Positions 1 to 64,000 of a stretch of DNA of 64,000 bases are shown piece after piece. How positions within the stretch are numbered: the first letter of the stretch is position 1; every line of letters starts with the position of its first letter. The translations under genes were made by a program, and so were the position numbers. The notes beneath the pieces are model-generated. The model saw only the letters and a list, made by a program, of their open reading frames with translations. It did no database searches and was not told the DNA's origin. The stretch is taken from contig JASHNW010000056.1 in the NCBI GenBank assembly GCA_030041435.1, positions 62,001-126,000 on the forward strand, read 5' to 3'. The stretch comes from Acidobacteriaceae bacterium. GTDB taxonomy: Bacteria > Acidobacteriota > Terriglobia > Terriglobales > Acidobacteriaceae.

Positions 1-1
1 A

Positions 2-1759
2 GCTCTGGCGTCTGTATCAGGCTATGCGTTCGCGGAGAGGAAGCCCGTTCGCCGGCGGGGATTCCTGGTGGCAACGGCGCTGGTCGTTCTGGCGGGGCTG
101 GTAGCGTTTGCGGTGCTCTGGTTCCGGCCCGAGGCCGTTCCCGCGGTGTCAAACTACGTGCAGCTCACGCACGACGGCCTGCAAAAGTCACTGATTGGAA
201 CCGATGGCGCGAGGCTCTACCTGAGCATCGTCACCTCGGCGGTGCAGCGCACGACCGCGGTTGCCGTTTCAGGCGGGGAGCAGCGCGACTTTCTCATGCC
301 CAGTCCGGGGATGATCCCAGTGGCTCTGTCGGCGGATGGATCGGACTTCCTGGTGGTGGACGGGCAGGGAGTACCGTTCCGGGGAACGCTGTGGAGTCTC
401 CCCGTGCTGGGAGGATCTCCGCGGCGGCTGGGGCAAACGGTGGGGAACACGGCGGCGTGGTCGGCGGACGCCACAGAACTGGCTTATGCCGACGGGGGCA
501 ATTTGTATGTGGGGAAGGCCGACGGCACGGATGTGCACAAAATCCTGACTGTGGGTAACCTGATCGACGATGTGACCTGGTGGCCCGACGGCAGCCACCT
601 GCGCATCGATACGTCAGAAGGGTTCGGGGCGGGCATCGGCCAGCATCTGATGTGGGACGTCGCGGCCAACGGGTCGAAGCTGCAACGCCTGTTCGCCGGC
701 TGGCACAATCCGCCGGACGAATGCTGCGGCACATGGAGCGCAGACGGCAAGTTCTTCATCTTCCAGTCGCAGGGGCAGATCTGGGCCCTTCCGCGAGGCG
801 GCCGCATCTTCCAGGCGCACCCCCAACCCATACCGCTCACTTCCAGCCCCATGTCGCTTTCGTCTTCCATAGCCGGCAAAGACGGCAGGAAGCTGTTTGT
901 CGTGGGCGCCACGTATCGCGGGGAACTGACACGCTACGACATTCATTCGGGGCAGTTCGTGCCTTTTCTCGACGGAATCTCGGCAGAATATGTTTCGTTT
1001 TCAAAGGATGGCCAATGGGTGGCGTACGTTACGTACCCAGAGGGCACCCTGTGGCGCAGCCGCGTGGACGGAAGCGACCGGCTGCAGCTGACGTTCCCGC
1101 CGCTGCATGCGGTGCTGCCGCGGTGGTCGCCGGATGGCAAGACACTGCTGTTCTTCGACTTTCCGGTGAGCTCGACGCAGCCGGGCCGCATCTTCGAGAT
1201 TCCCGCTGCCGGAGGCGTTGCGACGGAACTGATACCGTCGGATCCGCACAATCAGCAGGACCCGAACTGGTCGCCGGATGGCAGCAGGATCGTCTTCTCG
1301 GGTGACGGGGGCGACGCAGAAGCGGCGCCGTCGACACCGGCGATTCGCATTTTCGACGTGGCGACCCATCAGGTGTCCGCGGTGCCGGGTTCGCAGCTGA
1401 TGTTTTCGCCGCGCTGGTCGCCGGATGGACGCGAGTTGGTCGCGTTCACCGCTGATTCGCGAACGCTGATGATCTACGACTTCGCGACGCAGAAGTGGAA
1501 CCCGATTGCGCACGGCACCTTCGGCTGGATGAACTGGTCCGACGACGGGAAATACCTCTACCTGCTGGATTTCACGGGGAAGGGATGGGTGGTGCGGTTG
1601 CGGCTGTCCGATCACGCAGTCGAGCGCGTGGCAGACCTGAAGGATTTCGTCACCACCGGCCAGTTCGGCGGCTCGCTGAGCCTGACCCCCGACGGTTCGC
1701 CGTTGCTGCTGCGCGACCGGGGGACGCAGGACGTGTACGCGCTGGACTGGAAGGAATAG
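2..1759 (+). CDS. TM-anchored PD40/TolB-type beta-propeller protein, 5' end outside the window
   Basis: The frame is open to the left edge, so only the C-terminal part is seen. A basic stretch (ERKPVRRR) precedes one membrane segment around positions 62-125. After it come many repeated PD40 motifs of the type WSPDG, as in TolB and DPP-IV-like propellers (for example RWSPDGKTLLF and NWSPDGSRIVFSGD). In Acidobacteriota this arrangement commonly follows an N-terminal winged-helix DNA-binding domain of the CadC/OmpR type. That domain would lie outside the window, so a membrane-bound regulator is inferred, not seen. The propeller would be extracytoplasmic and probably senses or binds something. 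The next gene starts 12 bp after the stop. Confidence 0.75.
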   Translation, partial: ALASVSGYAFAERKPVRRRGFLVATALVVLAGLVAFAVLWFRPEAVPAVSNYVQLTHDGLQKSLIGTDGARLYLSIVTSAVQRTTAVAVSGGEQRDFLMPSPGMIPVALSADGSDFLVVDGQGVPFRGTLWSLPVLGGSPRRLGQTVGNTAAWSADATELAYADGGNLYVGKADGTDVHKILTVGNLIDDVTWWPDGSHLRIDTSEGFGAGIGQHLMWDVAANGSKLQRLFAGWHNPPDECCGTWSADGKFFIFQSQGQIWALPRGGRIFQAHPQPIPLTSSPMSLSSSIAGKDGRKLFVVGATYRGELTRYDIHSGQFVPFLDGISAEYVSFSKDGQWVAYVTYPEGTLWRSRVDGSDRLQLTFPPLHAVLPRWSPDGKTLLFFDFPVSSTQPGRIFEIPAAGGVATELIPSDPHNQQDPNWSPDGSRIVFSGDGGDAEAAPSTPAIRIFDVATHQVSAVPGSQLMFSPRWSPDGRELVAFTADSRTLMIYDFATQKWNPIAHGTFGWMNWSDDGKYLYLLDFTGKGWVVRLRLSDHAVERVADLKDFVTTGQFGGSLSLTPDGSPLLLRDRGTQDVYALDWKE

Positions 1760-1771
1760 GGGCGGCGCGCC

Positions 1772-2941
1772 ATGATCACGATCCGCGTAATTTGCAGGAC
1801 GATGCGGTATGCAGCCATCGCGGGGGTGCTGGGGTTGTCGGCCTGGGGGCAGGGGCTCAATCAGAACTCCGGGCCGTGGGTGATGGAGGAGAGCGGGACG
1901 ACGGCGGGGCTGCGCGGCATTCACGCGGTGGGCGGCGGCGTGGCATGGGCCAGCGGGACGAACGGGACGGTTCTGCGGACGGAAGATGGTGGGTACGAGT
2001 GGCAGAGCTGCGCGATGCCTCCGGGAGCGGAGAAGCTGGATTTTCGGGGCATTTGGGCGTGGGACGACGACACAGCGACTGTGATGTCGAGCGGGACCGG
2101 AGATCTATCGCGGCTGTACAAGACGACGGACGGGTGCTCGAGCTGGACGCTGGTGTTCACGAATCCGGATAAGGATGGGTTTTGGGATGCGATGGTGTTC
2201 AGAGATAACCAATTCGGCTCTTTGCTGGGCGACCCCACCCACTCAATCTTTACCCTCTTCGACACCTCTGATGGCGGGATTCATTGGAAGCAGGACCGGG
2301 AACCAGGACTGCACGCCGATGCGAAAAGGCAAGGCGCCTTCGCGGCCAGCAACTCAACGCTTGCTTTCCCGCCGCATTCGGGCGGCCCCGCCATGGGATC
2401 GCGGCATTGGGAGTTTCTCGGAACCGGTGGTGAAGACGGTCCGTTCGTCTACTTCAGGAGGCGGGATATACCGGATGGCTGTATCGAGGGAATGATGCAC
2501 TGCACGATGAACATGATCTCAGGACCATCGAGCTGGGGTCGCGCTCGTGTTCCGCTAGCAGGCGGAAATCCGTCCAGCGGAATCTTCTCAGTGGCTTCGG
2601 GCGTTTCTCAGGATGCTATGCCGCGCGTTCTTTTTCTTGCGGTCGGTGGCGATTACCAGAAACCTGGCGAGACTGCGGGAACGGCAGCGTGGTCGGCCGA
2701 TGGCGGGAAGACGTGGACGGCGGCGGCGCAGCCTCCACATGGGTTCCGGTCGGCGGTGGCGTGGGATGCCGATCTGAAGGCGTGGATTGCGGCGGGGACG
2801 AACGGGTCGGACATCAGCTGGGACGATGGGAAGACGTGGGTTCCGCTGGACGATGGAAACTGGAATGCGTTGAGCTTGCCGTGGGTGGTGGGGCCGGGTG
2901 GGCGGATTGCCAAGCTGGACCCTGGGAAGCTCCCGAAATGA
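1772..2941 (+). CDS. Secreted Asp-box (BNR/Ycf48-like) beta-propeller protein
   Basis: The protein has 389 residues and a signal peptide ending near SAWGQ. Five Asp-box type motifs are visible (TEDGGYEW, TTDGCSSW, TSDGGIHW, SADGGKTW, WDDGKTW), which mark BNR/sialidase-fold or Ycf48-like propellers. Catalytic sialidase residues cannot be assigned. In Acidobacteria such proteins are usually annotated as oxidoreductase- or photosystem-assembly-like and have no known job. ATG 1772 has a GGGG stretch about 9 nt upstream; ATG 1802 would shorten the leader but its AGGA is too close. It follows the propeller gene by 12 bp, so the two may be cotranscribed. Confidence 0.75.
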   Translation: MITIRVICRTMRYAAIAGVLGLSAWGQGLNQNSGPWVMEESGTTAGLRGIHAVGGGVAWASGTNGTVLRTEDGGYEWQSCAMPPGAEKLDFRGIWAWDDDTATVMSSGTGDLSRLYKTTDGCSSWTLVFTNPDKDGFWDAMVFRDNQFGSLLGDPTHSIFTLFDTSDGGIHWKQDREPGLHADAKRQGAFAASNSTLAFPPHSGGPAMGSRHWEFLGTGGEDGPFVYFRRRDIPDGCIEGMMHCTMNMISGPSSWGRARVPLAGGNPSSGIFSVASGVSQDAMPRVLFLAVGGDYQKPGETAGTAAWSADGGKTWTAAAQPPHGFRSAVAWDADLKAWIAAGTNGSDISWDDGKTWVPLDDGNWNALSLPWVVGPGGRIAKLDPGKLPK

Positions 2942-3066
2942 GCGATTTGGCCCTTCGGTGCGTCTATCCCATGAACCGCCAGGCTTAGGATAAGAAAAGG
3001 GATTCCTGGCGCCGGGCGCGATCGGCGGCGGATCCAGATTCGTTCGCGGATTCCCCTTCAGAACGT

Positions 3067-4263
3067 ATGGCTGAATTTGTCATCAGGCTCGCCGATGAGC
3101 GGGGGCATGTGCAGGAGCAGGTGCAGGCAGCGGCTACGGCCGACGAACTGCGCCAGCGCTTCACGCAGGCGGGGTACTACGTCTATTCGGTCAAGCCGCG
3201 CGGGCTGACGGGCACGGCTCGGAAGACTAAGCTCGAGACGTTCCTTATCTTCAACCAACAGTTCCTGACGCTCATCAAGGCCGGGCTGCCGATCCTGGGG
3301 TCGCTGGAGATGCTGGCCAAGGGGCAGAAGAACCCGAACTTCGCGGGACAGTTGCTGAATGTGGCGGCGCGGGTGCGGACGGGCGAGGCAATTTCGTCCG
3401 CGTTCGAGGCGCAGGGCGGCTTTCCGCTGATGTACACGACGACGCTGCTGGCGGGCGAGCGCGCAGGGAATCTGGAGGAAGTGCTGGGCCGGTATCTGTC
3501 CTTCCAGCGGGTATCTCTGGCGTTCCGCAAGAAGCTTACGGCCTCTCTGATTTATCCGGCGCTGCTGATCACGCTGGTCTTTGGCCTGTTCATTTTTCTC
3601 ATCACGTTTGTGGTGCCGCAGTTCGCCAAACTCTACGAGCAGATTGGGACGCAGCTGCCGGCGATCACGCTGGCCATGCTGGCGCTGGGTCGAGGGGCGC
3701 AGCATTACGTCCTGTATGTTTTGCCGGCGCTGGCGCTGCTGATCTTTCTGGCCTGGCGCTGGAGCAAGAGCGATGCCGGCGCCGAGCGCATCGACAGCGT
3801 CCGCGTGGCGCTGCCGATCTTCGGCAAAATCTGGCTGAAGTACCAGGTGGCCATGTTTGCGCGCACGCTGTCGACGCTTCTCAGCGGAGGCATTCCGCTG
3901 GTGCCGTCGCTGGAGACGGCGGCGCGGTCGATCACCAGCAAACGCATCAGCAAAGCCGTTTTTTCGTCGGTCACCAGCGTGCGCGAGGGTAAGGGGCTGG
4001 CGCTGAGCCTGGAGGCGACGAAGGTTTTTCCGGAACTGTCAGTGGAGATGATCGAGGTGGGCGAATCGACCGGCGCGCTGCCGCAGATGCTGAATTCGGT
4101 GGCGGAGTTTTTCGAGGAAGACGTGCAGACGGCGCTGACCGCGTCGCTGGCGCTGATTGAGCCGGCGATTCTGATCGTGATGGGCGTGGTGGTGGTGATT
4201 ATCCTGATCGCGCTCTATCTGCCGATCTTTTCCATGGGCAATGCAAGCAATTTTGGAAGGTGA
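3067..4263 (+). CDS. pilC: Type IV pilus/type II secretion inner-membrane platform protein (PilC/GspF)
   Basis: Length is 398 residues, normal for PilC/GspF. Two GspF domains are visible: one starting near FLIFNQQFLTLIKAGLPILG, the second near FARTLSTLLSGGIPLVPSLE. Each is followed by a hydrophobic stretch, and there is a third C-terminal membrane segment near LIVMGVVVVIILIALYLPIF. The protein sits in the inner membrane and couples the PilB ATPase to pilin movement. It opens an operon running to about 10 kb: the ATPase starts 45 bp downstream and the PilM-N-O-P homologs follow. Whether the assembly is a pilus or a secretion system cannot be decided from this gene. Confidence 0.93.
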   Translation: MAEFVIRLADERGHVQEQVQAAATADELRQRFTQAGYYVYSVKPRGLTGTARKTKLETFLIFNQQFLTLIKAGLPILGSLEMLAKGQKNPNFAGQLLNVAARVRTGEAISSAFEAQGGFPLMYTTTLLAGERAGNLEEVLGRYLSFQRVSLAFRKKLTASLIYPALLITLVFGLFIFLITFVVPQFAKLYEQIGTQLPAITLAMLALGRGAQHYVLYVLPALALLIFLAWRWSKSDAGAERIDSVRVALPIFGKIWLKYQVAMFARTLSTLLSGGIPLVPSLETAARSITSKRISKAVFSSVTSVREGKGLALSLEATKVFPELSVEMIEVGESTGALPQMLNSVAEFFEEDVQTALTASLALIEPAILIVMGVVVVIILIALYLPIFSMGNASNFGR

Positions 4264-4308
4264 GAAACAGGGGCGGGAGCGCCCCACGGGCAGAACTGAG
4301 GATGGAAT

Positions 4309-5937
4309 ATGGCCGAAACGCCAACACTGACGCTACCCACCGAGCAGGATGAAACCCTTCAGGCGCAGGCCCTGGCGCGGCGCTACCGCTCGGAATTCGT
4401 CGACCTGAGAAATTTTCGCATCCAGCACGAGGTGCTGCGCAGCGTTCCGGTGGACATGATGTTCCGCTACAACTTTGTTCCGCTGGAGCAGATGGAGGAC
4501 CGGCTGGTGATCGCGGTGAGCGATCCGAGCAAGCTGATGATGCTCGATGAGATCTCCGGCCTGCTGGGACAGCGCATCGTCACGCGTGTGGCGACGCTGT
4601 CGCAAATTACCGATCTGCTGAAGAAGACCGAACAGAGCCAGCGCGTGCTGGATGAGGCTTCAGAGGGCCTGACGTTCGACGTGCTTTCTTCGGACGACAA
4701 TGCGGACGAGAACATATCGATCGAGAAGCTGACGTCGGAAGAAGACATCAGCCCCATCATCCGTTTGGTGGATACGACGATCTTTACCGCGCTCGAGCGG
4801 CGCGCATCGGACATTCACATCGAGACGTACGACGACTCGGTGATCATCAAGTACCGCATCGACGGCGTGCTGCAGGCGGCGATGGCGCCAATTGCGCGCG
4901 AGCATCACACGACGATTCTGTCGCGCATCAAGATTATGAGCGAGCTCGACATCGCCGAGCGGCGCGTGCCGCAGGACGGGCGCTTCCGGGTGCGGTACAA
5001 GGGGCGCCTGATCGATTTCCGCGTCTCCATCATGCCGACGGTTCATGGCGAAAACGCCGTGCTGCGCGTGCTGGACAAGGAATCGATGAGCGAGAAGTTC
5101 CGCAAGCTGACGCTTGACGTGGTGGGCTTCGCGGACGACGATTTAAAACGCTTCCGGCGCTACATTCGCGAGCCGTACGGCATGGTGCTGGTGACAGGGC
5201 CGACTGGCTCGGGCAAGACGACCACGCTGTACGCGGCGCTGAATGAGATCAAGAGCGACGAAGACAAGATCATCACCATCGAGGACCCGGTCGAGTATCA
5301 GATTCGCGGCATCACGCAGATTCCGGTGAATGAGAAGAAGGGGCTGACGTTCGCGCGCGGGCTGCGGTCGATTCTGCGGCACGATCCGGACAAGATCCTG
5401 GTGGGCGAAATCCGCGACCAGGAGACGGCGCAGATTGCGATCAACTCCGCGCTGACGGGCCACCTGGTGTTCACCACGGTGCACGCAAACAATGTGGTGG
5501 ACGTGCTGGGACGCTTCGTGAACATGGGCGTGGAGGTGTACAACTTTGTCTCGGCGCTCAACTGCATCCTGGCGCAGCGGCTGGTACGCACCATCTGCGA
5601 GTATTGCGTGCGCGAGGTGCACTACGACGAGGAGACGCTGATGGAGAGCGGGATGGATTTGGCGGAGTGGCGGAGTTTTCCTTTCCGCGAGGGCCGCGGC
5701 TGCATCGAGTGCGGCGGTACGGGGTATCGTGGGCGAACGGCGATCCACGAGCTGCTGGATTTGACCGATCCGATCCGGGAAATCATTCTGGAAAAGAAGC
5801 CGAGCTCGGAAGTGCGCAAGCTGGCGCAGCAGGAAGGCATGCATTTTCTGCGTGAGTCGGCGCTGGACCGTGTGCGGCGCGGCCTGACGACGCTGAAGGA
5901 AATCAACAAAGTTACGTTTATCGAGGCATCGCGATAG
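4309..5937 (+). CDS. pilB: Type IV pilus/type II secretion assembly ATPase (PilB/GspE)
   Basis: This 542-residue ATPase powers pilin extrusion from the cytoplasmic face. The N-terminal GspE/MshE domain (to about residue 150) is followed by the secretion-ATPase core. Walker A GPTGSGKT lies at residues 297-304, the Asp-box/Walker B region at ILVGEIRD, and the His box at TTVHANN. A tetracysteine zinc site is formed by C430, C433, C465 and C468. The second gene of the operon, it ends exactly where the PilM-like gene begins (1-nt overlap), which suggests translational coupling. Confidence 0.95.
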   Translation: MAETPTLTLPTEQDETLQAQALARRYRSEFVDLRNFRIQHEVLRSVPVDMMFRYNFVPLEQMEDRLVIAVSDPSKLMMLDEISGLLGQRIVTRVATLSQITDLLKKTEQSQRVLDEASEGLTFDVLSSDDNADENISIEKLTSEEDISPIIRLVDTTIFTALERRASDIHIETYDDSVIIKYRIDGVLQAAMAPIAREHHTTILSRIKIMSELDIAERRVPQDGRFRVRYKGRLIDFRVSIMPTVHGENAVLRVLDKESMSEKFRKLTLDVVGFADDDLKRFRRYIREPYGMVLVTGPTGSGKTTTLYAALNEIKSDEDKIITIEDPVEYQIRGITQIPVNEKKGLTFARGLRSILRHDPDKILVGEIRDQETAQIAINSALTGHLVFTTVHANNVVDVLGRFVNMGVEVYNFVSALNCILAQRLVRTICEYCVREVHYDEETLMESGMDLAEWRSFPFREGRGCIECGGTGYRGRTAIHELLDLTDPIREIILEKKPSSEVRKLAQQEGMHFLRESALDRVRRGLTTLKEINKVTFIEASR

Positions 5938-6860
5938 TGGCGGGACTGTCAAAAATGATGAAGCCTGCGGCCCGGACGCGTCCCAGGCTGGCATGCGAAA
6001 TTCGTCCCGAAGGCATCATTGCCGGGCGGGCGTCGGTCGAGAAGCGCGGGCAGACCGAAACGGTGCTGGCATTCGCGCCGCTGTCCGCGGGCGTGCTGAC
6101 GCCGGGGCTGAAGGTCCCGAACTTCGCGGATCGCGGGGCGGTGGTGGCGGCGCTGGAGAGCGCGCTGGGCGGGACGAGCGCGCGCGACGGCGATGTGACG
6201 GTAGTGACACCGGACGCTGCCGGGCGGGTGCTGCTGCTGGATTTTGACACGCTGCCGGCTCGCCGCCAGGAGGCGATGGCGGTGGTGCGCTTCCGCCTGC
6301 GCAAGATGGTGCCGTTCGATGTGGAGACGGCGGCCGTGAGCTACCAGGTGATGGCGCAGAAGGCCGGGCAATTGAGCGTGCTGGTGACGGTGATGCCCGG
6401 CGATGTGCTCGCGGAATATGAGGGCGCGGTGCGCGATGCCGGTTACGAGCCGGGCGCGGTGCTGACGAGTACGCTGGCGGTGGCGGCGGCCCTCGGCACC
6501 GAGCAGGCCGCGCTGATCGTGAATCAGACGCTGGCATCTGTGACAACGGCAGTGACGCATGGCGATGAGATGCTGCTGCACCGGACGATGGACTTGCCCA
6601 GCGATGGCGACGCCCGGGAGGAAGAAATGGCGCAGGCGGTGATTACCACTCTGGCGTGGTACGAGGACACGCTGAGCGCAACTCCGGACAGGCTGCACTA
6701 TGCCGGGCCAGGCGGAGCGGAGGCGGCGAATCAGTCGCGCTGGCTGCGGTTGGTCAATCCGGCGCCGCCGGTCGAGGACCTGGAGCTACCGCCGGGCGCC
6801 TCCATGATGACGAGCATTCCCATGGGCACAGCGGCGGGTGTGACGGGGGCATTGGCTTGA
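5937..6860 (+). CDS. pilM: PilM-like actin-fold assembly protein
   Basis: The 307-residue protein has weak sequence hallmarks, but its position between the ATPase and a PilN-PilO-PilP series identifies it as the PilM (or GspL cytoplasmic) equivalent. PilM is a cytoplasmic actin-like protein that binds the PilN tail. There is no membrane segment. The stretch VVRFRLRKMVPFDVETAAVSYQ resembles the PilM/GspL region that contacts the inner membrane partner. The GTG start overlaps the pilB stop by one base; ATG 5955 or 5958 are alternatives. Its stop overlaps the next start as TTGA. Confidence 0.78.
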   Translation: MAGLSKMMKPAARTRPRLACEIRPEGIIAGRASVEKRGQTETVLAFAPLSAGVLTPGLKVPNFADRGAVVAALESALGGTSARDGDVTVVTPDAAGRVLLLDFDTLPARRQEAMAVVRFRLRKMVPFDVETAAVSYQVMAQKAGQLSVLVTVMPGDVLAEYEGAVRDAGYEPGAVLTSTLAVAAALGTEQAALIVNQTLASVTTAVTHGDEMLLHRTMDLPSDGDAREEEMAQAVITTLAWYEDTLSATPDRLHYAGPGGAEAANQSRWLRLVNPAPPVEDLELPPGASMMTSIPMGTAAGVTGALA

Positions 6861-7618
6861 GGATATCCGTCAATCTCGCCACCCGGCCCTACGTCGAACT
6901 GGCGCCGGTGTATAACCGGCTGCGGACGTGGACGGCGATTCTGGTTATTACCGGGCTGGCGCTTTGGTTTCTCTATCGCAGCGAGCGCACCGAGGCGCGG
7001 GAGAAGCTGGCCTACGTCGCCAGCGTGCAGAACCACGTGCAGCAGCTGGAGCATCAGCAGCAGAGCTATCAGGCGCTGATGCAGGAGCCGAAGAACGCGG
7101 CGATTCTGCACCAGTCGGACTTTCTGAACGACCTGTTCCAGCACAAGGCTTTCTCGTGGACGGCAACCATGACCGATCTGGAGACGGTGCTGCCGTCCGG
7201 AGTGGAAGTGCTGAGCATCGATCCCATCGTCGCCAAGGACGGACACGTGACCATTCGCCTGCGTGTGACGGGCGATCGGGACCGGGCGATCGATCTGATC
7301 CGGAACCTTGAGAAATCGCAGCACTTCGCGCAGCCACGGCTGGCGCAGGAATCGCAGGCGACAGGGAACGCGCAGCCGGGCAACCTGCAGAATGTCGGCG
7401 ACGCGAACGATGTAAACTTCGACATCCTGGCCGACTATCGACCGCTGGCGCTGCCGGTGAACGCGGAGAGCGAGGAAGAGGGGCTGGCCGCGCAGGAACA
7501 GAACGCTCCGAAAAAGAATGGGCCGGAACAGAGTGCCCCGGGGGCAAAGAAGCACCTGGTGAGAAAAACGCGCGTTGTACAGACGCCGCCGCCGCAGAGG
7601 AGGGCTCAGCACCCATGA
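6857..7618 (+). CDS. pilN: PilN-like bitopic inner-membrane protein
   Basis: The start is taken as TTG 6857, which overlaps the pilM stop in a TTGA tetranucleotide and gives the PilN-typical N-terminus RISVNLATRPYVE. The full open frame begins further upstream inside pilM but is not plausible there. One membrane segment (ILVITGLALWFLY) is followed by a coiled coil with HVQQLEHQQQSYQALMQE and a periplasmic ferredoxin-like domain (DLETVLPSGVEVLSIDP). The C-terminal ~60 residues are a Lys/Pro-rich tail longer than in classical PilN. PilN pairs with PilO. The stop overlaps the next gene as ATGA. Confidence 0.85.
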   Translation: MRISVNLATRPYVELAPVYNRLRTWTAILVITGLALWFLYRSERTEAREKLAYVASVQNHVQQLEHQQQSYQALMQEPKNAAILHQSDFLNDLFQHKAFSWTATMTDLETVLPSGVEVLSIDPIVAKDGHVTIRLRVTGDRDRAIDLIRNLEKSQHFAQPRLAQESQATGNAQPGNLQNVGDANDVNFDILADYRPLALPVNAESEEEGLAAQEQNAPKKNGPEQSAPGAKKHLVRKTRVVQTPPPQRRAQHP

Positions 7619-8229
7619 ACAGCGGCCGCGGTCTCTTCACGAAACTGAACCTGCACTTCGCAGCGCTGGGTCTGGTGCTGGCGCTCGACATTTTCATCGG
7701 TGTCCGCGTTGCGCTGGCGTGGAGCGCGATGCGCGCCGATCAATCCGCCGCCTTCGTGAAGGTGCAGATTCGTTATGGGCAGCTGCGGGCGGAGATGCAG
7801 CACCTCGACGGGCTCCCGACGAAGGTGGAAGCCGCCGACGGGGATGCCCAGAAGTTCTATCAGGAACGCATCGCGCCGAATTACTCGACCATGGTGGCGG
7901 AGCTGATGGGCACTTCGGCAAAGGACAACGTCCGCCTGGCGCGCTCCGCATACGCGCAGGAGGCTGCGATTCCGGGTCTGACCGCCGTGCGCATCGATGC
8001 CGGCCTGAGCGGGCAGTACACCGATGTCATGCACTTCATCAACGATCTGGAGCGCGACCGGAATCACGTGTTTTTCATCATTAACGGCATCACGCTGACC
8101 GGCGAGCAGGGCGGCCTTGTGAACCTGCGGCTGCGAGTGACCACGTTCCTTCGGTCGGACGCTGCGGACTTGCCCTCGACGGATGAGAATACAGCCGCGA
8201 ACGACGCTGCAAGCCAGGAGACGCAATGA
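7615..8229 (+). CDS. pilO: PilO-like bitopic inner-membrane protein
   Basis: The protein has 204 residues. It has a membrane segment near residues 12-33, a coiled-coil linker (FVKVQIRYGQLRAEMQHLDG), and a periplasmic alpha/beta domain containing YTDVMHFINDLERDRNHVFF, the usual PilO signature. PilO dimerises with PilN and links the cytoplasmic motor to the outer-membrane channel. It is chained to its neighbours by ATGA overlaps on both sides, so stoichiometric translation is likely. The acidic/Asn-rich last 25 residues are probably disordered. Confidence 0.86.
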   Translation: MNSGRGLFTKLNLHFAALGLVLALDIFIGVRVALAWSAMRADQSAAFVKVQIRYGQLRAEMQHLDGLPTKVEAADGDAQKFYQERIAPNYSTMVAELMGTSAKDNVRLARSAYAQEAAIPGLTAVRIDAGLSGQYTDVMHFINDLERDRNHVFFIINGITLTGEQGGLVNLRLRVTTFLRSDAADLPSTDENTAANDAASQETQ

Positions 8230-8831
8230 AAACCGGCTTCGATAACAAGCGGAACGTTGCGATTCTGGTGGCCCTGCTGGCGGTGTTGGTGGTCTGCATC
8301 TGGTATTTCGTGTCGAAGGTCGTTGTCGGGGGAAGCCCCGCCCCCGTTGCGTCGGCGCCGGCGCAGCCTGCGGAAACAACGGTCCTGCAGACGGCTGCTT
8401 CGGAGGAGAACGGTCCCGCAGCGAAGAAAGTTATCTCTCTGGAAAGTCTCGACCCAACGCTGCATCCGGAGCTAATGGCCGGAGCGGAGTCGCTGGAGTA
8501 CTCGGGCGACGGACGCAACATCTTCTCCATGACGTCGGCGCCCCCGAAGATTGAGAAAGTGAGCGGGCCGGTTCGCAACACCACGCAGCCCACTGTGGTT
8601 GCGCAGACCGGTCCGCCGCCACCTCCGCCTATCGATCTGACTTTCTTCGGCTATGAGGCAGCGGGGGGAGCGAAGAAGGCATTCTTACTGCACGGGGACG
8701 ATGTGTTCATCGCGTCGGAAGGCGACGTGGTCGATCACCACTACAAGGTTCTCAAGATCAACCCTCTGTCGATCCAGGTGACGGATTTGCTGTACAACAA
8801 TACGCAGACCCTGCCCCTGACGCAGAGTTGA
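8226..8831 (+). CDS. pilP: PilP/GspC-like periplasmic linker protein
   Basis: This 201-residue protein has an N-terminal membrane anchor (NVAILVALLAVLVVCIWYFV), a Pro/Ala-rich linker with a PPPPPP run, and a C-terminal beta domain. The domain contains KKAFLLHGDDVFIASEGDVV and YKVLKINPLSIQVTD, matching the HR/PilP fold that contacts the secretin. It is anchored by a transmembrane helix rather than a lipobox, as GspC is. Position after pilO fits. No secretin gene is present in the window, so the outer-membrane partner must be encoded elsewhere. Confidence 0.8.
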   Translation: MKTGFDNKRNVAILVALLAVLVVCIWYFVSKVVVGGSPAPVASAPAQPAETTVLQTAASEENGPAAKKVISLESLDPTLHPELMAGAESLEYSGDGRNIFSMTSAPPKIEKVSGPVRNTTQPTVVAQTGPPPPPPIDLTFFGYEAAGGAKKAFLLHGDDVFIASEGDVVDHHYKVLKINPLSIQVTDLLYNNTQTLPLTQS

Positions 8832-8838
8832 GGCGTTT

Positions 8839-10023
8839 ATGCGGTCCTTTCCTTCACCGGCGGGCGTGAAAACCGAGCGATCTGCGGCGGCTGGCCGCGA
8901 CACCGAGTCGGGCTATGTCCTGCTGGCCGTGATCTTTATGACGGTAGTCCTGCTCATCAGCCTGGCGATCGCCGCGCCGAAGATCGCAGTGTCCATTCAG
9001 CGCGACAAGGACCTGGAGACGATCCATCGGGGCGAGCAGTACAAGCGGGCCATCAAGCTCTACTACGAGACTTTTGGCGCCTATCCGACGTCGATCGACC
9101 AGCTGGTGCAGACAAATAACATTCGTTTCCTGCGCAAGCGCTACACCGATCCGGAGACGGGCAAGGATGACTGGAAGCCGGTGCTCTTTGGGCAGGCGCA
9201 TGTGCGGCCGCTGGGATTCTTCGGGCAGCCGCTTTCCGCGGTCGGCGGCGGCGTGGGCGTAGCTTCCGCAATCATGGGCGGGGCCTCCAGCGGGATGTAC
9301 GCGGTGACGTCGACGACCACGACCGATGCCAATGGAGTGCCGGTCGCCGATAACGGAGATTCGTCCGGCACGAATTCGTCGGGAAGCAGCAGCCTGTTCG
9401 GATCGAGCGGGACGAGCGGCGGGATGGGCAGCCAGAGCGGCTTCGGTTCTGGCTCCGGCTTGGGTTCTGGTTCCGGCTTGGGATCGGGCTCCAGCGTTGG
9501 TTCTGGTTCCAACTTTGGATCGAATTCCGGGTTGGGATCGAGCTTGGGTAGCGGATTGTCGGGACTCCAGTCGACGTCGGGGGCGCCAGGCGCCACGTCG
9601 AGCACGGGAACGGGCTTTGGCTCGTCGGGCAGCGGGACATCGGCGACGACCTTCGGCGGCGGAGGGCCGATCGTCGGATTTACGCTGACGCTGAACAAGC
9701 CATCCCTGATCGATTACAAGGAGCAGAACCGCTACAACAAGTGGGAGTTTAATTACGATCCGGTGGAAGACCAGTTGACTGGCGCGACCAGCCTGTTCGG
9801 CGGAGGCGGCAGCGTGACGGGGACCGATGCGACGGGGTCGGGCGGGGTTTTCGGCGGATCCGGCACGAATGCGACGGGGCAGGGCGGGGCTTTCGGCGGA
9901 TCCGGCACGAATTTCACGACAAATCAGCCATCCAGCGGCCTGGGCGGCACAAATCCGCAGGGGTCGAATCCGAATATGCCGAACACCAACCCGGGCTTCC
10001 CGCCGGATACCACGCCGCAATAG
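8839..10023 (+). CDS. Pseudopilin-like protein with a long Gly/Ser-repeat C-terminus
   Basis: Residues 26-48 form a pilin-like hydrophobic helix after GRDTESGYVLLAV. The residue at pilin position +5 is Ala rather than Glu if cleavage follows Gly25, as in minor pseudopilins of the GspK type. The segment GEQYKRAIKLYYETFGAYPT and RKRYTDPETGKDDW is the GspG-like globular part. From about residue 170 the chain is Gly/Ser-rich with repeats, interrupted by an ordered segment near residues 275-310. It starts 7 bp after pilP, the last gene of the operon. The repeat tail is unusual for a pseudopilin and may be exposed. Confidence 0.82.
   Translation: MRSFPSPAGVKTERSAAAGRDTESGYVLLAVIFMTVVLLISLAIAAPKIAVSIQRDKDLETIHRGEQYKRAIKLYYETFGAYPTSIDQLVQTNNIRFLRKRYTDPETGKDDWKPVLFGQAHVRPLGFFGQPLSAVGGGVGVASAIMGGASSGMYAVTSTTTTDANGVPVADNGDSSGTNSSGSSSLFGSSGTSGGMGSQSGFGSGSGLGSGSGLGSGSSVGSGSNFGSNSGLGSSLGSGLSGLQSTSGAPGATSSTGTGFGSSGSGTSATTFGGGGPIVGFTLTLNKPSLIDYKEQNRYNKWEFNYDPVEDQLTGATSLFGGGGSVTGTDATGSGGVFGGSGTNATGQGGAFGGSGTNFTTNQPSSGLGGTNPQGSNPNMPNTNPGFPPDTTPQ
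9841..9912 (+). repeat. Two 30-bp direct repeats inside the pseudopilin gene
   Basis: Copies at 9841-9870 and 9883-9912 differ at one base and are spaced 42 bp apart. Each encodes GGVFGGSGTN or GGAFGGSGTN. An earlier degenerate Gly-Ser repeat, with units of about 18 bp, lies at roughly 9436-9560. Because the period is a multiple of three, slippage would change protein length without a frameshift. Confidence 0.85.
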
Positions 10024-10101
10024 CGAAGGCCCGCCTTTCCGGAGCCGCATGACGCGGAACGGCAACAACGGGCCCTCGAACATCCGGCCACAGCCGGGAG
10101 C

Positions 10102-10482
10102 TTACACCTGGAAGGAAGACCCGCAACCGCAGGTGCTCTTGACGGTGGGGTTCTCAAACTTGAAGCCGGCGGCTTCGAGCGTCTCGAGGTAGTCGACGAC
10201 ACAGCCGTTCAGGTACATCAGCGATGTCGCGTCAACGAAGACCTTGAGGCCGTTGAAGTCGTAAATCTTATCCATCATGCCGGCCTGGTTCTCGAACGAC
10301 ATCGAATACTGAAAGCCGGAGCAGCCGCCGCCGACCACGCCGATGCGCAGACCGGCAGGCAGGGGATCCTGGGTTGCCATGATTTCACGGACCTTGTTCA
10401 CGGCATTGTCTGTGAGCCGTACCGGAGCGGTTTTCGGCGGCGCGGTCTCCGGCGTGACGGAGGGAACTGTGCTGGTGGCCAT
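10102..10482 (-). CDS. erpA: Iron-sulfur cluster insertion protein, ErpA/HesB/IscA family
   Basis: An A-type Fe-S carrier that receives clusters and passes them to apoproteins in the cytoplasm. The three conserved cysteines are visible: C54 in GGGCSGFQ, and C118 and C120 in TCGCGSSF. The length of 126 residues includes a 20-residue Pro/Thr-rich N-terminal extension before the core begins at VRLTDNAV. An AGGAG lies 11 nt upstream of the start. It is convergent with the pilin operon and separated from it by 78 bp. Confidence 0.95.
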   Translation of the reverse strand: MATSTVPSVTPETAPPKTAPVRLTDNAVNKVREIMATQDPLPAGLRIGVVGGGCSGFQYSMSFENQAGMMDKIYDFNGLKVFVDATSLMYLNGCVVDYLETLEAAGFKFENPTVKSTCGCGSSFQV

Positions 10483-10599
10483 TTGTCGAATATCTCCTGG
10501 GGATGCTTCTCTAACCTATCAGTGTAACGCACACCAATAGCAGGAAGCACCTGAAGATTGGATGTGCCGGGGCAGCTTCGGGTCGCAGGGGGTTGACTG

Positions 10600-11451
10600 C
10601 TATCTCCGTATCCCGCGCAGAATGCGAGCGATGGACTCCAGAACGCGCTCCGAGGGAATGCCCTCGGGGATCGCGATGCCCATTTTAGCGGTCATTTGCC
10701 GGGCGAGCCGGTCGGCGAGCTGCGCGCGGCGCGAGATGTCAATATCAATGGCGCGCGCGACGAAATGGTCGATCACGTTGAGATCGTCGGACGAGAGGCG
10801 GGCGACGGCGTCGGCCGGCAGATCGACCGCGAGCGGCGCAATGGGGGATTTGGACGCAGGCGCAGGAGTGAAAACCGCCGCCGTGATGGTGCGGGAAGAC
10901 GAGCCGCCCCAGGTGGGACGCTCCGCGGCACGCTCATGCACCACGATGGTTCCTGCGGCCAGGTCGCCCAGCCGCTTGCTCTGGCGATTGCAGAACATGG
11001 TAATGACGCCGACCGCGTAGATACCCGGCATCCAGTCGACGATGCGGATGAGGTTCCGCGTCATCGATTCAAAGAGCGTGATCTGACGGCCGGAGTCGCG
11101 AATGACGCGGATTTTACATAGCCGCTTGCCCGGCGTCTGGCCGTTCCAGAAAGCCTCAAACAGAGTGAAATAGCCCCAATAGACGCCGAAGCCGACAAGG
11201 ATCACGATGGCCATCAGCCACAGTTCGCCGGTACGCTGCTGCACGCGGCTCAGGTTGCCGCCCGCCGAGGCAAGCAGAAGGGAGAACAGCAGACCGATCG
11301 CCAGATAGCAGACGGCCTGAAACAGGGAATCCAGGAGCAGGGCGAGAAAGCGGCTGCCCACGCCCGCGAGCGGGAAGCGGATCGCCACCTGCTCAGGAGT
11401 TTCGATGGTAAGCTGATCGGGAGTTTCGGGCATCGCACCGCTGGTGAACAT
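10600..11451 (-). CDS. RDD-domain membrane protein
   Basis: The 283-residue protein carries the RDD domain: the first helix with RFLALLLDSLFQ (Arg-Asp), then TPGKRLCKIRVIRDSG and RNLIRIVDWMPG. Three or four membrane segments lie in the first 160 residues, followed by a soluble C-terminal part. Start ATG 11451 is preferred because CCGGAATC precedes it; ATG 11433 is the alternative. The start is only 21 bp from the divergent SpoIIM-like start. RDD proteins often accompany SpoIIM/DUF58/MoxR genes, as here; their function is unsettled. Confidence 0.85.
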   Translation of the reverse strand: MFTSGAMPETPDQLTIETPEQVAIRFPLAGVGSRFLALLLDSLFQAVCYLAIGLLFSLLLASAGGNLSRVQQRTGELWLMAIVILVGFGVYWGYFTLFEAFWNGQTPGKRLCKIRVIRDSGRQITLFESMTRNLIRIVDWMPGIYAVGVITMFCNRQSKRLGDLAAGTIVVHERAAERPTWGGSSSRTITAAVFTPAPASKSPIAPLAVDLPADAVARLSSDDLNVIDHFVARAIDIDISRRAQLADRLARQMTAKMGIAIPEGIPSERVLESIARILRGIRR

Positions 11452-11472
11452 GATTCCGGGGCCTGTTCCTGC

Positions 11473-12504
11473 ATGATTTCGAACCGCTGGATCGAGCAAC
11501 GGCAGGGGCTTTGGCAGCGCCTCGACGCGCTGCTGGCCCAGGCAGAGGCCTCCGGCCTGCGATCGCTCGGTGGCGACGAACTGCGCGAACTGGGCCTGCT
11601 GTACCGCCAGGCCGCCCAGGATCTTTCCGCCGTGCGCGCCGACCGCGGCTCCCGCACCCAGGAAGAATACCTGAACCTGCTGCTGGCGCGAGCACATAAT
11701 CGCGTCTATTCCGGCAGGAAACTCGAACCGCGGCAGATCGTGCGGTTTTTCACGACCGACTACCCAAGACTCTTTCGCAGACTGTTCCCTTATGTGGCCG
11801 CATCGTTCGTAATATTCATGGCCGGGGCGGCGCTGGGCGCGCTGATGACCTTCAGCCGCCCGGCGTTCATGCGGATGTATCTGGGGCCGGCGATGGTGGC
11901 CACCATCGAGCGGCACGAGATGTGGACAAAGAGCATCGTGAGCGTCAAGCCGCTGGCTTCCAGTTCCATCATGACCAACAACATCACGGTGACTTTTGCC
12001 ACCTTCGCGGGCGGCATCGCCGCGGGACTGCTGACCATCCGCCTGCTTTTCCTGAATGGGCTGCAGATCGGCATTATCGGCATCGCCTGCGCGCAGGCGC
12101 ACATGTCGCGGGATTTGTGGAGCTTCGTGGCCGCGCACGGGGCGCTGGAACTGCCCAGCATCTTTATCGCCGGTGGCGCTGGCCTGCGGCTGGCGGCAGG
12201 GATGCTTTTTCCCGGCATTTATTCGCGGCGGGATGCCCTGACACGAGGCGCGTCGGAAGCCGTCCGCCTGCTGGCGGGCACGGTGCCGCTATTAATTATT
12301 GCGGGTACGCTGGAGGGATTTCTGTCGCCGTCAGGCGCACCGATTGCCGTAAAGTTCCTTACCGGCGCGGTGCTGCTGCTGGGGCTTGGAGTGTGGCTGA
12401 CGTGGGAGCCGGGGCAGCGGGGGCCGGGCGCGGGCTCGCATCAGGCGCCTGCGCACGAGACGGCTACAGGAGCCCGCGCGCCTTCACTTCAAGATATTCG
12501 TTGA
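11473..12504 (+). CDS. SpoIIM/DUF95-family membrane protein
   Basis: The N-terminal ISNRWIEQRQ and ELGLLYRQAAQDLS are typical of this family in MoxR clusters. Five to six membrane segments follow, with the SpoIIM-like core near ITVTFATFAGGIAAGLLTI and ALELPSIFIAGGAGLRLA. It has 343 residues and is not evidence of sporulation. It is the only plus-strand gene of the cluster. Its last 41 bp overlap the 3' end of the convergent DUF58 gene, which is uncommon and could produce overlapping transcripts. Confidence 0.88.
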   Translation: MISNRWIEQRQGLWQRLDALLAQAEASGLRSLGGDELRELGLLYRQAAQDLSAVRADRGSRTQEEYLNLLLARAHNRVYSGRKLEPRQIVRFFTTDYPRLFRRLFPYVAASFVIFMAGAALGALMTFSRPAFMRMYLGPAMVATIERHEMWTKSIVSVKPLASSSIMTNNITVTFATFAGGIAAGLLTIRLLFLNGLQIGIIGIACAQAHMSRDLWSFVAAHGALELPSIFIAGGAGLRLAAGMLFPGIYSRRDALTRGASEAVRLLAGTVPLLIIAGTLEGFLSPSGAPIAVKFLTGAVLLLGLGVWLTWEPGQRGPGAGSHQAPAHETATGARAPSLQDIR

Positions 12505-13930
12505 TGGCATCGGTGCGCAGTGCGCCGGGAGTGGATTCGACTACGAGCACTCCTCTGGAGCGCAGTCCGCCGAGCGTCTGGCGGCGGCGCTCGAGAACCT
12601 CCTGCGCCGCGGCGGATTCAAACATCTGCGCGGCAGTGTGCGGCTCGCGGGAGGCGGTGGCGCGAACCTCCTCATGGCCGAGCACCACGAGAAGCACCAG
12701 ATGGCGGCGGGCCAGATCGGTGGCGGCTTCGGCCACATCGGGGCGGCGCGCGCTGTCGGCCATTTCGGTGATCCAGAGAATCATGCCACGGCGGCGCTGC
12801 AACTGGCCAAGACGAGTGGCAGCGCGCAGATGATCGGCCTCGGAGCGTTCGTTACGCGCCATGGAGAGCGCGTCGATCACGCTGCGCAGATGGCCCGGGC
12901 CGGTGGCGGGCAGAAGCTGCTGCTGGATTCCGCGGCCGTAGACCAGCAGTCCTGCCTTGTCGCCCGCCTGCATCACGGTTTGCGCCAGGGCAATGCCGGC
13001 GCTGCATGCCTGGTCGAGTTGCGTCAGGCTCAGGAGATAGCTCTCGTCGGCAGCGGCGCTGCGAAAACCGAAGCCGGGTGACGAGCCCGGCGCGGCCGTG
13101 CGCCGCATTTCAAAGACAGTGCCGGAGAGGCGGCCGGCGTCGATGACGATCCACACCTGCTGGCTGCGCTCGGTGGTGAATTCGCGGGTGATGACGTGGG
13201 CGCGGCGGGCGGTTGCAGTCCAGGAGATGTTGCGCATTTCGTCACCAGCGCGATAGTCGCGCAGGTGGTCGAACTCGCGGCCGGTGCCGGTAATGCGCAG
13301 ACGGCGGCGCTGCAGCTCGATCTGGCGAATGCGTAACAGATACAGTGCCGCATCGTCGTCGGTGCGTTCCATGGCCGGGTAAACGCGGACTCTCTGCTCC
13401 GGCCGGGATACGGTGCGGCGCTCCACGAGGCCCAGCGAGCGGCGGCAGCGCAACCATATGCCACCGAGGGGGAAATCTCCGCGACGCGTGGGCGTTACGG
13501 AGAAGGCGATGCGGGCCGGGTCGCGCGGCCAGGCGGTCAGCGTGCCGGATGGCGGCAACTGCGCGAGTGCGGAGTGCAGATCGTCGGCGACATGCAGGAG
13601 CAGAGGGGAGTTCGTCGCCTGCTGGATCTCCAGCTCGATGCGCGTCTCCCGGGCCAGCACCGGCGAGTCCAGAAACGTGCGCGTCACACGCAGCGCCCTG
13701 GCCGGAGGCAGAGAAAGCGCGTCGGCGATGACCAGCGCGATCACAAGCGCATCCCAGGCGAGCATGAGCGGAAGCCAGCGCAGGTGGAAGAATCCGGGGA
13801 TCGCCCACAGGGCGCCCGCCGCAAGAAGCAAAAGAGCGCGGGCGGTGAGCGTGGTCCCGAGAAATCTCCCGTAGCGGCCCGGCGCGCGCGCTTCTGCCGT
13901 CGCGGGCGCGGGAATGAGCGTTTGGATCAT
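12464..13930 (-). CDS. DUF58-domain protein of a MoxR cluster
   Basis: Of 488 residues, the first ~90 contain two membrane helices (ALLLLAAGALWAIPGFF and WDALVIALVIADAL). Then a beta-rich region is followed by the DUF58 core with FDHLRDYRAGDEMRNISWTA, the family signature. A VWA-like fold follows (QQVWIVIDAGR). In related clusters DUF58 proteins are partners of the MoxR ATPase, possibly in metal insertion or envelope maturation. The start overlaps the moxR stop by 4 bp (ATGA), and the 3' end overlaps the convergent SpoIIM-like gene. Confidence 0.9.
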   Translation of the reverse strand: MIQTLIPAPATAEARAPGRYGRFLGTTLTARALLLLAAGALWAIPGFFHLRWLPLMLAWDALVIALVIADALSLPPARALRVTRTFLDSPVLARETRIELEIQQATNSPLLLHVADDLHSALAQLPPSGTLTAWPRDPARIAFSVTPTRRGDFPLGGIWLRCRRSLGLVERRTVSRPEQRVRVYPAMERTDDDAALYLLRIRQIELQRRRLRITGTGREFDHLRDYRAGDEMRNISWTATARRAHVITREFTTERSQQVWIVIDAGRLSGTVFEMRRTAAPGSSPGFGFRSAAADESYLLSLTQLDQACSAGIALAQTVMQAGDKAGLLVYGRGIQQQLLPATGPGHLRSVIDALSMARNERSEADHLRAATRLGQLQRRRGMILWITEMADSARRPDVAEAATDLARRHLVLLVVLGHEEVRATASREPHTAAQMFESAAAQEVLERRRQTLGGLRSRGVLVVESTPGALRTDAINEYLEVKARGLL

Positions 13931-14904
13931 TTGGGCAGTGGCGTGGCGGCGAGCACGTCGGTGAGCACGCGGTCGGGATCGAAGCCTTCCAGCTCGGCTT
14001 CTGCTTTGAGGATGATGCGGTGGCGAAGACAGGGCAGCGCGGCCTGCTTCACGTCGTCGGGAATCAGGAAGTCACGGCCGTCCTTCGCTGCGTACGCCTT
14101 GGCGACGATCAGCAGGTTCGCCGCGGCGCGCGGGCTGGCGCCCAGGGTGATGGCGGGCCACTCGCGCGTGCGGCGTATGACGGCGAGCAGGTAGGCGAAG
14201 AGGTCTGGCTCGACGCGGACGGCGCGGAGTTCGCGGCGCGCAGCGATCAGTTCCTGGGGGCTGGCCGCGGCGATCTCCACCGCTTCGAATTGCAGCGCGC
14301 CGGCCCTGGCGTGATGACGCTCAAGCACCATGCGCTCGTCGGCGGCGCTCGGGTAGCTAACGCGAATCTTGATGAGGAAACGGTCGAGCTGCGCCTCCGG
14401 CAGTGGATACGTGCCTTCGAATTCCAACGGGTTCTGGGTGGCGAAGACCGTGAAGAAGTCGTCGAGCGAATGGGTTACGCCGTCGACGGTCACCTGGCGC
14501 TCCTCCATGCTCTCCAGCAGCGCGGCCTGGGTGCGCGGCGGCATGCGGTTGATCTCGTCGGTGAGCAGGAACTGAGTAAAGACCGGACCGCGATGGAAGG
14601 CGAACTCGTTCGTCTTGAGCGAGAAGACACTGGTGCCGAGAATGTCGGCGGGCATCATGTCGGGCGTGCCCTGCACGCGGCGAAAGTCAAGCGCGAGAAA
14701 ACGCGCCAGCGTTTTGACGGTCAGGGTCTTCGCCACGCCCGGGACGCCTTCGATGAGCGCGTGGCCGCCGCAGAGGAAGGTGAGCAGGGCCTGTTCGACG
14801 AGCTCCGTCTGGCCGGAGATGACTTTACCCAGCTCGGCCTTTCCTTTGTCGAAGATGGCGAGAACGGCTCGTACTTCCGTATTGGTGTCAGCGATTTCGC
14901 TCAT
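13927..14904 (-). CDS. MoxR-family AAA+ ATPase
   Basis: A 325-residue MoxR ATPase. Walker A lies in EGVPGVAKT, Walker B in LLTDEINRMPP, and sensor 1 near TVFATQNPLEFEGTYPLPEA, which is the MoxR signature. MoxR proteins act as chaperones that mature protein complexes, usually with VWA/DUF58 partners. It is translationally coupled by ATGA overlaps to the DUF4350 gene upstream and the DUF58 gene downstream. Confidence 0.94.
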   Translation of the reverse strand: MSEIADTNTEVRAVLAIFDKGKAELGKVISGQTELVEQALLTFLCGGHALIEGVPGVAKTLTVKTLARFLALDFRRVQGTPDMMPADILGTSVFSLKTNEFAFHRGPVFTQFLLTDEINRMPPRTQAALLESMEERQVTVDGVTHSLDDFFTVFATQNPLEFEGTYPLPEAQLDRFLIKIRVSYPSAADERMVLERHHARAGALQFEAVEIAAASPQELIAARRELRAVRVEPDLFAYLLAVIRRTREWPAITLGASPRAAANLLIVAKAYAAKDGRDFLIPDDVKQAALPCLRHRIILKAEAELEGFDPDRVLTDVLAATPLPK

Positions 14905-16112
14905 GAATTTCCCTGCATTTGAATTTTGTCGCGCTGCGGGTTACGGATCCAGGCAGCCAGTTCGGCAATGTGCTCGTCGAGACGGCGCACCAGCACAAGC
15001 GCCTCAGAGGGCCTGCGCGCATCGTACTCCGATTGGCGCGCGGCTTCGAGATCGGCCGCCAGACTGGTGGTATCGCAGCCGAAGCGCGCCGCCACCGCCG
15101 TGGCAATTGCTGCGGGGCCGGAACGCAGCGTCTCCGCGGGCAGGCCCCCCTGGTGCGCGAGAAAATCGGTGAGCCGCCGCTGGGCCGCGCTGATGGCGAC
15201 GCTGCTTGCTCCTGCGCGCGCGTAGAGCGCTCCCATGGACTCGACGAATTCGAGCGGCGAAGCGCGCGGCGGCTGCACCAGAGCCCTCCGCGGTCCGCTG
15301 CCGCGGCTGAAGCTGAAGAGCAGCAGGGCGCAGCAGCAGCAGCACTGTACGATGAGCCCGGTGAGCGGCGTGCCCGCCGTGGACGTCCACGGGCTCTCGC
15401 TCATGCCGTGCATGTACTCATCGAAATAGACGGTGCGATCGGGGCTGCCGATGCTGGCCAGCAGCAAGCGCAGATTGCCATCCTGATGCAATCCCTGGTT
15501 GGAAAGTGGCGTGGACGACGCCCACCAGATGACCTGTCCACTGCCTTCAGGATAGGTGACGACGACGGGGTCGCTGCCGCACATCTGCTCCACGCGCACG
15601 GCAGGATCGTCGCGCGTCCACCGAACAGCAGCGGCCATGGCCAGCTTTCCCGCGCGGGCCATGGGTCCGGGACCCTCGGGAACCGTGTAGCAAAGATCGG
15701 TATACAGGCGATCGGAACCGGCAACCCGGGCGTCGGGCAACAGGATGGCCGCAAACGCTCCCGTTGCCACGATGTGTCCGCCACGATGCAGAAAATCCTC
15801 AAACGGCTTACGCCGCTCCTTCTCATTCATGGCGGCAAAGGAAGGCGAAGGGTCGGCAAGAACCAGCGTGGCGTGAGCCGCGTCGATGTTCTTCAGTTCG
15901 CCTTCCGGGCGTTCCCAGCGGACTTCGCGGTAGCCCAGCTGGCCCAGCAGCAGCCACGCGGCTTTGGCTCCGGCGCGCCCACTGTTCCAGGTGCTGGGGG
16001 TCGCATCGGTATCCTCGCGGTTCGGCGCCAGAATGCCGGTGACGACGATCAGCACCACGACAACCGCGGTGAAGACTGCCAGGAATTTCCACTCGCTGCC
16101 GCTCTTCTTCAT
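14901..16112 (-). CDS. DUF4350-domain membrane protein
   Basis: The start is set at ATG 16112, where it overlaps the DUF4129 gene stop as ATGA, giving 403 residues. The open frame extends 21 codons further upstream but that part is inside the neighbour. One N-terminal helix (FLAVFTAVVVVLIVVTGIL) is followed by the DUF4350 region (TPSTWNSGRAGAKAAWLLLG), a GATase-like fold that binds an unknown ligand. A second helix lies near LIVQCCCCCALLLF, which has five consecutive Cys. The C-terminal ~120 residues are cytoplasmic and helical. Confidence 0.85.
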   Translation of the reverse strand: MKKSGSEWKFLAVFTAVVVVLIVVTGILAPNREDTDATPSTWNSGRAGAKAAWLLLGQLGYREVRWERPEGELKNIDAAHATLVLADPSPSFAAMNEKERRKPFEDFLHRGGHIVATGAFAAILLPDARVAGSDRLYTDLCYTVPEGPGPMARAGKLAMAAAVRWTRDDPAVRVEQMCGSDPVVVTYPEGSGQVIWWASSTPLSNQGLHQDGNLRLLLASIGSPDRTVYFDEYMHGMSESPWTSTAGTPLTGLIVQCCCCCALLLFSFSRGSGPRRALVQPPRASPLEFVESMGALYARAGASSVAISAAQRRLTDFLAHQGGLPAETLRSGPAAIATAVAARFGCDTTSLAADLEAARQSEYDARRPSEALVLVRRLDEHIAELAAWIRNPQRDKIQMQGNS

Positions 16113-17044
16113 GCCGCCCTCAGCTGGCGATGCAGGTCGAGCGCGCTGTCGTAGTCGGAGCGTCGCGCGGGGCACAGGCCGTACCAGATGGTCTCAAACG
16201 AGAACGTCTGACGGCGCAGCAGCGTCGAAGCGGGCGATACGGGATCGAGGAGGCGCAGGTACTCACGCGGTGTGCGCGACCGGTCGGGTTGCCACAACCG
16301 GCGCCCTTCGAGCGTGGCGATGCTGGCCCAGTACAGGCAATGGACTGCGTCGCGAAAAGCCCCGCGCGTGGCGCAGGCCTCCGCTTCGCGCATCCAGTTG
16401 AGAACGCGCTCCTCTGTCTGCTCGGTTTGCCTTGCCGACTCCGCCCGCAGGCGCAGCCGCTGGCGTCCCACAGTGCGGAAGGCCCACACCAGCAAAAGTG
16501 CGCCGGCGATCGCGATCAGGAGCCACTCCAGCAGCGGCCCGATCCAGGGGGAGCGCGCGCCGAAGGCCACCACATGCCCCAGCAGCCGATCGAGCCAGGC
16601 GTAGAGGTGTGCCATGACGATCTGCCAGAGCGAAACGTCCTGCGATGTCCGGAATTCGCGTTCCGCCAGGATGGCATCGGCGCGACGGCGGGCATCGCTG
16701 AAATTCGCCTGCGCTGCGGACGGCTGAGCATCGGCGAGGTCTGCGTCGATGTGCGCTTCCGCACGTTGCATCAGAGCAGCGCGCTCTGCATCGGGTATAC
16801 CTTTCGCAGAGGTCAGCGCGCTGCTGAGCCAGTCGTAGTGCGCATCGAAACCGGCGCCCGCGCCCAGGCTCACGTGCTCGTCGGGCCCAATGTGGCCGAT
16901 GTCGCAGGCTGCCGCGTTCTCGCCACAGGCGACAGCGAGCGCGCGCAGACTTCGCAGGTGGCCGGCGTAATCGTCGAGCGAGCTCTGTTGCAGTCCGGAA
17001 CTCTGCGCCGTCTGCGCCCTCGACGCCGAGCCAGGCGAGACCAT
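16109..17044 (-). CDS. DUF4129-domain membrane protein, start uncertain
   Basis: The C-terminal ~120 residues (ACATRGAFRDAVHCLYWASI, SRTPREYLRLL) match the DUF4129 domain, with one membrane helix before it (PLLEWLLIAIAGALLLVWAF). It belongs to the MoxR cluster and overlaps the DUF4350 gene as ATGA. ATG 17044 is the first ordinary start that does not lie inside the neighbour, but it cuts through what looks like a signal peptide. An ATT at 17086, touching the upstream TAA stop, would give a good one (RACRRALCFAAVCMVSPG). The only other ATG, at 17212, lies deep in the upstream gene. Confidence 0.78.
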   Translation of the reverse strand: MVSPGSASRAQTAQSSGLQQSSLDDYAGHLRSLRALAVACGENAAACDIGHIGPDEHVSLGAGAGFDAHYDWLSSALTSAKGIPDAERAALMQRAEAHIDADLADAQPSAAQANFSDARRRADAILAEREFRTSQDVSLWQIVMAHLYAWLDRLLGHVVAFGARSPWIGPLLEWLLIAIAGALLLVWAFRTVGRQRLRLRAESARQTEQTEERVLNWMREAEACATRGAFRDAVHCLYWASIATLEGRRLWQPDRSRTPREYLRLLDPVSPASTLLRRQTFSFETIWYGLCPARRSDYDSALDLHRQLRAA

Positions 17045-17085
17045 GCAGACGGCAGCGAAGCAAAGAGCGCGACGGCAGGCCCGAA

Positions 17086-18084
17086 TTATGCCGGCTCGGG
17101 AGATGTGCTTTCCTCCACAACGGAGTTGGGATCCGGGCCGCCGGTGCGCTGCATGAGGAATTCGATGTCGAATCCCTCGTGCCGCACGCGTTCGTCGAAA
17201 TAGAAGAGGCACAGCGCGATGGCCAGCACCGGGCCGATGAGCAGCCGGCTGAAGAACGATCCGGCCAGGGTGCCCATCTGCAGGACGTAGCGTTCCATGC
17301 CCTGCGCACGCATGGTGAGGAACAAGAGCGGCGACAGCGCTATGCCCACGATCGTGCTCATCGCGAAGACCAGCAGCCCGGCTACAAGAATGCGTCCTTT
17401 ACGCTCGACAAGCAGAGCGATACTGCGGCGCACCGCGGCATTGGGGCCCAGCGATTCGATCACCGAGGCGGGAACGGCGAGCGATACGCGGATAGCCGCA
17501 TACACGGCGTACACCAGCGTAGCGATGGCCAGCAGCGCAATGACTCCGGAACCAATCGAGAGCGCGAGGCTGGGATGCTTCGCGTTGATGAGAATCAAGG
17601 TGAACATTGCTCCAAATGCAATGCCCGGCAGCCAGCAGACGCTCCAGTACTGGCGCAGCGTAACCAGCACGTAGCGCAACCAGTGAGCGATCGCCGCTTT
17701 CCATGCGCTGCGCAGCGCGGCTGCTTTGCCCAGATAGATTTCCGCGACGGCCCAGGTGGTGGCCGCCTGGGTAATGCCATACAGCGCGTAATAAACGATG
17801 AACGTGAGAAACCGCGTGGTGTAAGTCGCCCACGGATGGATGGTGACAGGAACATGTAACTTCCCCACCACCCGTTCGCCCTGCATGGTGAGCACCTGGA
17901 TGGCGCCGGAGACAAAGCTGATGGCCGCAGGCAGCGCTGCGAGGCTGGCGAACAGGGCAAATCGCGACCGGTACAGCTGGAAGGTGCGATCGAGCACTTC
18001 ACCGGTGCTCAGGGGTCTCAGGTCGTAGCCGGCACTGGTTTGCGCGAAGCTCTCCGGTGCTGTCCAGCTTTGGCCGCTCGCCAT
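17086..18084 (-). CDS. Multi-pass membrane protein of the MoxR cluster
   Basis: A 332-residue protein with about six hydrophobic segments. The N-terminal phrase RPLSTGEVLDRTFQLYRSRF resembles a class of bacterial membrane proteins related to the membrane domain of glycerophosphodiesterases. No catalytic motif was seen. It is the first gene of the minus-strand run that continues through DUF4129, DUF4350, MoxR and DUF58, so it probably works with them in the envelope. A specific function cannot be assigned. Confidence 0.75.
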   Translation of the reverse strand: MASGQSWTAPESFAQTSAGYDLRPLSTGEVLDRTFQLYRSRFALFASLAALPAAISFVSGAIQVLTMQGERVVGKLHVPVTIHPWATYTTRFLTFIVYYALYGITQAATTWAVAEIYLGKAAALRSAWKAAIAHWLRYVLVTLRQYWSVCWLPGIAFGAMFTLILINAKHPSLALSIGSGVIALLAIATLVYAVYAAIRVSLAVPASVIESLGPNAAVRRSIALLVERKGRILVAGLLVFAMSTIVGIALSPLLFLTMRAQGMERYVLQMGTLAGSFFSRLLIGPVLAIALCLFYFDERVRHEGFDIEFLMQRTGGPDPNSVVEESTSPEPA

Positions 18085-18248
18085 GCCGATGTCTCCGCGG
18101 TGAGGGCCATCGTAGCACAGGGCAGAGGAGAAAAAAACGGAGATTTACCGCTGTCTGCAGCGTCACTGCGGGTACGGTTCAGGGGCCCGGCGAAGACGCT
18201 CGATGGGCGGATAGGCAGCGGCGTACCTGAGTTCCGATTGTAGAGAAT

Positions 18249-19676
18249 TCAGCTTTCTTCTGCGCCTACTGCGCGGCGCTTACGCTGGGCGATGGAAAAG
18301 ACGATCGCCCCCGACCCAATCAACGCAGCAGTGGAAACGAGGACCTTGGCCACAGCCAGCGGCTTGTTCGGCTCTTCATCGGCCGGGATGATCGAGAGCA
18401 GGATGGTGAACGCGGTGCTCAGGAAGCCGATCGCGGCCAGCGCGATCGCGGCGCGCGGTCCACCCGGGACACGCCGCACCTCCGCGGACACCGGCCGGCT
18501 CTGCACCCGGATCATCGCGGCAAAGAGAAACAGAAACGGCAAAAACGTCGTCACGATGGCCATGCTCACCAGCACGTCGTATGCGCCGCGCACCGTGGTG
18601 CCCGCCTGGCCGAGCGCGGCGACGAGCATTCCGGAGAGCCCGTAAACGGCGATCGCTACCCATGGCGTGTGGAAGCGCGGATGCACGCGCCCGAAGACGG
18701 GAGGCAGATATCGATCGATGCCTGCGACAAAGGGCAGGCGCGAAGTGGCGGAGAGATACGCGGCGGCTCCGCCGATGGCGTTCAGCGCGAGCAGCGCAGC
18801 CATTGCCACCACCAGCGGCCACGGCAGCCCGAGCCGCGCGCACAGGGTGGCCGCTCCGCGCATGAAGCCATCCACTCCGGAAACTTCGCCGGGAGTCAGC
18901 GCGACCAGCAGCGCCGCCGTTCCTGCCAGGTAACAAACGGCCAGCGTCAAGCCCGAGGCCAGCAGCGCGAGGGGAATGGTGCGCCGCGGGTTCTCGATCT
19001 CGTCGCCCATGAACGATCCCGTCTCCGTGCCGCTGAACGCGAAAAAAATGGTGGAGAGAAAGATGGCATTTCTGAGCGACGGGCGGGGAATCAGAGCGGC
19101 AGCATGGAAATGCGTAGCGGGTCCGAACCGCGCAGCGCACACGCCAGCCAGGGCCACCAGCACCACAATCGAGATCCAGCTTGCCGTGGAACAGATGTTG
19201 TTGAGCCATTTGCCGGCGTCGAGGCCGACAATATTCACCAGCATGATGATGGCCAGCCAGACCACCGCAAAGGTCATGAAGTACGCGGGACTCGTGGCCA
19301 GAGAGTGGCCCTTTTCACCCGCGGCAAACAGAATTGAGCCCGCGCCGAAGTACAGGATCGACGGAAAGTAGGGCAGATTCGACATCCAGTACATCCACGC
19401 CGTAATAAAGCCGGGGAAATTGCCAAAGGCTTCGCGGGTCCAGATATATAAGCCACCTTCCTGCGGATAGCGCGACGAAAGCTCCATCACGCTCGCAGCC
19501 ATAGGAAGAAAGAATCCTGCGAGGGCGGTGACCCACACCACAAGCGTGCCCGGGCCGGCCGCTGCCGCCGTGGCCACCCAGCGAATGCTCAGCGCCGATG
19601 CCAGGTAGAGCAGTGTGAGGTCGCGGAAGCGCAGCGCGCGTTTCAGCCGCGGCTGGTCGAGCGCGACGTCAGCCAT
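18249..19676 (-). CDS. APC-family amino acid permease
   Basis: This 475-residue transporter has about 12 membrane segments. Motifs of the AGT/glutamate-GABA antiporter branch are visible: SSRYPQEGGLYIWTREAFG, and GTETGSFMGDEIENPRRTIP in the TM6 region. It would import or exchange an amino acid across the inner membrane; the substrate is not predictable. Start ATG 19676 overlaps the 3' end of the oxidoreductase gene by 8 bp, so the two are probably an operon. Confidence 0.92.
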   Translation of the reverse strand: MADVALDQPRLKRALRFRDLTLLYLASALSIRWVATAAAAGPGTLVVWVTALAGFFLPMAASVMELSSRYPQEGGLYIWTREAFGNFPGFITAWMYWMSNLPYFPSILYFGAGSILFAAGEKGHSLATSPAYFMTFAVVWLAIIMLVNIVGLDAGKWLNNICSTASWISIVVLVALAGVCAARFGPATHFHAAALIPRPSLRNAIFLSTIFFAFSGTETGSFMGDEIENPRRTIPLALLASGLTLAVCYLAGTAALLVALTPGEVSGVDGFMRGAATLCARLGLPWPLVVAMAALLALNAIGGAAAYLSATSRLPFVAGIDRYLPPVFGRVHPRFHTPWVAIAVYGLSGMLVAALGQAGTTVRGAYDVLVSMAIVTTFLPFLFLFAAMIRVQSRPVSAEVRRVPGGPRAAIALAAIGFLSTAFTILLSIIPADEEPNKPLAVAKVLVSTAALIGSGAIVFSIAQRKRRAVGAEES

Positions 19677-21450
19677 GAACGGAGATTCCCAGATCGCGCA
19701 GGATCGCCATGGCGGCGTTGCGTCCGTTGATGCCGATGACGCTGCCGCCCGGGTGGGTGCAGGCTCCGCAGAGATACATGCCCTCCATGGGTGTGCGGGC
19801 CGCGAGGCGCCTCGAACCCATGTATGCGGGCAGGCATTCGCCCTGGAAAATGTGGCCGCCGGTGAGGCCCACTTTTTTTTCGATGTCCGGAGGGCCCAGC
19901 ACCTGCGCGTCGATGACAGCCGCGTCGATGTTCGAGCAGAAGCGCCCGAGGGACTGGAGCGCGAGGCGGCGCACTTCGTCGCGGCGCGTCTCCCAGTCGC
20001 CCTGCGCAAACTTGTACGGGACGTACTGCGCGAAGACGCTCATGGTGTGTTGGCCCGGCGGCACGACGCTGGGGTCGTGCACGCTCTGGAAATACAGCTC
20101 GCACCAGAGAAAATCGGGCAACTGGCCGCGGCGGGCGGCGGAGAAGCCGGTCTTCCACTCGGATTTTGTCAGCGGCGCATTGATCTGCCCGTAGTGGTGC
20201 GGCTCGTTCGTGCCCGGGCGCGCGGTGAAGCTGGGCAACTCCGCCAGCAGCACGTTGAGCTTGACCGTGCATCCTTCGATGGGAATGTTCTCCACGCGCG
20301 CTCGCCATGCTGAGTCCGCAGCCGAGCCGAGCAGGCGCAGCGTGACGCGCGGATCGGCATTCGAGACGACGACGGGCGCGGCGATGCGCTCGCCGCCTTC
20401 GAGCAGAACACCCTCGCCAGGCAGAATCTGCGCAACGGAGATACCGGCTGCGACAACAGCGCCAGCCTCGCGCGCGGCATCGCAGAAATAGAACGAAACC
20501 ATGCCCATGCCGCCCTGCACGTATCCCCACATGCCGGGCATGCCGCCCAGCCGGCCGGACGCATGGTGAAAGCGGATCGAAGCAGTGCCGGGTTGGAACG
20601 GGCTGGCATTGGTGCCGATGACGCCCTGGCCCAGGCACGCAGTCTGAAGACGCTCGTCCTCCAGATAGTGCTCGACAAATTCGGCCATCGACCAGTCGAA
20701 GAGCAAGTGGCGCGCGTCTTCGTCGTAGCCGAGACGCGCGTCGATCACCTCGGGTGTGGGCGCATCGCCAATCCAGCAGTCCCCGTCGCCCGGCGGCCGC
20801 AGCGCATCGCGCAGGCGGCGCAAACAATCGTTCATCGCGCGCCAGCCGCCTGCATCGCGCGGCGAGAAGCGGCGCACCTCCGCTTCGCAGGCATCGTCGT
20901 CGTCCCACAACTGAATGCTCGAGCCATCGAGCATGGGGACGAAGAGGCCGTTGACAGCAGGCGTCCAGCGATAGCCGCGCGCGGGAAGGTTCAGTTCTTC
21001 GACGACCTTCGGGTGCAGCAGACCGGCAAGATAGGCGCAGGGCGACATGCGCACGCCGGGAAAGGGCTCTTCGATGGTGCAGGCTCCGCCAACGCGGGCG
21101 CGGCTTTCGAGCACCAGCACGCGCTGGCTGGCGCGCGCAAGATACGCCGCGCAGGCGAGGCCGTTGTGACCTGCGCCCACGATAATCACGTCCCAGGAGC
21201 GGGCAGCGAGTTCGCGAACGGGCGCAGGCAGCCCGATCTCTCCAAGCACAGCGGCTGTCGGCGAAAGGGCGGGGTACGCCAGAAGACTCCTCCCTGCAGC
21301 GATGATTCTGCCAGTATCCACGCGCGCAGCGGAATGCGAAAGAGAAAACAGGGGCCGACTTCGGCTATCGCCCGCGCTGGATTCGCTTAGCCTGCACTGC
21401 AGTGGATTGGTCGCGCGCCGCGCGGAGGAGAAAAGATCGGCAGGTGTCAT
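19669..21450 (-). CDS. FAD-dependent oxidoreductase, PYROXD2/phytoene-desaturase-like
   Basis: An FAD-binding GXGXXG motif (VIIVGAGHNGLACAAYLARA) and the C-terminal FAD site (MYLCGACTHPGGSVIGINGRNAA) mark the NAD(P)/FAD amine-oxidase-like group close to human PYROXD2 and bacterial CrtI relatives. No phytoene synthase or other carotenoid gene is nearby, so carotenoid desaturation is unlikely. Co-transcription with an amino acid permease suggests a small amine or amino-acid substrate; this is inference. The start is uncertain: ATG 21450 leaves about 85 residues before the FAD motif, while GTG 21249 would leave about 20. Confidence 0.8.
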   Translation of the reverse strand: MTPADLFSSARRATNPLQCRLSESSAGDSRSRPLFSLSHSAARVDTGRIIAAGRSLLAYPALSPTAAVLGEIGLPAPVRELAARSWDVIIVGAGHNGLACAAYLARASQRVLVLESRARVGGACTIEEPFPGVRMSPCAYLAGLLHPKVVEELNLPARGYRWTPAVNGLFVPMLDGSSIQLWDDDDACEAEVRRFSPRDAGGWRAMNDCLRRLRDALRPPGDGDCWIGDAPTPEVIDARLGYDEDARHLLFDWSMAEFVEHYLEDERLQTACLGQGVIGTNASPFQPGTASIRFHHASGRLGGMPGMWGYVQGGMGMVSFYFCDAAREAGAVVAAGISVAQILPGEGVLLEGGERIAAPVVVSNADPRVTLRLLGSAADSAWRARVENIPIEGCTVKLNVLLAELPSFTARPGTNEPHHYGQINAPLTKSEWKTGFSAARRGQLPDFLWCELYFQSVHDPSVVPPGQHTMSVFAQYVPYKFAQGDWETRRDEVRRLALQSLGRFCSNIDAAVIDAQVLGPPDIEKKVGLTGGHIFQGECLPAYMGSRRLAARTPMEGMYLCGACTHPGGSVIGINGRNAAMAILRDLGISVHG

Positions 21451-21488
21451 CCCCTAAGCGGGTGATATGCCGGGACAGGCTCCGGCGA

Positions 21489-21507
21489 TACAATCCTCGC
21501 GAGGATT
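21489..21507 (+). promoter_or_regulatory. Putative -10 box with overlapping 16-bp perfect palindrome
   Basis: TACAAT (21489-21494) is a good -10 match, although no good -35 is seen. It overlaps the perfect palindrome AATCCTCGCGAGGATT at 21492-21507, placed where a repressor would block transcription start. The small basic secreted protein gene starts 18 bp further on. Confidence 0.4.
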
Positions 21508-21525
21508 CCTGCGGAAGGGGAGTTT

Positions 21526-21768
21526 GTGAAGAGAGTTTCAGCATTTCTGTTGCTTGCCGTGTTTGGATTGGCAATTCCCCTTTCCGTCTCCGCTCAGGAC
21601 GACAACAATGCTGCACGCATTGCGTCGCAGAAACACGATGCAAAGCGCTCGCGCAAAGAAGCGAAGGCCCGCAGAAAAGCTATGAAGAAAGCGCGCAGGG
21701 AGATGGGCAAGACGGCGAAGATTCGCGTGCACCATCAGACTGCCAGCAGCGGGTTTCCTCCGACATAA
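21526..21768 (+). CDS. Small secreted Lys/Arg-rich protein
   Basis: An 80-residue product. A signal peptide (FLLLAVFGLAIPLSVSAQ) leaves a mature chain of about 55 residues dominated by Lys, Arg and Ala (SRKEAKARRKAMKKARREMG). GTG 21526 is supported by GGAAGGGGAG upstream. No known domain is recognised. A strongly cationic secreted peptide could bind the envelope, nucleic acid or anionic polymer; this is speculation. A palindrome overlaps its putative promoter and a hairpin follows the gene. Confidence 0.7.
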   Translation: MKRVSAFLLLAVFGLAIPLSVSAQDDNNAARIASQKHDAKRSRKEAKARRKAMKKARREMGKTAKIRVHHQTASSGFPPT

Positions 21769-21793
21769 CGCCCGTGCCAGATGAACAGTCGAG

Positions 21794-21813
21794 GGCCTGC
21801 CGAAGGTCAGGCC
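21794..21813. terminator. GC-rich hairpin between convergent genes
   Basis: GGCCTG pairs with CAGGCC across an 8-nt loop and is followed by TTAT on the plus strand. It lies between the small basic protein gene and the 3' end of the convergent DUF4231 gene, so it may stop transcripts from both sides. No long U tract is present. Confidence 0.45.
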
Positions 21814-21823
21814 TTATCGCAGC

Positions 21824-22282
21824 TCAGGTCCGGCCTGCGGCCACCTTGTCCGGTTGCTGCTGGATGGAGCTCCACTGGGCGTGCTCCTGCGAAACCAGCG
21901 ATTCGACCCTTTCGGCGAGCATAGCGTGCGGGTCGGACGCGGAGGAGTAGGGTCCGGCTTTGCCCAGGTAGAGATACTTCTCATGCCGCAGCGCCTCGCA
22001 GGTGGAGCGGTACGTGTTCCAGAGCTGCTGGTACTGGTTGAGGTGCAGGATGCCTTCGAGGATGGTGATCAGCACGCCGAGCCCGGCAGTCACCAGCTTG
22101 TCGTGCGGGAAGGACAGACCGGCGAGAAACGGAATCAGCGCGGCACTGAGAATCTCAACGATCTTCACACGCTTGAAGATGTGCTGCGCGGACCGGCTTT
22201 TGCGGTCGTACCAGCCAATCTGATCCTCGAGCCGGGCAATGACAGGGTCATTGGTGGAAAAGGGTTCCGGCATTTCCGGCAT
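21824..22282 (-). CDS. DUF4231 (SLATT-like) two-TM membrane protein
   Basis: 152 residues from ATG 22282, which has AGGAG 9-11 nt upstream; ATG 22309 is an alternative. Two membrane helices lie at about 41-57 and 63-80, joined by a short loop. The conserved WYD (24-26) precedes TM1, and YRSTCEALRHEKYLY follows TM2, as in DUF4231. That family resembles the SLATT class of two-helix effectors described in bacterial conflict systems, which are thought to act as pores or channels. It lies 56 bp downstream of a lysozyme gene on the same strand and opposite a TIR gene. Confidence 0.8.
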   Translation of the reverse strand: MPEMPEPFSTNDPVIARLEDQIGWYDRKSRSAQHIFKRVKIVEILSAALIPFLAGLSFPHDKLVTAGLGVLITILEGILHLNQYQQLWNTYRSTCEALRHEKYLYLGKAGPYSSASDPHAMLAERVESLVSQEHAQWSSIQQQPDKVAAGRT

Positions 22283-22338
22283 CGCAGAGCTCTCCTGGAA
22301 GGACTGCACGCACTATACAGCCTGAGTTGGGAACCGGA

Positions 22339-22806
22339 CTATGCCGATTGCGGCGCAGTGCCGCCGGTTTCGAAGAGCGCGGTCTCAGCCTGACGCCGGC
22401 GCAGCAACCCGGCGACCACCGCGCCACCGGCATGATCCCACAGGTCGAACTGCGCGGCCGCCGCTGTGAAGTTGGCAGCGTTCAGATCGCGCAGCAGAGT
22501 GGAGCTCTGGAATGTGCCGGCGCCGAGATTGAAGACGAAATCGACAAGAGCGTCGAACTCATTCTGGCTGAGCTGCACTGTGACGCAATTGTTGACACAA
22601 GCGGCCGCGGACCCCACGTCCTGTGCGAGAAGAGCCTGTGCCTGCTCCTGCGTGATGGTCAGTCCGGGGACGACATCAGGTCCGGTGTGCCCGTAGCCGA
22701 TGGTCCAGACGCCTACCTGGTCCTGGTAGGCGGTCAACTCGCAACCTTCGAATTGTTCCGTCAGGCTCAGGCCGTTTCCGCTGTAAGTGAAGTTATTAGC
22801 ACCCAT
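22339..22806 (-). CDS. T4-type lysozyme (glycoside hydrolase family 24)
   Basis: A 155-residue muramidase that would cut peptidoglycan. The T4 lysozyme triad spacing is exact: E20 (FEG), D29 (YQD) and T35 (WTIGYGHTG), matching E11-D20-T26. It has no signal peptide or TM helix, so like a phage endolysin it would need help to cross the membrane. No phage structural gene is nearby. It is followed on the same strand by the two-TM DUF4231 gene and diverges from a TIR gene. GGAGG lies about 11 nt before the start. Confidence 0.9.
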   Translation of the reverse strand: MGANNFTYSGNGLSLTEQFEGCELTAYQDQVGVWTIGYGHTGPDVVPGLTITQEQAQALLAQDVGSAAACVNNCVTVQLSQNEFDALVDFVFNLGAGTFQSSTLLRDLNAANFTAAAAQFDLWDHAGGAVVAGLLRRRQAETALFETGGTAPQSA

Positions 22807-22857
22807 GCGCGCAAGTTCCTCCGCGTCTGCCCGAGTTCAACTTCGCCGGTGGACGCC

Positions 22858-22887
22858 ATCTTGTCACCGCGGGGATTGTTCGGTCAA
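22858..22887 (-). promoter_or_regulatory. Possible promoter for the lysozyme-DUF4231 pair
   Basis: On the minus strand TTGACC (22887-22882) and CAAGAT (22863-22858) are separated by 18 bp. The -35 is good and the -10 is poor. It lies about 50 bp upstream of the lysozyme start. Confidence 0.3.
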
Positions 22888-22920
22888 ATACCGGCCTGGC
22901 GACTGGAGGCGCGATCGGTG

Positions 22921-22949
22921 TTGCTCATTCGCGGACTTCCGCCTATGCT
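22921..22949 (+). promoter_or_regulatory. Possible promoter for the TIR gene
   Basis: TTGCTC (22921-22926) and TATGCT (22944-22949) are spaced 17 bp, a modest sigma-70-type match. The TIR start codon lies 45 bp downstream of the -10. Confidence 0.35.
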
Positions 22950-22962
22950 GGCATCGACTCAA

Positions 22963-22982
22963 AAACAGTAAATTTGCTGTTT
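22963..22982 (+). promoter_or_regulatory. AAACAG-N8-CTGTTT dyad ahead of the TIR gene
   Basis: Perfect 6-bp arms (22963-22968 and 22977-22982) surround an AT-rich 8-bp centre. The dyad ends 2 bp before the GGAGG ribosome binding site (22985-22989) and lies downstream of the putative -10. This position suits a repressor site or an RNA hairpin that limits translation. Confidence 0.4.
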
Positions 22983-22993
22983 GCGGAGGCCGG

Positions 22994-24106
22994 ATGGGCC
23001 GCGCGATCTTCATCAGCTATCGCCGAGACGACTCGGAGGGCGAAGCCGGGCGGCTGTTCGACGACCTGGTCCGGGCGTACGGGGAAAACTCCGTCTTTAT
23101 GGACGTGGCCGGGATCAACCCCGGCATGGATTTTCGCAAGGCGATCGACGACAATGTCGCTACCTGCGGGGTGCTGCTGGCCATCATCGGGCAGCAGTGG
23201 GGGACCATTGCCAACAACTCCGGGCAACGCCGCCTGGACGACGAGAACGACTTTGTGCGGCTGGAAGTGGCCTCGGCGCTGAAGCGCGATATCCCGGTGA
23301 TTCCGGTGTTGGTGCACGATGCAAAAATGCCGAGACCGGACGAACTGCCGGATAACCTGAAAAACCTGGCGTACCGGAACAGCGTGGAGCTAACCCATGC
23401 GCGCTGGAATTCCGATGTGCAACTGCTGACCAAAGCCCTGGCGCAATATGTCTCGGCATCGAGCGCGACGGGCACAGAGCCGATCCACGCCACTGTGCCC
23501 GTGCAGCTTCCTCCGGCCAATGCTCCTGAGGCAAAGGAGTCTGCTGCGAAATCATCGAAGACGCCATTGATTGCAGGGATTTCGGTGGTGGTGCTGCTGC
23601 TGATTGCCGCGGTGGTGTTCTTTGGCATGCATCGATCGGGGACGACAGGTGGAAATGCACCGGCGACCACGGCACCGGTGACATCGTCAGGGGAGGGCAC
23701 GCCTTCAGGGCCGGTGTCTTCAGGGGGGTCAAGTCCTGCTCCGCTCGGCGCTGATACGCTGGTGGGGGCCTGGACCAATTCCGATACGACGGGGCTCAAT
23801 GGACTGAAAAGGCTGGAAATCACGGATGAGGCAGATCGGTTGACCGTGCATGCCTGGGCGCAATGCCAGCCCGTCGACTGCGACTGGGGCGCGGAACCCG
23901 CCACGTTCGACGGACAAAAAGCGACTGCCGTCTGGAACCTGACCCAGGAGAAAAAGAAGCAGAAGGAGGCGCGGGCCGAGGAGGAGGCACGGGTAGCGAC
24001 CGTGACGATGGTTCCGGCCAGGGGAATGCTGCACGTCACCATTGCCAACAGGTATTCCACGCTGAAGCCCAACGAGCGACAGTTCGATTTTGTGAGGGCG
24101 CAATAA
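22994..24106 (+). CDS. TIR-domain transmembrane protein with a C-terminal extracytoplasmic domain
   Basis: 370 residues from ATG 22994, with GGAGG 4 nt upstream. Residues 3-150 are a bacterial TIR domain: AIFISYRRDDSEGEAGRLFD, FMDVAGINPGMDF, and DENDFVRLEVASAL with Glu91 as the likely NADase catalytic residue. A Pro/Ala-rich linker leads to a membrane helix at about 191-212, then a Gly/Ser/Thr-rich linker. A C-terminal domain (about 255-370) contains HAWAQCQPVDCDWG. The predicted topology puts TIR in the cytoplasm and the DCDWG-type domain outside. TIR proteins in bacteria often cleave NAD+ in immunity. It diverges from lysozyme and DUF4231 genes and lies beside tRNA-Arg. Confidence 0.88.
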   Translation: MGRAIFISYRRDDSEGEAGRLFDDLVRAYGENSVFMDVAGINPGMDFRKAIDDNVATCGVLLAIIGQQWGTIANNSGQRRLDDENDFVRLEVASALKRDIPVIPVLVHDAKMPRPDELPDNLKNLAYRNSVELTHARWNSDVQLLTKALAQYVSASSATGTEPIHATVPVQLPPANAPEAKESAAKSSKTPLIAGISVVVLLLIAAVVFFGMHRSGTTGGNAPATTAPVTSSGEGTPSGPVSSGGSSPAPLGADTLVGAWTNSDTTGLNGLKRLEITDEADRLTVHAWAQCQPVDCDWGAEPATFDGQKATAVWNLTQEKKKQKEARAEEEARVATVTMVPARGMLHVTIANRYSTLKPNERQFDFVRAQ

Positions 24107-24148
24107 AGGCAGGTCTTGCTTTGGCGCCTGCGCTGCGGATTGGCTGGA

Positions 24149-24225
24149 TGGCGCGCCCGGAGAGATTCGAACTCCCGACCTGATGCTCCGGAGGCATCCG
24201 CTCTATCCAGCTGAGCTACGGGCGC
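24149..24225 (-). tRNA. tRNA-Arg (anticodon CCG)
   Basis: A complete cloverleaf is read on the minus strand: acceptor GCGCCCG/CGGGCGC, D arm GCUC/GAGC, anticodon loop CUCCGGA with CCG at positions 34-36, T loop UUCGAAU, and an encoded CCA at 24151-24149. Its first 23 nt overlap the 3' end of mmuM on the same strand. Confidence 0.97.
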
Positions 24226-25195
24226 GTGTTTTCAGGATACTACGTCGTGCTGGCCCGAACCGTACTGCGGCGCCCTCTGCAGCCGCATCAGAGATGGCCG
24301 CGACGTGCGCCGGTCCGGTGCGGCAGCATCCGCCCACGGCCTGCGCCCCTGCAGCAAACCACTGGTGGGCCATCACACCGAAGCCGGCAGCATCGGCTTT
24401 GCCCTCCCATATTCTCGTTGCGGCATTCCAGGTCTCGCCGGAATTCGGATAAACAATGACCGCCTTCCTGCCCCCTGCTCCGCGCTGCGCCTCGCCGATG
24501 AGATCCGCCACCAGATGCGGCGCTGTGCAATTGATGCCGATGGCCACGACCTGCGGCGACTCAGCCACAGCCGCGGTGCACTCCCGCAAAGGCTCGCCGT
24601 GGGCGACGTGGATTGCATCACGGCACGTAAACGAGATCCACGCGGCCAGCGAAGGGATCTGCCTGAGCGCGCGGAGGATGGCGCGCGCCTCTTCCAGCGA
24701 GGGAATCGTTTCGAGCGCGATCAGGTCGGCGTTTGTTGCGGCCAGCACCGCCAGCCTCTGGGCATGAAACGCAACCAAGTCGTCAAAGCCGATTTCATAT
24801 CGCCCGTGATATTCCGCTCCGTTGTGCAGCGCGGCGCCGTACGGGCCCAACGAGGCCGCGATCCGGATGGAGCGAGGGTCCTCGCGCGCGTAGCTGTTGC
24901 GCGCCTGCTCGGCAATCTCCACCGCCTGCCGCAGAGCGCTCTCTGCCTCCCGAGAATCCCGCCCGAGTTCGCGGTAGCCCTGCACGGAAACCTGGTAGCT
25001 CGTGGTTGAGATGCAGTCCGCCCCGGCGCGCAGATAATCGAGGTGAACCGCGGCGATCGTCTTCGGCGAAGTGTCCAGTACATGCGCCGACCACAGCGGC
25101 CCGGAGATGTCGCACCCGCGGCGTTCCAGTTCCGTGGCCATCGCGCCGTCGAGCACGCGGATGGAGGGGAAGTCGAGTTCGTCGCGTGGAGTCAT
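24203..25195 (-). CDS. mmuM: Homocysteine S-methyltransferase (MmuM/BHMT type)
   Basis: Transfers a methyl group from S-methylmethionine or a similar donor to homocysteine, making methionine. The zinc-binding cysteines appear in GINCTAPH and in GGCCRTGPAH. The N-terminus VLDGAMATELERRG is typical. ATG 25195 has GGAG 10 nt upstream and gives 330 residues; TTG 25225 is less likely. The last codons and the TAG stop lie inside the tRNA-Arg gene, so the C-terminal six residues are encoded by tRNA sequence. Confidence 0.92.
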   Translation of the reverse strand: MTPRDELDFPSIRVLDGAMATELERRGCDISGPLWSAHVLDTSPKTIAAVHLDYLRAGADCISTTSYQVSVQGYRELGRDSREAESALRQAVEIAEQARNSYAREDPRSIRIAASLGPYGAALHNGAEYHGRYEIGFDDLVAFHAQRLAVLAATNADLIALETIPSLEEARAILRALRQIPSLAAWISFTCRDAIHVAHGEPLRECTAAVAESPQVVAIGINCTAPHLVADLIGEAQRGAGGRKAVIVYPNSGETWNAATRIWEGKADAAGFGVMAHQWFAAGAQAVGGCCRTGPAHVAAISDAAAEGAAVRFGPARRSILKTRARSSAG

Positions 25196-25295
25196 GGAGG
25201 CGATCTCCGGATTTGGTACACTCAAAAGGATAGCTGGCGCAGCAGTCGAGGGCGACTCCAGGACGCTCCGAGCGCCGGCTTCCTTCCACAGCGAT

Positions 25296-25372
<77 letters not shown>

Positions 25373-25583
25373 TTTCATACCAATCGTTTGGCGTCTTTGC
25401 CTGGCCGGCACATCGGCTGGACGGGCACGATTGACCAGTTATCAGGTCCGGGTAGTACTGCGACTTGCGAAATTCGCTGGCAATTCCTCAGACCAGCATC
25501 GTGAATTGCTGTGGAGTTTTCGCGGTGAGCCGCTTATCCTGGTTATCCACCCGCGCGGCGATGGCAGCGAGCGAGATGAGTTT

Positions 25584-25659
25584 TGGAGCCACGGGCAGGA
25601 GTCGAACCTGCGACTACTGGTGTTGCAAACCAGCACGTTAGCCTCTTCGCCACCGTGGC
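25584..25659 (-). tRNA. tRNA-Cys (anticodon GCA)
   Basis: On the minus strand: acceptor GCCACGG/CCGUGGC with discriminator U as usual for Cys, anticodon stem CUGGU/ACCAG with loop UUGCAAC (GCA), T arm GCAGG/CCUGC with loop UUCGACU, and an encoded CCA. Confidence 0.96.
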
Positions 25660-26074
25660 TCGCTCGTCCAGCGTGAATACAACGATAACATCTTCACACC
25701 GCCTTATTACGTTCCACGCAGCTCCGGTCAGAAATCAATTACCAGTAAGTGGTATTACCGCAGTAATAATCTTGTTATCGGCGAGTGAAGGGCCGGGAAT
25801 TGACGCAGTCGGGTTACGGGCTTCCCCCCGAGGGCTCGCACAGTCTCCAGCACCCTGTCGATGCCCTGATGCCGCACCTGGAGGTGAAAGTTAGGGGTCT
25901 GCTGTTTCTGAGACAGTAGTTATATGGCAGTCATCAGCATGCTCCCGGGAGCGGCGGGATTCGCACCCGGACGCCTGCCAAAAGTTAACGCCCCGGCTAT
26001 GAACCGGGGCGTTAGTGAAAGCTCTGCGCGAACAGCGCCGAACCTCCGGACGAGTGATTACTTCGATGGCAAGG
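25660..26074. other. Gene-free stretch between tRNA-Cys and glnA
   Basis: This 415-bp stretch holds no convincing gene. It contains a markedly AT-rich patch (about 25735-25780) with two neighbouring palindromes of the form TTAC-n-GTAA. It also contains a 12-bp perfect palindrome GCTCCCGGGAGC, a T-arm-like sequence near 25950-25970, and the glnA terminator hairpin. Confidence 0.5.
25980..26013 (-). terminator. Intrinsic terminator of glnA
   Basis: On the minus strand a perfect 10-bp stem (AACGCCCCGG / CCGGGGCGTT) with a 7-nt loop is followed after 3 nt by TTTT. It begins 61 bp after the glnA stop. The loop contains CAU flanked by U and A, which makes it look superficially like a tRNA anticodon arm. 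Confidence 0.65.
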
Positions 26075-27505
26075 CTAGAACTGATTCCAGAGGAACTGGT
26101 TGTAGACCTCGTGGTGGAACTGGACTTCCTGCGTTTTTACGAGGGTTCCGAGCAGACGCGGGCAGCGGTCAGCCGAAGCCTGCTTGAGGTCGGCATAGCG
26201 GCCCTTGACGTCTTCGCCCATCAGCTTCGTGATCCAGGCTGAGTTGCGGAAGTCTTCGATGGCCGTATAGATGTTGTCGGGCAGGTACCGTTTGGCTTTG
26301 CGCAGGTTCTCGATCTTTGAGGTGTCGCCCTGCAGGCCGGATTTGAAGACAGCCAGCATCACCAGGTAGGGATTGGCATCGGGGGCAACGGCGCGCACTT
26401 CGACGCGCATGGAGCGCTCATTGCCGATGGGAATGCGAACCATGGCGCCGCGATCGACGGCCGAGGCGTAGAGCTGATTGGGCGCTTCGAAGTGGGGATC
26501 GAGACGGCGGTAGGCGTTGACGCTGGAGTTCAGCAGCAGGCAGATGTCGTTGCCGTGGGTGAGGATGCGGTCGAGGAACTCCCAGCCGAATTTCGCCAGC
26601 TTCTCTTCACCCTTCGGATCCCAGAAGAGGTTTTTGCTGTCTTTGCTGACGGAAACGTTGGTGTGCATGCCGCTGCCGTTGACGCCGGCCACCGGTTTGG
26701 GCAGGAACGAAGCCGTCATGCCGAGGTTGGTGGCCACCTGGCGGCAGATGAGCTTGTAGAGCTGAATCTGATCGGCGGCGGCGACGACCTCGCCGTAACT
26801 GTAATTGATTTCGAACTGCGAGGGCGCAACCTCGGGGTGGTCCTTCTCGTTCTCGAAGCCCATGGCGCGCTGTACTTCCGCGACCGTATCGATGAAGCTG
26901 CGCAGGGGATCGCTGGGCAAAGAGTGGAAGTATCCGCCGGCGTTCACGTATTCGAATTTTCCGGTTTCCGGGAAGCGCCGCTCGGCGTCGATGCCAGCAA
27001 AGAGGAAGCCCTCGATTTCGTTGGCGGCGTTCAGCGTGTAGCCGTTCTTCTCAAACTGTTCCTGGGCGAAGGTTTTAAGCTGGCCGCGGGTGTCTCCACC
27101 GTAGGGCGTACCGTCCTTGTCGATCACATCGCCGAAGACCAGGATCTTACCCGCACCGAAGACGTCGGCGGGCCCATAGTAGAACGCGCTCCAGTCGATG
27201 CCGAGGCGGAGGTCGCTCTCCTTCTGCGCGGTAAAGCCGCGAATGGAGGAGCCGTCGAAGGTGAGGTTCTCGTAGGCCTTCAGGAGAAACTTCTTGTCGT
27301 AGTCGAGCATGTGCAGGCGGCCTTCGAGGTCGGAGAAGAGAACCGTGACCGCCTTAACACCCTTCTGGTCGGTGAGATACTTCAGACGCTCTTCCTTAAT
27401 TTTGTCCGGCGCGACGCGTTTCCTGCGCTGGTCTTTGGCTTTGAGGTTGAGTTCTTCCAGCTCTTCGTACGAGAGCGCCAGGAAATTCCGATAATCAGTC
27501 GACAT
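26075..27505 (-). CDS. glnA: Glutamine synthetase, type I
   Basis: Ligates ammonia to glutamate with ATP. 476 residues from ATG 27505, which has GGGGAG 7 nt upstream; the longer open frame is not used. Active-site segments visible include LTFDGSSIRGF, EIEGFLF (Glu ligands), PSQFEINYSYGE, AGVNGSGMHTNVSVS and RIPIGNERSMRVEVRAVAPDANPYL. The region that carries the adenylylated Tyr in GSI-beta enzymes is changed (YLPDNIYTAIEDF) and no glnE is nearby, so regulation by adenylylation is uncertain. A terminator follows the gene. Confidence 0.9.
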   Translation of the reverse strand: MSTDYRNFLALSYEELEELNLKAKDQRRKRVAPDKIKEERLKYLTDQKGVKAVTVLFSDLEGRLHMLDYDKKFLLKAYENLTFDGSSIRGFTAQKESDLRLGIDWSAFYYGPADVFGAGKILVFGDVIDKDGTPYGGDTRGQLKTFAQEQFEKNGYTLNAANEIEGFLFAGIDAERRFPETGKFEYVNAGGYFHSLPSDPLRSFIDTVAEVQRAMGFENEKDHPEVAPSQFEINYSYGEVVAAADQIQLYKLICRQVATNLGMTASFLPKPVAGVNGSGMHTNVSVSKDSKNLFWDPKGEEKLAKFGWEFLDRILTHGNDICLLLNSSVNAYRRLDPHFEAPNQLYASAVDRGAMVRIPIGNERSMRVEVRAVAPDANPYLVMLAVFKSGLQGDTSKIENLRKAKRYLPDNIYTAIEDFRNSAWITKLMGEDVKGRYADLKQASADRCPRLLGTLVKTQEVQFHHEVYNQFLWNQF

Positions 27506-27861
27506 GCCTCTCCCCTGCAGCGAATATTTTGAAGATTTTGGCGCCACGACCGGCTCGCCCGAAGCGGCCCCAACGGGACACACGGAACGCACTGCAAGCC
27601 TTGCCGAGAGAAAGGATTCCGATGAAGCGACTGGCAGTGTGGAGAAGGTATGGCGGTTCCCCTTTAGGGTATCGCGCAGGGGTGGGAGCTGTCTCCCTAT
27701 AAAAAAACGTGATGCGGTGCATTGGGGGCGATTATGGGGGGCGGGGCAATGCGAGAGCGATACGCGCGGTTGGAAATGCGGCGCACCATGGTCGGCTGAA
27801 CCTTCCGATGGGAGACGATCCACTCAAAGCACAGTGTGGCCCCTCACTACTCGTTCGTTTC
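27506..27861. other. Leader/promoter region of glnA
   Basis: 356 bp between the VWFA gene end and glnA, both minus strand. A run of seven T on the minus strand (about 27703-27709) follows a moderately GC-rich segment and may end VWFA transcription. No good promoter was identified by eye; a sigma-54-like GG...GC pair near 27593-27606 has the wrong spacing. Confidence 0.35.
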
Positions 27862-29412
27862 CTATCTCTTCTTCGGTTTGCTCACGGTAATCGGGACGCT
27901 CAGCATGCCCACCCGACCCGTGATCGTATCCCACAGTGCGATGTCGAGATAGTCCTCACCGTGGGGCAGATTCAACTGCTGATCAAAGGTCAGCGTCGCG
28001 CTGGGGTCGGCGTGGATCCTGGTTTCATTCACCCTGAGCGTGGTGTTTCCCGCAGTCCGGGCGATCGGTTCGCCGTAGCGGTTGAGTGCCAGAATGGCCG
28101 CGCCAATCACATCGGTTCCCGTGTTTCCGTTCACGACCTCCGGCACGATGGAACTCGCCGGCAGAGTGTAGTGAATGCGAAATGCAGTCTCGCCCTTCTT
28201 TGGCGGCTTCGCCGGAATATCTGCCAGCGATTCCGCGCCACCTTGCGACACCGTCGCCTGGAACACGATGGGCCGGCTCCGGTTGTTCGGCACCTGCACT
28301 CTGCTGCCGTCCGTGCGCAGCAGCGTCCGGATCTTCGGCTCGGGCGTCGCGTCATTCTCCCCGTCGTCGTAATAGCCGCGGCGATAACTCAGCTGGCAGT
28401 GTCCTTTGTGTCCGCGTAGCTTCACCGCGACCTTATGCCACTTCCCGTCCTGAAGCAGATTGTTCGGCGTATAGGTCAGCGTGTAGTAGTCGCCATCGGT
28501 GTTCAGCACTTGCAGCGCGGCGTCCGCAAGGCCGTTTGTGTTGTACCAGGCGTGCCCGCCGGTGGCCTCCGCATCCTGCGCCATCAGCATTTGCTGCGCT
28601 CCCATCCACATCCCGAAGCCGACCGCCAGCCCGGTCAGCCCCCGGGCGTCGATTGGGTAGAGCGCGATTCGCTGCTTCTCCAGCATGTCGTAGAGCGGCT
28701 GCCGCGGCATGGTCGCCTCCGGGACTGGGCTGAGTAGGGCGTTCGATCCTCCCGAGAACCAGAGAATGTTCTTCCGCCCCGGCACCTGGCTCACATACGA
28801 CGCGATCTGCCGCAGCGTGTCGTATCCTGTCCGGCGCCAGTAATCCGGTATGGGAATGCGTGGAACCGCCTCGCGGATCGCCGTCTTCAGCAGCTGTTTG
28901 TTCGTGGTGAAGCTCTGCAGCGGCACCGTCACTGGGCCCGCTCGGCTGAAAACTGCCACCGGCTCCCCCGGCGGCAGGTCGCGCACGAATTGGGTCAGCT
29001 GCTCGTACAGGTACATCTGGTCGACCAGGGTGATCGTCGTCGTATCGATCAACAATATGTTGACCACCGGCGGCGGATGCACGTCAAAGTCGTTGCTGAA
29101 GACCCTGGCGCCGGCCGGCTCGAACTCGCCCGGCGCCGTCCGTTGCTCCGTGTGCTCCTCGAAGGAGGAGAGCTTCTGCGGCCGCCCGTTATCGAACAAC
29201 TCGAAGTCCCCGCGTGTCAGCCCCTGGATGGGATTGCCTTTGCCATCGGTAACCGTGACATCGGTGAGCACCACGCGCGTGTTCACCTGGAATGCATAGG
29301 GAGACTGGTCCGGCGCCGGACGAGGCGGCGCCTGACTGGACTGCGCAGTGCCGAACGGCGCGATCGCCAGCATCGGCAACAGGAGCGGAAAACCGGACCA
29401 ACATGCGGACAT
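27862..29412 (-). CDS. Secreted VWFA-related protein of the acidobacterial type
   Basis: 516 residues from ATG 29412, which has GGAG 7 nt upstream; the open frame continues upstream but the signal peptide (GFPLLLPMLAIAPFGTAQ) fixes the start. A short beta domain (VTVTDGKGNPIQGLTRGDFELF) is followed by a von Willebrand A-like domain with NILLIDTTTITLVDQ and KNILWFSGGS, then YYTLTYTP and a C-terminal beta region. This matches the VWFA-related family greatly expanded in Acidobacteria, whose role is unknown but probably adhesive or protein-binding outside the cell. Confidence 0.88.
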   Translation of the reverse strand: MSACWSGFPLLLPMLAIAPFGTAQSSQAPPRPAPDQSPYAFQVNTRVVLTDVTVTDGKGNPIQGLTRGDFELFDNGRPQKLSSFEEHTEQRTAPGEFEPAGARVFSNDFDVHPPPVVNILLIDTTTITLVDQMYLYEQLTQFVRDLPPGEPVAVFSRAGPVTVPLQSFTTNKQLLKTAIREAVPRIPIPDYWRRTGYDTLRQIASYVSQVPGRKNILWFSGGSNALLSPVPEATMPRQPLYDMLEKQRIALYPIDARGLTGLAVGFGMWMGAQQMLMAQDAEATGGHAWYNTNGLADAALQVLNTDGDYYTLTYTPNNLLQDGKWHKVAVKLRGHKGHCQLSYRRGYYDDGENDATPEPKIRTLLRTDGSRVQVPNNRSRPIVFQATVSQGGAESLADIPAKPPKKGETAFRIHYTLPASSIVPEVVNGNTGTDVIGAAILALNRYGEPIARTAGNTTLRVNETRIHADPSATLTFDQQLNLPHGEDYLDIALWDTITGRVGMLSVPITVSKPKKR

Positions 29413-29476
29413 ATGATCTCCGGAACCGATCGAAAACCAAGCGCACTTCTCAAGACGGCGCCGGGGCAGAAAAGTT

Positions 29477-29502
29477 CCGCAATCGCACTTTGCGGATTGC
29501 GG
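29477..29502. promoter_or_regulatory. CCGCAATC-N10-GATTGCGG dyad upstream of the VWFA gene
   Basis: Perfect 8-bp arms at 29477-29484 and 29495-29502, 65 bp upstream of the VWFA start on the minus strand. It lies in the 285-bp space between the divergent VWFA and recO genes, so it could serve either. The size suits a dimeric regulator; no regulator was identified. Confidence 0.4.
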
Positions 29503-29697
29503 CAACGCACCTCCCGATGCCTCCGGGCACCTCCAAACTGATCGATTCCGGCCGAGTAACCGGCTTTGCGGTTTCGATCGCTGCGCGTCATTCGTCAGGA
29601 TCTGAGGTGCCCCGCCGCCTCTGACTTTTGCCATCGGGCAATTCGCGGCTTTCTGGCCGGTTTCTGCGGGGTTTTGCCGGTGGTCTAATCTGTTGGC

Positions 29698-30441
29698 GTG
29701 AGCGCGCAGCACGGGGAGGCAATCATTTTGCGGACGTGGCCGATGCATGAGGCCGACCAGATCGTGTCGCTGTTTACGCGCGCGCAGGGCCGCATCAAAG
29801 GCGTGGCGAAATCGGCGGCGAAGTCGCGGCGGCGATTCGGCGGTGCTCTGGAGCCGATGACGTGGGTGACGGCCAGCTACGTCGAGAAGCCGAGGCAGGA
29901 ACTGGTGCGCCTGGATGCGTGCGAGGTGATCGTGTCGCCGCTCTCCGATCCGGTGGACTATCCGCGGGCGGCGGCGCTCGAGTTCTACGCGGAGGTTTTG
30001 GAGGAGACGCTGCCGGATCACGATCCCCACGATGCGGTGTTTCGGCTGCTGCTGGCGGTGCTGGGCCAGACACGGACGAGCCGGATCTGGATGCCGGTGA
30101 CGTACTTCTCGCTGTGGATGACGCGGCTGCTGGGGTGGATGCCGTCGGTGACGCACTGCACGGTGTGTGGCGAAGCGTTTGCGGACGAGGCGGCGTGGTT
30201 CCACGCGCAGACGGATGGGCTGGTGTGCGCGCGGGAGAAGCGCGCCGGGAGCCGGATCCTCAGCGCGGAGTCGCTGGCACTGGCGCGGAGGATCTTCGCG
30301 TCGCCGATTCCTGCGTTTGAGCAGGAGGAATGGCCGCCGAGCCGCGCGGCCGATTTGCGGCGGTTTGCGACGCAGTCGCTGGAGCGTCATTTGGAGCGCA
30401 GGCTGCATGCGGCGGCGGCTCTGGTAAAGCTCGCACAATAA
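29698..30441 (+). CDS. recO: DNA repair protein RecO
   Basis: Mediator that helps load RecA onto SSB-coated DNA with RecR. 247 residues, normal length. The N-terminal OB fold carries EAIILRTWPMHEADQIVSLFT and GRIKGVAKSAAKSRRRFGGALEP, the RecO signature. The zinc finger has CTVCGEAF, then a single later Cys (GLVCAREK), so the usual CxxC...CxxC is incomplete. GTG is the start. It stands alone, 95 bp before cysK. Confidence 0.93.
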   Translation: MSAQHGEAIILRTWPMHEADQIVSLFTRAQGRIKGVAKSAAKSRRRFGGALEPMTWVTASYVEKPRQELVRLDACEVIVSPLSDPVDYPRAAALEFYAEVLEETLPDHDPHDAVFRLLLAVLGQTRTSRIWMPVTYFSLWMTRLLGWMPSVTHCTVCGEAFADEAAWFHAQTDGLVCAREKRAGSRILSAESLALARRIFASPIPAFEQEEWPPSRAADLRRFATQSLERHLERRLHAAAALVKLAQ

Positions 30442-30492
30442 GCGGGGACGTGCGTGCGGCCGCATCTGCAGACCTGTCTCTGCATCTACACT

Positions 30493-30510
30493 GAGTACGC
30501 AGACATACTC
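30493..30510 (+). promoter_or_regulatory. GAGTA-N8-TACTC dyad upstream of cysK
   Basis: Arms at 30493-30497 and 30506-30510, 27 bp before the cysK start and just before the CCGGAGAGG ribosome binding site. It may be an operator for the cysteine operon. The arms are short, so chance is possible. Confidence 0.3.
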
Positions 30511-30536
30511 GTAACTCCCCCGGAGAGGCTGGACTC

Positions 30537-31502
30537 ATGAAGATAGCAGCCAGTGTGACGGATCTGATCGGCAACACACCGCTTGTGCAGCTGAACCACG
30601 TGACGGCCGGGGCGCAGGCGCGCGTGGTGGCGAAGCTGGAGAGCGCAAATCCGGCGAACAGCGTCAAGGACCGCATCGGGCTCGCGATGATCGACGCGGC
30701 GGAGCGGGAAGGAAAGATCCATCCAGGTGAGACGGTGCTGATCGAGCCGACCAGTGGAAACACCGGCATCGGGTTGGCGTTTGCCTCGGCGGTGAAGGGC
30801 TACAAGCTGATCCTGACCATGCCGGACACGATGAGCCTGGAGCGCCGTGTGGTGCTGCTGGCCTTTGGGGCGCACATCGTGCTGACGCCGGGGCCGAGCG
30901 GGATGAACGGCGCGATTGCGAAGGCGAAGCAGATTCTGGCCGAGTCTCCAAAGGGCTACATGCTGCAACAGTTCGAGAACCCGGCAAACCCGAAGATCCA
31001 CTGCGACACGACGGGGCCAGAGATCTGGAACGACACGGACGGCCAGGCGGACATTCTGGTTTCGGGTATCGGTACCGGCGGCACGCTGACCGGTGTCGCG
31101 GAGTACATCAAGCCGAAAAAGCCCTCGTTTAAGGCAATTGCCGTGGAGCCGACGGATAGCCCGGTGCTGTCCGGAGGCAAGCCTGGTCCACATAAGATTC
31201 AGGGCCTCGGCGCGGGCTTTGTGCCCCAGGTGCTGAACACGAACCTCATCGACGAGGTGATCCAGGTTTCGAACGACGAAGCCATTGCGATGGCGAAGCG
31301 GCTGCCGGTGGAGGAAGGGCTGCTGGTGGGAATTTCGGCCGGCGCGGCCGTGCATGCGGCGGTCAGGGTAGCCAAACGGCCGGAGAATGCAGGCAAGCTG
31401 ATTATCGCGGTGGTGCCGGACTTCGGAGAGCGGTATATTTCATCTGTGCTCTTCGAAACCCTGCGCATCGAGGCGCAGAGCCTGAAGACGGCGACGATTT
31501 GA
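30537..31502 (+). CDS. cysK: Cysteine synthase (O-acetylserine sulfhydrylase A)
   Basis: PLP enzyme that makes cysteine from O-acetylserine and sulfide. PLP Lys44 lies in NSVKDR; the substrate loop [11 protein letters not shown] and the phosphate-binding loop [10 protein letters not shown] are intact. 321 residues, standard. The serine acetyltransferase gene follows on the same strand 180 bp downstream, so both halves of the cysteine synthase complex are made together. CysE ends in Ile as needed for docking into this active site. Confidence 0.97.
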
Positions 31503-31645
31503 GAGACCCGGACAGAAGAGATTCCACTGCGCACATGCGAACCATCGCACAGATCGGGACGTTTGCGGCTCACCGGCTGAGCGCTCGATGTTGCTGCGAT
31601 TGTTGACAGCGCGCCTGTCCTGACGCAGTACGGCATTCTGCTGCG

Positions 31646-31669
31646 CCCTGTACCCTGTTCCCTATACCC
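31646..31669 (-). repeat. Period-7 G-tract repeat (copy 1), minus strand
   Basis: On the minus strand four GGG tracts are separated by exactly 4 nt each (spacers TATA, AACA, TACA). It lies between cysK and cysE, ending 13 bp before the cysE start. Related copies lie at 43503, 50518 and 51152. The pattern is able to form a G-quadruplex. Confidence 0.7.
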
Positions 31670-31682
31670 TGTCTCTGCTGCC

Positions 31683-32444
31683 ATGGGTCTGTTTGCACAC
31701 ATTCGCGAAGACATCGATTCGGTGCTGGAGCGCGATCCGGCGGCCAGTTCGCGGACCATGGTGGTGCTGTGCTATCCGGGGTTGCATGCGGTGTGGTCGC
31801 ACCGCATCAGCTCGAAGCTGTGGCGCGTGAAGATGCGGCTGGCGGCGCGGATGCTGTCGCAGATCGCGCGACTCTGCACCGGGATCGAGATTCATCCCGG
31901 CGCGGAGATCGGCCGGCGCGTGTTCATCGATCATGGTGCGGGGGTGGTGATCGGCGAGACGTCCATTGTGGGCGACGACGTGACGCTGTACCAGGGCGTG
32001 ACCCTCGGCGGCACGGGAAACGAAAAGGGCAAGCGGCATCCGACCCTGCGCGACGGGGTGTTTGTAGGGAGCAGCGCGCAAATCCTGGGAAATATCTGCA
32101 TCGGCGAGAACTCGCGTGTGGGAGCGGGGTCGGTGGTGCTGCGCGATGTGCCGCCGAATTCGACTGTCGTGGGCGTGCCAGCGCATATCGTGTATCAGAA
32201 CGGCGAGCGGGTGCTCATCACCGATCCCAGCCAGGTGAAGGATCCGCTGTCGCACGTAATTCTCTTGCTCGACGAAGAGGTGAAGCGGCTGCGCGCGCGT
32301 GTGGACTGCCTCGACGGCCAACTGGAGCAGACCACGCGGGATCTGGACGATGTGAAAGCGCTGGCCAGCGAGGAAGAGGAGCGGGATCAATACCGGAGCG
32401 AGCAGTCGGGGACGGGGTACTTCAGCATGGGCGAGGGAATCTAG
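31683..32444 (+). CDS. cysE: Serine O-acetyltransferase
   Basis: Transfers acetyl from acetyl-CoA to serine, the committed step of cysteine synthesis. The left-handed beta-helix hexapeptides are visible from EIHPGAEIGRRVFIDHGAG to ILGNICIGENSRVGAGSVV, with catalytic His in IDHG. It has the short N-terminal form of the enzyme and an unusually long C-terminal extension, helical (EEVKRLRARVDCLDGQLEQT) then acidic. The chain ends MGEGI; a terminal Ile is what docks into CysK to form the cysteine synthase complex in characterised enzymes. Confidence 0.95.
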   Translation: MGLFAHIREDIDSVLERDPAASSRTMVVLCYPGLHAVWSHRISSKLWRVKMRLAARMLSQIARLCTGIEIHPGAEIGRRVFIDHGAGVVIGETSIVGDDVTLYQGVTLGGTGNEKGKRHPTLRDGVFVGSSAQILGNICIGENSRVGAGSVVLRDVPPNSTVVGVPAHIVYQNGERVLITDPSQVKDPLSHVILLLDEEVKRLRARVDCLDGQLEQTTRDLDDVKALASEEEERDQYRSEQSGTGYFSMGEGI

Positions 32445-32586
32445 AAGCTTCCATGAGAAGTCCCTCGATCCGATGTTCTTCGATTCGATTGCGACGCATG
32501 GGGATTCAAAGCAAACTGCGTCCACTCCGCCAGCGCCCGATCTACATCCCGCCGCGGGTTACGACCACTCCTTCGTGAAGACGCGG

Positions 32587-32664
32587 GGCGGCGAGGAAGG
32601 GGGAAAGGAGCAGTACCGAAGTGAGCAGACGGGGGGCGGCTTTTGTGACTTGGGCGAGGAGATT
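32587..32664 (+). pseudogene. Degenerate duplicate of the cysE C-terminal tail
   Basis: Reading from 32587, the frame encodes GGEEGGKEQYRSEQTGGGF and CDLGEEI, which aligns without gaps to the last 26 codons of cysE just upstream. Many differences are third-position changes. It lacks a start of its own and has no stop after the final Ile codon. The 140 bp between the two copies holds nothing recognisable. It looks like a remnant of a tandem or paralogous cysE end. Confidence 0.65.
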
Positions 32665-32708
32665 TGCCGGCCAGGTTGCATAATGGGGATCGAGTTGAAA
32701 GGCGGGCC

Positions 32709-33473
32709 ATGGAACTGCTGGTAGTAGCTGGATTTGTTTTTATCGCGGTCCTGATCGCTGTCGTAGCGCATCAAAGAGGATCTAACAAATCAAACTTAGC
32801 TGTCCAGACACTACCGACTCGTCCTCCAGCATCGCCAAGGCCAGCAAGCTTAACCTCTAAGCGAAATCGGGAATTATCGAACTTACTCCCGCCCCAGTTC
32901 ATTGTCCTTGATCTCGAAACTACCGGCCTCAGCGCCCAGGCGAACGAAATCATCGAGATCGGAGCCATTCGGGCCACATTGAGTTCCGACAGTCATCTCA
33001 CGTATCACGCGCTCGTAAGGCCAAGCCGCAGAATTCCAAAGCGCATCACCCAAATAACAGGGTTCACGCAGGAAATGGTTGATATCGAGGGTGTCGGAAT
33101 AAGGGAAGCCCTCGTCGGGTTGATGGAATTCGTTGGGGATCTGCCGATCGTGACCTTCAACGCAGAGTTTGACATTGGATTCCTTTGCAATGCTGCCGCG
33201 CGCGAAGGCATCGCCTTTAAAAATCGCTACGCATGTGCCCTGAAGAGGGCGCGAAGAGCCTAGCCGGGACTCCCAAGCTATAAGCTGGTCGATTTGGCGA
33301 AGATGGGTAATCTCCCGGTTTCGGATGCTCACCGCGCACTCGGGGACAGCATGCGTGCCTTGCTGGTCTTCACGTCTGCAACTTCCGTTTTGGGGCAAAA
33401 AGTCCGGTGGTCCAGGCCGCCAGCGCGCACACTACACTTGGTCACGCCTGGAACCTCAGCAACCGAGAATTAA
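32709..33473 (+). pseudogene. Membrane-anchored DEDDh 3'-5' exonuclease interrupted by an in-frame TAG
   Basis: From ATG 32709 an N-terminal membrane helix (VVAGFVFIAVLIAVVAH) leads to a DnaQ-type exonuclease. Exo I is FIVLDLETTGL and Exo II is TFNAEFDIGFL. At 33261-33263 a TAG stop interrupts the frame. After it the same frame continues with PGLPSYKLVDLAK and then the Exo III motif DAHRALGDS (catalytic His at 33330, Asp at 33345) to TAA 33473. TAG probably replaced a Trp codon. The 184-residue product would lack Exo III and be inactive unless the stop is read through. It is visibly poorer in GC than its neighbours, suggesting transfer. Confidence 0.82.
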
Positions 33474-33510
33474 GGTGTCGCACGCGGGCTTTCAGCGAGA
33501 TGGCAAAAGC

Positions 33511-34257
33511 CTATTTCGACTGTAGAACCTGCACCACCATGGCGCGGATCGCGTCGTAGTCCGGCTTGCCTGAGAACATGCGGTAGTCGGCAGTGCCGGC
33601 TGCGTCGGTGAGCTGGAACTGGCGATCACCGGCGGTGGCCTGCGTGGGATGGGCTTCGGCCCAGGATCGTTCGTCGAAGTCGTTGCTCTGGACATCGATT
33701 TCGCGGGAGGGCGCGCCGGTCTCGTGGATGATGAAGCGGTAGTACGTGTGGAACTTGCCCATCGGCTCGAAATACTGGATGGCATCGACGCGGGCCGAGC
33801 CGACCTGAAACATTTCGAGAAGAAAGCCGCTGGCCTGGCGGGCATCGGGGGCGCCCGTGGCGTGCAGCTGCGCCAACGCGGCGCGCTCCTGATCGCGCTC
33901 CGTCTTCATGCCGGCGGCAGCATACGCGGCAACCAGGTTGGTGTGGACCTTCCAGCTTTGGGGATCGAGCCGGCGAGCCTTTTCCGCGTATTGCACGGCG
34001 AGCGGGCCGTTGAACTCCTCGAGGGCCGCCGTAGCGGCATACAGGCTGGCGACAGCGTTGTTCGGATCCGCCGCGAGAACCTGCTCGAAGTCGGCCAGAG
34101 CCCGGGCAGCCTGTCCGGATTGCAGCGCGGCGAGACCCTGGTCGACGGTCGCAGGCGACGTGCTGGCGGTCTGGGCCAAGAGGGTTCGGTCCCGGGCTGC
34201 GGGGACAGCGGCGCTGAGAAGCAGAACCAGGGATGCGACGACCTGCGGAGGATTCAT
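33511..34257 (-). CDS. Secreted TPR-repeat protein
   Basis: 248 residues from ATG 34257. A signal peptide (QVVASLVLLLSAAVPAARD) is followed by TPR-like helices: GLAALQSGQAARALADFEQVL, NAVASLYAATAALEE and WKVHTNLVAAYAAAGM. The C-terminal ~100 residues (KFHTYYRFIIHETGAPSREI and later) form a separate beta-containing part without a recognised family. It is probably a periplasmic scaffold; its partner is unknown. Confidence 0.75.
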   Translation of the reverse strand: MNPPQVVASLVLLLSAAVPAARDRTLLAQTASTSPATVDQGLAALQSGQAARALADFEQVLAADPNNAVASLYAATAALEEFNGPLAVQYAEKARRLDPQSWKVHTNLVAAYAAAGMKTERDQERAALAQLHATGAPDARQASGFLLEMFQVGSARVDAIQYFEPMGKFHTYYRFIIHETGAPSREIDVQSNDFDERSWAEAHPTQATAGDRQFQLTDAAGTADYRMFSGKPDYDAIRAMVVQVLQSK

Positions 34258-34441
34258 TGCCAGGGGTCCAATATGACTGTCAGAACTACTGTATCGTGAC
34301 GCGCCGCGGCAGACGGGAACTGCCCCACCTGAATGTCGAACCGGGCCAGAACCGGGCCAAGGCAAGACGCAGGGCACGGCGGCGCGTTATGCTGGTTCCG
34401 GACCCCTGAGGTCACAACTCACGCTAGCAAGGAGAACGACG

Positions 34442-34531
34442 ATGGTCGGACTGGTTATAGGTGGATTTGCCGTGATCTTCCTGATCGCGATCATTTGGGC
34501 CACAAGGCCGAACGCCGAGGAACACCACTAA
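34442..34531 (+). CDS. 29-residue single-TM microprotein
   Basis: ATG 34442 has an excellent AAGGAG (34429-34434) at 7-nt spacing. The product starts MVGLVIGGFAVIFLIAII and ends in a short charged tail (RPNAEEHH) before TAA. A strong ribosome binding site plus a clean amphipathic/TM composition supports a real gene too short for ordinary calling. It stands alone between the TPR gene and the kinase operon. Function is unknown. Confidence 0.6.
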   Translation: MVGLVIGGFAVIFLIAIIWATRPNAEEHH

Positions 34532-34682
34532 GAGAGAAGGCTCGCGGTTGCCAGGGATTCAACTGCACAGAGATATGGTTTTTCATAGATTCCCACGAAA
34601 TTTCAGAGGCATAGTCCGCAAATTTCTGGAGACCGGTGCGTCGTTTCGCCAGCGGATTCGTCTATCCTATGTGTTTTGCTGA

Positions 34683-34704
34683 ATTTGCAAGATTCATTGC
34701 AAAT
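34683..34704. promoter_or_regulatory. ATTTGCAA-N6-TTGCAAAT dyad, probable activator site
   Basis: Perfect 8-bp arms at 34683-34690 and 34697-34704 around a 6-bp spacer. It lies 20 bp upstream of the sigma-54 -24 element. Such a dyad is what a dimeric sigma-54 activator with a Fis-type HTH would bind, and one is encoded by the second gene of this operon. Confidence 0.55.
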
Positions 34705-34724
34705 CCTGGAATTCGGATGAACCA

Positions 34725-34740
34725 TGGCAGATGACTTGCA
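34725..34740 (+). promoter_or_regulatory. Sigma-54 (-24/-12) promoter
   Basis: TGGCAG-N5-TTGCA matches the sigma-54 consensus TGGCAC-N5-TTGC(A/T) with the essential GG and GC correctly spaced by 10 nt. It is upstream of a histidine kinase and a sigma-54-activating response regulator, so autoregulation is plausible. Confidence 0.6.
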
Positions 34741-34837
34741 CCATAGCCACTTGCCAGGAGATCCACGCCTCGGGCGCTAGCCAGGTAGTCCATTGTCCCC
34801 GCGGGAGGATTTCTCGCCGTTTCTGGCATTCCGCGTA

Positions 34838-37700
34838 ATGGAAAGGTCCTTTCAAATTCGCATTGCGGCGATCCTGTTGGCGCTGTTCACCGGCGCGGCG
34901 GTGGTCTGTGCCGGATTCAACCTTGCGCAGGAAAACCAGTATCCGAAGCCGACAGACGGCGTTTGGTGGGTAGAAGCCCCCGGTGGCCTGCGAGCGGACC
35001 GAGTTCCAGATAATACGCCAGGGGAGCGGGGAGGGGTCAAGCACGGAGATCTGCTGGTGGCCGCCAACGACGTGCCGACGCCGCGCTGGGCATCGCTGGT
35101 CGAAGAGATGTGGCACGTCGGCCCCTTCAACATCATCCACTACACGCTGGTCCGGAACGGCATCCGGCTGGTGGATGTGCCAGTGGATCTGGACGTTCAG
35201 GATCGCAGCCTTTACCAGGGTTTCCGGCTGATTGCGCTGGTGTACCTCGGCATCGGGCTGTACGTGCTGTTGCGACGCTGGACGGCGCCCCATTCGACGC
35301 ATTTCTACATTTTTTGCCTGGTTTCGTTCGTTCTGTACTCGTTCTGGTATACCGGCAAGCTGGACGAGTTCGACTATGTCGTCTACTGGAGCGGGATCGG
35401 AGCCAGCGCCCTGCAGCCGGCCCTGTTTTTGCACTTCGCGCAGGCATTCTCGCGCGAGCGGCGGCGGCGGCGCCAGTGGCTGGTGGCGCTCACCTACATT
35501 CCCGGGGTTGCCCTGGTCGCTCTGCAGGTGCTGGCGCAAACGGAGTGGTCGGCAACGGAATTGCTGCGGCACAGGCTGGATCAGGTGGCAACCGGCTACG
35601 AGGCGATTTTCTATGTCCTGGCGGCAACGGTTTTCTACCTGCACTATCAGCAGGCCGAAGCGCCGCTGCAGCGTCAGCAGCTGAAGTGGCTGACGCGGGG
35701 CACGGTGCTGGCCGTGGCTCCCTTCACGCTGCTGTATGCGGTTCCCTACGTGCTTAATATCCCCATGCCGGAAACGCTGACGAAGATCGCCAGCATCTGC
35801 ATGGTGTTCCTGCCGCTGACTTTCAGCTGGGCGATCGTGCGCTACCGGATGATGGACGTCGACCTCATCTTCAAGCGCGGCGTGACGTACACGCTGGCGA
35901 CGGCGACGCTGGTGGGCGTGTACTTCGCGCTGGTCGCGGTGTCGGCGGAGGTGGTGCACACGCGACTGCCGAGCACGGGCGTCTGGGGGCTGATTGCGGC
36001 GATCATCGTAGTGGCCCTGCTCTTCGATCCGCTGAAGCGCACCATTCAGGGACAGGTGGACAAGGTCTTCGACCGGCAGAGCTACGATTACCGGACGACG
36101 CTGATCGATTTTGGGCGCGGGCTCAGCTCGTTCACGAATCTGGAATCGCTGCTGCACGCCATTGTCGATCGTCTGCCGCGCACCCTGCTGGTGGATCGCG
36201 TCGCGGTATTTTTGTCGGAAGCGCCGGGCCAGTATCGGCTGGCGGGCCAGCACGGTTTGCCGGAAGGGCTGGCATCGGAACTGGATCTGGGCTTCCTTGA
36301 CTTCGATGAGCCGGATGCGGAGACGCATTTATTTCTCGAGAATCCACAGCAGGCGCTGCACCTGCCGAGGCCGCAGCAAAGGACCGCGGCGCTGCTGGAC
36401 ATGAATTACTTCCTGCCCTGCCGCGTCGGCGTTCCCGGCGCTAAAGACTGGCAGGTGCAGGACCGGACGATTGCGGTGATCGGGCTCGGCCGGCGCGTGG
36501 GTGGCGATTTCCTGTCCAGCGAAGACATGGAGCTGCTGGAGTCGCTGGCGGGGTACATCGGCATTGCGCTGCAGAATGCGCGGCTATACGCGAGCCTCGA
36601 AGAGAAGATCGTCGAATACGAGCGGCTCAAGGAATTCAACGAGAACATCGTCGAGTCGATCAATGTCGGAATCCTGGCCGTCGATCCGGAGGAGAAGATC
36701 GAGAGCTGGAATTCGCAGATGGAAGTGATGTTCGCGCTGCCGCGCAAAGATGCGCTGCGCCAGCCGCTGGCCGCGGTGTTCCCGCCGGAACTGGTGACGG
36801 AGTTTCAGCGTGTGAAGGATCAGCCGGGCGTGCACAACTTGTACAAGTTCCGGCTGGAGACGCGTGCGGAAGAGAGCCGCATTGCGAATGTCGCGATTGC
36901 GCCGTTGGTGTCGCGGGATTTCAGAACCGTGGGCCGCATCATCCTGATCGACGACATTACAGATCAGACGCAGATGGAGGGCCAGCTGGCGCAGGCGGAG
37001 AAACTGTCGTCGATCGGCCTGCTGGCGGCGGGCGTGGCACACGAGGTGAACACGCCGCTGGCGGTGATTTCGTCGTACACGCAGATGATGTCGCGGCAAT
37101 TGCGCGGAGACGAGCGGCTGGGGCCGCTGCTCGAGAAGATTACGCAGCAGACCTTCCGCGCCTCGGAGATCGTGAACGGGCTGCTGAACTTCTCGCGCAC
37201 CAGCGGTGCGGAATATCGCGAGACCGATCTGAACACGATCATCCGCGAGACACTGACTCTGCTCGATCACCAGTTCCGGACTGCGCAGATCTCCGTGGAG
37301 ATGAGTTTGATGGCAGACCTGCCGCTGATTTTGGGCAATGCGGGCAAGCTGCAGCAGGTGTTTCTCAATTTATTCCTGAACGCAAAAGACGCGATGGCCG
37401 CCGGCAGAGCGCCGGGAGAACAGCGTTCGCTGCGCGTGGCGACGGAAATGAACGGGCACGTGAGCGTATCGATTGCGGACAACGGCTCGGGAATTGCCCC
37501 GGAGCACCTGCGTCGCATCTACGATCCGTTCTTCACGACCAAGACGGCGCGCCGGGACGGGCAGCCGCGCGGAACAGGACTGGGCCTGGCGGTGACGTAC
37601 GGAATTATTCAGGAGCATTCGGGCAAAATTCACGTGGAGAGCCAGTTGGGGCAGGGAACAACTTTCTACCTTGAATTTCCGATGCTGAGGAAACCCGCGC

Positions 37701-37708
<8 letters not shown>
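34838..37708 (+). CDS. Membrane sensor histidine kinase with PDZ, GAF and PAS domains
   Basis: After a first TM helix (IRIAAILLALFTGAAVVCAG) comes a PDZ-like periplasmic domain (GGVKHGDLLVAANDVPTP). Seven or so further TM helices follow to about residue 380, then GAF (NLESLLHAIVDRLPRTLLVD), PAS (FNENIVESINVGILAVDPEE), HisKA with phospho-His in GVAHEVNTPLAV, and HATPase with N box FLNLFLNAKDA and G boxes ADNGSGI and GTGLGLAV. The ATG 34838 start gives 956 residues; TTG 34793 is an alternative. It overlaps the response regulator by 8 bp, so the pair forms a two-component system. Confidence 0.93.
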
Positions 37709-39137
<1,429 letters not shown>

Positions 39138-39372
39138 GAGCCGAGCGGCTGCGCGCACAATCGATCTGACGCCCTGGCCAGTCAGGCGACCCGGTGTTCG
39201 TAATTGTCACCGTTGGAGTTACCCATAGAAGAATTCGGTGCATGGCTAACCTCCGTGGTCATGGGTTCCACGCATGGTGACGATGTACCCGCATCAATCG
39301 AAACCATTTAGCAGACAAAACGGTGACCAACGGGGGATGCTTCGCGGAGTTCGCGATTGCTATAGTCCGCCC

Positions 39373-39975
39373 ATGAGAAAAGTCAGGACCGCAACGTGTG
39401 CCTGCCTGCTGATGGCCGCGATTCTGACTTGCTTCCCTGTGAGCGCGCATGCGGATGCCGGCATCCCCATGCTGCCGGTGCGATACCCGAGCCTTCTTCT
39501 GTATCTGTTTCCTGTTGTGGCCATTGAAGCCATCTATCTATGCTGCCACCTGAAGACGATGTGGCGGCGCACTCTGATTGCCGTGGCGGGCGTGAATATG
39601 GTCACCATGGCGCTCGGATATCCGCTCACCTGGGCCATTTATCGCGGGCTCGACTGGGGTCTCAGTCTTCCGCCGTACATGTCGGATATCTTCAACCAGA
39701 TCGGGTGGCTGCCGGTGTGGCTCTATGCACGGCTGCTGCCGCAGTGGACCAGCATGCAGCAGGCAATCTGGGGGATCCTGGGAATCTACGTGGTGCTGCT
39801 GGGTCCGGGATTCCTGCTTTCCGGAGTGGTGAAAGTGTGGATGGTGGAAGGGTACGACCTCCTGAATTATCGCGGCAGCACGCGCGCAAGGGTCTGGGCA
39901 GCAAACCGGCTCTCCAACCTGTTTCTCGCCGTGACCGGCTGTGCGATCCTGTACATGACCTACGCCCATCAGTGA
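39373..39975 (+). CDS. Membrane protein of unknown function
   Basis: 200 residues from ATG 39373, where a signal-like helix (ACLLMAAILTCFPVSAHA) begins; an in-frame ATG at 39274 adds an unconvincing 33 residues. Four or five further membrane segments follow (LLLYLFPVVAIEAIYLC, LIAVAGVNMVTMALGYPLTW, GILGIYVVLLGPGFLLSGVV, LFLAVTGCAILYMTYA). No family recognised. A TGCTATAGT extended -10 lies just upstream (39357-39365). Confidence 0.7.
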   Translation: MRKVRTATCACLLMAAILTCFPVSAHADAGIPMLPVRYPSLLLYLFPVVAIEAIYLCCHLKTMWRRTLIAVAGVNMVTMALGYPLTWAIYRGLDWGLSLPPYMSDIFNQIGWLPVWLYARLLPQWTSMQQAIWGILGIYVVLLGPGFLLSGVVKVWMVEGYDLLNYRGSTRARVWAANRLSNLFLAVTGCAILYMTYAHQ

Positions 39976-39999
39976 AGCCGGAAATCCGTGCGCTCGCGC

Positions 40000-41202
40000 C
40001 TACTTGGTCTCGGAAGCCAGTGAGGCGAGCACCCCTCCGTACAAGCTGAAGAACTTGTTCTCGTCGAGAGCAGCGTTGTTGTTCCACGTGGCGGCGACAC
40101 AGTAGTGGTGGCCGTTTTTGCCGGTGAGCGCCGTGGTCAGGTTCAGGACGCCGGGCTCGGAGCCGCCCTTGAAGGCAATCTGCTGCCAGTCCTTCTTGTC
40201 GGCGACGCCGGGATTGATCTGCATGGCGCCGAGGCCGCGGACGTTGTCAATCAATGTGCACAGCTCACGGGGCGTGAAGAACCACTCGATGTCCGTCGAA
40301 TTGGGTCCTCCGGCGAAAATAGCGGCGCTGGGCAGGGGCAGTTCATCGATTTCCGGGAGCAGCGCACGCTTGCCGGCCAGATTGGCTGCGCGCCATTTCG
40401 CAAGCAGCACCATGTTGGCGGGATCCTTGAGGATGAAGGCTTCTCTGGTGGAGAGGAATGGACGATTGCGCGGAGAAACCGCTTCGACCTCGGCGCGGCC
40501 GGCGATGGCCAGCAGCGCGTCAGCGGCGGTGTTGTCGCTGATGGAGATCATCTCGTTCGCGTAGGTCGCCAGGGTCATCGGCGTTTCATCAGGCCAGGTG
40601 CGGATGACGCCGGTAGGCAGCGTTTTCCAGGCCGGATCGAGCGGGACGACGTCGGTCCAGTGGCGCTTGCCAGAGACGATTTCGCTGTTGAGGGCGTTGA
40701 GCACCGCGAGCTTGAATGCGGAACCGACGGCGAGAGCTTCGTCGGGATTAAGGGAGGCTCGCGGTTTGCCGTCTTCCGCGACGAGGAGACTAACCTTGCC
40801 AGGGAGCTGGCTGAACGGCTTGATGCTGTCGTCGAACGAGGCGTACAGCGGCTCCGCGACACCGAACCAGAGTCCGGCGAACTGGCCCTGGGCATTCAGG
40901 ACGACTTTGGTGGGGAAGCTGGCGCGCTCCATCAAGACGGTGTAATTGCGATCGGAGCCGGCGGATGCCTCGATACGCTGGAATTTGCCCCACTGCGTGG
41001 TGTACTGGTCCACGACCTGCCGCAACTGCGTAAGCGGCACCTGGGCCAGGAACGCGGGATCGAACCACGAAGCCTGCACAGGGCTCGATGTGAGCAGACG
41101 CTGCAGAGCCTGCTCGGGCGTGACCGGCTGCGGAGATTGGGCCACTGCAGGAAGCGCAATGAGAGTAAAGGAAACAACAAAGGAAGCGAAACCGCGGCGC
41201 AT
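40000..41202 (-). CDS. Class A beta-lactamase-like serine hydrolase
   Basis: 400 residues from ATG 41202, with GGAAAGG upstream and a clear signal peptide (FASFVVSFTLIALPAVAQ). An N-terminal ~110-residue NTF2-like domain precedes the hydrolase. Active-site motifs are SAFK (SxxK), SDN and KGGS (KTG-type). It would act in the periplasm as a beta-lactamase, D,D-peptidase or esterase. The Glu166 omega-loop motif typical of true class A lactamases was not located, so resistance is not claimed. Confidence 0.85.
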   Translation of the reverse strand: MRRGFASFVVSFTLIALPAVAQSPQPVTPEQALQRLLTSSPVQASWFDPAFLAQVPLTQLRQVVDQYTTQWGKFQRIEASAGSDRNYTVLMERASFPTKVVLNAQGQFAGLWFGVAEPLYASFDDSIKPFSQLPGKVSLLVAEDGKPRASLNPDEALAVGSAFKLAVLNALNSEIVSGKRHWTDVVPLDPAWKTLPTGVIRTWPDETPMTLATYANEMISISDNTAADALLAIAGRAEVEAVSPRNRPFLSTREAFILKDPANMVLLAKWRAANLAGKRALLPEIDELPLPSAAIFAGGPNSTDIEWFFTPRELCTLIDNVRGLGAMQINPGVADKKDWQQIAFKGGSEPGVLNLTTALTGKNGHHYCVAATWNNNAALDENKFFSLYGGVLASLASETK

Positions 41203-41264
41203 GGGTTGGGCCTTTCCGGAACGGACCATCATATCCCTGCAGGGTTCTGCTACCATTCCGGTCG

Positions 41265-42131
41265 ATGACAGAGGTGGAAGATCGGGACGAAGGGTTTGTC
41301 ACGGTTTGCCGCTATCGGGATCTCTCTGAGGCGATTGTGGCGAAGTCACTCCTGGAGTCGGCGGAGATCGATGCGTGGATTCGTGACGAGAACCTGGCGC
41401 GGCTGGAGTGGCAATACTCCAATCTGTTGGGTGGAATTCGCCTGCAGGTGAAGACGGAGGACGAGGCGGCGGCACGGGAGATTCTGCAGCAGCCGATTCC
41501 GGAGACCATCGGGTTTGGGAGAGACGAGGACTTTGCGCAGCCGCGGTGTCCAGCCTGCGGCTCGCTGCAGATTTCGTTTCTGGGGGAGGATCGCCGGGCC
41601 GCGCTGGCGTCGGTGACGCTGCTGTCATTGCCGCTGCCGCAGGGCGGCACCAGCTGGACCTGCCATGCGTGCGGCGTGAGATGGCGGAATTCGGAAGACG
41701 AGGTGTGGGAGCCAGGCAGGGAAGCGGCGCCAGAGCACCGGGAGAGCGGCGGGGCCGGGCAGGCGCCGGGGTTCGTGCGCGCGGCACTGCCGATTCTGGC
41801 CGCGATGGCGATGTTGTACGTCGCCAGTCTGGCGGACTACGGTCGTGTGCTCCATGCAGGCGCCGCAGCACTCAGCGGTGTAGTCCTCTGGCTGGGCAGA
41901 CGGTGGATGGGAACAAGGACAGTCACGCGGTGGATCCGTAATTTTCTGGGAATCTGCGCCGTCTTCTTCGCCGTTTTGGGGGCGTTTGGATTTGGGCTCT
42001 CGTTTGTATGGGCGTGGCTGCCGGTTCTGCTTCTGCTGGCGGCGGGGATGATCTATGACCTCTTTGTCGAGCAGCCGCATAAGGGGCGATTTGCGCGGGC
42101 GCGCGCGGAGCGGCGAGGGCTGCCGGAGTGA
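41265..42131 (+). CDS. DUF2007-like protein with zinc ribbon and C-terminal membrane segments
   Basis: 288 residues. The N-terminus (VTVCRYRDLSEAIVAKSLLE) resembles the DUF2007 signal-transducer domain. It is followed by a zinc ribbon with CPACGS and CHACGVRW, then about four membrane helices from residue 165 onward. It is divergent from the serine hydrolase, 62 bp apart. Function unknown; a membrane sensor is possible. Confidence 0.72.
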   Translation: MTEVEDRDEGFVTVCRYRDLSEAIVAKSLLESAEIDAWIRDENLARLEWQYSNLLGGIRLQVKTEDEAAAREILQQPIPETIGFGRDEDFAQPRCPACGSLQISFLGEDRRAALASVTLLSLPLPQGGTSWTCHACGVRWRNSEDEVWEPGREAAPEHRESGGAGQAPGFVRAALPILAAMAMLYVASLADYGRVLHAGAAALSGVVLWLGRRWMGTRTVTRWIRNFLGICAVFFAVLGAFGFGLSFVWAWLPVLLLLAAGMIYDLFVEQPHKGRFARARAERRGLPE

Positions 42132-42145
42132 GGATTGGCCGGAAA

Positions 42146-42181
42146 GAAGAAGGGGCAGATCCTCGGAGCTGCCCCTTCTTC
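42146..42181. terminator. Bidirectional terminator between DUF2007-like gene and metK
   Basis: A perfect 13-bp stem (GAAGAAGGGGCAG / CTGCCCCTTCTTC) with a 10-nt loop lies between the convergent genes. Short T-rich stretches flank both sides. Confidence 0.75.
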
Positions 42182-42195
42182 TGACTGGAACCGCC

Positions 42196-43377
42196 TTACT
42201 TCGCTGCCAGCGCCTCGGTCTTGAGCCCCGCCTGCTCGCGCAGGGTGGCGGCTTTGTCCGTCGCTTCCCAGGTGAAATCGGGCTCATTGGTGCGTCCGAA
42301 GTGGCCGTAGGCAGCCGTCTTGCGATAGATGGGACGGCGCAGCTGCAGGTGCTCGATGATGCCCTTCGGGGTGAGCGCGAAGTTCTTGCGAACGAGCGCT
42401 ACGAGTTCTGTTTCATGCAGCTTGCTGGTGCCGAAGGTATCGACCAGGACGCTGACCGGCTCGGCGACGCCGATGGCGTAAGCAAGCTGGACTTCGCAGC
42501 GATCAGCCAGACCCGCGGCCACGATGTTCTTGGCGATGTAGCGCGCCAGATACGCGGCGGAACGGTCGACCTTTGTCGGATCCTTGCCACTGAAAGCGCC
42601 GCCGCCGTGGCGGCCCATGCCGCCGTAGGTGTCAACGATGATCTTGCGGCCCGTGAGACCCGTGTCGCCCATGGGACCGCCGATGACGAAGCGTCCGGTG
42701 GGATTGATGTGGTACTTGGTGTTCTCGTCGAGCAGCTCGGCGGGCAGCGTGGCCTGGATAACGTGCTTCAGGATGTCGGCGCGCAGCTCATCGGTGGTGA
42801 TGGTCTCGGCATGCTGGGTGGAGATGACCACCGCGTCGATGCGGACCGGCTTGTGGTGGGCGTCGTACTCCACGGTAACCTGAGATTTGCCATCGGGGCG
42901 CAGGTACGGTAGCTTGCCGTTTTTGCGAACTTCAGAGAGTCTGCGGGTGAGCTTGTGGGCCAGCGAAATGGCGGTGGGCATCAGTTCCGGCGTCTCGTTG
43001 GTCGCATAGCCGAACATCATGCCCTGGTCGCCCGCGCCGCCCGTGTCCACACCCATGGCGATGTCGCCGGACTGCTTGTTGATGGTGGAAATGACGGCGC
43101 AGGTGTTGGAGTCGAAGCCGTAAACGGCGTTGTCGTAACCAATGGAGGCTACGACGCCGCGCACCAGTGCCTGAAAATCCACGTAGGCGCGGGTAGTGAT
43201 TTCGCCGGCGATGACGACCAGGCCGGTGGCCGTGAGGGTTTCGCAGGCGACGCGGCTGTAGGCATCCTGCTCGAGGCAGGCATCCAGGATGGCGTCGCTG
43301 ACCTGGTCGGCGATCTTGTCGGGATGGCCTTCGGTAACGGATTCCGAGGTAAAGAGAAATCTTTCGGCTGCGGGCAA
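42196..43377 (-). CDS. metK: S-adenosylmethionine synthetase
   Basis: Makes SAM from methionine and ATP. Family signatures are visible: [27 protein letters not shown] and [17 protein letters not shown]. The start is TTG 43377, which has GGAGGA 5 nt upstream and yields a standard 393-residue protein; the longer ATG frame has no support. No SAM riboswitch was recognised in the leader. Confidence 0.97.
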
Positions 43378-43502
43378 GGACTTCCTCCAGTTTTGTGCGG
43401 ATCGCCTGGCGAACGGGCGGCGAAATCCGGTGGGGTCGTGATTCTCATGGTAAATGCAGGGGTGTGGCCGGGACAAAGGGTTTTATCGAAAGGGGAAAAA
43501 CG

Positions 43503-43526
43503 GGGCCCAGGGTGCGGGGTACAGGG
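43503..43526 (+). repeat. Period-7 G-tract repeat (copy 2)
   Basis: Four GGG tracts separated by 4 nt (spacers CCCA, TGCG, TACA; the second spacer ends in G). It lies between metK and the LolA-like gene, both on the minus strand. The same pattern occurs on the minus strand at 31646 and on the plus strand at 51152. Confidence 0.65.
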
Positions 43527-43595
43527 TGTAGATGGTCGCAGGGGGGCTCGTGGCGCGGCGAAGCCCGCCCCTGCCCCGGGCCCACCGAATCTGGT

Positions 43596-44579
43596 TTACT
43601 GCGGCTGCTGCGACGGCACAGTGGTCGGTTGTTGCGCGGGCGGTGTTGACTTCGGCGGTGGATTCGAGGACCCGGACCCCGCTGCGCCGTTGTTGGTGAT
43701 GTCCTGTCCGTTGTAGATAACCCGGATGCTGGTGCGGAACTGGTGGTAGTTCGTGTATTTCACGGTTTCGCGCATGCTGGCGTTCTGGCTCAGGTAGCCG
43801 TGGCCGCCGGTGAAGTGCAGCACTGCCTGCCCCACGGTGTAAACGGGGAACCAGTATTTGCCGTCGACCATCTGGCGGTAAGTGATGAAAGGAAGGGTCA
43901 GGTCCTCGTGGCCGGGGCGCAGGTCATCGGGGACGTTTTTCCCGTCGGTCACTACGATCTGGTGCTCTTTCTGGTCGACCCAGATACGGCCTTGAAAATA
44001 ACGCTTGTTTTTCTGGATTACTTTGGGCTTAACATCGAAGACCCAGGTGTCGATTTCGTCGACCTTTTCCTTGCCGAGGTAGGTAATGTCGTATTGCGGA
44101 GCGTCCTCGGTGGTCAGAACGAAGGGCAGGCGCTCCTCGATGTCGGAGAAGTCCCTTTCCGACATCATAATCTCGCCGCTGTCCGTGGTGTCTTTCAGGT
44201 CAGTGCCTGCGGGAGCGTCGATGACGCGCTCCATGCGCTGGCCCTGCGGATTGTAGTAAATGTCGACGACCTGGTAATACTGGCCGTTCGGTTTGCCGTC
44301 ATCGTCGAAGGTCTGCACGCGGACGCTGCGGGTCCAGGTGTAGTTGTTGAGGGCCTCGTTGAACACAGACTCTTTGGCGGTGAACTCCTTCACGATATCC
44401 GCCACGGGGATGGACGGTGGCGTGGAGTCGAGCGGACCGAAGCCGGAGTCGAGAGGCATGGAAGAGGCGGATACCTGAGCATGCAGAGCAGGAGCACAAA
44501 GGAAGAGCAGCGCGGGGACAGCGGCAGCCAGGCGGCGCACCACCGGATGGGACTGGATATGGCGTGTGGGGAAAAACAC
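43596..44579 (-). CDS. Secreted protein, possible LolA-like fold
   Basis: 327 residues with a signal peptide (AAAVPALLFLCAPALHAQ). The middle (NNYTWTRSVRVQTFDDDGKP, RMERVIDAP, ITYLGKEKVDEIDTWVFDV, GRIWVDQKEHQIVVTDG) has the alternating strand pattern of outer-membrane lipoprotein-sorting (LolA/LolB-like) proteins. The Gln/Pro-rich C-terminal 30 residues are disordered. It diverges from a histidine kinase by 149 bp. Assignment is by pattern only. Confidence 0.65.
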   Translation of the reverse strand: MFFPTRHIQSHPVVRRLAAAVPALLFLCAPALHAQVSASSMPLDSGFGPLDSTPPSIPVADIVKEFTAKESVFNEALNNYTWTRSVRVQTFDDDGKPNGQYYQVVDIYYNPQGQRMERVIDAPAGTDLKDTTDSGEIMMSERDFSDIEERLPFVLTTEDAPQYDITYLGKEKVDEIDTWVFDVKPKVIQKNKRYFQGRIWVDQKEHQIVVTDGKNVPDDLRPGHEDLTLPFITYRQMVDGKYWFPVYTVGQAVLHFTGGHGYLSQNASMRETVKYTNYHQFRTSIRVIYNGQDITNNGAAGSGSSNPPPKSTPPAQQPTTVPSQQPQ

Positions 44580-44728
44580 AGTACGGCTCCTGCTGTAAGG
44601 ATAGACGCACGGAGGGGTTGGATGGGGTCATTCTGCGATGGCGGCGGGGCGCACCAGAAGTCGTATAGGCGCGCGCGGTGGCCGGCGGGTACACTTTCGG
44701 GTGAATTTCCGGTTCGGCTGGATACGAG

Positions 44729-46891
44729 ATGAAAGCGGAACTCTATCAGGGTGCAACGCTTGCGCTGCTGGCCGCGCTAGTGGCGGTGTTCGGCGCGCTG
44801 TGGCTGGAGGGTTTTTCCCAGCCCGGCGTATGGAGCCGCAGCGGCGAGGCGCCCACGGCGCGGCGGCGGCAGCTGCTGTGGCTGGCTGGCTGGACCTGTG
44901 CCGTCGTCCGGCTGGCAACCCAGGAAGCAGGCTGGTCGGGTCCGGGTCCGGAATTGACCATTTCGCTGGCCGCGATGGAATTGACGCCCCTGATGTTTCT
45001 GGCGTCGCTGGCTCCACAGTACATGAGCAGGAAGCCTCCTGTCCTCTTCGTTGTCGCTTTTGGGCTGCCGGTGATGGTGTATTGCGCGGTGGCGGGGTTC
45101 AACCCAGAGCCGGGCCGGCTGGGGCAGGCGGTGCTGCTGATTTGCGCAGTGGCGACCATCGGCGTGGCCGTTCGCTGGAGTCTCTGCAAAGATCTGGTCC
45201 CGATCTGGCTGAGCCTGACGGTGGTTGCGGCGATCGGCGGCGTCGCCTTATGGATGACTGTGCGGCGCGATTACAGGGAAGTAGGGCAGCTGGTTCACAG
45301 CGGCGTGCTGCTGATGACGGCGCTGCTGTTCGTCGCGGCCTACAGGCGGCTCACTACCGGGCTGGTGTTCACCGTCGGGGGACTGACCCTGTGGTCGCTG
45401 CCGGCGTTCCTGGGGCCGGTGATGGGAGTCCAGACGCTCCCCGTGGAGTTTGAGAGGGCGCTGAACCTGGTGCGCGTGATCACAGCCGTGGGGATGATTG
45501 TTCTGGTGCTGGAGGACGCGCTGGCCTCCAACGCGGCGGCGCAGGAGCGCGACCGGCGCGCGCGTGCGGAGATGGAGAAATACAGCGCCCTCTATCTGGC
45601 GGATATGCCGTTCGAAGAGGAGAGCGGCCATTACAACCAGGTCTGCGCGACGATTGCGGACGTGAGCCGCTTTGCGCAGGCGGGAATATTTCTCCAGGGC
45701 GTGGATGGAACCTTTCGCCTGGCGGGACATGCGGGCATGAGCGGCGCTCTGGAAGGCGCGCTGGATGCGCTGGCGCAGCGAACAACCGAGGCGCAGACGC
45801 TCGAGGTGACGCGCGGCAACTATTTCACTCCCGTTGTGGGGACGCTGACGCTGATGGACCTGAGCCCGCTGATGGAGCCGGGGGACGAACTGGCGCAGAT
45901 GAATTTCCGCCGTGCCTGGGTCATGGGCATCAGGACGCGCGCCGGGCGGCTGGCGGGTGTGATGTTGCTGGCTTCGCTGCGCAAACCCAACGAACCGCTG
46001 CTGATTGAAGACGTTCTGCCGCTGGAACTGCTGGTTGCGCGCCTGGGGGCGGCCCGCGAGCATGTGGACCTGCTGCGCAGGGTCATGCAGGCGGAGCGTC
46101 TGGCGGGGCTGGGGAGGCTGGCCGGGGGCGTGGCACATGAGTTGAACAATCCGCTGCAGGCGGTGACCGGCTTTGCCCAGCTGCTGACAGACGCGGACGA
46201 CGGCACAACGCGCGATCAGGCCGGAGTGATCCTGGCGGAAGCGCGGCGCATGAAGCAGATCATCGAGAGCCTGATGCGCTTTCGCAACGCGGCCGCCTCC
46301 AGCCGCTCGCCAGTGTCGGTGGAGCTGGTGCTGCGCGACATCGCGAATCTGGCCCGGCACGATCTGGACAGGGCAAGCGTTACGCTGGAAATGCATTTTC
46401 CCGACAACCTGCCGCGGATCAAAGCGGACCCGGAACAGATACAGCAGGTTTTTCTGCAGGTGATGAGAAACGCCATCGCCTCGCTGGAGAGCGCGCCGGA
46501 AGGCGCGGAGCGGCGCCTGAGCGTGGAAGTAGCGGCAATTCCGAAGGCGGTCGAGGTCATGTTCTCGGATACGGGCCCTGGGTTTGCGGAGCCGGCGCGG
46601 GCCTTCGATCCGTTTTTCACCACGCGGTCCGCAGGCGAGGGTGTTGTGCTTCCAACGCAGAGCGCAGGAGCATGGCCAGATACGGCGTCCCAGCAGCCGA
46701 AAAGCTGGCCGGGCGGGGACCCGGGTCTCGGGCTCAGCATTTGTTATGCGATTGTTCGCGAGCATGGCGGGGAGATCTCGGCGGTGAACCTGCACCCGCG
46801 CGGAGCGGCAGTGGTAATCGAACTGCCGACCTGGGCGCCGGAGGGAGCGGCCGTTCAGCCTGTGACGGAAATGCAAACCGGCCAGGCGTAA
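44729..46891 (+). CDS. Membrane sensor histidine kinase with GAF domain
   Basis: 720 residues. About seven TM helices fill the first 270 residues, followed by a GAF-like domain (NQVCATIADVSRFAQAGIFL), HisKA with phospho-His in GGVAHELNNPLQAV, and HATPase. The N box is VMRNAIASLE; the F/G1 region is FSDTGPGFAEPARAFDPFF. Between the F box and the G2 loop (DPGLGLSI) there is an unusual insert of about 30 residues. No response regulator is adjacent. Confidence 0.9.
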   Translation: MKAELYQGATLALLAALVAVFGALWLEGFSQPGVWSRSGEAPTARRRQLLWLAGWTCAVVRLATQEAGWSGPGPELTISLAAMELTPLMFLASLAPQYMSRKPPVLFVVAFGLPVMVYCAVAGFNPEPGRLGQAVLLICAVATIGVAVRWSLCKDLVPIWLSLTVVAAIGGVALWMTVRRDYREVGQLVHSGVLLMTALLFVAAYRRLTTGLVFTVGGLTLWSLPAFLGPVMGVQTLPVEFERALNLVRVITAVGMIVLVLEDALASNAAAQERDRRARAEMEKYSALYLADMPFEEESGHYNQVCATIADVSRFAQAGIFLQGVDGTFRLAGHAGMSGALEGALDALAQRTTEAQTLEVTRGNYFTPVVGTLTLMDLSPLMEPGDELAQMNFRRAWVMGIRTRAGRLAGVMLLASLRKPNEPLLIEDVLPLELLVARLGAAREHVDLLRRVMQAERLAGLGRLAGGVAHELNNPLQAVTGFAQLLTDADDGTTRDQAGVILAEARRMKQIIESLMRFRNAAASSRSPVSVELVLRDIANLARHDLDRASVTLEMHFPDNLPRIKADPEQIQQVFLQVMRNAIASLESAPEGAERRLSVEVAAIPKAVEVMFSDTGPGFAEPARAFDPFFTTRSAGEGVVLPTQSAGAWPDTASQQPKSWPGGDPGLGLSICYAIVREHGGEISAVNLHPRGAAVVIELPTWAPEGAAVQPVTEMQTGQA

Positions 46892-46967
46892 GGCCTCTTT
46901 GCCCGGAGCAGTCGGCCTGCCGGGATATAGGATGATCCTTACCAATCGAGTGGAATGGGGACAACCA

Positions 46968-49223
46968 ATGAGGGCACAGGTGTGGGCAGTGGTTGCGCTG
47001 ATGGCGGCGACGATGACAGCAGCGCAGGCCGGGGCTCAGGCAGCGACGCAGGCTGCAGTGCCCGCGGGTCAGGGAAATGCGGCCGGGCGGCCCATGACCT
47101 TCGCAGACATGATGAAGATGCGCCGACTGGGCGACATCGATGTGTCGCCGGACGGGAAATGGGTGCTGTTTTCGGCGACCGATGTGAGTCTCGAGAAGAA
47201 CACCAGAACGCCGCATCTGTGGATCGTGCCGGTGGATGAAAGCGCTGCGGAGAAACCGCTGACCAGCGCGCAGGCGGGCGAGAGCCGCGGACGGTTTTCG
47301 CCGGATGGAAAGCAGATTCTCTTCGAGAGCGATCGCGACGGCGGCCAGCAGATCTGGCTGGCGGATTTTGATACAGCCACAGGCACGATTGGCAATCCGC
47401 ACGAGCTGACACACATCAGCACGGAGACGGATAACGCAACCTGGTCACCGGATGGGAAGCACATCCTGTTTACGTCGGAAGTCTATCCGGAGTGCAGCGC
47501 CGGACTGGGACCAGGAATTGCGCCGGCAGGCACGGACGAGGACGCGTGCGACAAGCGGAAAGATGAGGAGCAGGCCGCGAGCAAGGTGAAGGCGAAGGTC
47601 TTCACGCATCTGCTGTACCGGCACTGGAACGCGTTTACCGGCGACAAGCGGAGCCATTTGTTTCTGGTGTCGATCGACGACGGGAGCTTTCGGGACCTGA
47701 ATCCTGGCGACCAGCACGATGTGCCGCCGTTTTCTTTAGGCGAACCGGATGGGTGGGATTTTTCTCCGGACAGCAAAGAGATCGCGTTTGAAGAGAAGAA
47801 GGTCGACGACCCGGCCCTGAGCACGAGCGTGGCGATTTATACGCTGCGGCTGTTTGATGATGCGGGGAATGCGGAGACGAGCACGCAGCCGGTGAAGGTC
47901 TCGACCAGCGCCGGCGGCAACTTCACGCCACGCTACTCGCCCGATGGGAAATACATGGCGTGGCGGATGCAGGTGCGGGCGGGGTACGAGAGCGACCGCT
48001 TCCGGCTGGTGGTGTATGACCGAGGGACAAAGCAGATTCGGGAGGTGTTGCCGAATTTCGACCGCTGGGTGGATGAAGAGGCGTGGGCGCCGGATTCGAA
48101 GACGATTTATTTTGCGGCTGGAGATAAAGGCGAGGAGCCGGTCTATCGAGCCGCGTTGGCCGGCGGCCGTCCAACGCTGCTCGCAAAGTCAGGTGGTTAC
48201 GGGGATCTTCATCCGACAGCGGACGGGAACCTTTTGATCGCCAATCGTATGAGGGTTGCACAGCCGAGCGAGGTGGTTGTGCTTCACCTTGGCCAGCAAC
48301 AGCCCGGGCAAATTGAAGGCACTCATGTTGTGAATGGGCAGAGTGAGTTTGGTCCAGCGGCCGAATTGCCGGTTGCCGAGTCACAGCTATCCCACCTGAA
48401 TGACGATGTGCTGACTCGGCTCGACCTCCCGAAGATGGACTCCTTCTGGTTTACTTCGATCGGCAAAGTCCGCGTGCAGGGGTTCATCATCCAGCCGCCG
48501 GGGTTCGATGCTTCGAAAAAGTATCCTGTCAAGTTCCTGATTCACGGCGGCCCGCAGGGTGCGTGGGGAGACGACTGGAGCTACCGATGGAATCCGGAGC
48601 TGTTTGCGGCGAATGGATACGTTGTGGTGATGATCAATCCCGGCGGATCAGTCGGCTATGGCCAGGCCTTCGTCGATCGCGTGAATGGCGACTGGGGCGG
48701 CAAGCCCTACATCGACCTGATGCGGGGCCTCGATTATGCGGAGCAGAAATATCCGTTCATCGACAAGACGCGCGAATGCGCGCTTGGAGCGAGCTACGGC
48801 GGCTACATGGCGGACTGGATTCTCGGCCACACGCAGCGATTCCGATGCATCGTGACCCACGACGGGATGTTCAACGCGGAGTCGGCGTACGGCACGACCG
48901 ATGAGCTGTGGTTCAACGAGTGGGAGTTCAAAGGCACGCCGTGGACGAATCGGGAGATGTACCGGCGCTGGTCACCCATGCTATCGGAGACGAGCTTCAA
49001 GACGCCGACGCTCGTGGTGCACAGTCAGCTCGACTACCGGCTGGACGTGTCCGAAGGGTATCAGCTGTTCGACACGCTGCAGCGGATGGGCGTGCCGTCG
49101 AAGATGCTGTATTTTCCCGACGAGGGGCACTGGATCCTCAAGCCGCAGAACTCGCAGCTTTGGTATAAGACGGTGAACGACTGGGTGGACCAGTGGACTC
49201 ATTCGACTCGGTCGATCCCGTGA
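46968..49223 (+). CDS. S9 family prolyl oligopeptidase/acylaminoacyl peptidase
   Basis: 751 residues from ATG 46968, opening with a signal peptide (AVVALMAATMTAAQAGAQ). The N-terminal half is a beta-propeller with WSPDGK-type repeats; the C-terminal half is an alpha/beta hydrolase with nucleophile in GASYGGYMADW, Asp in SQLDYRLDV and His in DEGHWI. It would cleave peptides in the periplasm. The downstream cytochrome gene starts 45 bp later. Confidence 0.94.
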   Translation: MRAQVWAVVALMAATMTAAQAGAQAATQAAVPAGQGNAAGRPMTFADMMKMRRLGDIDVSPDGKWVLFSATDVSLEKNTRTPHLWIVPVDESAAEKPLTSAQAGESRGRFSPDGKQILFESDRDGGQQIWLADFDTATGTIGNPHELTHISTETDNATWSPDGKHILFTSEVYPECSAGLGPGIAPAGTDEDACDKRKDEEQAASKVKAKVFTHLLYRHWNAFTGDKRSHLFLVSIDDGSFRDLNPGDQHDVPPFSLGEPDGWDFSPDSKEIAFEEKKVDDPALSTSVAIYTLRLFDDAGNAETSTQPVKVSTSAGGNFTPRYSPDGKYMAWRMQVRAGYESDRFRLVVYDRGTKQIREVLPNFDRWVDEEAWAPDSKTIYFAAGDKGEEPVYRAALAGGRPTLLAKSGGYGDLHPTADGNLLIANRMRVAQPSEVVVLHLGQQQPGQIEGTHVVNGQSEFGPAAELPVAESQLSHLNDDVLTRLDLPKMDSFWFTSIGKVRVQGFIIQPPGFDASKKYPVKFLIHGGPQGAWGDDWSYRWNPELFAANGYVVVMINPGGSVGYGQAFVDRVNGDWGGKPYIDLMRGLDYAEQKYPFIDKTRECALGASYGGYMADWILGHTQRFRCIVTHDGMFNAESAYGTTDELWFNEWEFKGTPWTNREMYRRWSPMLSETSFKTPTLVVHSQLDYRLDVSEGYQLFDTLQRMGVPSKMLYFPDEGHWILKPQNSQLWYKTVNDWVDQWTHSTRSIP

Positions 49224-49268
49224 CCTCGCTAAGGGCAGGCTGCATTTGACTCGTTTGGCCGCAACACC

Positions 49269-50516
49269 ATGACACGAACTCGCTCAGGGCAGGCACGGGA
49301 TGTAAACCTGCTGCGCGGAGGCACGCGGAGGATTCTGGCGGCCGCGGCGATTGTGGCCATCTGGAGTGCGACGGCGTTTCCCCGCGGGTTCTCGCAGGAA
49401 ACGAAGCCTCTCGATACGCCTCCGCCGGCCAGCGCCTATGCCGGCGATGCGGCGTGCGCCGAGTGCCATGCTCAGGAGGCGAAGACGTACGAGGCCACGG
49501 CGCATGCGCGCGATTCGAGCGATGCCAGCCAGGCGACGATTCTGGGGAATTTCACACCGGGGAAGAACGTTCTGCGGACGCGGAACCCAAACCTCATCTT
49601 TGCCATGATCGCCGCGCCGGACGGTTTCTACCAGAGCGCAGTGAACATTGCCGATCCACAGCATTTGACCGGCGACGCGGAGAAGTTCGACATTGTCGTC
49701 GGGTCGGGACGGCACGGGCAGACCTACCTCTACTGGAAGGGCGATGAGCTGTTTGAGCTGCCGGTGTCGTACTGGACGTACACGCACGAATGGATCAACA
49801 GTCCTGGGTATGCGGACGGCCAGGTGGATTTCAACCGTCCCGCGGAGCCCCGCTGCCTCGAGTGTCATGCAACGACGTTTCAGACGGCGGGTCCGCCCTC
49901 GAACCGCTACCAGCGCAGCAGCCTGGTGCTGGGCATCGGCTGCGAGACGTGCCATGGACCGGGAGCGGAGCACGTGGCGCGGGAGCGATCCGCGCATCCG
50001 CCGGCCGCGGGATCAGCGGAGATTGCCATCATGAATCCGGTGCGGCTGGCGCGCGACCGGCAGCTGGATCTGTGCGGGCTGTGCCACGCGGGGCCCGGAA
50101 TTCCCATTGCGCCGGCGCTCTCGTTTCGTCCGGGTGACGATCTGGCTCGTTATGTAAAGATCACGGTATCGCCGCCGGGCGCGCCGGTGGACGTGCACGG
50201 CAATCAGGTGAACGCGCTGGAGCGGAGCAAATGCTTCACCTCGGGCCGGCTGACGTGCTCCACCTGCCACAACGTGCACGAGTCGCAGGAGGATGCCGCC
50301 TCGTTCTCGTCGCATTGCCTCAGCTGCCACAGCGAGCATGCCTGCCCGCGCTTCCGGCAGATGGGCGATAGCATCCGTACGAAGTGTGTCGCGTGCCACA
50401 TGCCGGTGCGCCGCTCGAACGCCATTACATCGGGGCTCGAGGGCCAGGTGCTGCAGGCGGAGATGCGGACGCATACGATTGCGATCTATCCGGACGAAAA
50501 GGGAACCACGGAATAA
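49269..50516 (+). CDS. Seven-heme c-type cytochrome
   Basis: 415 residues with an N-terminal signal/anchor (ILAAAAIVAIWSATAF). Seven CXXCH motifs are visible: CAECH, CLECH, CETCH, CGLCH, CSTCH, CLSCH and CVACH. The second and third are close together, as in cytochrome c-554-like multiheme proteins. It would carry electrons in the periplasm. No partner oxidoreductase is encoded in the window, so the electron donor and acceptor are unknown. CcmFH-type maturation is assumed. Confidence 0.9.
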   Translation: MTRTRSGQARDVNLLRGGTRRILAAAAIVAIWSATAFPRGFSQETKPLDTPPPASAYAGDAACAECHAQEAKTYEATAHARDSSDASQATILGNFTPGKNVLRTRNPNLIFAMIAAPDGFYQSAVNIADPQHLTGDAEKFDIVVGSGRHGQTYLYWKGDELFELPVSYWTYTHEWINSPGYADGQVDFNRPAEPRCLECHATTFQTAGPPSNRYQRSSLVLGIGCETCHGPGAEHVARERSAHPPAAGSAEIAIMNPVRLARDRQLDLCGLCHAGPGIPIAPALSFRPGDDLARYVKITVSPPGAPVDVHGNQVNALERSKCFTSGRLTCSTCHNVHESQEDAASFSSHCLSCHSEHACPRFRQMGDSIRTKCVACHMPVRRSNAITSGLEGQVLQAEMRTHTIAIYPDEKGTTE

Positions 50517-50517
50517 A

Positions 50518-50548
50518 GGGCGGAGATCAGGGGTTAGGGAGCAAGGGG
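50518..50548 (+). repeat. G-tract cluster leading into ruvA
   Basis: GGG, GGGG, GGG and GGGG tracts with unequal spacers (9, 3 and 5 nt). The final GGGG forms part of the ruvA ribosome binding site. It appears to be a degenerate relative of the period-7 repeat. Confidence 0.5.
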
Positions 50549-50554
50549 CAGAGA

Positions 50555-51145
50555 ATGATTGCGCATTTGCGGGGTCGGCTTTTTTCGAAGCAGCCTGGGC
50601 AGGCGATTGTCGAGGCCGGCGGCGTGGGCTATGACGTGACGATCAGCGTGCCGACCTTCACGGCGCTGCCGGGGGAAGGCGGCGAGGTGTCGCTCTACAT
50701 CTACACGCAGGTGCGGGAGGATACGCTGGCTCTCTTCGGCTTCAAGGAGCGCGACGAGAAGCGGCTGTTCGAGCGGCTTATCACGGTGTCGGGCGTGGGG
50801 CCGAAGCTGGCCATCACGATCCTGAGCGGATTGAATCCGGAGCGCACCGTGGCCGCGATCCGCGCGCAGGATCACGCAACGCTGACGCGGATACCCGGCG
50901 TGGGGAAGAAGCTGGCTGAGCGGCTGGTGGTGGAGCTGAAGGAAAAATTAGAAGACTTGGCGACGGCACCGGTGCCCGCAGGTGTGACGGCGCCGGCGGC
51001 GGAGGATGTGCTGTCGGCGCTGGTGAATTTGGGCTACCAGCGACCGGCCGCGCAGAAGGCGATCGAGACGGCGGTTGGGAAGGACAAGGCGGCGGGCGAG
51101 AACTTCGACGAGTTGTTCCGCGCAGCGCTGAAGGTAATTCGGTGA
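50555..51145 (+). CDS. ruvA: Holliday junction branch migration protein RuvA
   Basis: Tetrameric protein that binds Holliday junctions and recruits RuvB. 196 residues from ATG 50555, which has AGGGG 7 nt upstream. The OB domain starts MIAHLRGRLFSKQPGQAIVE; HhH motifs ISGVGPKLA and IPGVGKKLAERLVVELK are intact, and the C-terminal domain III (EDVLSALVNLGYQRPAAQKA) is present. No ruvB or ruvC is adjacent in the window. Confidence 0.96.
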   Translation: MIAHLRGRLFSKQPGQAIVEAGGVGYDVTISVPTFTALPGEGGEVSLYIYTQVREDTLALFGFKERDEKRLFERLITVSGVGPKLAITILSGLNPERTVAAIRAQDHATLTRIPGVGKKLAERLVVELKEKLEDLATAPVPAGVTAPAAEDVLSALVNLGYQRPAAQKAIETAVGKDKAAGENFDELFRAALKVIR

Positions 51146-51151
51146 AAGGCA

Positions 51152-51175
51152 GGGTTTAGGGAATAGGGTTTAGGG
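51152..51175 (+). repeat. Period-7 G-tract repeat (copy 3)
   Basis: Four GGG tracts with 4-nt spacers TTTA, AATA and TTTA, telomere-like. It lies in the 48-bp space between convergent ruvA and tyrS, 6 bp after the ruvA stop. Confidence 0.75.
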
Positions 51176-51193
51176 ACCGCCTGATGGCCTCCT

Positions 51194-52468
51194 TCATTCG
51201 ATGATGGCGATCTTCGCACGTTTGCCGACGCGGACGGTGAGGCGCGCGGGCCGATGGATCGTGATCGTCCTATCCGTGCGCTTTGAGCCATTGATTTCGA
51301 CGCCCACATCCACCTGCCGCTCCCCTGCCGCCCTAGAGTCGCTGATCGCGAGCTTCGCCAGAAGCTTCGCGACATAAATTGGGAACTCGCGGTTTGACTC
51401 TCTCTTATATCTCTCAAGGGAAACTGCGTCTGCCACGACGACTTCAAGCCAACTGACTCGTACCTCATCCGCCACCGCCGAGAGGTCGCGGTCCTGGAAC
51501 TGGCGGGCCCAATTTTCATCCGCCTGCTGTGCCGAATCGGCGCCGTGGAAGCCGGCGACGATGGTGCGGGCGAGGTTCTTCTTGGCCTGCATCGGATGCA
51601 GCGCGCCCGAAGCGATGTCGGCGTTCATCTTGTCGATTTCCGACTGGCGCAAATCCGTCAGCAGCGTCCAGTAGCGACCCATCATCTCATCGGAAATGGA
51701 CATCAGCTTGCCGTACATCTCCTGCGGCGGTTCGTGGATGCCGATGGCGTTATTCAGCGACTTCGACATCTTCTGCACGCCGTCCAGGCCCTCGATGATC
51801 GGCGTCATCAGCACGATCTGCGGCTCCTGCCCGAAGTCGCGCTGCAATTCGCGACCGGCGAGAAGATTGAACTTCTGGTCGGTGCCGCCCAGTTCCACGT
51901 CACACCGCAGCGCGACCGAGTCGTAGCCCTGGGCCAGTGGGTAGAGCAATTCGTGGAGTGAAATTGGCTGCTCGTTTTGGAAACGAGCGTGAAACTCGGC
52001 CCGCTCAAGCATCTGCGAGACGGTGAATTTGGCGGCGAGGCGAATGATGTCTTCAAACGTGAGCTTGCCCAGCCACTCAGAGTTGAACCGCACTTCGGTC
52101 TTCTCGCGGTCGAGGATGCGGAAGACCTGATCGGTGTAGGTCTTCGCGTTCTGATCGATCTGTTCGCGTGTCAGCGGCTTGCGCGTGACGTTGCGGCCCG
52201 TGGGGTCACCGATGAGCGAGGTGTAATCGCCAACGAGGAAGATGACGGTGTGGCCGAGGTCCTGGAAGTGCTTGAGCTTGCGCATCAGCACGGTATGGCC
52301 CAGGTGCAGATCGGGTGCGGTGGGGTCGAATCCAGCCTTGACGCGCAGCGGCACGCCGGTCTGGCGGGAATTTTCGAGGCGGGTGCGAAGCTCTTCGACG
52401 CGGATGATCTCGGCCGCGCCTTTCTGGAGCAGGTCGAGCTGCTCATCGACGGGAAGGAAGCTGGACAT
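51194..52468 (-). CDS. tyrS: Tyrosyl-tRNA synthetase
   Basis: Class I synthetase: HIGH-type [14 protein letters not shown] loop [11 protein letters not shown], and an S4-like C-terminal RNA-binding domain. The Rossmann core has [12 protein letters not shown] and the Tyr-binding region near [20 protein letters not shown], typical of the TyrZ-type group. 424 residues from ATG 52468. Downstream it faces ruvA. Confidence 0.96.
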
Positions 52469-52560
52469 AGGCAAAGGACAGTATAAAGACTGCGGCGGGG
52501 CTGGTTAGCCGGGGCGCTTTGCTAAAGAGCGGATAGAGTGCAGCAGGCAGCGACGACGAA

Positions 52561-53025
52561 TCACCTTCGGGTTTCCGTCCAGAGGAACGCGTGGGGGAAG
52601 AGTTCGTAGTCCGGCTCCTTGCCTGCTTCAAAGTAGATCGACAGGATGTCGAAGCGGGTCGCGACGTCGCGGTTGGGCAGCTGCCGCAAGTAGTGGCGCG
52701 CGAGGCGGCGCAGAACCCGGCGCTTGTCGCGGTCAACGGCGAGCTGGGCCGGAGCGACGGCGCGCGTGGTGCGGGTTTTCACCTCGATGAAGCAGAGCGT
52801 GTTGCCCTGCCAGGCAATCAGGTCCAGATCGCCGGGAGCGCGCGAGGAACGCCAGCCGCGGGCTACGACGGTGTATCCATGACGGCGAAGCCAGAAGAAC
52901 GCTGCGCGTTCGCCGCGCTCGCCAGTCTCGAGATGGGCAGCGCGGGCGGGGCGGCGGCCGGCCGAGACGCGGTGCAGCGCGTTGACCGCCGATTCCATCA
53001 GGCTGATGCGAAACTTGAGCAGCAT
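52561..53025 (-). CDS. yraN: YraN/UPF0102 nuclease-fold protein
   Basis: A restriction-endonuclease-like fold: GERGERAAFFWLRRHGY, then the PD-(D/E)XK-like GDLDLIAW...FIEVKTR. Function is unproven but often linked to DNA processing. The length is 154 residues from ATG 53025; ATG 53067 or 52998 are alternatives. It is followed by tyrS on the same strand. Confidence 0.88.
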   Translation of the reverse strand: MLLKFRISLMESAVNALHRVSAGRRPARAAHLETGERGERAAFFWLRRHGYTVVARGWRSSRAPGDLDLIAWQGNTLCFIEVKTRTTRAVAPAQLAVDRDKRRVLRRLARHYLRQLPNRDVATRFDILSIYFEAGKEPDYELFPHAFLWTETRR

Positions 53026-53136
53026 GGAGGTTGCAACGATTGTCCGGCAGCGCGATGAGCGGAGCAAGGCACGAAGGTCACACTGGCGGACAAGCGGCCA
53101 GCGGGTTCGGGCCGGCGAAGCAGCCGCCAGCTACGT

Positions 53137-53511
53137 TCAGGGCAGAATGAGCAGGTAGACAGCCATCGCCACGCCGGCGGCAGCGAGGATTGACGCCAGC
53201 GAGACCGCTTGCCTGGAGATGCGTCCGGGCTGCCAGCTCCCGGTGCGAAGTTCTTTCGTCGTGCGGATGTGGTGCACCACCGCGGAGACGAGGACGATCA
53301 CGCCAAGGACCACCAGCGCGACTCCGGAATAGACCGAGGACCCCGTGTGCACGTGCGCGGGCCGCTGGGGGCCCTGGAACTCGCGCAGGAAGAGGCCGAA
53401 GCGGGCGAGGGCGAAGCCGACCCCCATCAGGCCAAGACCAGTGCGGATCCAGGCAAGAAAGGTGCGTTCGGAGGCAAAATACGTGCGTGGATCGTCCATT
53501 TCGCTCGCCAT
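53137..53511 (-). CDS. DUF202/YidH-family membrane protein
   Basis: 124 residues with three TM helices. The family motif ASERTFLAWIRTGLGLMG is clear. YidH proteins sit in the inner membrane; function unknown. It is divergent from the SnoaL-like gene with 69 bp between starts. Confidence 0.9.
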   Translation of the reverse strand: MASEMDDPRTYFASERTFLAWIRTGLGLMGVGFALARFGLFLREFQGPQRPAHVHTGSSVYSGVALVVLGVIVLVSAVVHHIRTTKELRTGSWQPGRISRQAVSLASILAAAGVAMAVYLLILP

Positions 53512-53580
53512 CCCGCGATTGTATGCGCAGAAAGATCGATTGATTTTCCGCGCAACTCGGCGTCAACTGGTGCGACAGCC

Positions 53581-54006
53581 ATGAACCTCATCCTGCTTCT
53601 GCTGTTCGCCCTGCAGAGCACTCCGCACGATCCCTTTGCCGCGCTGCGCCAGGAGTGGGCGCGCGATCTGCACGACAAGAAGATCGATGCGTCGGTGGCC
53701 CTGTACGCCAGCGATGCGGACTTCATCAGCGACGCCGGCCGGACGCACGGTACGACCGCCATCCGGCAGCTCTACACTGCCATCACGTCGACCTTTGACA
53801 GCGACCTCACGTTCCAGTCGCAAAGGGTGGAAGTGTCGGGCGATCTCGCCTTCGATTCAGGCACCTATACCGAAACGCTGGTGACCCGCGCAACCGGCCA
53901 GTCGAAGCACATGGCGGGCGACTACCTGACCGTGTATCGTCGCGGCCACAACGGCCGATGGCGCATCGTGGAGCTGGTGTGGACCGGTGGCGAAGTAAAG
54001 CCATGA
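53581..54006 (+). CDS. Secreted SnoaL/NTF2-like protein (DUF4440 type)
   Basis: 141 residues with a short signal peptide (ILLLLFALQS). A single NTF2-like cone fold is suggested by LRQEWARDLHDKKIDASVALY and the DYLTVYRRGHNGRWRIVELVW ending. Such proteins bind small ligands or act as isomerases; nothing specific can be said here. It ends just before a terminator shared with the cold-shock gene. Confidence 0.8.
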   Translation: MNLILLLLFALQSTPHDPFAALRQEWARDLHDKKIDASVALYASDADFISDAGRTHGTTAIRQLYTAITSTFDSDLTFQSQRVEVSGDLAFDSGTYTETLVTRATGQSKHMAGDYLTVYRRGHNGRWRIVELVWTGGEVKP

Positions 54007-54011
54007 ATGGC

Positions 54012-54034
54012 AAAAGGCGAGCCGAAGCTCGCCC
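54012..54034 (-). terminator. Intrinsic terminator of the cold-shock gene
   Basis: On the minus strand GGCGAGC and GCTCGCC form a 7-bp stem with a TTCG tetraloop and a following TTTT tract. It lies 33 bp past the csp stop. On the plus strand the same hairpin may serve the SnoaL-like gene. Confidence 0.85.
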
Positions 54035-54066
54035 TTGCTTGTTGACATCTGAGATTGGTTTGCGTC

Positions 54067-54276
54067 TTACAGAGGCTGAACGTCAGCTGCCTGCCAGCCC
54101 TTCGGCCCCTTAACGACGTTGAACTGCACGGCCTGACCTTCCTGCAGACTCTTGAAGCCATTCGCGGAAATGGCGGAGTAATGCACGAAGACATCTTCGC
54201 CGTTCTGGCGCGAGATGAAGCCGTAGCCCTTCGCGTCGTTAAACCACTTCACAGTACCTTGTTCCATTTGTTGCAT
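54067..54276 (-). CDS. cspA: Cold-shock domain protein
   Basis: 69-residue CSD protein. RNP1 (KGYGFISR) and RNP2 (DVFVHYSAI) are intact. It binds single-stranded RNA or DNA and acts as an RNA chaperone. The start may be ATG 54276 or ATG 54267; AGGAAA precedes both. A 175-bp space to the divergent CHB_HEX gene leaves room for a long cold-responsive leader, though none was seen. Confidence 0.96.
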
Positions 54277-54451
54277 TTTCCTGACTGATTGAATTGCGCT
54301 GGAGTGAATCGGAGCGAAACTGGCAGATCCCTGCTTGGTTGGGCGAGGCGAAAAACTGCGCTTGCCCGGTTCGGTTCTAACGCTAATTTATTGTATCAGA
54401 TTCGCAAAAGGGGAGGAGACGCGTGCGCGACGCGGAACCGCCGGCGTGGGT

Positions 54452-55437
54452 TCAGCTCGATGGGGCAGCGAGCACCGTCCCGGCCGGAATCGTCGCCGTC
54501 AGCGCCGCGCCGGTTGCGATCTGCGCATCCGCCCCGCGCACCAGCAAAGCGGATATCCCGATCCCCGGGATGACCGTGAGCACCCGCGACCGCGTCACCT
54601 CCGGCTTACCCTCCAGAGCTTCCGCTCCGCGCAGGGGAATGTGCACGCCGTGCAGGTCCAGCGATTCGACACGGAATCCGATCTCACCCGGCAGCCCCCC
54701 AATCCGCGGATGATCGACCTGGATCACGCGGCCGCTCGCCGGCGTCCCTTTGGGCGCCACAACAATATCGCCAACCTTCAGGTTCTCGGCCAGGGCGAAC
54801 GAAATCCTGTCCCCAATCTGCGCGGTATGCGAGTCAATCGGCGACGACAAAAGCAATTGCACCGGCGTGTCCAGCCGCAGTTCGAGGCTGCCCTGGCCGA
54901 TCGGCAGAACCGGCAGCTCGGCCGACGCGGGAGCCGGCGACGGCGCCACCGGGAAAGTGTAGATCGCCTGCGCCACCAGACTCCGTGAGCAATTCGGCGC
55001 AATCGCGATCGCCTGCAGCGTTGCTGTGGCATCGATCGTGATGGGCCCCAGGTAACGCGCGGAAGCAGCCGTCGGCGTCCAGCCGTCCGTCGTGTAGTAG
55101 ATGATCGCGCCGCGCGTCGCATCGGTCAGCCGCACGCTGATCGCCGACGTGTATTTGCCGGATTTGATCGAGAACCGCGGCGCGTCAACGGGACCCCGCA
55201 GCACGGAGTGTACGAAGCGATGTCGTTCGCGTTCATGGCGGCCTGCATGGCCTGCTGATTGGCCATTTGCGCATCCTGCATCGCCTGTTGCGAAGCCTGT
55301 TGCGCCGCCTGCGTGGCCATCTGCGCCGCCTGCATCGCGGCGTCTGTGCCTGGGTCCTGGGCGCGAGCGGCCGTGGCAGCGAGGAACAACATGGCGAGCG
55401 CGGCGGAAACCCGGAGTTGGGTGCGGGAGCTGGACAT
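54452..55437 (-). pseudogene. Secreted CHB_HEX_C-domain protein, frameshifted
   Basis: ATG 55437 (GGGAGG 8 nt upstream) opens a signal peptide (VSAALAMLFLAATAARAQ) and a Met/Gln/Ala-rich repeat (AMQAAQMATQAAQQASQQAM). That frame runs out into Arg/Ser-rich sequence near 55190. The other frame continues as a coherent domain beginning DAPRFSIKSGKYTSA with TRGAIIYYTTDGWTPT, the CHB_HEX_C (chitobiase C-terminal) signature, and ends at 54452. The join needs a -1 shift near the CCCC run at 55193-55196. The C-terminal part (QLLLSSPIDSHTAQIGDRIS) resembles a beta-sandwich seen in related secreted proteins. A sequencing error or a real lesion is possible. Confidence 0.7.
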
Positions 55438-55513
55438 GGCGAAACCTCCCAACAGGCGGTAGGCGCACGTCTGCGCAGACAGGACCCAGGAGTATTCTGG
55501 AGATTCTTTTGCG

Positions 55514-56875
55514 ATGAACGATCCTTCTCTGGAACTGCTTGCCGGGGGGCTGGAACGGCTGCGGGAGAGTTTCGCCGCATTGCCGGATGCGCGGCTGGCG
55601 CCGCCGGGCATGGCCCGCGCCGCCGAAGCGCTGAACGAGGCAGCGCGGCGGATGGGCGACAACTTTCCTTATTTCCATCCCCTGTACGCGGGCCAAATGC
55701 TGAAGCCGCCGCATCCTGTGGCACAGGCGGCCTATGCCCTTGCCATGAGCCTGAATCCGAACAACCATGCACTGGATGGCGGCCGTGCCAGTTCGCGCAT
55801 GGAAGTGGAGGCGGTGCGGGAAATTGCCGGGATGTTTGGGTGGGCGGAGTTCCTGGGGCACCTGACCAGCGGCGGGACGTTTGCGAATCTGGAGGCGCTG
55901 TGGGTTGCGGGCCTGATGGCGCCGGGGAAGAAGATTGTGGCCTCGGAGCAGGCCCACTACACGCACAGCCGCATCAGCGCGGTGCTGCAGCTGCCGTTTG
56001 CCGTCGTAGGGACCGATGCGCGGGGGCGGATGGAGGTAAGCGCGCTGGAGTCGGCCCTGGCGGCTGGTGACGTGGGGACGGTCGTCGCGACGCTCGGCAC
56101 GACGGCGGTGGGGGCAGTCGATCCGCTTGAGGAGATTCTGAAACTGCGGTCGAGATACGATTTTCGCGTTCACGTGGATGCTGCGTACGGAGGGTATTTC
56201 CGGCTGGCAGGGAACCTGGGAGCCGAAGCGTCGCGAGCCTTTGCACGGATTGGCGAGGTGGACTCAATCGTTGTCGATCCCCACAAGCATGGCCTGCAGC
56301 CCTACGGATGCGGGTGCGTGCTGTTTCGCGACCCGGCGATGGGCCGCTGGTACAAGCACGATTCGCCGTACACCTACTTCACGTCGAGCGAGCTGCACCT
56401 GGGGGAGATTAGTCTGGAGTGCTCGCGGGCAGGGGCGTCCGCGGTGGCTCTCTGGACCACGCAGCGTGTGCTGCCGCTGGTGCCCGGCGGCGAATTTGCG
56501 CAGGGCCTGGAGCAGGGGCGCGCAGCAGCCCTGCAGCTGCATCGGATCATTGCGGAGGATGCGCGTTTTGTCGCCGGGCCGCGTCCGGATCTGGATATTG
56601 TGGTGTGGGCAGCGCGGGCCAGGACTCTTGCCGAATCGTCGCGGCGAGCGCAGCAGTTGTTCGACCATGCGGCGCAGGATGGACTGCATCTGGCGCTCGC
56701 GCACCTTCCGGCGCGGTTTTTTCCCGAGGCCGAATGGACTGATCCGGATTGGGCGGACGCGCGCGCGGGGAGCACGTTGACCTGCCTGCGCTCAGTCCTG
56801 ATGAAGCCGGAGCATCTGGCGTGGGTCGAGGAGATTGGTGACCGGATCAGGCGTGCAGCAGTGGATACTGATTAG
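55514..56875 (+). CDS. PLP-dependent group II decarboxylase-like enzyme
   Basis: 453 residues. The PLP lysine lies in VDPHKHGLQPYG and the cofactor Asp in VHVDAAYGG, matching aspartate/aromatic amino-acid decarboxylases of group II. TSGGTFANLEALW is the phosphate-binding turn. The substrate could be an aromatic or acidic amino acid; the sequence does not decide. It is divergent from the CHB_HEX gene by 76 bp and precedes the sugar genes by 49 bp. Confidence 0.88.
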   Translation: MNDPSLELLAGGLERLRESFAALPDARLAPPGMARAAEALNEAARRMGDNFPYFHPLYAGQMLKPPHPVAQAAYALAMSLNPNNHALDGGRASSRMEVEAVREIAGMFGWAEFLGHLTSGGTFANLEALWVAGLMAPGKKIVASEQAHYTHSRISAVLQLPFAVVGTDARGRMEVSALESALAAGDVGTVVATLGTTAVGAVDPLEEILKLRSRYDFRVHVDAAYGGYFRLAGNLGAEASRAFARIGEVDSIVVDPHKHGLQPYGCGCVLFRDPAMGRWYKHDSPYTYFTSSELHLGEISLECSRAGASAVALWTTQRVLPLVPGGEFAQGLEQGRAAALQLHRIIAEDARFVAGPRPDLDIVVWAARARTLAESSRRAQQLFDHAAQDGLHLALAHLPARFFPEAEWTDPDWADARAGSTLTCLRSVLMKPEHLAWVEEIGDRIRRAAVDTD

Positions 56876-56924
56876 AGAGACAGGGTCCACAGTCCACGGA
56901 ATAGGGTAGAGGAGAAGCAGGATA

Positions 56925-57872
56925 GTGCGGAATCGGGAGGCAGGTGTGGCTGGGCCGGAACTCGTGATGCAAACGGATACACTGCGGGTGGTGGTTCTGC
57001 CGGCGCTTGGCGGGAAAATCGCGTCCCTGCGGTGGCTGCCGGGGAATGTGGAGCTTCTCCAGGCGCCGCTGGCTCCGTATGCGCCGCGAACGATGGAAAT
57101 GGGGTTTGAGGAGAGCGACGCGAGCGGGATCGATGAGTGCCTGCCCTCAGTTGCGGCGTGCGCTGTGAAAACGCCGCGCGGCGTGGCGCGGGTGCCGGAT
57201 CACGGGGACTTCTGGCGGCTGGAATGGCAGGCCGAGCAAGCCGGCAGCGAGATTCGGATGGCGGCGACGGGGGTGAGCCTGCCGCTGCGCCTGGAGCGGA
57301 GGCTGCAGCTCGCGGGAGAGACGCTCTCCATCGCGTACCGCGTGAGGAATGTGGGCGACGCGGCGGTGGATTATGCGTGGTCGGCGCACCCGCTGTTTGC
57401 TGTCGAACGGGGAGATCGCGTTGTCCTGCCGCCATCGGTGGAGCAGGTGCGCGTAGAGGGTTCGGCGGGGCGGCTTGGCAAGAAAGGCGCAGAACACCCG
57501 TGGCCGCGATCGCAGGCGAACGGTGGCGCAGTGATCGACCTGAGTGTGGCGGGCAGAATCGAAGACGGAGTCGGCGACAAGCTTTTTGCGGCGAGCCCGG
57601 TGGAGGGATGGGCGGCGGTAGAGCGCCGGAATTTGGGCCTGACGGTCACGGTGCAGTTCGATCCAAAACAAGCGCCGTGGCTGGGATTATGGCTTTGTTA
57701 TGGCGGATGGCCGGAGGGCAACGCGCGTCGGCAGCAGTGCGTGGCGATCGAGCCGTGCACGGCCCCGGCCGATTCCCTGGAGCAGGCTGTGGCCGGCGGC
57801 TGGGCGCGGAGTCTTGCGCCGGGCCAATCCGACCAGTGGCGGATGCGGATCGCCGTGTCGCGTGTATCGTGA
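56925..57872 (+). CDS. Aldose 1-epimerase-like (galactose mutarotase-fold) protein
   Basis: 315 residues. The galactose mutarotase-like beta-sandwich is suggested by TLRVVVLPALGGKIASLRWL and by the conserved WSAHPLFAVERGDRVVLP, which contains the catalytic-type His. It would interconvert sugar anomers or act on a related sugar. galK starts 39 bp downstream, so a role in galactose use is likely. GTG 56925 is the start. Confidence 0.8.
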   Translation: MRNREAGVAGPELVMQTDTLRVVVLPALGGKIASLRWLPGNVELLQAPLAPYAPRTMEMGFEESDASGIDECLPSVAACAVKTPRGVARVPDHGDFWRLEWQAEQAGSEIRMAATGVSLPLRLERRLQLAGETLSIAYRVRNVGDAAVDYAWSAHPLFAVERGDRVVLPPSVEQVRVEGSAGRLGKKGAEHPWPRSQANGGAVIDLSVAGRIEDGVGDKLFAASPVEGWAAVERRNLGLTVTVQFDPKQAPWLGLWLCYGGWPEGNARRQQCVAIEPCTAPADSLEQAVAGGWARSLAPGQSDQWRMRIAVSRVS

Positions 57873-57911
57873 GTTCGGCAGGAGAGGCTATTGGGGGAAA
57901 GAGAGAGAAAC

Positions 57912-59072
57912 ATGCTCGATGTCAGCCTTGTGGGTGAGATTCACCACAAACAATTTGGGGGCGATCCAAAGTTCTTTCTGGCGCCGGGACGGGTGAACCT
58001 GATCGGCGAGCACACGGATTACGCCGGAGGATTTGTGATGCCGGCGGCGATCGACTTTGGAACCCTGGCGTCGGTGTCGGCGCGGCGGGACGGGCGGATC
58101 GAGATCTGGTCGGAGAATTTTGCCGAGGGTGTGACCTTCGGGCCCGGAGAGCTTCCCCGGACGAGGCAGAAGCACTGGTCGGATTATCCGCTGGGCGTGG
58201 TGTGGGCGCTGCGCGAGGCGGGCATCGAGGTGCCTCCTTTCAGCATGGCTCTGCAGGGAGATGTGCCACTGGGAGCGGGGCTGAGCTCATCGGCCTCCAT
58301 TGAAGTGGCGACGGCGCTTGCGCTGCTGAGCCTGACGAATGCCGCGATGCCGCGCGCCGAACTGGCGAAGCTGTGCCAGCGGGTGGAAAACCAGTACGTG
58401 GGCGCATCGAGCGGGATTATGGACCAGTTCATCGCGTGCAACGGGGCAGAGGATCACGCGCTGCTGCTGGATTGCCGGTCGCTGGAGTTCCGCCTGGCGC
58501 CGATTCCGAGCCATCTGAGCCTGGTGATCGCCAACACCATGGTGAAGCACTCCATTGCCGGGGGTGAATACGGGATCCGGCGAGGGGAGGTGGAGCAGGG
58601 AACGGCGATCCTGCGCAGCCACCGGCCGGAAATCGCGCTGCTCCGCGATGCGACGCCAGCAGACCTGGAAAAGTGGGGCCACGAGATGCCGGACAATGTG
58701 CTGCGCCGCTGCCGCCACGTAATTACCGAGAACCTGCGCACGGTTGCCGCGGCAGATGCGCTGGAAGCCGGCAATCTGAGGCGGTTGGGCGACTTAATGG
58801 CAGCCGCCCACGTGAGCTATCGCGATGACTTCGAGGCGAGCTGCGAGGAGGCGGATGCCATGGTGGAGGCAGCGCAGCGGTTACCGGGGCTGATCGGGGC
58901 GCGTCTTACCGGGGGAGGCTTCGGCGGCTGCACCGTGAATCTCGTTGAATTGGAGCGGGCAAGGGGATTTGCAGAGCGGCTGCACGACGACTACAAGGCA
59001 GCCACCGGCATCGACGCCGACATCTACCAGTGTCACGCGTCGTCGGCGGCCCGGGAGGTGGAAATCGTGTAG
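57912..59072 (+). CDS. galK: Galactokinase
   Basis: Phosphorylates galactose to galactose-1-phosphate. The signature APGRVNLIGEHTDYAGGFVMP, the ATP site PLGAGLSSSASIEVA and the C-terminal RLTGGGFGGCTVNLV are intact. 386 residues from ATG 57912; TTG 57891 is less likely. Together with the mutarotase-like gene just upstream it forms the start of a sugar operon; galT and galE are not seen here. Confidence 0.95.
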   Translation: MLDVSLVGEIHHKQFGGDPKFFLAPGRVNLIGEHTDYAGGFVMPAAIDFGTLASVSARRDGRIEIWSENFAEGVTFGPGELPRTRQKHWSDYPLGVVWALREAGIEVPPFSMALQGDVPLGAGLSSSASIEVATALALLSLTNAAMPRAELAKLCQRVENQYVGASSGIMDQFIACNGAEDHALLLDCRSLEFRLAPIPSHLSLVIANTMVKHSIAGGEYGIRRGEVEQGTAILRSHRPEIALLRDATPADLEKWGHEMPDNVLRRCRHVITENLRTVAAADALEAGNLRRLGDLMAAAHVSYRDDFEASCEEADAMVEAAQRLPGLIGARLTGGGFGGCTVNLVELERARGFAERLHDDYKAATGIDADIYQCHASSAAREVEIV

Positions 59073-59236
59073 CTGGAGGCTGCAACATGCACAGGCATTC
59101 CACCTACGGGTGATTTTGCCTCCGGAACGCCGATGTCAGAATCACAGAGGGGATGGGCCAGCCAACGTGTCACACTGATCAGGTTGTCTTATCCTGAAAG
59201 GCGGCGCCAGCACGGGCCGGAGATTACGATTCAGAG

Positions 59237-61018
59237 ATGCGCTTTATCAATCGTTCGCAGTACTTTTCCCCGGAAGAACTGAAAGAGGGCGGGATCGTCG
59301 CGTACTTCTCGATGGAGATCGCGGTCATCCCGGAGATTCCCACATACAGCGGCGGCCTTGGGGTGCTGGCCGGCGACACGCTGCGCGCCGCGGCGGACAT
59401 GGGGCTGCCCCTGGCAGCGGTCACGCTGGCGCACCGGAAGGGATATTTCCGGCAGCATCTGGATGCGAATGGAAATCAGACCGAGGAGCCCCAGCTCTGG
59501 AGTCCGGAAAAGACGCTGATGGCCGAAGAGCCGGTGGTCACGGTGACCGTCGAGGGCCGGCCGGTAGCCCTGCGCGCCTGGCGCTATGAGATGGAGGGCG
59601 TCACCGGGCATCGAATTCCCATATGTTTTCTCGATGCCGACCTGGAACAGAACGATCCGGCGGACCGCGCGCTAACGGATTATCTCTACGGCGGCGACAC
59701 GAATTACCGTCTGCGCCAGGAGGCGATCCTGGGCATCGGTGGGGCACGGATGCTGCGGGCGCTGGGGTACAAGCCTTCGGTGTATCACATGAACGAGGGG
59801 CACGCGGCGCTGCTGGCGATCCCGGTGCTGGAGCAGGAACTCCACGGAGCGGGTCTGCAGACGGCGACGGAGCGGAATCTGGAGGCGGTGCGGCGGCGCT
59901 GCGTCTTTACCACGCATACGCCGGTCCCGGCGGGGCACGACCGCTTCTCCGGCGAGCAGGCCTACCGCATTCTCGGCGCGGAGCGTGCGGGGGTGCTGGA
60001 GCGCTTCGGCTGCTTCCATGACGGGCTGCTGAACCTGACCTACGTGGCGCTGCGCTTCTCGCGGTTCGTGAACGGCGTGGCGATGCAACACGGCAAGGTC
60101 TCGCGGCAGATGTTTCCGGAATACACGATCGACGCGATTACGAACGGGGTACATGCGGGAACGTGGACGGCTTCAGCTGTGCAGGCCGTTTTCGACAAGC
60201 ACCTGCCGCGCTGGCGGCAGGACAATGTGACGCTGCGTTACGCCATCGATATTCCGGAGAATGAGATTGTCGAGGCGCACGCGGCTTCGAAGGCGGCGCT
60301 GCTGGCTGAGGTGAAGCGGGCTTCGGGCGTGGAGATGCGGCCGGAAGTATTCACGCTGGGCTTTGCGCGGCGGGCGGCGACCTACAAGCGCGCCGATCTG
60401 CTGTTTACCGATCCGGAGCGACTGCTGCGCATGGCAGAGCAGCAGGGCGGGATGCAGATTCTATACGCCGGTAAGGCGCATCCGGCGGATGAGCCGGGCA
60501 AGGCGAAGATCCGGCGGGTGATCGAACTGTCCCATGAGCTGAGCGAGAGCGCTCTGCAGATCGTATATCTCGAGAACTACGAGTGGAGACTGGGCGCGCT
60601 GCTGACCGGCGGCGTGGACCTGTGGCTCAACACGCCGCGGCGCCCCTATGAGGCTTCCGGCACCAGCGGCATGAAGGCCGCGCTGAATGGCGTGCCCAGC
60701 CTGAGCATCCTGGACGGCTGGTGGATCGAGGGATGGATCGAAGGCGTGACCGGATGGGCCATCGAGGACCACGACGATGAGCCCGGCGAGGCCAACTCGC
60801 TCTACGAGCATCTGGAGCAGACGATTCTGCCGCTGTACTACAGGGATCAGGGGCAGTGGCGGCGCATTATGCGCTCGACCATCGCGCTGAACGGATCGTT
60901 CTTCAACACCCAGCGCATGCTGGAGCAGTACGTCATCAACGCGTACTTTCCGGAGCGGCGCGTGGAGAAGGCCGGTGAGCCGGCGGAAGCGGAAGTGGAG
61001 AATACCGTAGCGCATTAG
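59237..61018 (+). CDS. glgP: Alpha-glucan (glycogen) phosphorylase, short form
   Basis: Releases glucose-1-phosphate from alpha-1,4-glucans. 593 residues, typical of the short phosphorylase subgroup. Visible motifs are FSMEIAVIPEIPTYSGGLGVLAG at the N-terminus, VYHMNEGHAAL, and the PLP lysine in EASGTSGMKAALNGV. The longer eukaryotic-type N-domain is missing, as expected. The stop codon abuts a palindromic element. Confidence 0.94.
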   Translation: MRFINRSQYFSPEELKEGGIVAYFSMEIAVIPEIPTYSGGLGVLAGDTLRAAADMGLPLAAVTLAHRKGYFRQHLDANGNQTEEPQLWSPEKTLMAEEPVVTVTVEGRPVALRAWRYEMEGVTGHRIPICFLDADLEQNDPADRALTDYLYGGDTNYRLRQEAILGIGGARMLRALGYKPSVYHMNEGHAALLAIPVLEQELHGAGLQTATERNLEAVRRRCVFTTHTPVPAGHDRFSGEQAYRILGAERAGVLERFGCFHDGLLNLTYVALRFSRFVNGVAMQHGKVSRQMFPEYTIDAITNGVHAGTWTASAVQAVFDKHLPRWRQDNVTLRYAIDIPENEIVEAHAASKAALLAEVKRASGVEMRPEVFTLGFARRAATYKRADLLFTDPERLLRMAEQQGGMQILYAGKAHPADEPGKAKIRRVIELSHELSESALQIVYLENYEWRLGALLTGGVDLWLNTPRRPYEASGTSGMKAALNGVPSLSILDGWWIEGWIEGVTGWAIEDHDDEPGEANSLYEHLEQTILPLYYRDQGQWRRIMRSTIALNGSFFNTQRMLEQYVINAYFPERRVEKAGEPAEAEVENTVAH

Positions 61019-61129
61019 AGCAGTTTCGGAATACACGTGGACTTCTTGAGGCTGGTACAGGGTGGCTTTTTCTTGATTAAAAAGCCACTTGAGCGTGTGC
61101 TTTCGGTCTGCACCAATTCCGAAACTGCT
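61019..61129. mobile_element. 111-bp palindromic element with 14-bp terminal inverted repeats (MITE-like)
   Basis: Perfect terminal inverted repeats AGCAGTTTCGGAAT (61019-61032) and ATTCCGAAACTGCT (61116-61129) enclose a central hairpin of two 10-bp arms (GTGGCTTTTT at 61062-61071, AAAAAGCCAC at 61079-61088) with a 7-nt loop. It has no gene. TA follows the right end at 61130. Its left end touches the glgP stop codon. It could be a nonautonomous element, or serve as a terminator. Confidence 0.7.
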
Positions 61130-61322
61130 ATAGACCGCTGCAGGGCAGCGGATCGGGGCTGCCTGGTCACTGCCGGCGGAGTATCGGTCCGGATGCGCGC
61201 GCGTCGGAAGGCGGGAACTGCGGTGCTATACTTGCGCAGCAATTCAGCATTTCTCTCGTCCGAACCGGCGTCACCGTGACCGCACTGGTTCAGCTCTGCT
61301 GAACGGGGTTGCGTCCAGAACT
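61130..61322. other. Spacer before the HAD-UbiA gene
   Basis: 193 bp without a gene. It contains an extended -10 promoter match TGCTATACT (61223-61231); no -35 is clear. Otherwise nothing was recognised. Confidence 0.5.
61223..61231 (+). promoter_or_regulatory. Extended -10 promoter element
   Basis: TGCTATACT: TGn plus TATACT, lying 92 bp before the HAD-UbiA ATG. No -35 match at 17 bp. Confidence 0.4.
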
Positions 61323-62798
61323 ATGGGAGAGATTTCTTTGAGCCAGACGTCCGTGCAGGAGTTGGCGCCGGAGGTGTCCGGGCGGCCGCTGTGCGTCGAT
61401 CTGGACGGGACGCTGGTCAAGAGCGACACCCTGCTGGACTCTCTGTTGGTGCTGGCGCGCACCCACCCCCTCGCGCTTCTGAGGCTTCCCCAGTGGTTGC
61501 TGCGCGGCAAAGCCGCCGTCAAGGCGGAGATCGGAGCGCGTGTTGCTCTGGACGTACGGCACCTGCCGTATAACCGCGCGCTGTTGGAGTATCTGGAGGC
61601 TGCCCGGGGAGAAGGCCGCAGGCTGTATCTGGCCACGGGCGCGGACCGGACGCTGGCCGCGCAGATCGCCGACCACCTGGGAATTTTCGATGGCGTGCTG
61701 GCCAGCGACGGCGCGACCAACCTGACCGGGGGCAACAAGCTGGACGGCCTGCGGCAGAGCTTCGGCGACGAGGGATACGACTACGTCGGCAATGCCGTGT
61801 CTGATCTGCCCCTGCTCACCCACGCGCACAGGGCGATGATTGCAAATCCCGCCCCTGGCCTGCAGCTGCGCCTGCGGTCGCGGGGCATCGCAGTCGAGCG
61901 CGTCTTCAAAGAGCGCCCGCCGGCGGCGAAGGCCGTGCTGAAGGCGCTGCGGCCTCATCAGTGGGCGAAGAATGTGCTGATCTTCCTGCCCCTGTTGCTG
62001 GCGCACACCCTGCGTCCGCCACTGGTGGTGGCTGCGCTCGTCGCCTTCGCGAGCTTCAGCCTGTCCGCCTCGGCCACGTACATCGTGAACGATCTGCTGG
62101 ACATCGAGGCGGACCGGCGGCATCCGAGAAAGCGCAGGCGGCCGTTCGCCGCGGGCGATTTGAGTGTTTTCACAGGCGTAGCCATCAGTGTTGCTTTTCT
62201 TGCCTGCGCGGTGATTATGGCCGTTGCGCTGCTGCCTGCGGAGTTTCTCGACTGGCTGGTGATTTATCTTGTTACGACTCTGTCGTATTCGCTGTATCTG
62301 AAGCGCGTCGTTCTGCTGGACGTGATTTTGCTGTCCGGCCTCTATGTGCTGCGGATGCTGGCCGGCGCGGCCGCGACGAAGGTCCCCATCTCCCCATGGC
62401 TGGCGGCATTTTCGCTGTTTCTGTTTTTGAGCCTTGCGGTGGTCAAGCGCTTCAGCGAACTGCAGAACACGCGGGCGCGCGGGCAGAAGGTGACCAACGG
62501 GCGCGGCTATCTGCTGGCCGACATCGAACAGATGAGGAGTTTTGGGACGGCCAGCGCCTACGCGGCAGTGGTGGTGTTTTCGTTCTACATCGGTGGACAC
62601 GACGTGACCGCGCTCTACCGGCATCCGGTGCGGCTGTGGCTGATTACGCCGCTGATGATCCTGTGGCTGAGCCGGGTGTGGCTGCTGGCGTCGCGCGGCG
62701 AGCTGGACGAGGACCCGGTGATTTTTGCCGTCACGGACCGCATCAGTTGGCTGATCGGCCTGGCGGTTGTGGCAATTGCGGCAATGGCGGCGCTTTAG
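61323..62798 (+). CDS. HAD-like phosphatase fused to UbiA-family prenyltransferase
   Basis: 491 residues. The N-terminal ~200 is a HAD domain with DLDGTLVKSDT and LYLATGADRT; the C-terminal part is a polytopic UbiA enzyme with NDLLDIEADRRHPRK (the NDxxDxxxD site) and DVILLSGLYVLRMLAG. The close homolog class is decaprenyl-phosphate 5-phosphoribosyltransferase, whose product is dephosphorylated before DprE1 acts. The fused HAD domain would provide that phosphatase. ATG 61323 is used; TTG 61338 has a better GGGAGAG. Confidence 0.9.
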   Translation: MGEISLSQTSVQELAPEVSGRPLCVDLDGTLVKSDTLLDSLLVLARTHPLALLRLPQWLLRGKAAVKAEIGARVALDVRHLPYNRALLEYLEAARGEGRRLYLATGADRTLAAQIADHLGIFDGVLASDGATNLTGGNKLDGLRQSFGDEGYDYVGNAVSDLPLLTHAHRAMIANPAPGLQLRLRSRGIAVERVFKERPPAAKAVLKALRPHQWAKNVLIFLPLLLAHTLRPPLVVAALVAFASFSLSASATYIVNDLLDIEADRRHPRKRRRPFAAGDLSVFTGVAISVAFLACAVIMAVALLPAEFLDWLVIYLVTTLSYSLYLKRVVLLDVILLSGLYVLRMLAGAAATKVPISPWLAAFSLFLFLSLAVVKRFSELQNTRARGQKVTNGRGYLLADIEQMRSFGTASAYAAVVVFSFYIGGHDVTALYRHPVRLWLITPLMILWLSRVWLLASRGELDEDPVIFAVTDRISWLIGLAVVAIAAMAAL

Positions 62799-62813
62799 GG
62801 ACGGGGAACACAC

Positions 62814-64000
62814 ATGGGCACAACCTCCAGGCGACCCAGGTTCGAATCGTGGGGACGCTATCCCGAACTACAGGCTGATGTCGTCCCGCTGCACTGGACG
62901 ACCGATTTTCCGCCGTCAAAGACTCCTGCGACCAAATATCTCCCAGTGGGACTGGGGCGCAGCTACGGGGATGTCTGCCTGCTGGAGCACGGCACCCTGC
63001 TGCTCACGCCGGGGATGGACCGACTGCTGAGCTTCGACGCGGGCACCGGCGTGCTGCGCTGCGAAGCGGGCGCGTCGCTCCAGCAGATTCTCGACTTCGC
63101 CGTGCCGCGTGGGTTCTTTTTGCCGGTCACGCCAGGGACGAAGTTCGTCACTGTGGGCGGCTCTATTGCGAACGACATTCACGGGAAAAACCACCATGTG
63201 GCGGGCTCGTTTGGACGGCACGTCCTGCGCTTCGAGCTGGTGCGGTCCGACGGCAGCCGGTTCGTCTGTAGCCCGATCGAGAATCCTGACTGGTTTGCCG
63301 CCACCATCGGCGGCATGGGGCTGACTGGCCTGATTACATGGGCGGAGATTCGTCTGCGGCCGATCGTGTCGAGAATGATCGATTATCGCGGCGATAAGTT
63401 TCACGGGATCGACGAGTTCTTCGGGTTGTCGCAGGCGGCGAAGACCGAATACACGGTGGCCTGGATCGACTGCGTGTCCACGGGGCGCAACTTTGCGCGC
63501 GGCATCTTCATGCAGGGCGAGCACACGCAGATTCCGGGGCCGCTGCGCCGGAGCAAAGAGGCGAGGCTGGTTTTTCCCTGCGATCTGCCCGAGTTCGCGC
63601 TGAACCGGCTCTCGATGGCGGCATTTAATTCCCTCTACTTCCACAAGCAACTGGGGAAGACGAAAATCGGGCCGGTGGATTATGAGCCGTTCTTCTACCC
63701 GCTGGATGCGGTCCTGCACTGGAACCGGATGTACGGACAGCACGGGCTGCTGCAGTTCCAGAACGTCCTGCCGCACGCAACCGGCCGCGAGGGAATGCTG
63801 GAGATACTCAAGGCGATCACGAAGTCTGGGCTGGCGTCGTTTTTGGCGGTGATCAAATTCTTCGGCGATGTGCCGTCGGTGGGAATGATGTCGTTTCCCG
63901 CGCCGGGCGTGATGCTGGCGCTGGACTTTCCCATACGCAAACAAGTGAGCTTTGATCTGGTCGACCGGCTGGCGAAGATTACCCTCGAGCACGGTGGGCG
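62814..64000 (+). CDS. DprE1-like FAD-linked oxidase, 3' end outside the window
   Basis: From ATG 62814 (GGGGAA 8 nt upstream) the frame stays open to the window end. The N-terminal half carries VGLGRSYGDVCLL and GSIANDIHGKNHH, the FAD-binding and covalent-His-like motifs of the DprE1/alditol oxidase family. DprE1 oxidises decaprenyl-phosphoryl ribose on the way to arabinose. It lies 15 bp behind the HAD-UbiA gene, so the two steps are linked; DprE2 would be expected further on. Confidence 0.88.
   Translation, partial: MGTTSRRPRFESWGRYPELQADVVPLHWTTDFPPSKTPATKYLPVGLGRSYGDVCLLEHGTLLLTPGMDRLLSFDAGTGVLRCEAGASLQQILDFAVPRGFFLPVTPGTKFVTVGGSIANDIHGKNHHVAGSFGRHVLRFELVRSDGSRFVCSPIENPDWFAATIGGMGLTGLITWAEIRLRPIVSRMIDYRGDKFHGIDEFFGLSQAAKTEYTVAWIDCVSTGRNFARGIFMQGEHTQIPGPLRRSKEARLVFPCDLPEFALNRLSMAAFNSLYFHKQLGKTKIGPVDYEPFFYPLDAVLHWNRMYGQHGLLQFQNVLPHATGREGMLEILKAITKSGLASFLAVIKFFGDVPSVGMMSFPAPGVMLALDFPIRKQVSFDLVDRLAKITLEHGG

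Follow-up and report, generated by a model that had tools for sequence, protein, structure and literature searches.

Heptameric repeats have been noted earlier in several bacterial phyla, and the G-rich ones among them have been discussed as G-quadruplexes. The STRR and tRNA-Leu intron heptads of cyanobacteria likewise consist of degenerate 7-bp tandem units. Excerpts of Rehm et al. (2015; PMC4692102) describe the heptamer repeats GGGNATC of Xanthomonas and GGGGA(C/T)T of Nostoc, name ruvA among the repeat-associated genes, and give a rule by which the repeats lie close to an ORF, on the non-coding strand upstream of it and on the coding strand downstream. The repeats that we describe here in the genome of an Acidobacteriaceae bacterium have in common with them exact 7-bp tandem units, dispersal and over-representation in non-coding DNA. 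The unit sequence differs from the GGGNATC and GGGGAYT of Xanthomonas and Nostoc; the commonest units here are AGCTGGG, AGCCGGG, AGGGTAT, AGGGTTT, AGCGGAT, AGTGCAC and AGCGGGT. Moreover, the Xanthomonas and Nostoc sets, as those excerpts present them, are defined by a GGG heptamer and non-GGG arrays were not sought, whereas here several AG-stepped varieties coexist, most arrays are not capable of forming a G-quadruplex (G4) by motif, and varieties differ between orthologous junctions.

A second described system comprises direct repeats of TAACTGA found in marine Beggiatoaceae and in some Cyanobacteria and Bacteroidetes (MacGregor, 2015; PMC4679880). According to the portions of that article used here, they are, like ours, intergenic heptamer direct repeats near genes, and the reverse complement of TAACTGA contains CAGTTA; in contrast to ours, one unit dominates the main genome, related heptamers are rarely repeated, and the repeats are not G-rich and lie mostly just upstream of starts. 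The 45 most frequent AG-anchored units in our census include neither TAACTGA nor TCAGTTA. Searches of an open-access literature collection returned no paper describing such repeats in Acidobacteria. The family reported here consists of degenerate heptads like those of the known kind, and it is wider than the G4-capable sites from which it was first noted.

Those sites lie in a stretch of 64,000 nt, hereafter the window. The initial annotation had listed three sites in it with four GGG tracts at exact 4-nt spacers, one on the minus and two on the plus strand, and all three were confirmed (Table 1). The window has no other exact GGGN4x4 match, and 300 dinucleotide shuffles of it gave a mean of 0.047 and a maximum of 2; all three sites are intergenic by the gene calls made in this analysis. 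A looser relative named at the same time, before ruvA, also proved to be a short degenerate heptad run, which directly follows the TAA that ends the preceding gene. Rfam at gathering scores returned three tRNAs only for the whole window and no family at the heptad sites, so that an Rfam family was rejected as their identity. Upstream of the array at 31646 lies a gene with a PALP domain (Pfam PALP); the putative names cysK for this gene and cysE for the one downstream are suggested by domain and neighbour. The RuvA encoded in the window is 92% identical to that of an 'Acidobacteria bacterium' MAG, with records of Acidobacterium and Silvibacterium close behind.

Table 1. Heptad sites and neighbouring features in the 64,000-nt window
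Feature	Position	Strand	Remarks
Heptad array; exact GGGN4x4 at 31646-31669	31641..31673	-	Directly before the cysE-like gene; G-rich strand antisense
TACCCT, the unit of the cysE array nearest the gene; fits -10 consensus TANNNT	31665..31670	+	Putative promoter
cysE-like hexapeptide transferase	31683..32444	+	Downstream of the 31646 array; Pfam Hexapep
Degenerate heptad array GGGCCCAGGGTGCGGGGTACAGGG	43503..43526	+	SAM-synthetase gene on one side, on the other a gene with no Pfam family above the cut-off
Short run of degenerate heptads with AG every 7 nt	50518..50548	+	Between cytochrome-like gene and ruvA
ruvA, flanked by two of the sites	50555..51145	+	Pfam RuvA_N 8e-22; orthologs in genus and family
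Heptad array GGGTTTAGGGAATAGGGTTTAGGG	51152..51175	+	6 nt past ruvA stop, in 48-nt convergent gap before tRNA-synthetase gene

To place the three sites in their genome, we searched all 5.77 Mb (134 contigs) and examined a sample of 1,514,010 bases, made up of the window and 80 further stretches, in which genes were called by a simple hexamer-model caller rather than taken from a curated annotation. The exact GGGN4x4 pattern has 208 matches in the 5.77 Mb, overlaps counted. After merging, the 1.51-Mb sample contains 48 intergenic sites and 4 coding ones, so that the statement that the repeats occur only between genes holds for the three window sites but not without exception for the genome. The intergenic spectrum of GGGNkx4 is nearly confined to one spacing, with 48 sites at k=4 and at most one site at any of the other values of k between 1 and 8. 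The spacers, initially described as shared in sequence, proved to be shared in part: the looser pattern GGGNNYA occurs 74 times against 4 for its reversed control, whereas the site at 43503 has the spacers CCCA, TGCG and TACA, and many arrays are built otherwise (GGGAGCY).

A census that ignored G content, based on self-similarity at lags of 3 to 30 with a threshold of 16 of 21 bases, found 104 intergenic and 10 coding arrays at lag 7 in the 1.51 Mb, while lag 6 gave 2 intergenic arrays and lag 8 a single one; the arrays at lags 14, 21 and 28 were mostly the lag-7 arrays again. At a stricter cut of 18/21, the first 864 kb gave 34 intergenic arrays at lag 7, none at lags 6 and 8, and none in shuffles. 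The 104 arrays include neighbours in the same gap, and those with two called neighbours occupy 74 gaps. Within the window, only the array at 31646 passes the 16/21 threshold. The density of arrays per Mb is uncertain, since the sample is not random (the contigs read first were chosen for having hits and covered from their first base onward, and some of the later stretches, from contigs 6, 9, 30 and 40, were likewise picked for hits) and a batch taken regardless of hits held 5 arrays in 255,040 bases.

These results indicate that the repeat family is real, given 3 sites against 0.05 in shuffles and the dominance of lag 7 among intergenic tandem repeats. The dispersed intergenic family and the genome-wide enrichment over shuffled sequence that the initial annotation had anticipated are thereby borne out. 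An origin in chance or base composition would fit the weak site at 56898-56912, which had been listed as a further relative but on inspection is no heptad array and is unconvincing. It would also fit five other genomes in which the reversed GGGNNYA control does about as well or better (22 vs 18 in G019, 0 vs 8 in G039, 0 vs 7 in G045, 0 vs 3 in G047 and 0 vs 1 in G050) and in which the pattern accordingly means little. For the genome of the window, however, such an origin is already refuted by the shuffles, the neighbouring lags and the reversed controls (74 vs 4 for GGGNNYA, 91 vs 0 for AGCYGGG, and 33 vs 0 in a further control), and we regard it as next to impossible.

What the arrays have in common is the period, joined in most of them by an AG step, and not a G-tract. 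AG/CT stands at one fixed phase in at least 70% of the units in 87 of the 104 arrays, and GGG in at least 70% of the units in 29. When heptad positions were grouped by their own modal bases, with no register chosen, the G after A was the least variable, being off-mode in 79 of 1128 cells compared with 443 of 2283 for other G. The G3N1-7 x4 motif is present in 42 of the 104 arrays and absent from 62, and the two subsets are alike in the fixed AG phase (38/42 and 49/62, respectively). Within the non-G4 arrays, the G after A is off-mode in 40 of 583 cells and other G in 214 of 1124.

The initial annotation had called the sites G-quadruplex capable, and one could suppose that the arrays are selected because they fold, as DNA or as RNA, into a G4 (or i-motif) that regulates the neighbouring genes. 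The 42 motif-bearing arrays would agree with this, as would the 86 G4 motifs found in the whole intergenic sequence of 844 gaps, against 25.2 in shuffles, and the folding in vitro of the GGG heptads of Xanthomonas and Nostoc as G4, as given in excerpts of Rehm et al. (PMC4692102). However, 61 of the 86 motifs lie inside period-7 arrays (at a looser cut of 14/21), and the other 25 are not clearly in excess of what shuffling the gaps with their arrays removed yields (18.05, sd 4.03). GGGNk repeats with k other than 4, shorter loops included, are absent or nearly so, and the 62 arrays without the motif show the same polarity and register. At orthologous junctions, the G-tracts vary: the four tracts are not kept in the arrays of G009 downstream of ruvA and of G002 upstream of cysE. 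G4 as the common, defining or conserved property was therefore rejected, and selection for it seems improbable. G4 capability would rather be a by-product of those varieties that happen to carry GGG. The window sites would then represent one spacer variety (AGGGNNN) of a degenerate (AGNNNNN)n heptad family, a reading that we hold together with, and at the same probability as, the account of its origin given below.

The orthologous junctions were compared at two loci. Downstream of ruvA, the genome of the window (G000) carries AGGGTTT, G010 a mixture of AGGGTAT, AGCGGGT and AGCGAAT, and G009 the units AGCCGGT, AGCCAGT and AGCGAGT; G011 has one or two units, and no heptads were seen in the seven other loci read. 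Upstream of ruvA, GGG-type arrays occur in 6 of 35 related loci, in either orientation. Non-GGG heptads (AGCAACT/AGCAACC) were also observed before ruvA in Terriglobus albidus (L059) and in two MAG loci (L060, L064). Upstream of cysE, most of the 11 loci from the genus have one to five CT heptads, in a comparison for which the start of G003 is not comparable and G004 gave a distant match only. The gene-proximal unit is TACCCTG in 9 of the 11 and TACTCTG in G007, and most loci have units of the CCCTGTA type, but the distal ones of G002 are GGCTACA. Thus, the arrays at these junctions differ in their G-tracts but agree in position, in period and in the AG/CT step.

Among the 61 genomes searched, GGGNNYA has matches in 20, including 11 of the 12 genomes of the genus, and AGCYGGG is found in 7 of these 12. 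G056, from another family of the same class, has 62 matches to GGGNNYA against 0 reversed, with a spacer type of its own (GGGAAYA). In G056, too, the G after A is less often off-mode (28/231) than other G (121/456); its confinement to intergenic DNA is weaker, with 34 intergenic and 19 coding arrays among 53 at lag 7. Within the genus, the 522,520 bases sampled from G006 contain not a single intergenic array, and neither GGGNNYA nor AGCYGGG has a match in this genome; the overall rate of the window's genome would predict 36 arrays, and the lowest rate among its sub-samples 10. G006 is the closest relative in RuvA, with kinship judged by RuvA identity alone. Three gene-pair gaps compare with those of the array-less G006, where the distance between protein matches was taken, as 180 vs 192, 174 vs 117 and 200 vs 173; they are similar in magnitude, and pure insertion of units fits poorly because the G006 gaps are not simply shorter by the array length.

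The nearness to gene ends that had been noted for some of the sites extends to the whole family. In 80 of 93 arrays, this gene-nearer end is the 5' end of the AG-rich strand (median distances 5 nt and, for the other end, 106 nt). Of the other 11 arrays in the census, 4 have no orientation by AG and 7 lack two neighbours. The rule is followed by 48 stop-side and 32 start-side arrays and broken by 7 and 6, respectively. It is the same as the strand rule in the excerpts of Rehm et al. (PMC4692102), and it is shared by arrays with and without G4 capability (44/52 non-G4 and 36/41 G4-capable arrays). Orientation by G over C gives 84 of 97 arrays. The polarity is found again in G056 (20/25). Edge composition was rejected as its cause, as array-free gene edges lack a matching composition; upstream of array-free starts the composition is reversed, as expected from Shine-Dalgarno purines. 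Neighbouring pairs of arrays in one gap are convergent in 10 cases, divergent in 1 and in the same direction in 12, orientations that follow from the polarity.

Since the AG-rich strand runs outward from the gene, transcription coming towards the gene would meet a G-rich template and yield a CT-rich transcript. The arrays might thus be putative directional insulators that stop incoming read-through and antisense transcription, by Rho loading or a template roadblock, and let the gene's own transcript pass, with the promoter inside the array at starts. The polarity at both edges, its recurrence in G056, Xanthomonas and Nostoc, and a TANNNT hexamer on the gene side of start-side arrays (see below) argue for this. 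So does the distribution of stop-side arrays, which are divided evenly between convergent and tandem gaps (22 each), although among the gaps of at least 40 nt 130 are convergent, with two stop edges each, and 465 are tandem. On the other hand, the AG and G-over-C orientations conflict in 12 of 100 arrays, and G017, a member of the same family, breaks the pattern, with polarity in 1 of 5 arrays and AG in 2 of 7, its 7 arrays being weak and its gene calls poor. G006, in the part sampled, does without arrays. We consider insulation unlikely but keep it under consideration.

At gene starts, the arrays are associated with a promoter-like hexamer. Leaderless bacterial genes are described, in the parts of PMC3160421 consulted, as preceded by a TANNNT placed some 12 nt before the start codon. 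In our genome, TANNNT stands six nt before the start codon in 46 of the 805 genes that have at least 60 nt in front of them, against a background of about 6, which we take as a sign of leaderless transcripts. The hexamer lies 4-9 nt from the start in 13 of the 22 distinct genes with a start-side array, compared with 85 of 783 others (Fisher p = 1e-7). Near arrays it is mostly TACCCT (7/12 at spacing 6-7); in the window, the cysE hexamer is 12 nt and not 6 nt before the ATG, and in several relatives the distance is 6-7 nt. The link hints at a function of the arrays at starts. The leaderless class, as presented in that source (PMC3160421), is not defined by repeats, whereas here a subset of such promoters has heptads upstream of the -10. 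Independently of the arrays, the 66 of 805 genes with TANNNT at spacing 6-7 are a likely leaderless set, of which 54 are without an array and 12 near one.

If every unit were a spare -10, start-side arrays would be ladders of tandem leaderless promoter copies (TACNCTG). Besides the excess of TANNNT at array-bearing genes, this would explain why the AG register keeps a set distance of 6 nt to the start codon in 10 of 19 cases, and also the cysE orthologs with one to five units, mostly ending in TACCCTG. It is at odds with the distal units, of which 16 of about 133 on the start side and 15 of about 235 on the stop side fit TANNNT, and with the preponderance of stop-side arrays (44 of the 68 edge arrays within 40 nt), only 6 of which have a hexamer of this type. 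Promoter ladders are therefore a doubtful explanation.

A translational or post-transcriptional signal was weighed as well, either as heptads bound by a protein, as MacGregor proposes for TAACTGA heptads in the portion cited (PMC4679880), or as tandem stop codons after genes. TAG stops are indeed enriched beside stop-side arrays (23/43 vs 208/648 genes in the genome). However, tandem stop codons were rejected because TAG units are not stop-specific: TAG/CAG/GAG units number 110/83/58 at stops and 60/67/18 at starts. The stop codon was likewise rejected as the seed of the arrays, its AG being in the array register in 8 of 34 cases, which is not above 1 in 7 (p=0.14). Such a signal is very improbable.

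We consider it most plausible, with a probability of about 0.55, that the sites belong to a slippage-grown, self-homogenising heptad family located mostly outside genes, of which the G4-capable sites are one variety. Slipped-strand or template-switch events of 7 bp during replication or repair would create and homogenise the heptads, the arrays would be retained where they do little harm, presumably near neutrality, and varieties bearing GGG would gain G4 capability incidentally. Plain slippage predicts neither the polarity nor one least-variable G per heptad. With both left unaccounted for, we hold slippage no higher than stated and retain the directional-insulator reading beside it.

Heptads of unlike sequence in at least three phyla have their purine- or G-rich strand running away from the gene, and if they are functional they could conceivably, though we think it rather unlikely, be one-way gene insulators as a general class. 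Such arrays would pass outgoing and resist incoming transcription, and what is read would be a single fixed G in every 7 bp. G-quadruplexes would be optional, and species within a genus would gain or lose the arrays. The period is separable from the G-tracts here, which shifts the question from the role of the G4 to why the unit is 7 bp, why it points outward and what keeps the G. The 62 non-G4 arrays, with their period, polarity and nearly invariant G, provide natural controls without a G4, and the absence of detectable arrays from the sampled part of G006 makes the makers and effects of the arrays comparable between close relatives.

Several further observations were made on the intergenic DNA. 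In the genome of the window (G000:C6:1-176) and in G001, G002, G004, G014 and G056, heptad arrays occur where contigs end or close by; they are a probable cause of assembly breaks, and their true length may exceed that seen. An all-against-all comparison of array flanks gave 688 matches, many of them visibly leftover heptads beyond the mask. At L136:8519-8702 and L116:7013-7307, the gaps consist nearly entirely of AGTGCAC/AGTACAC heptads, and the variety switches within one array. A second, smaller intergenic family has a period of 15, with 18 segments in the 1.51 Mb, 17 of them apart from lag-7 arrays, and units like CTGGCCGNTTCACCG or ACCGGCTCTTAGCTG (at L127:495, L115:4731, L123:537, L122:9150 and others). 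A divergent gap at L106:11586-11786 and its G006 counterpart in L229 contain a conserved palindrome, TCGTATACGACGCGTCGTATACGA, perhaps an operator. Finally, the long gap at L121:13462-14094 holds an inverted pair of arrays together with three copies of the palindrome TGTTCCACGTGGAACA, a putative parS-like sequence.
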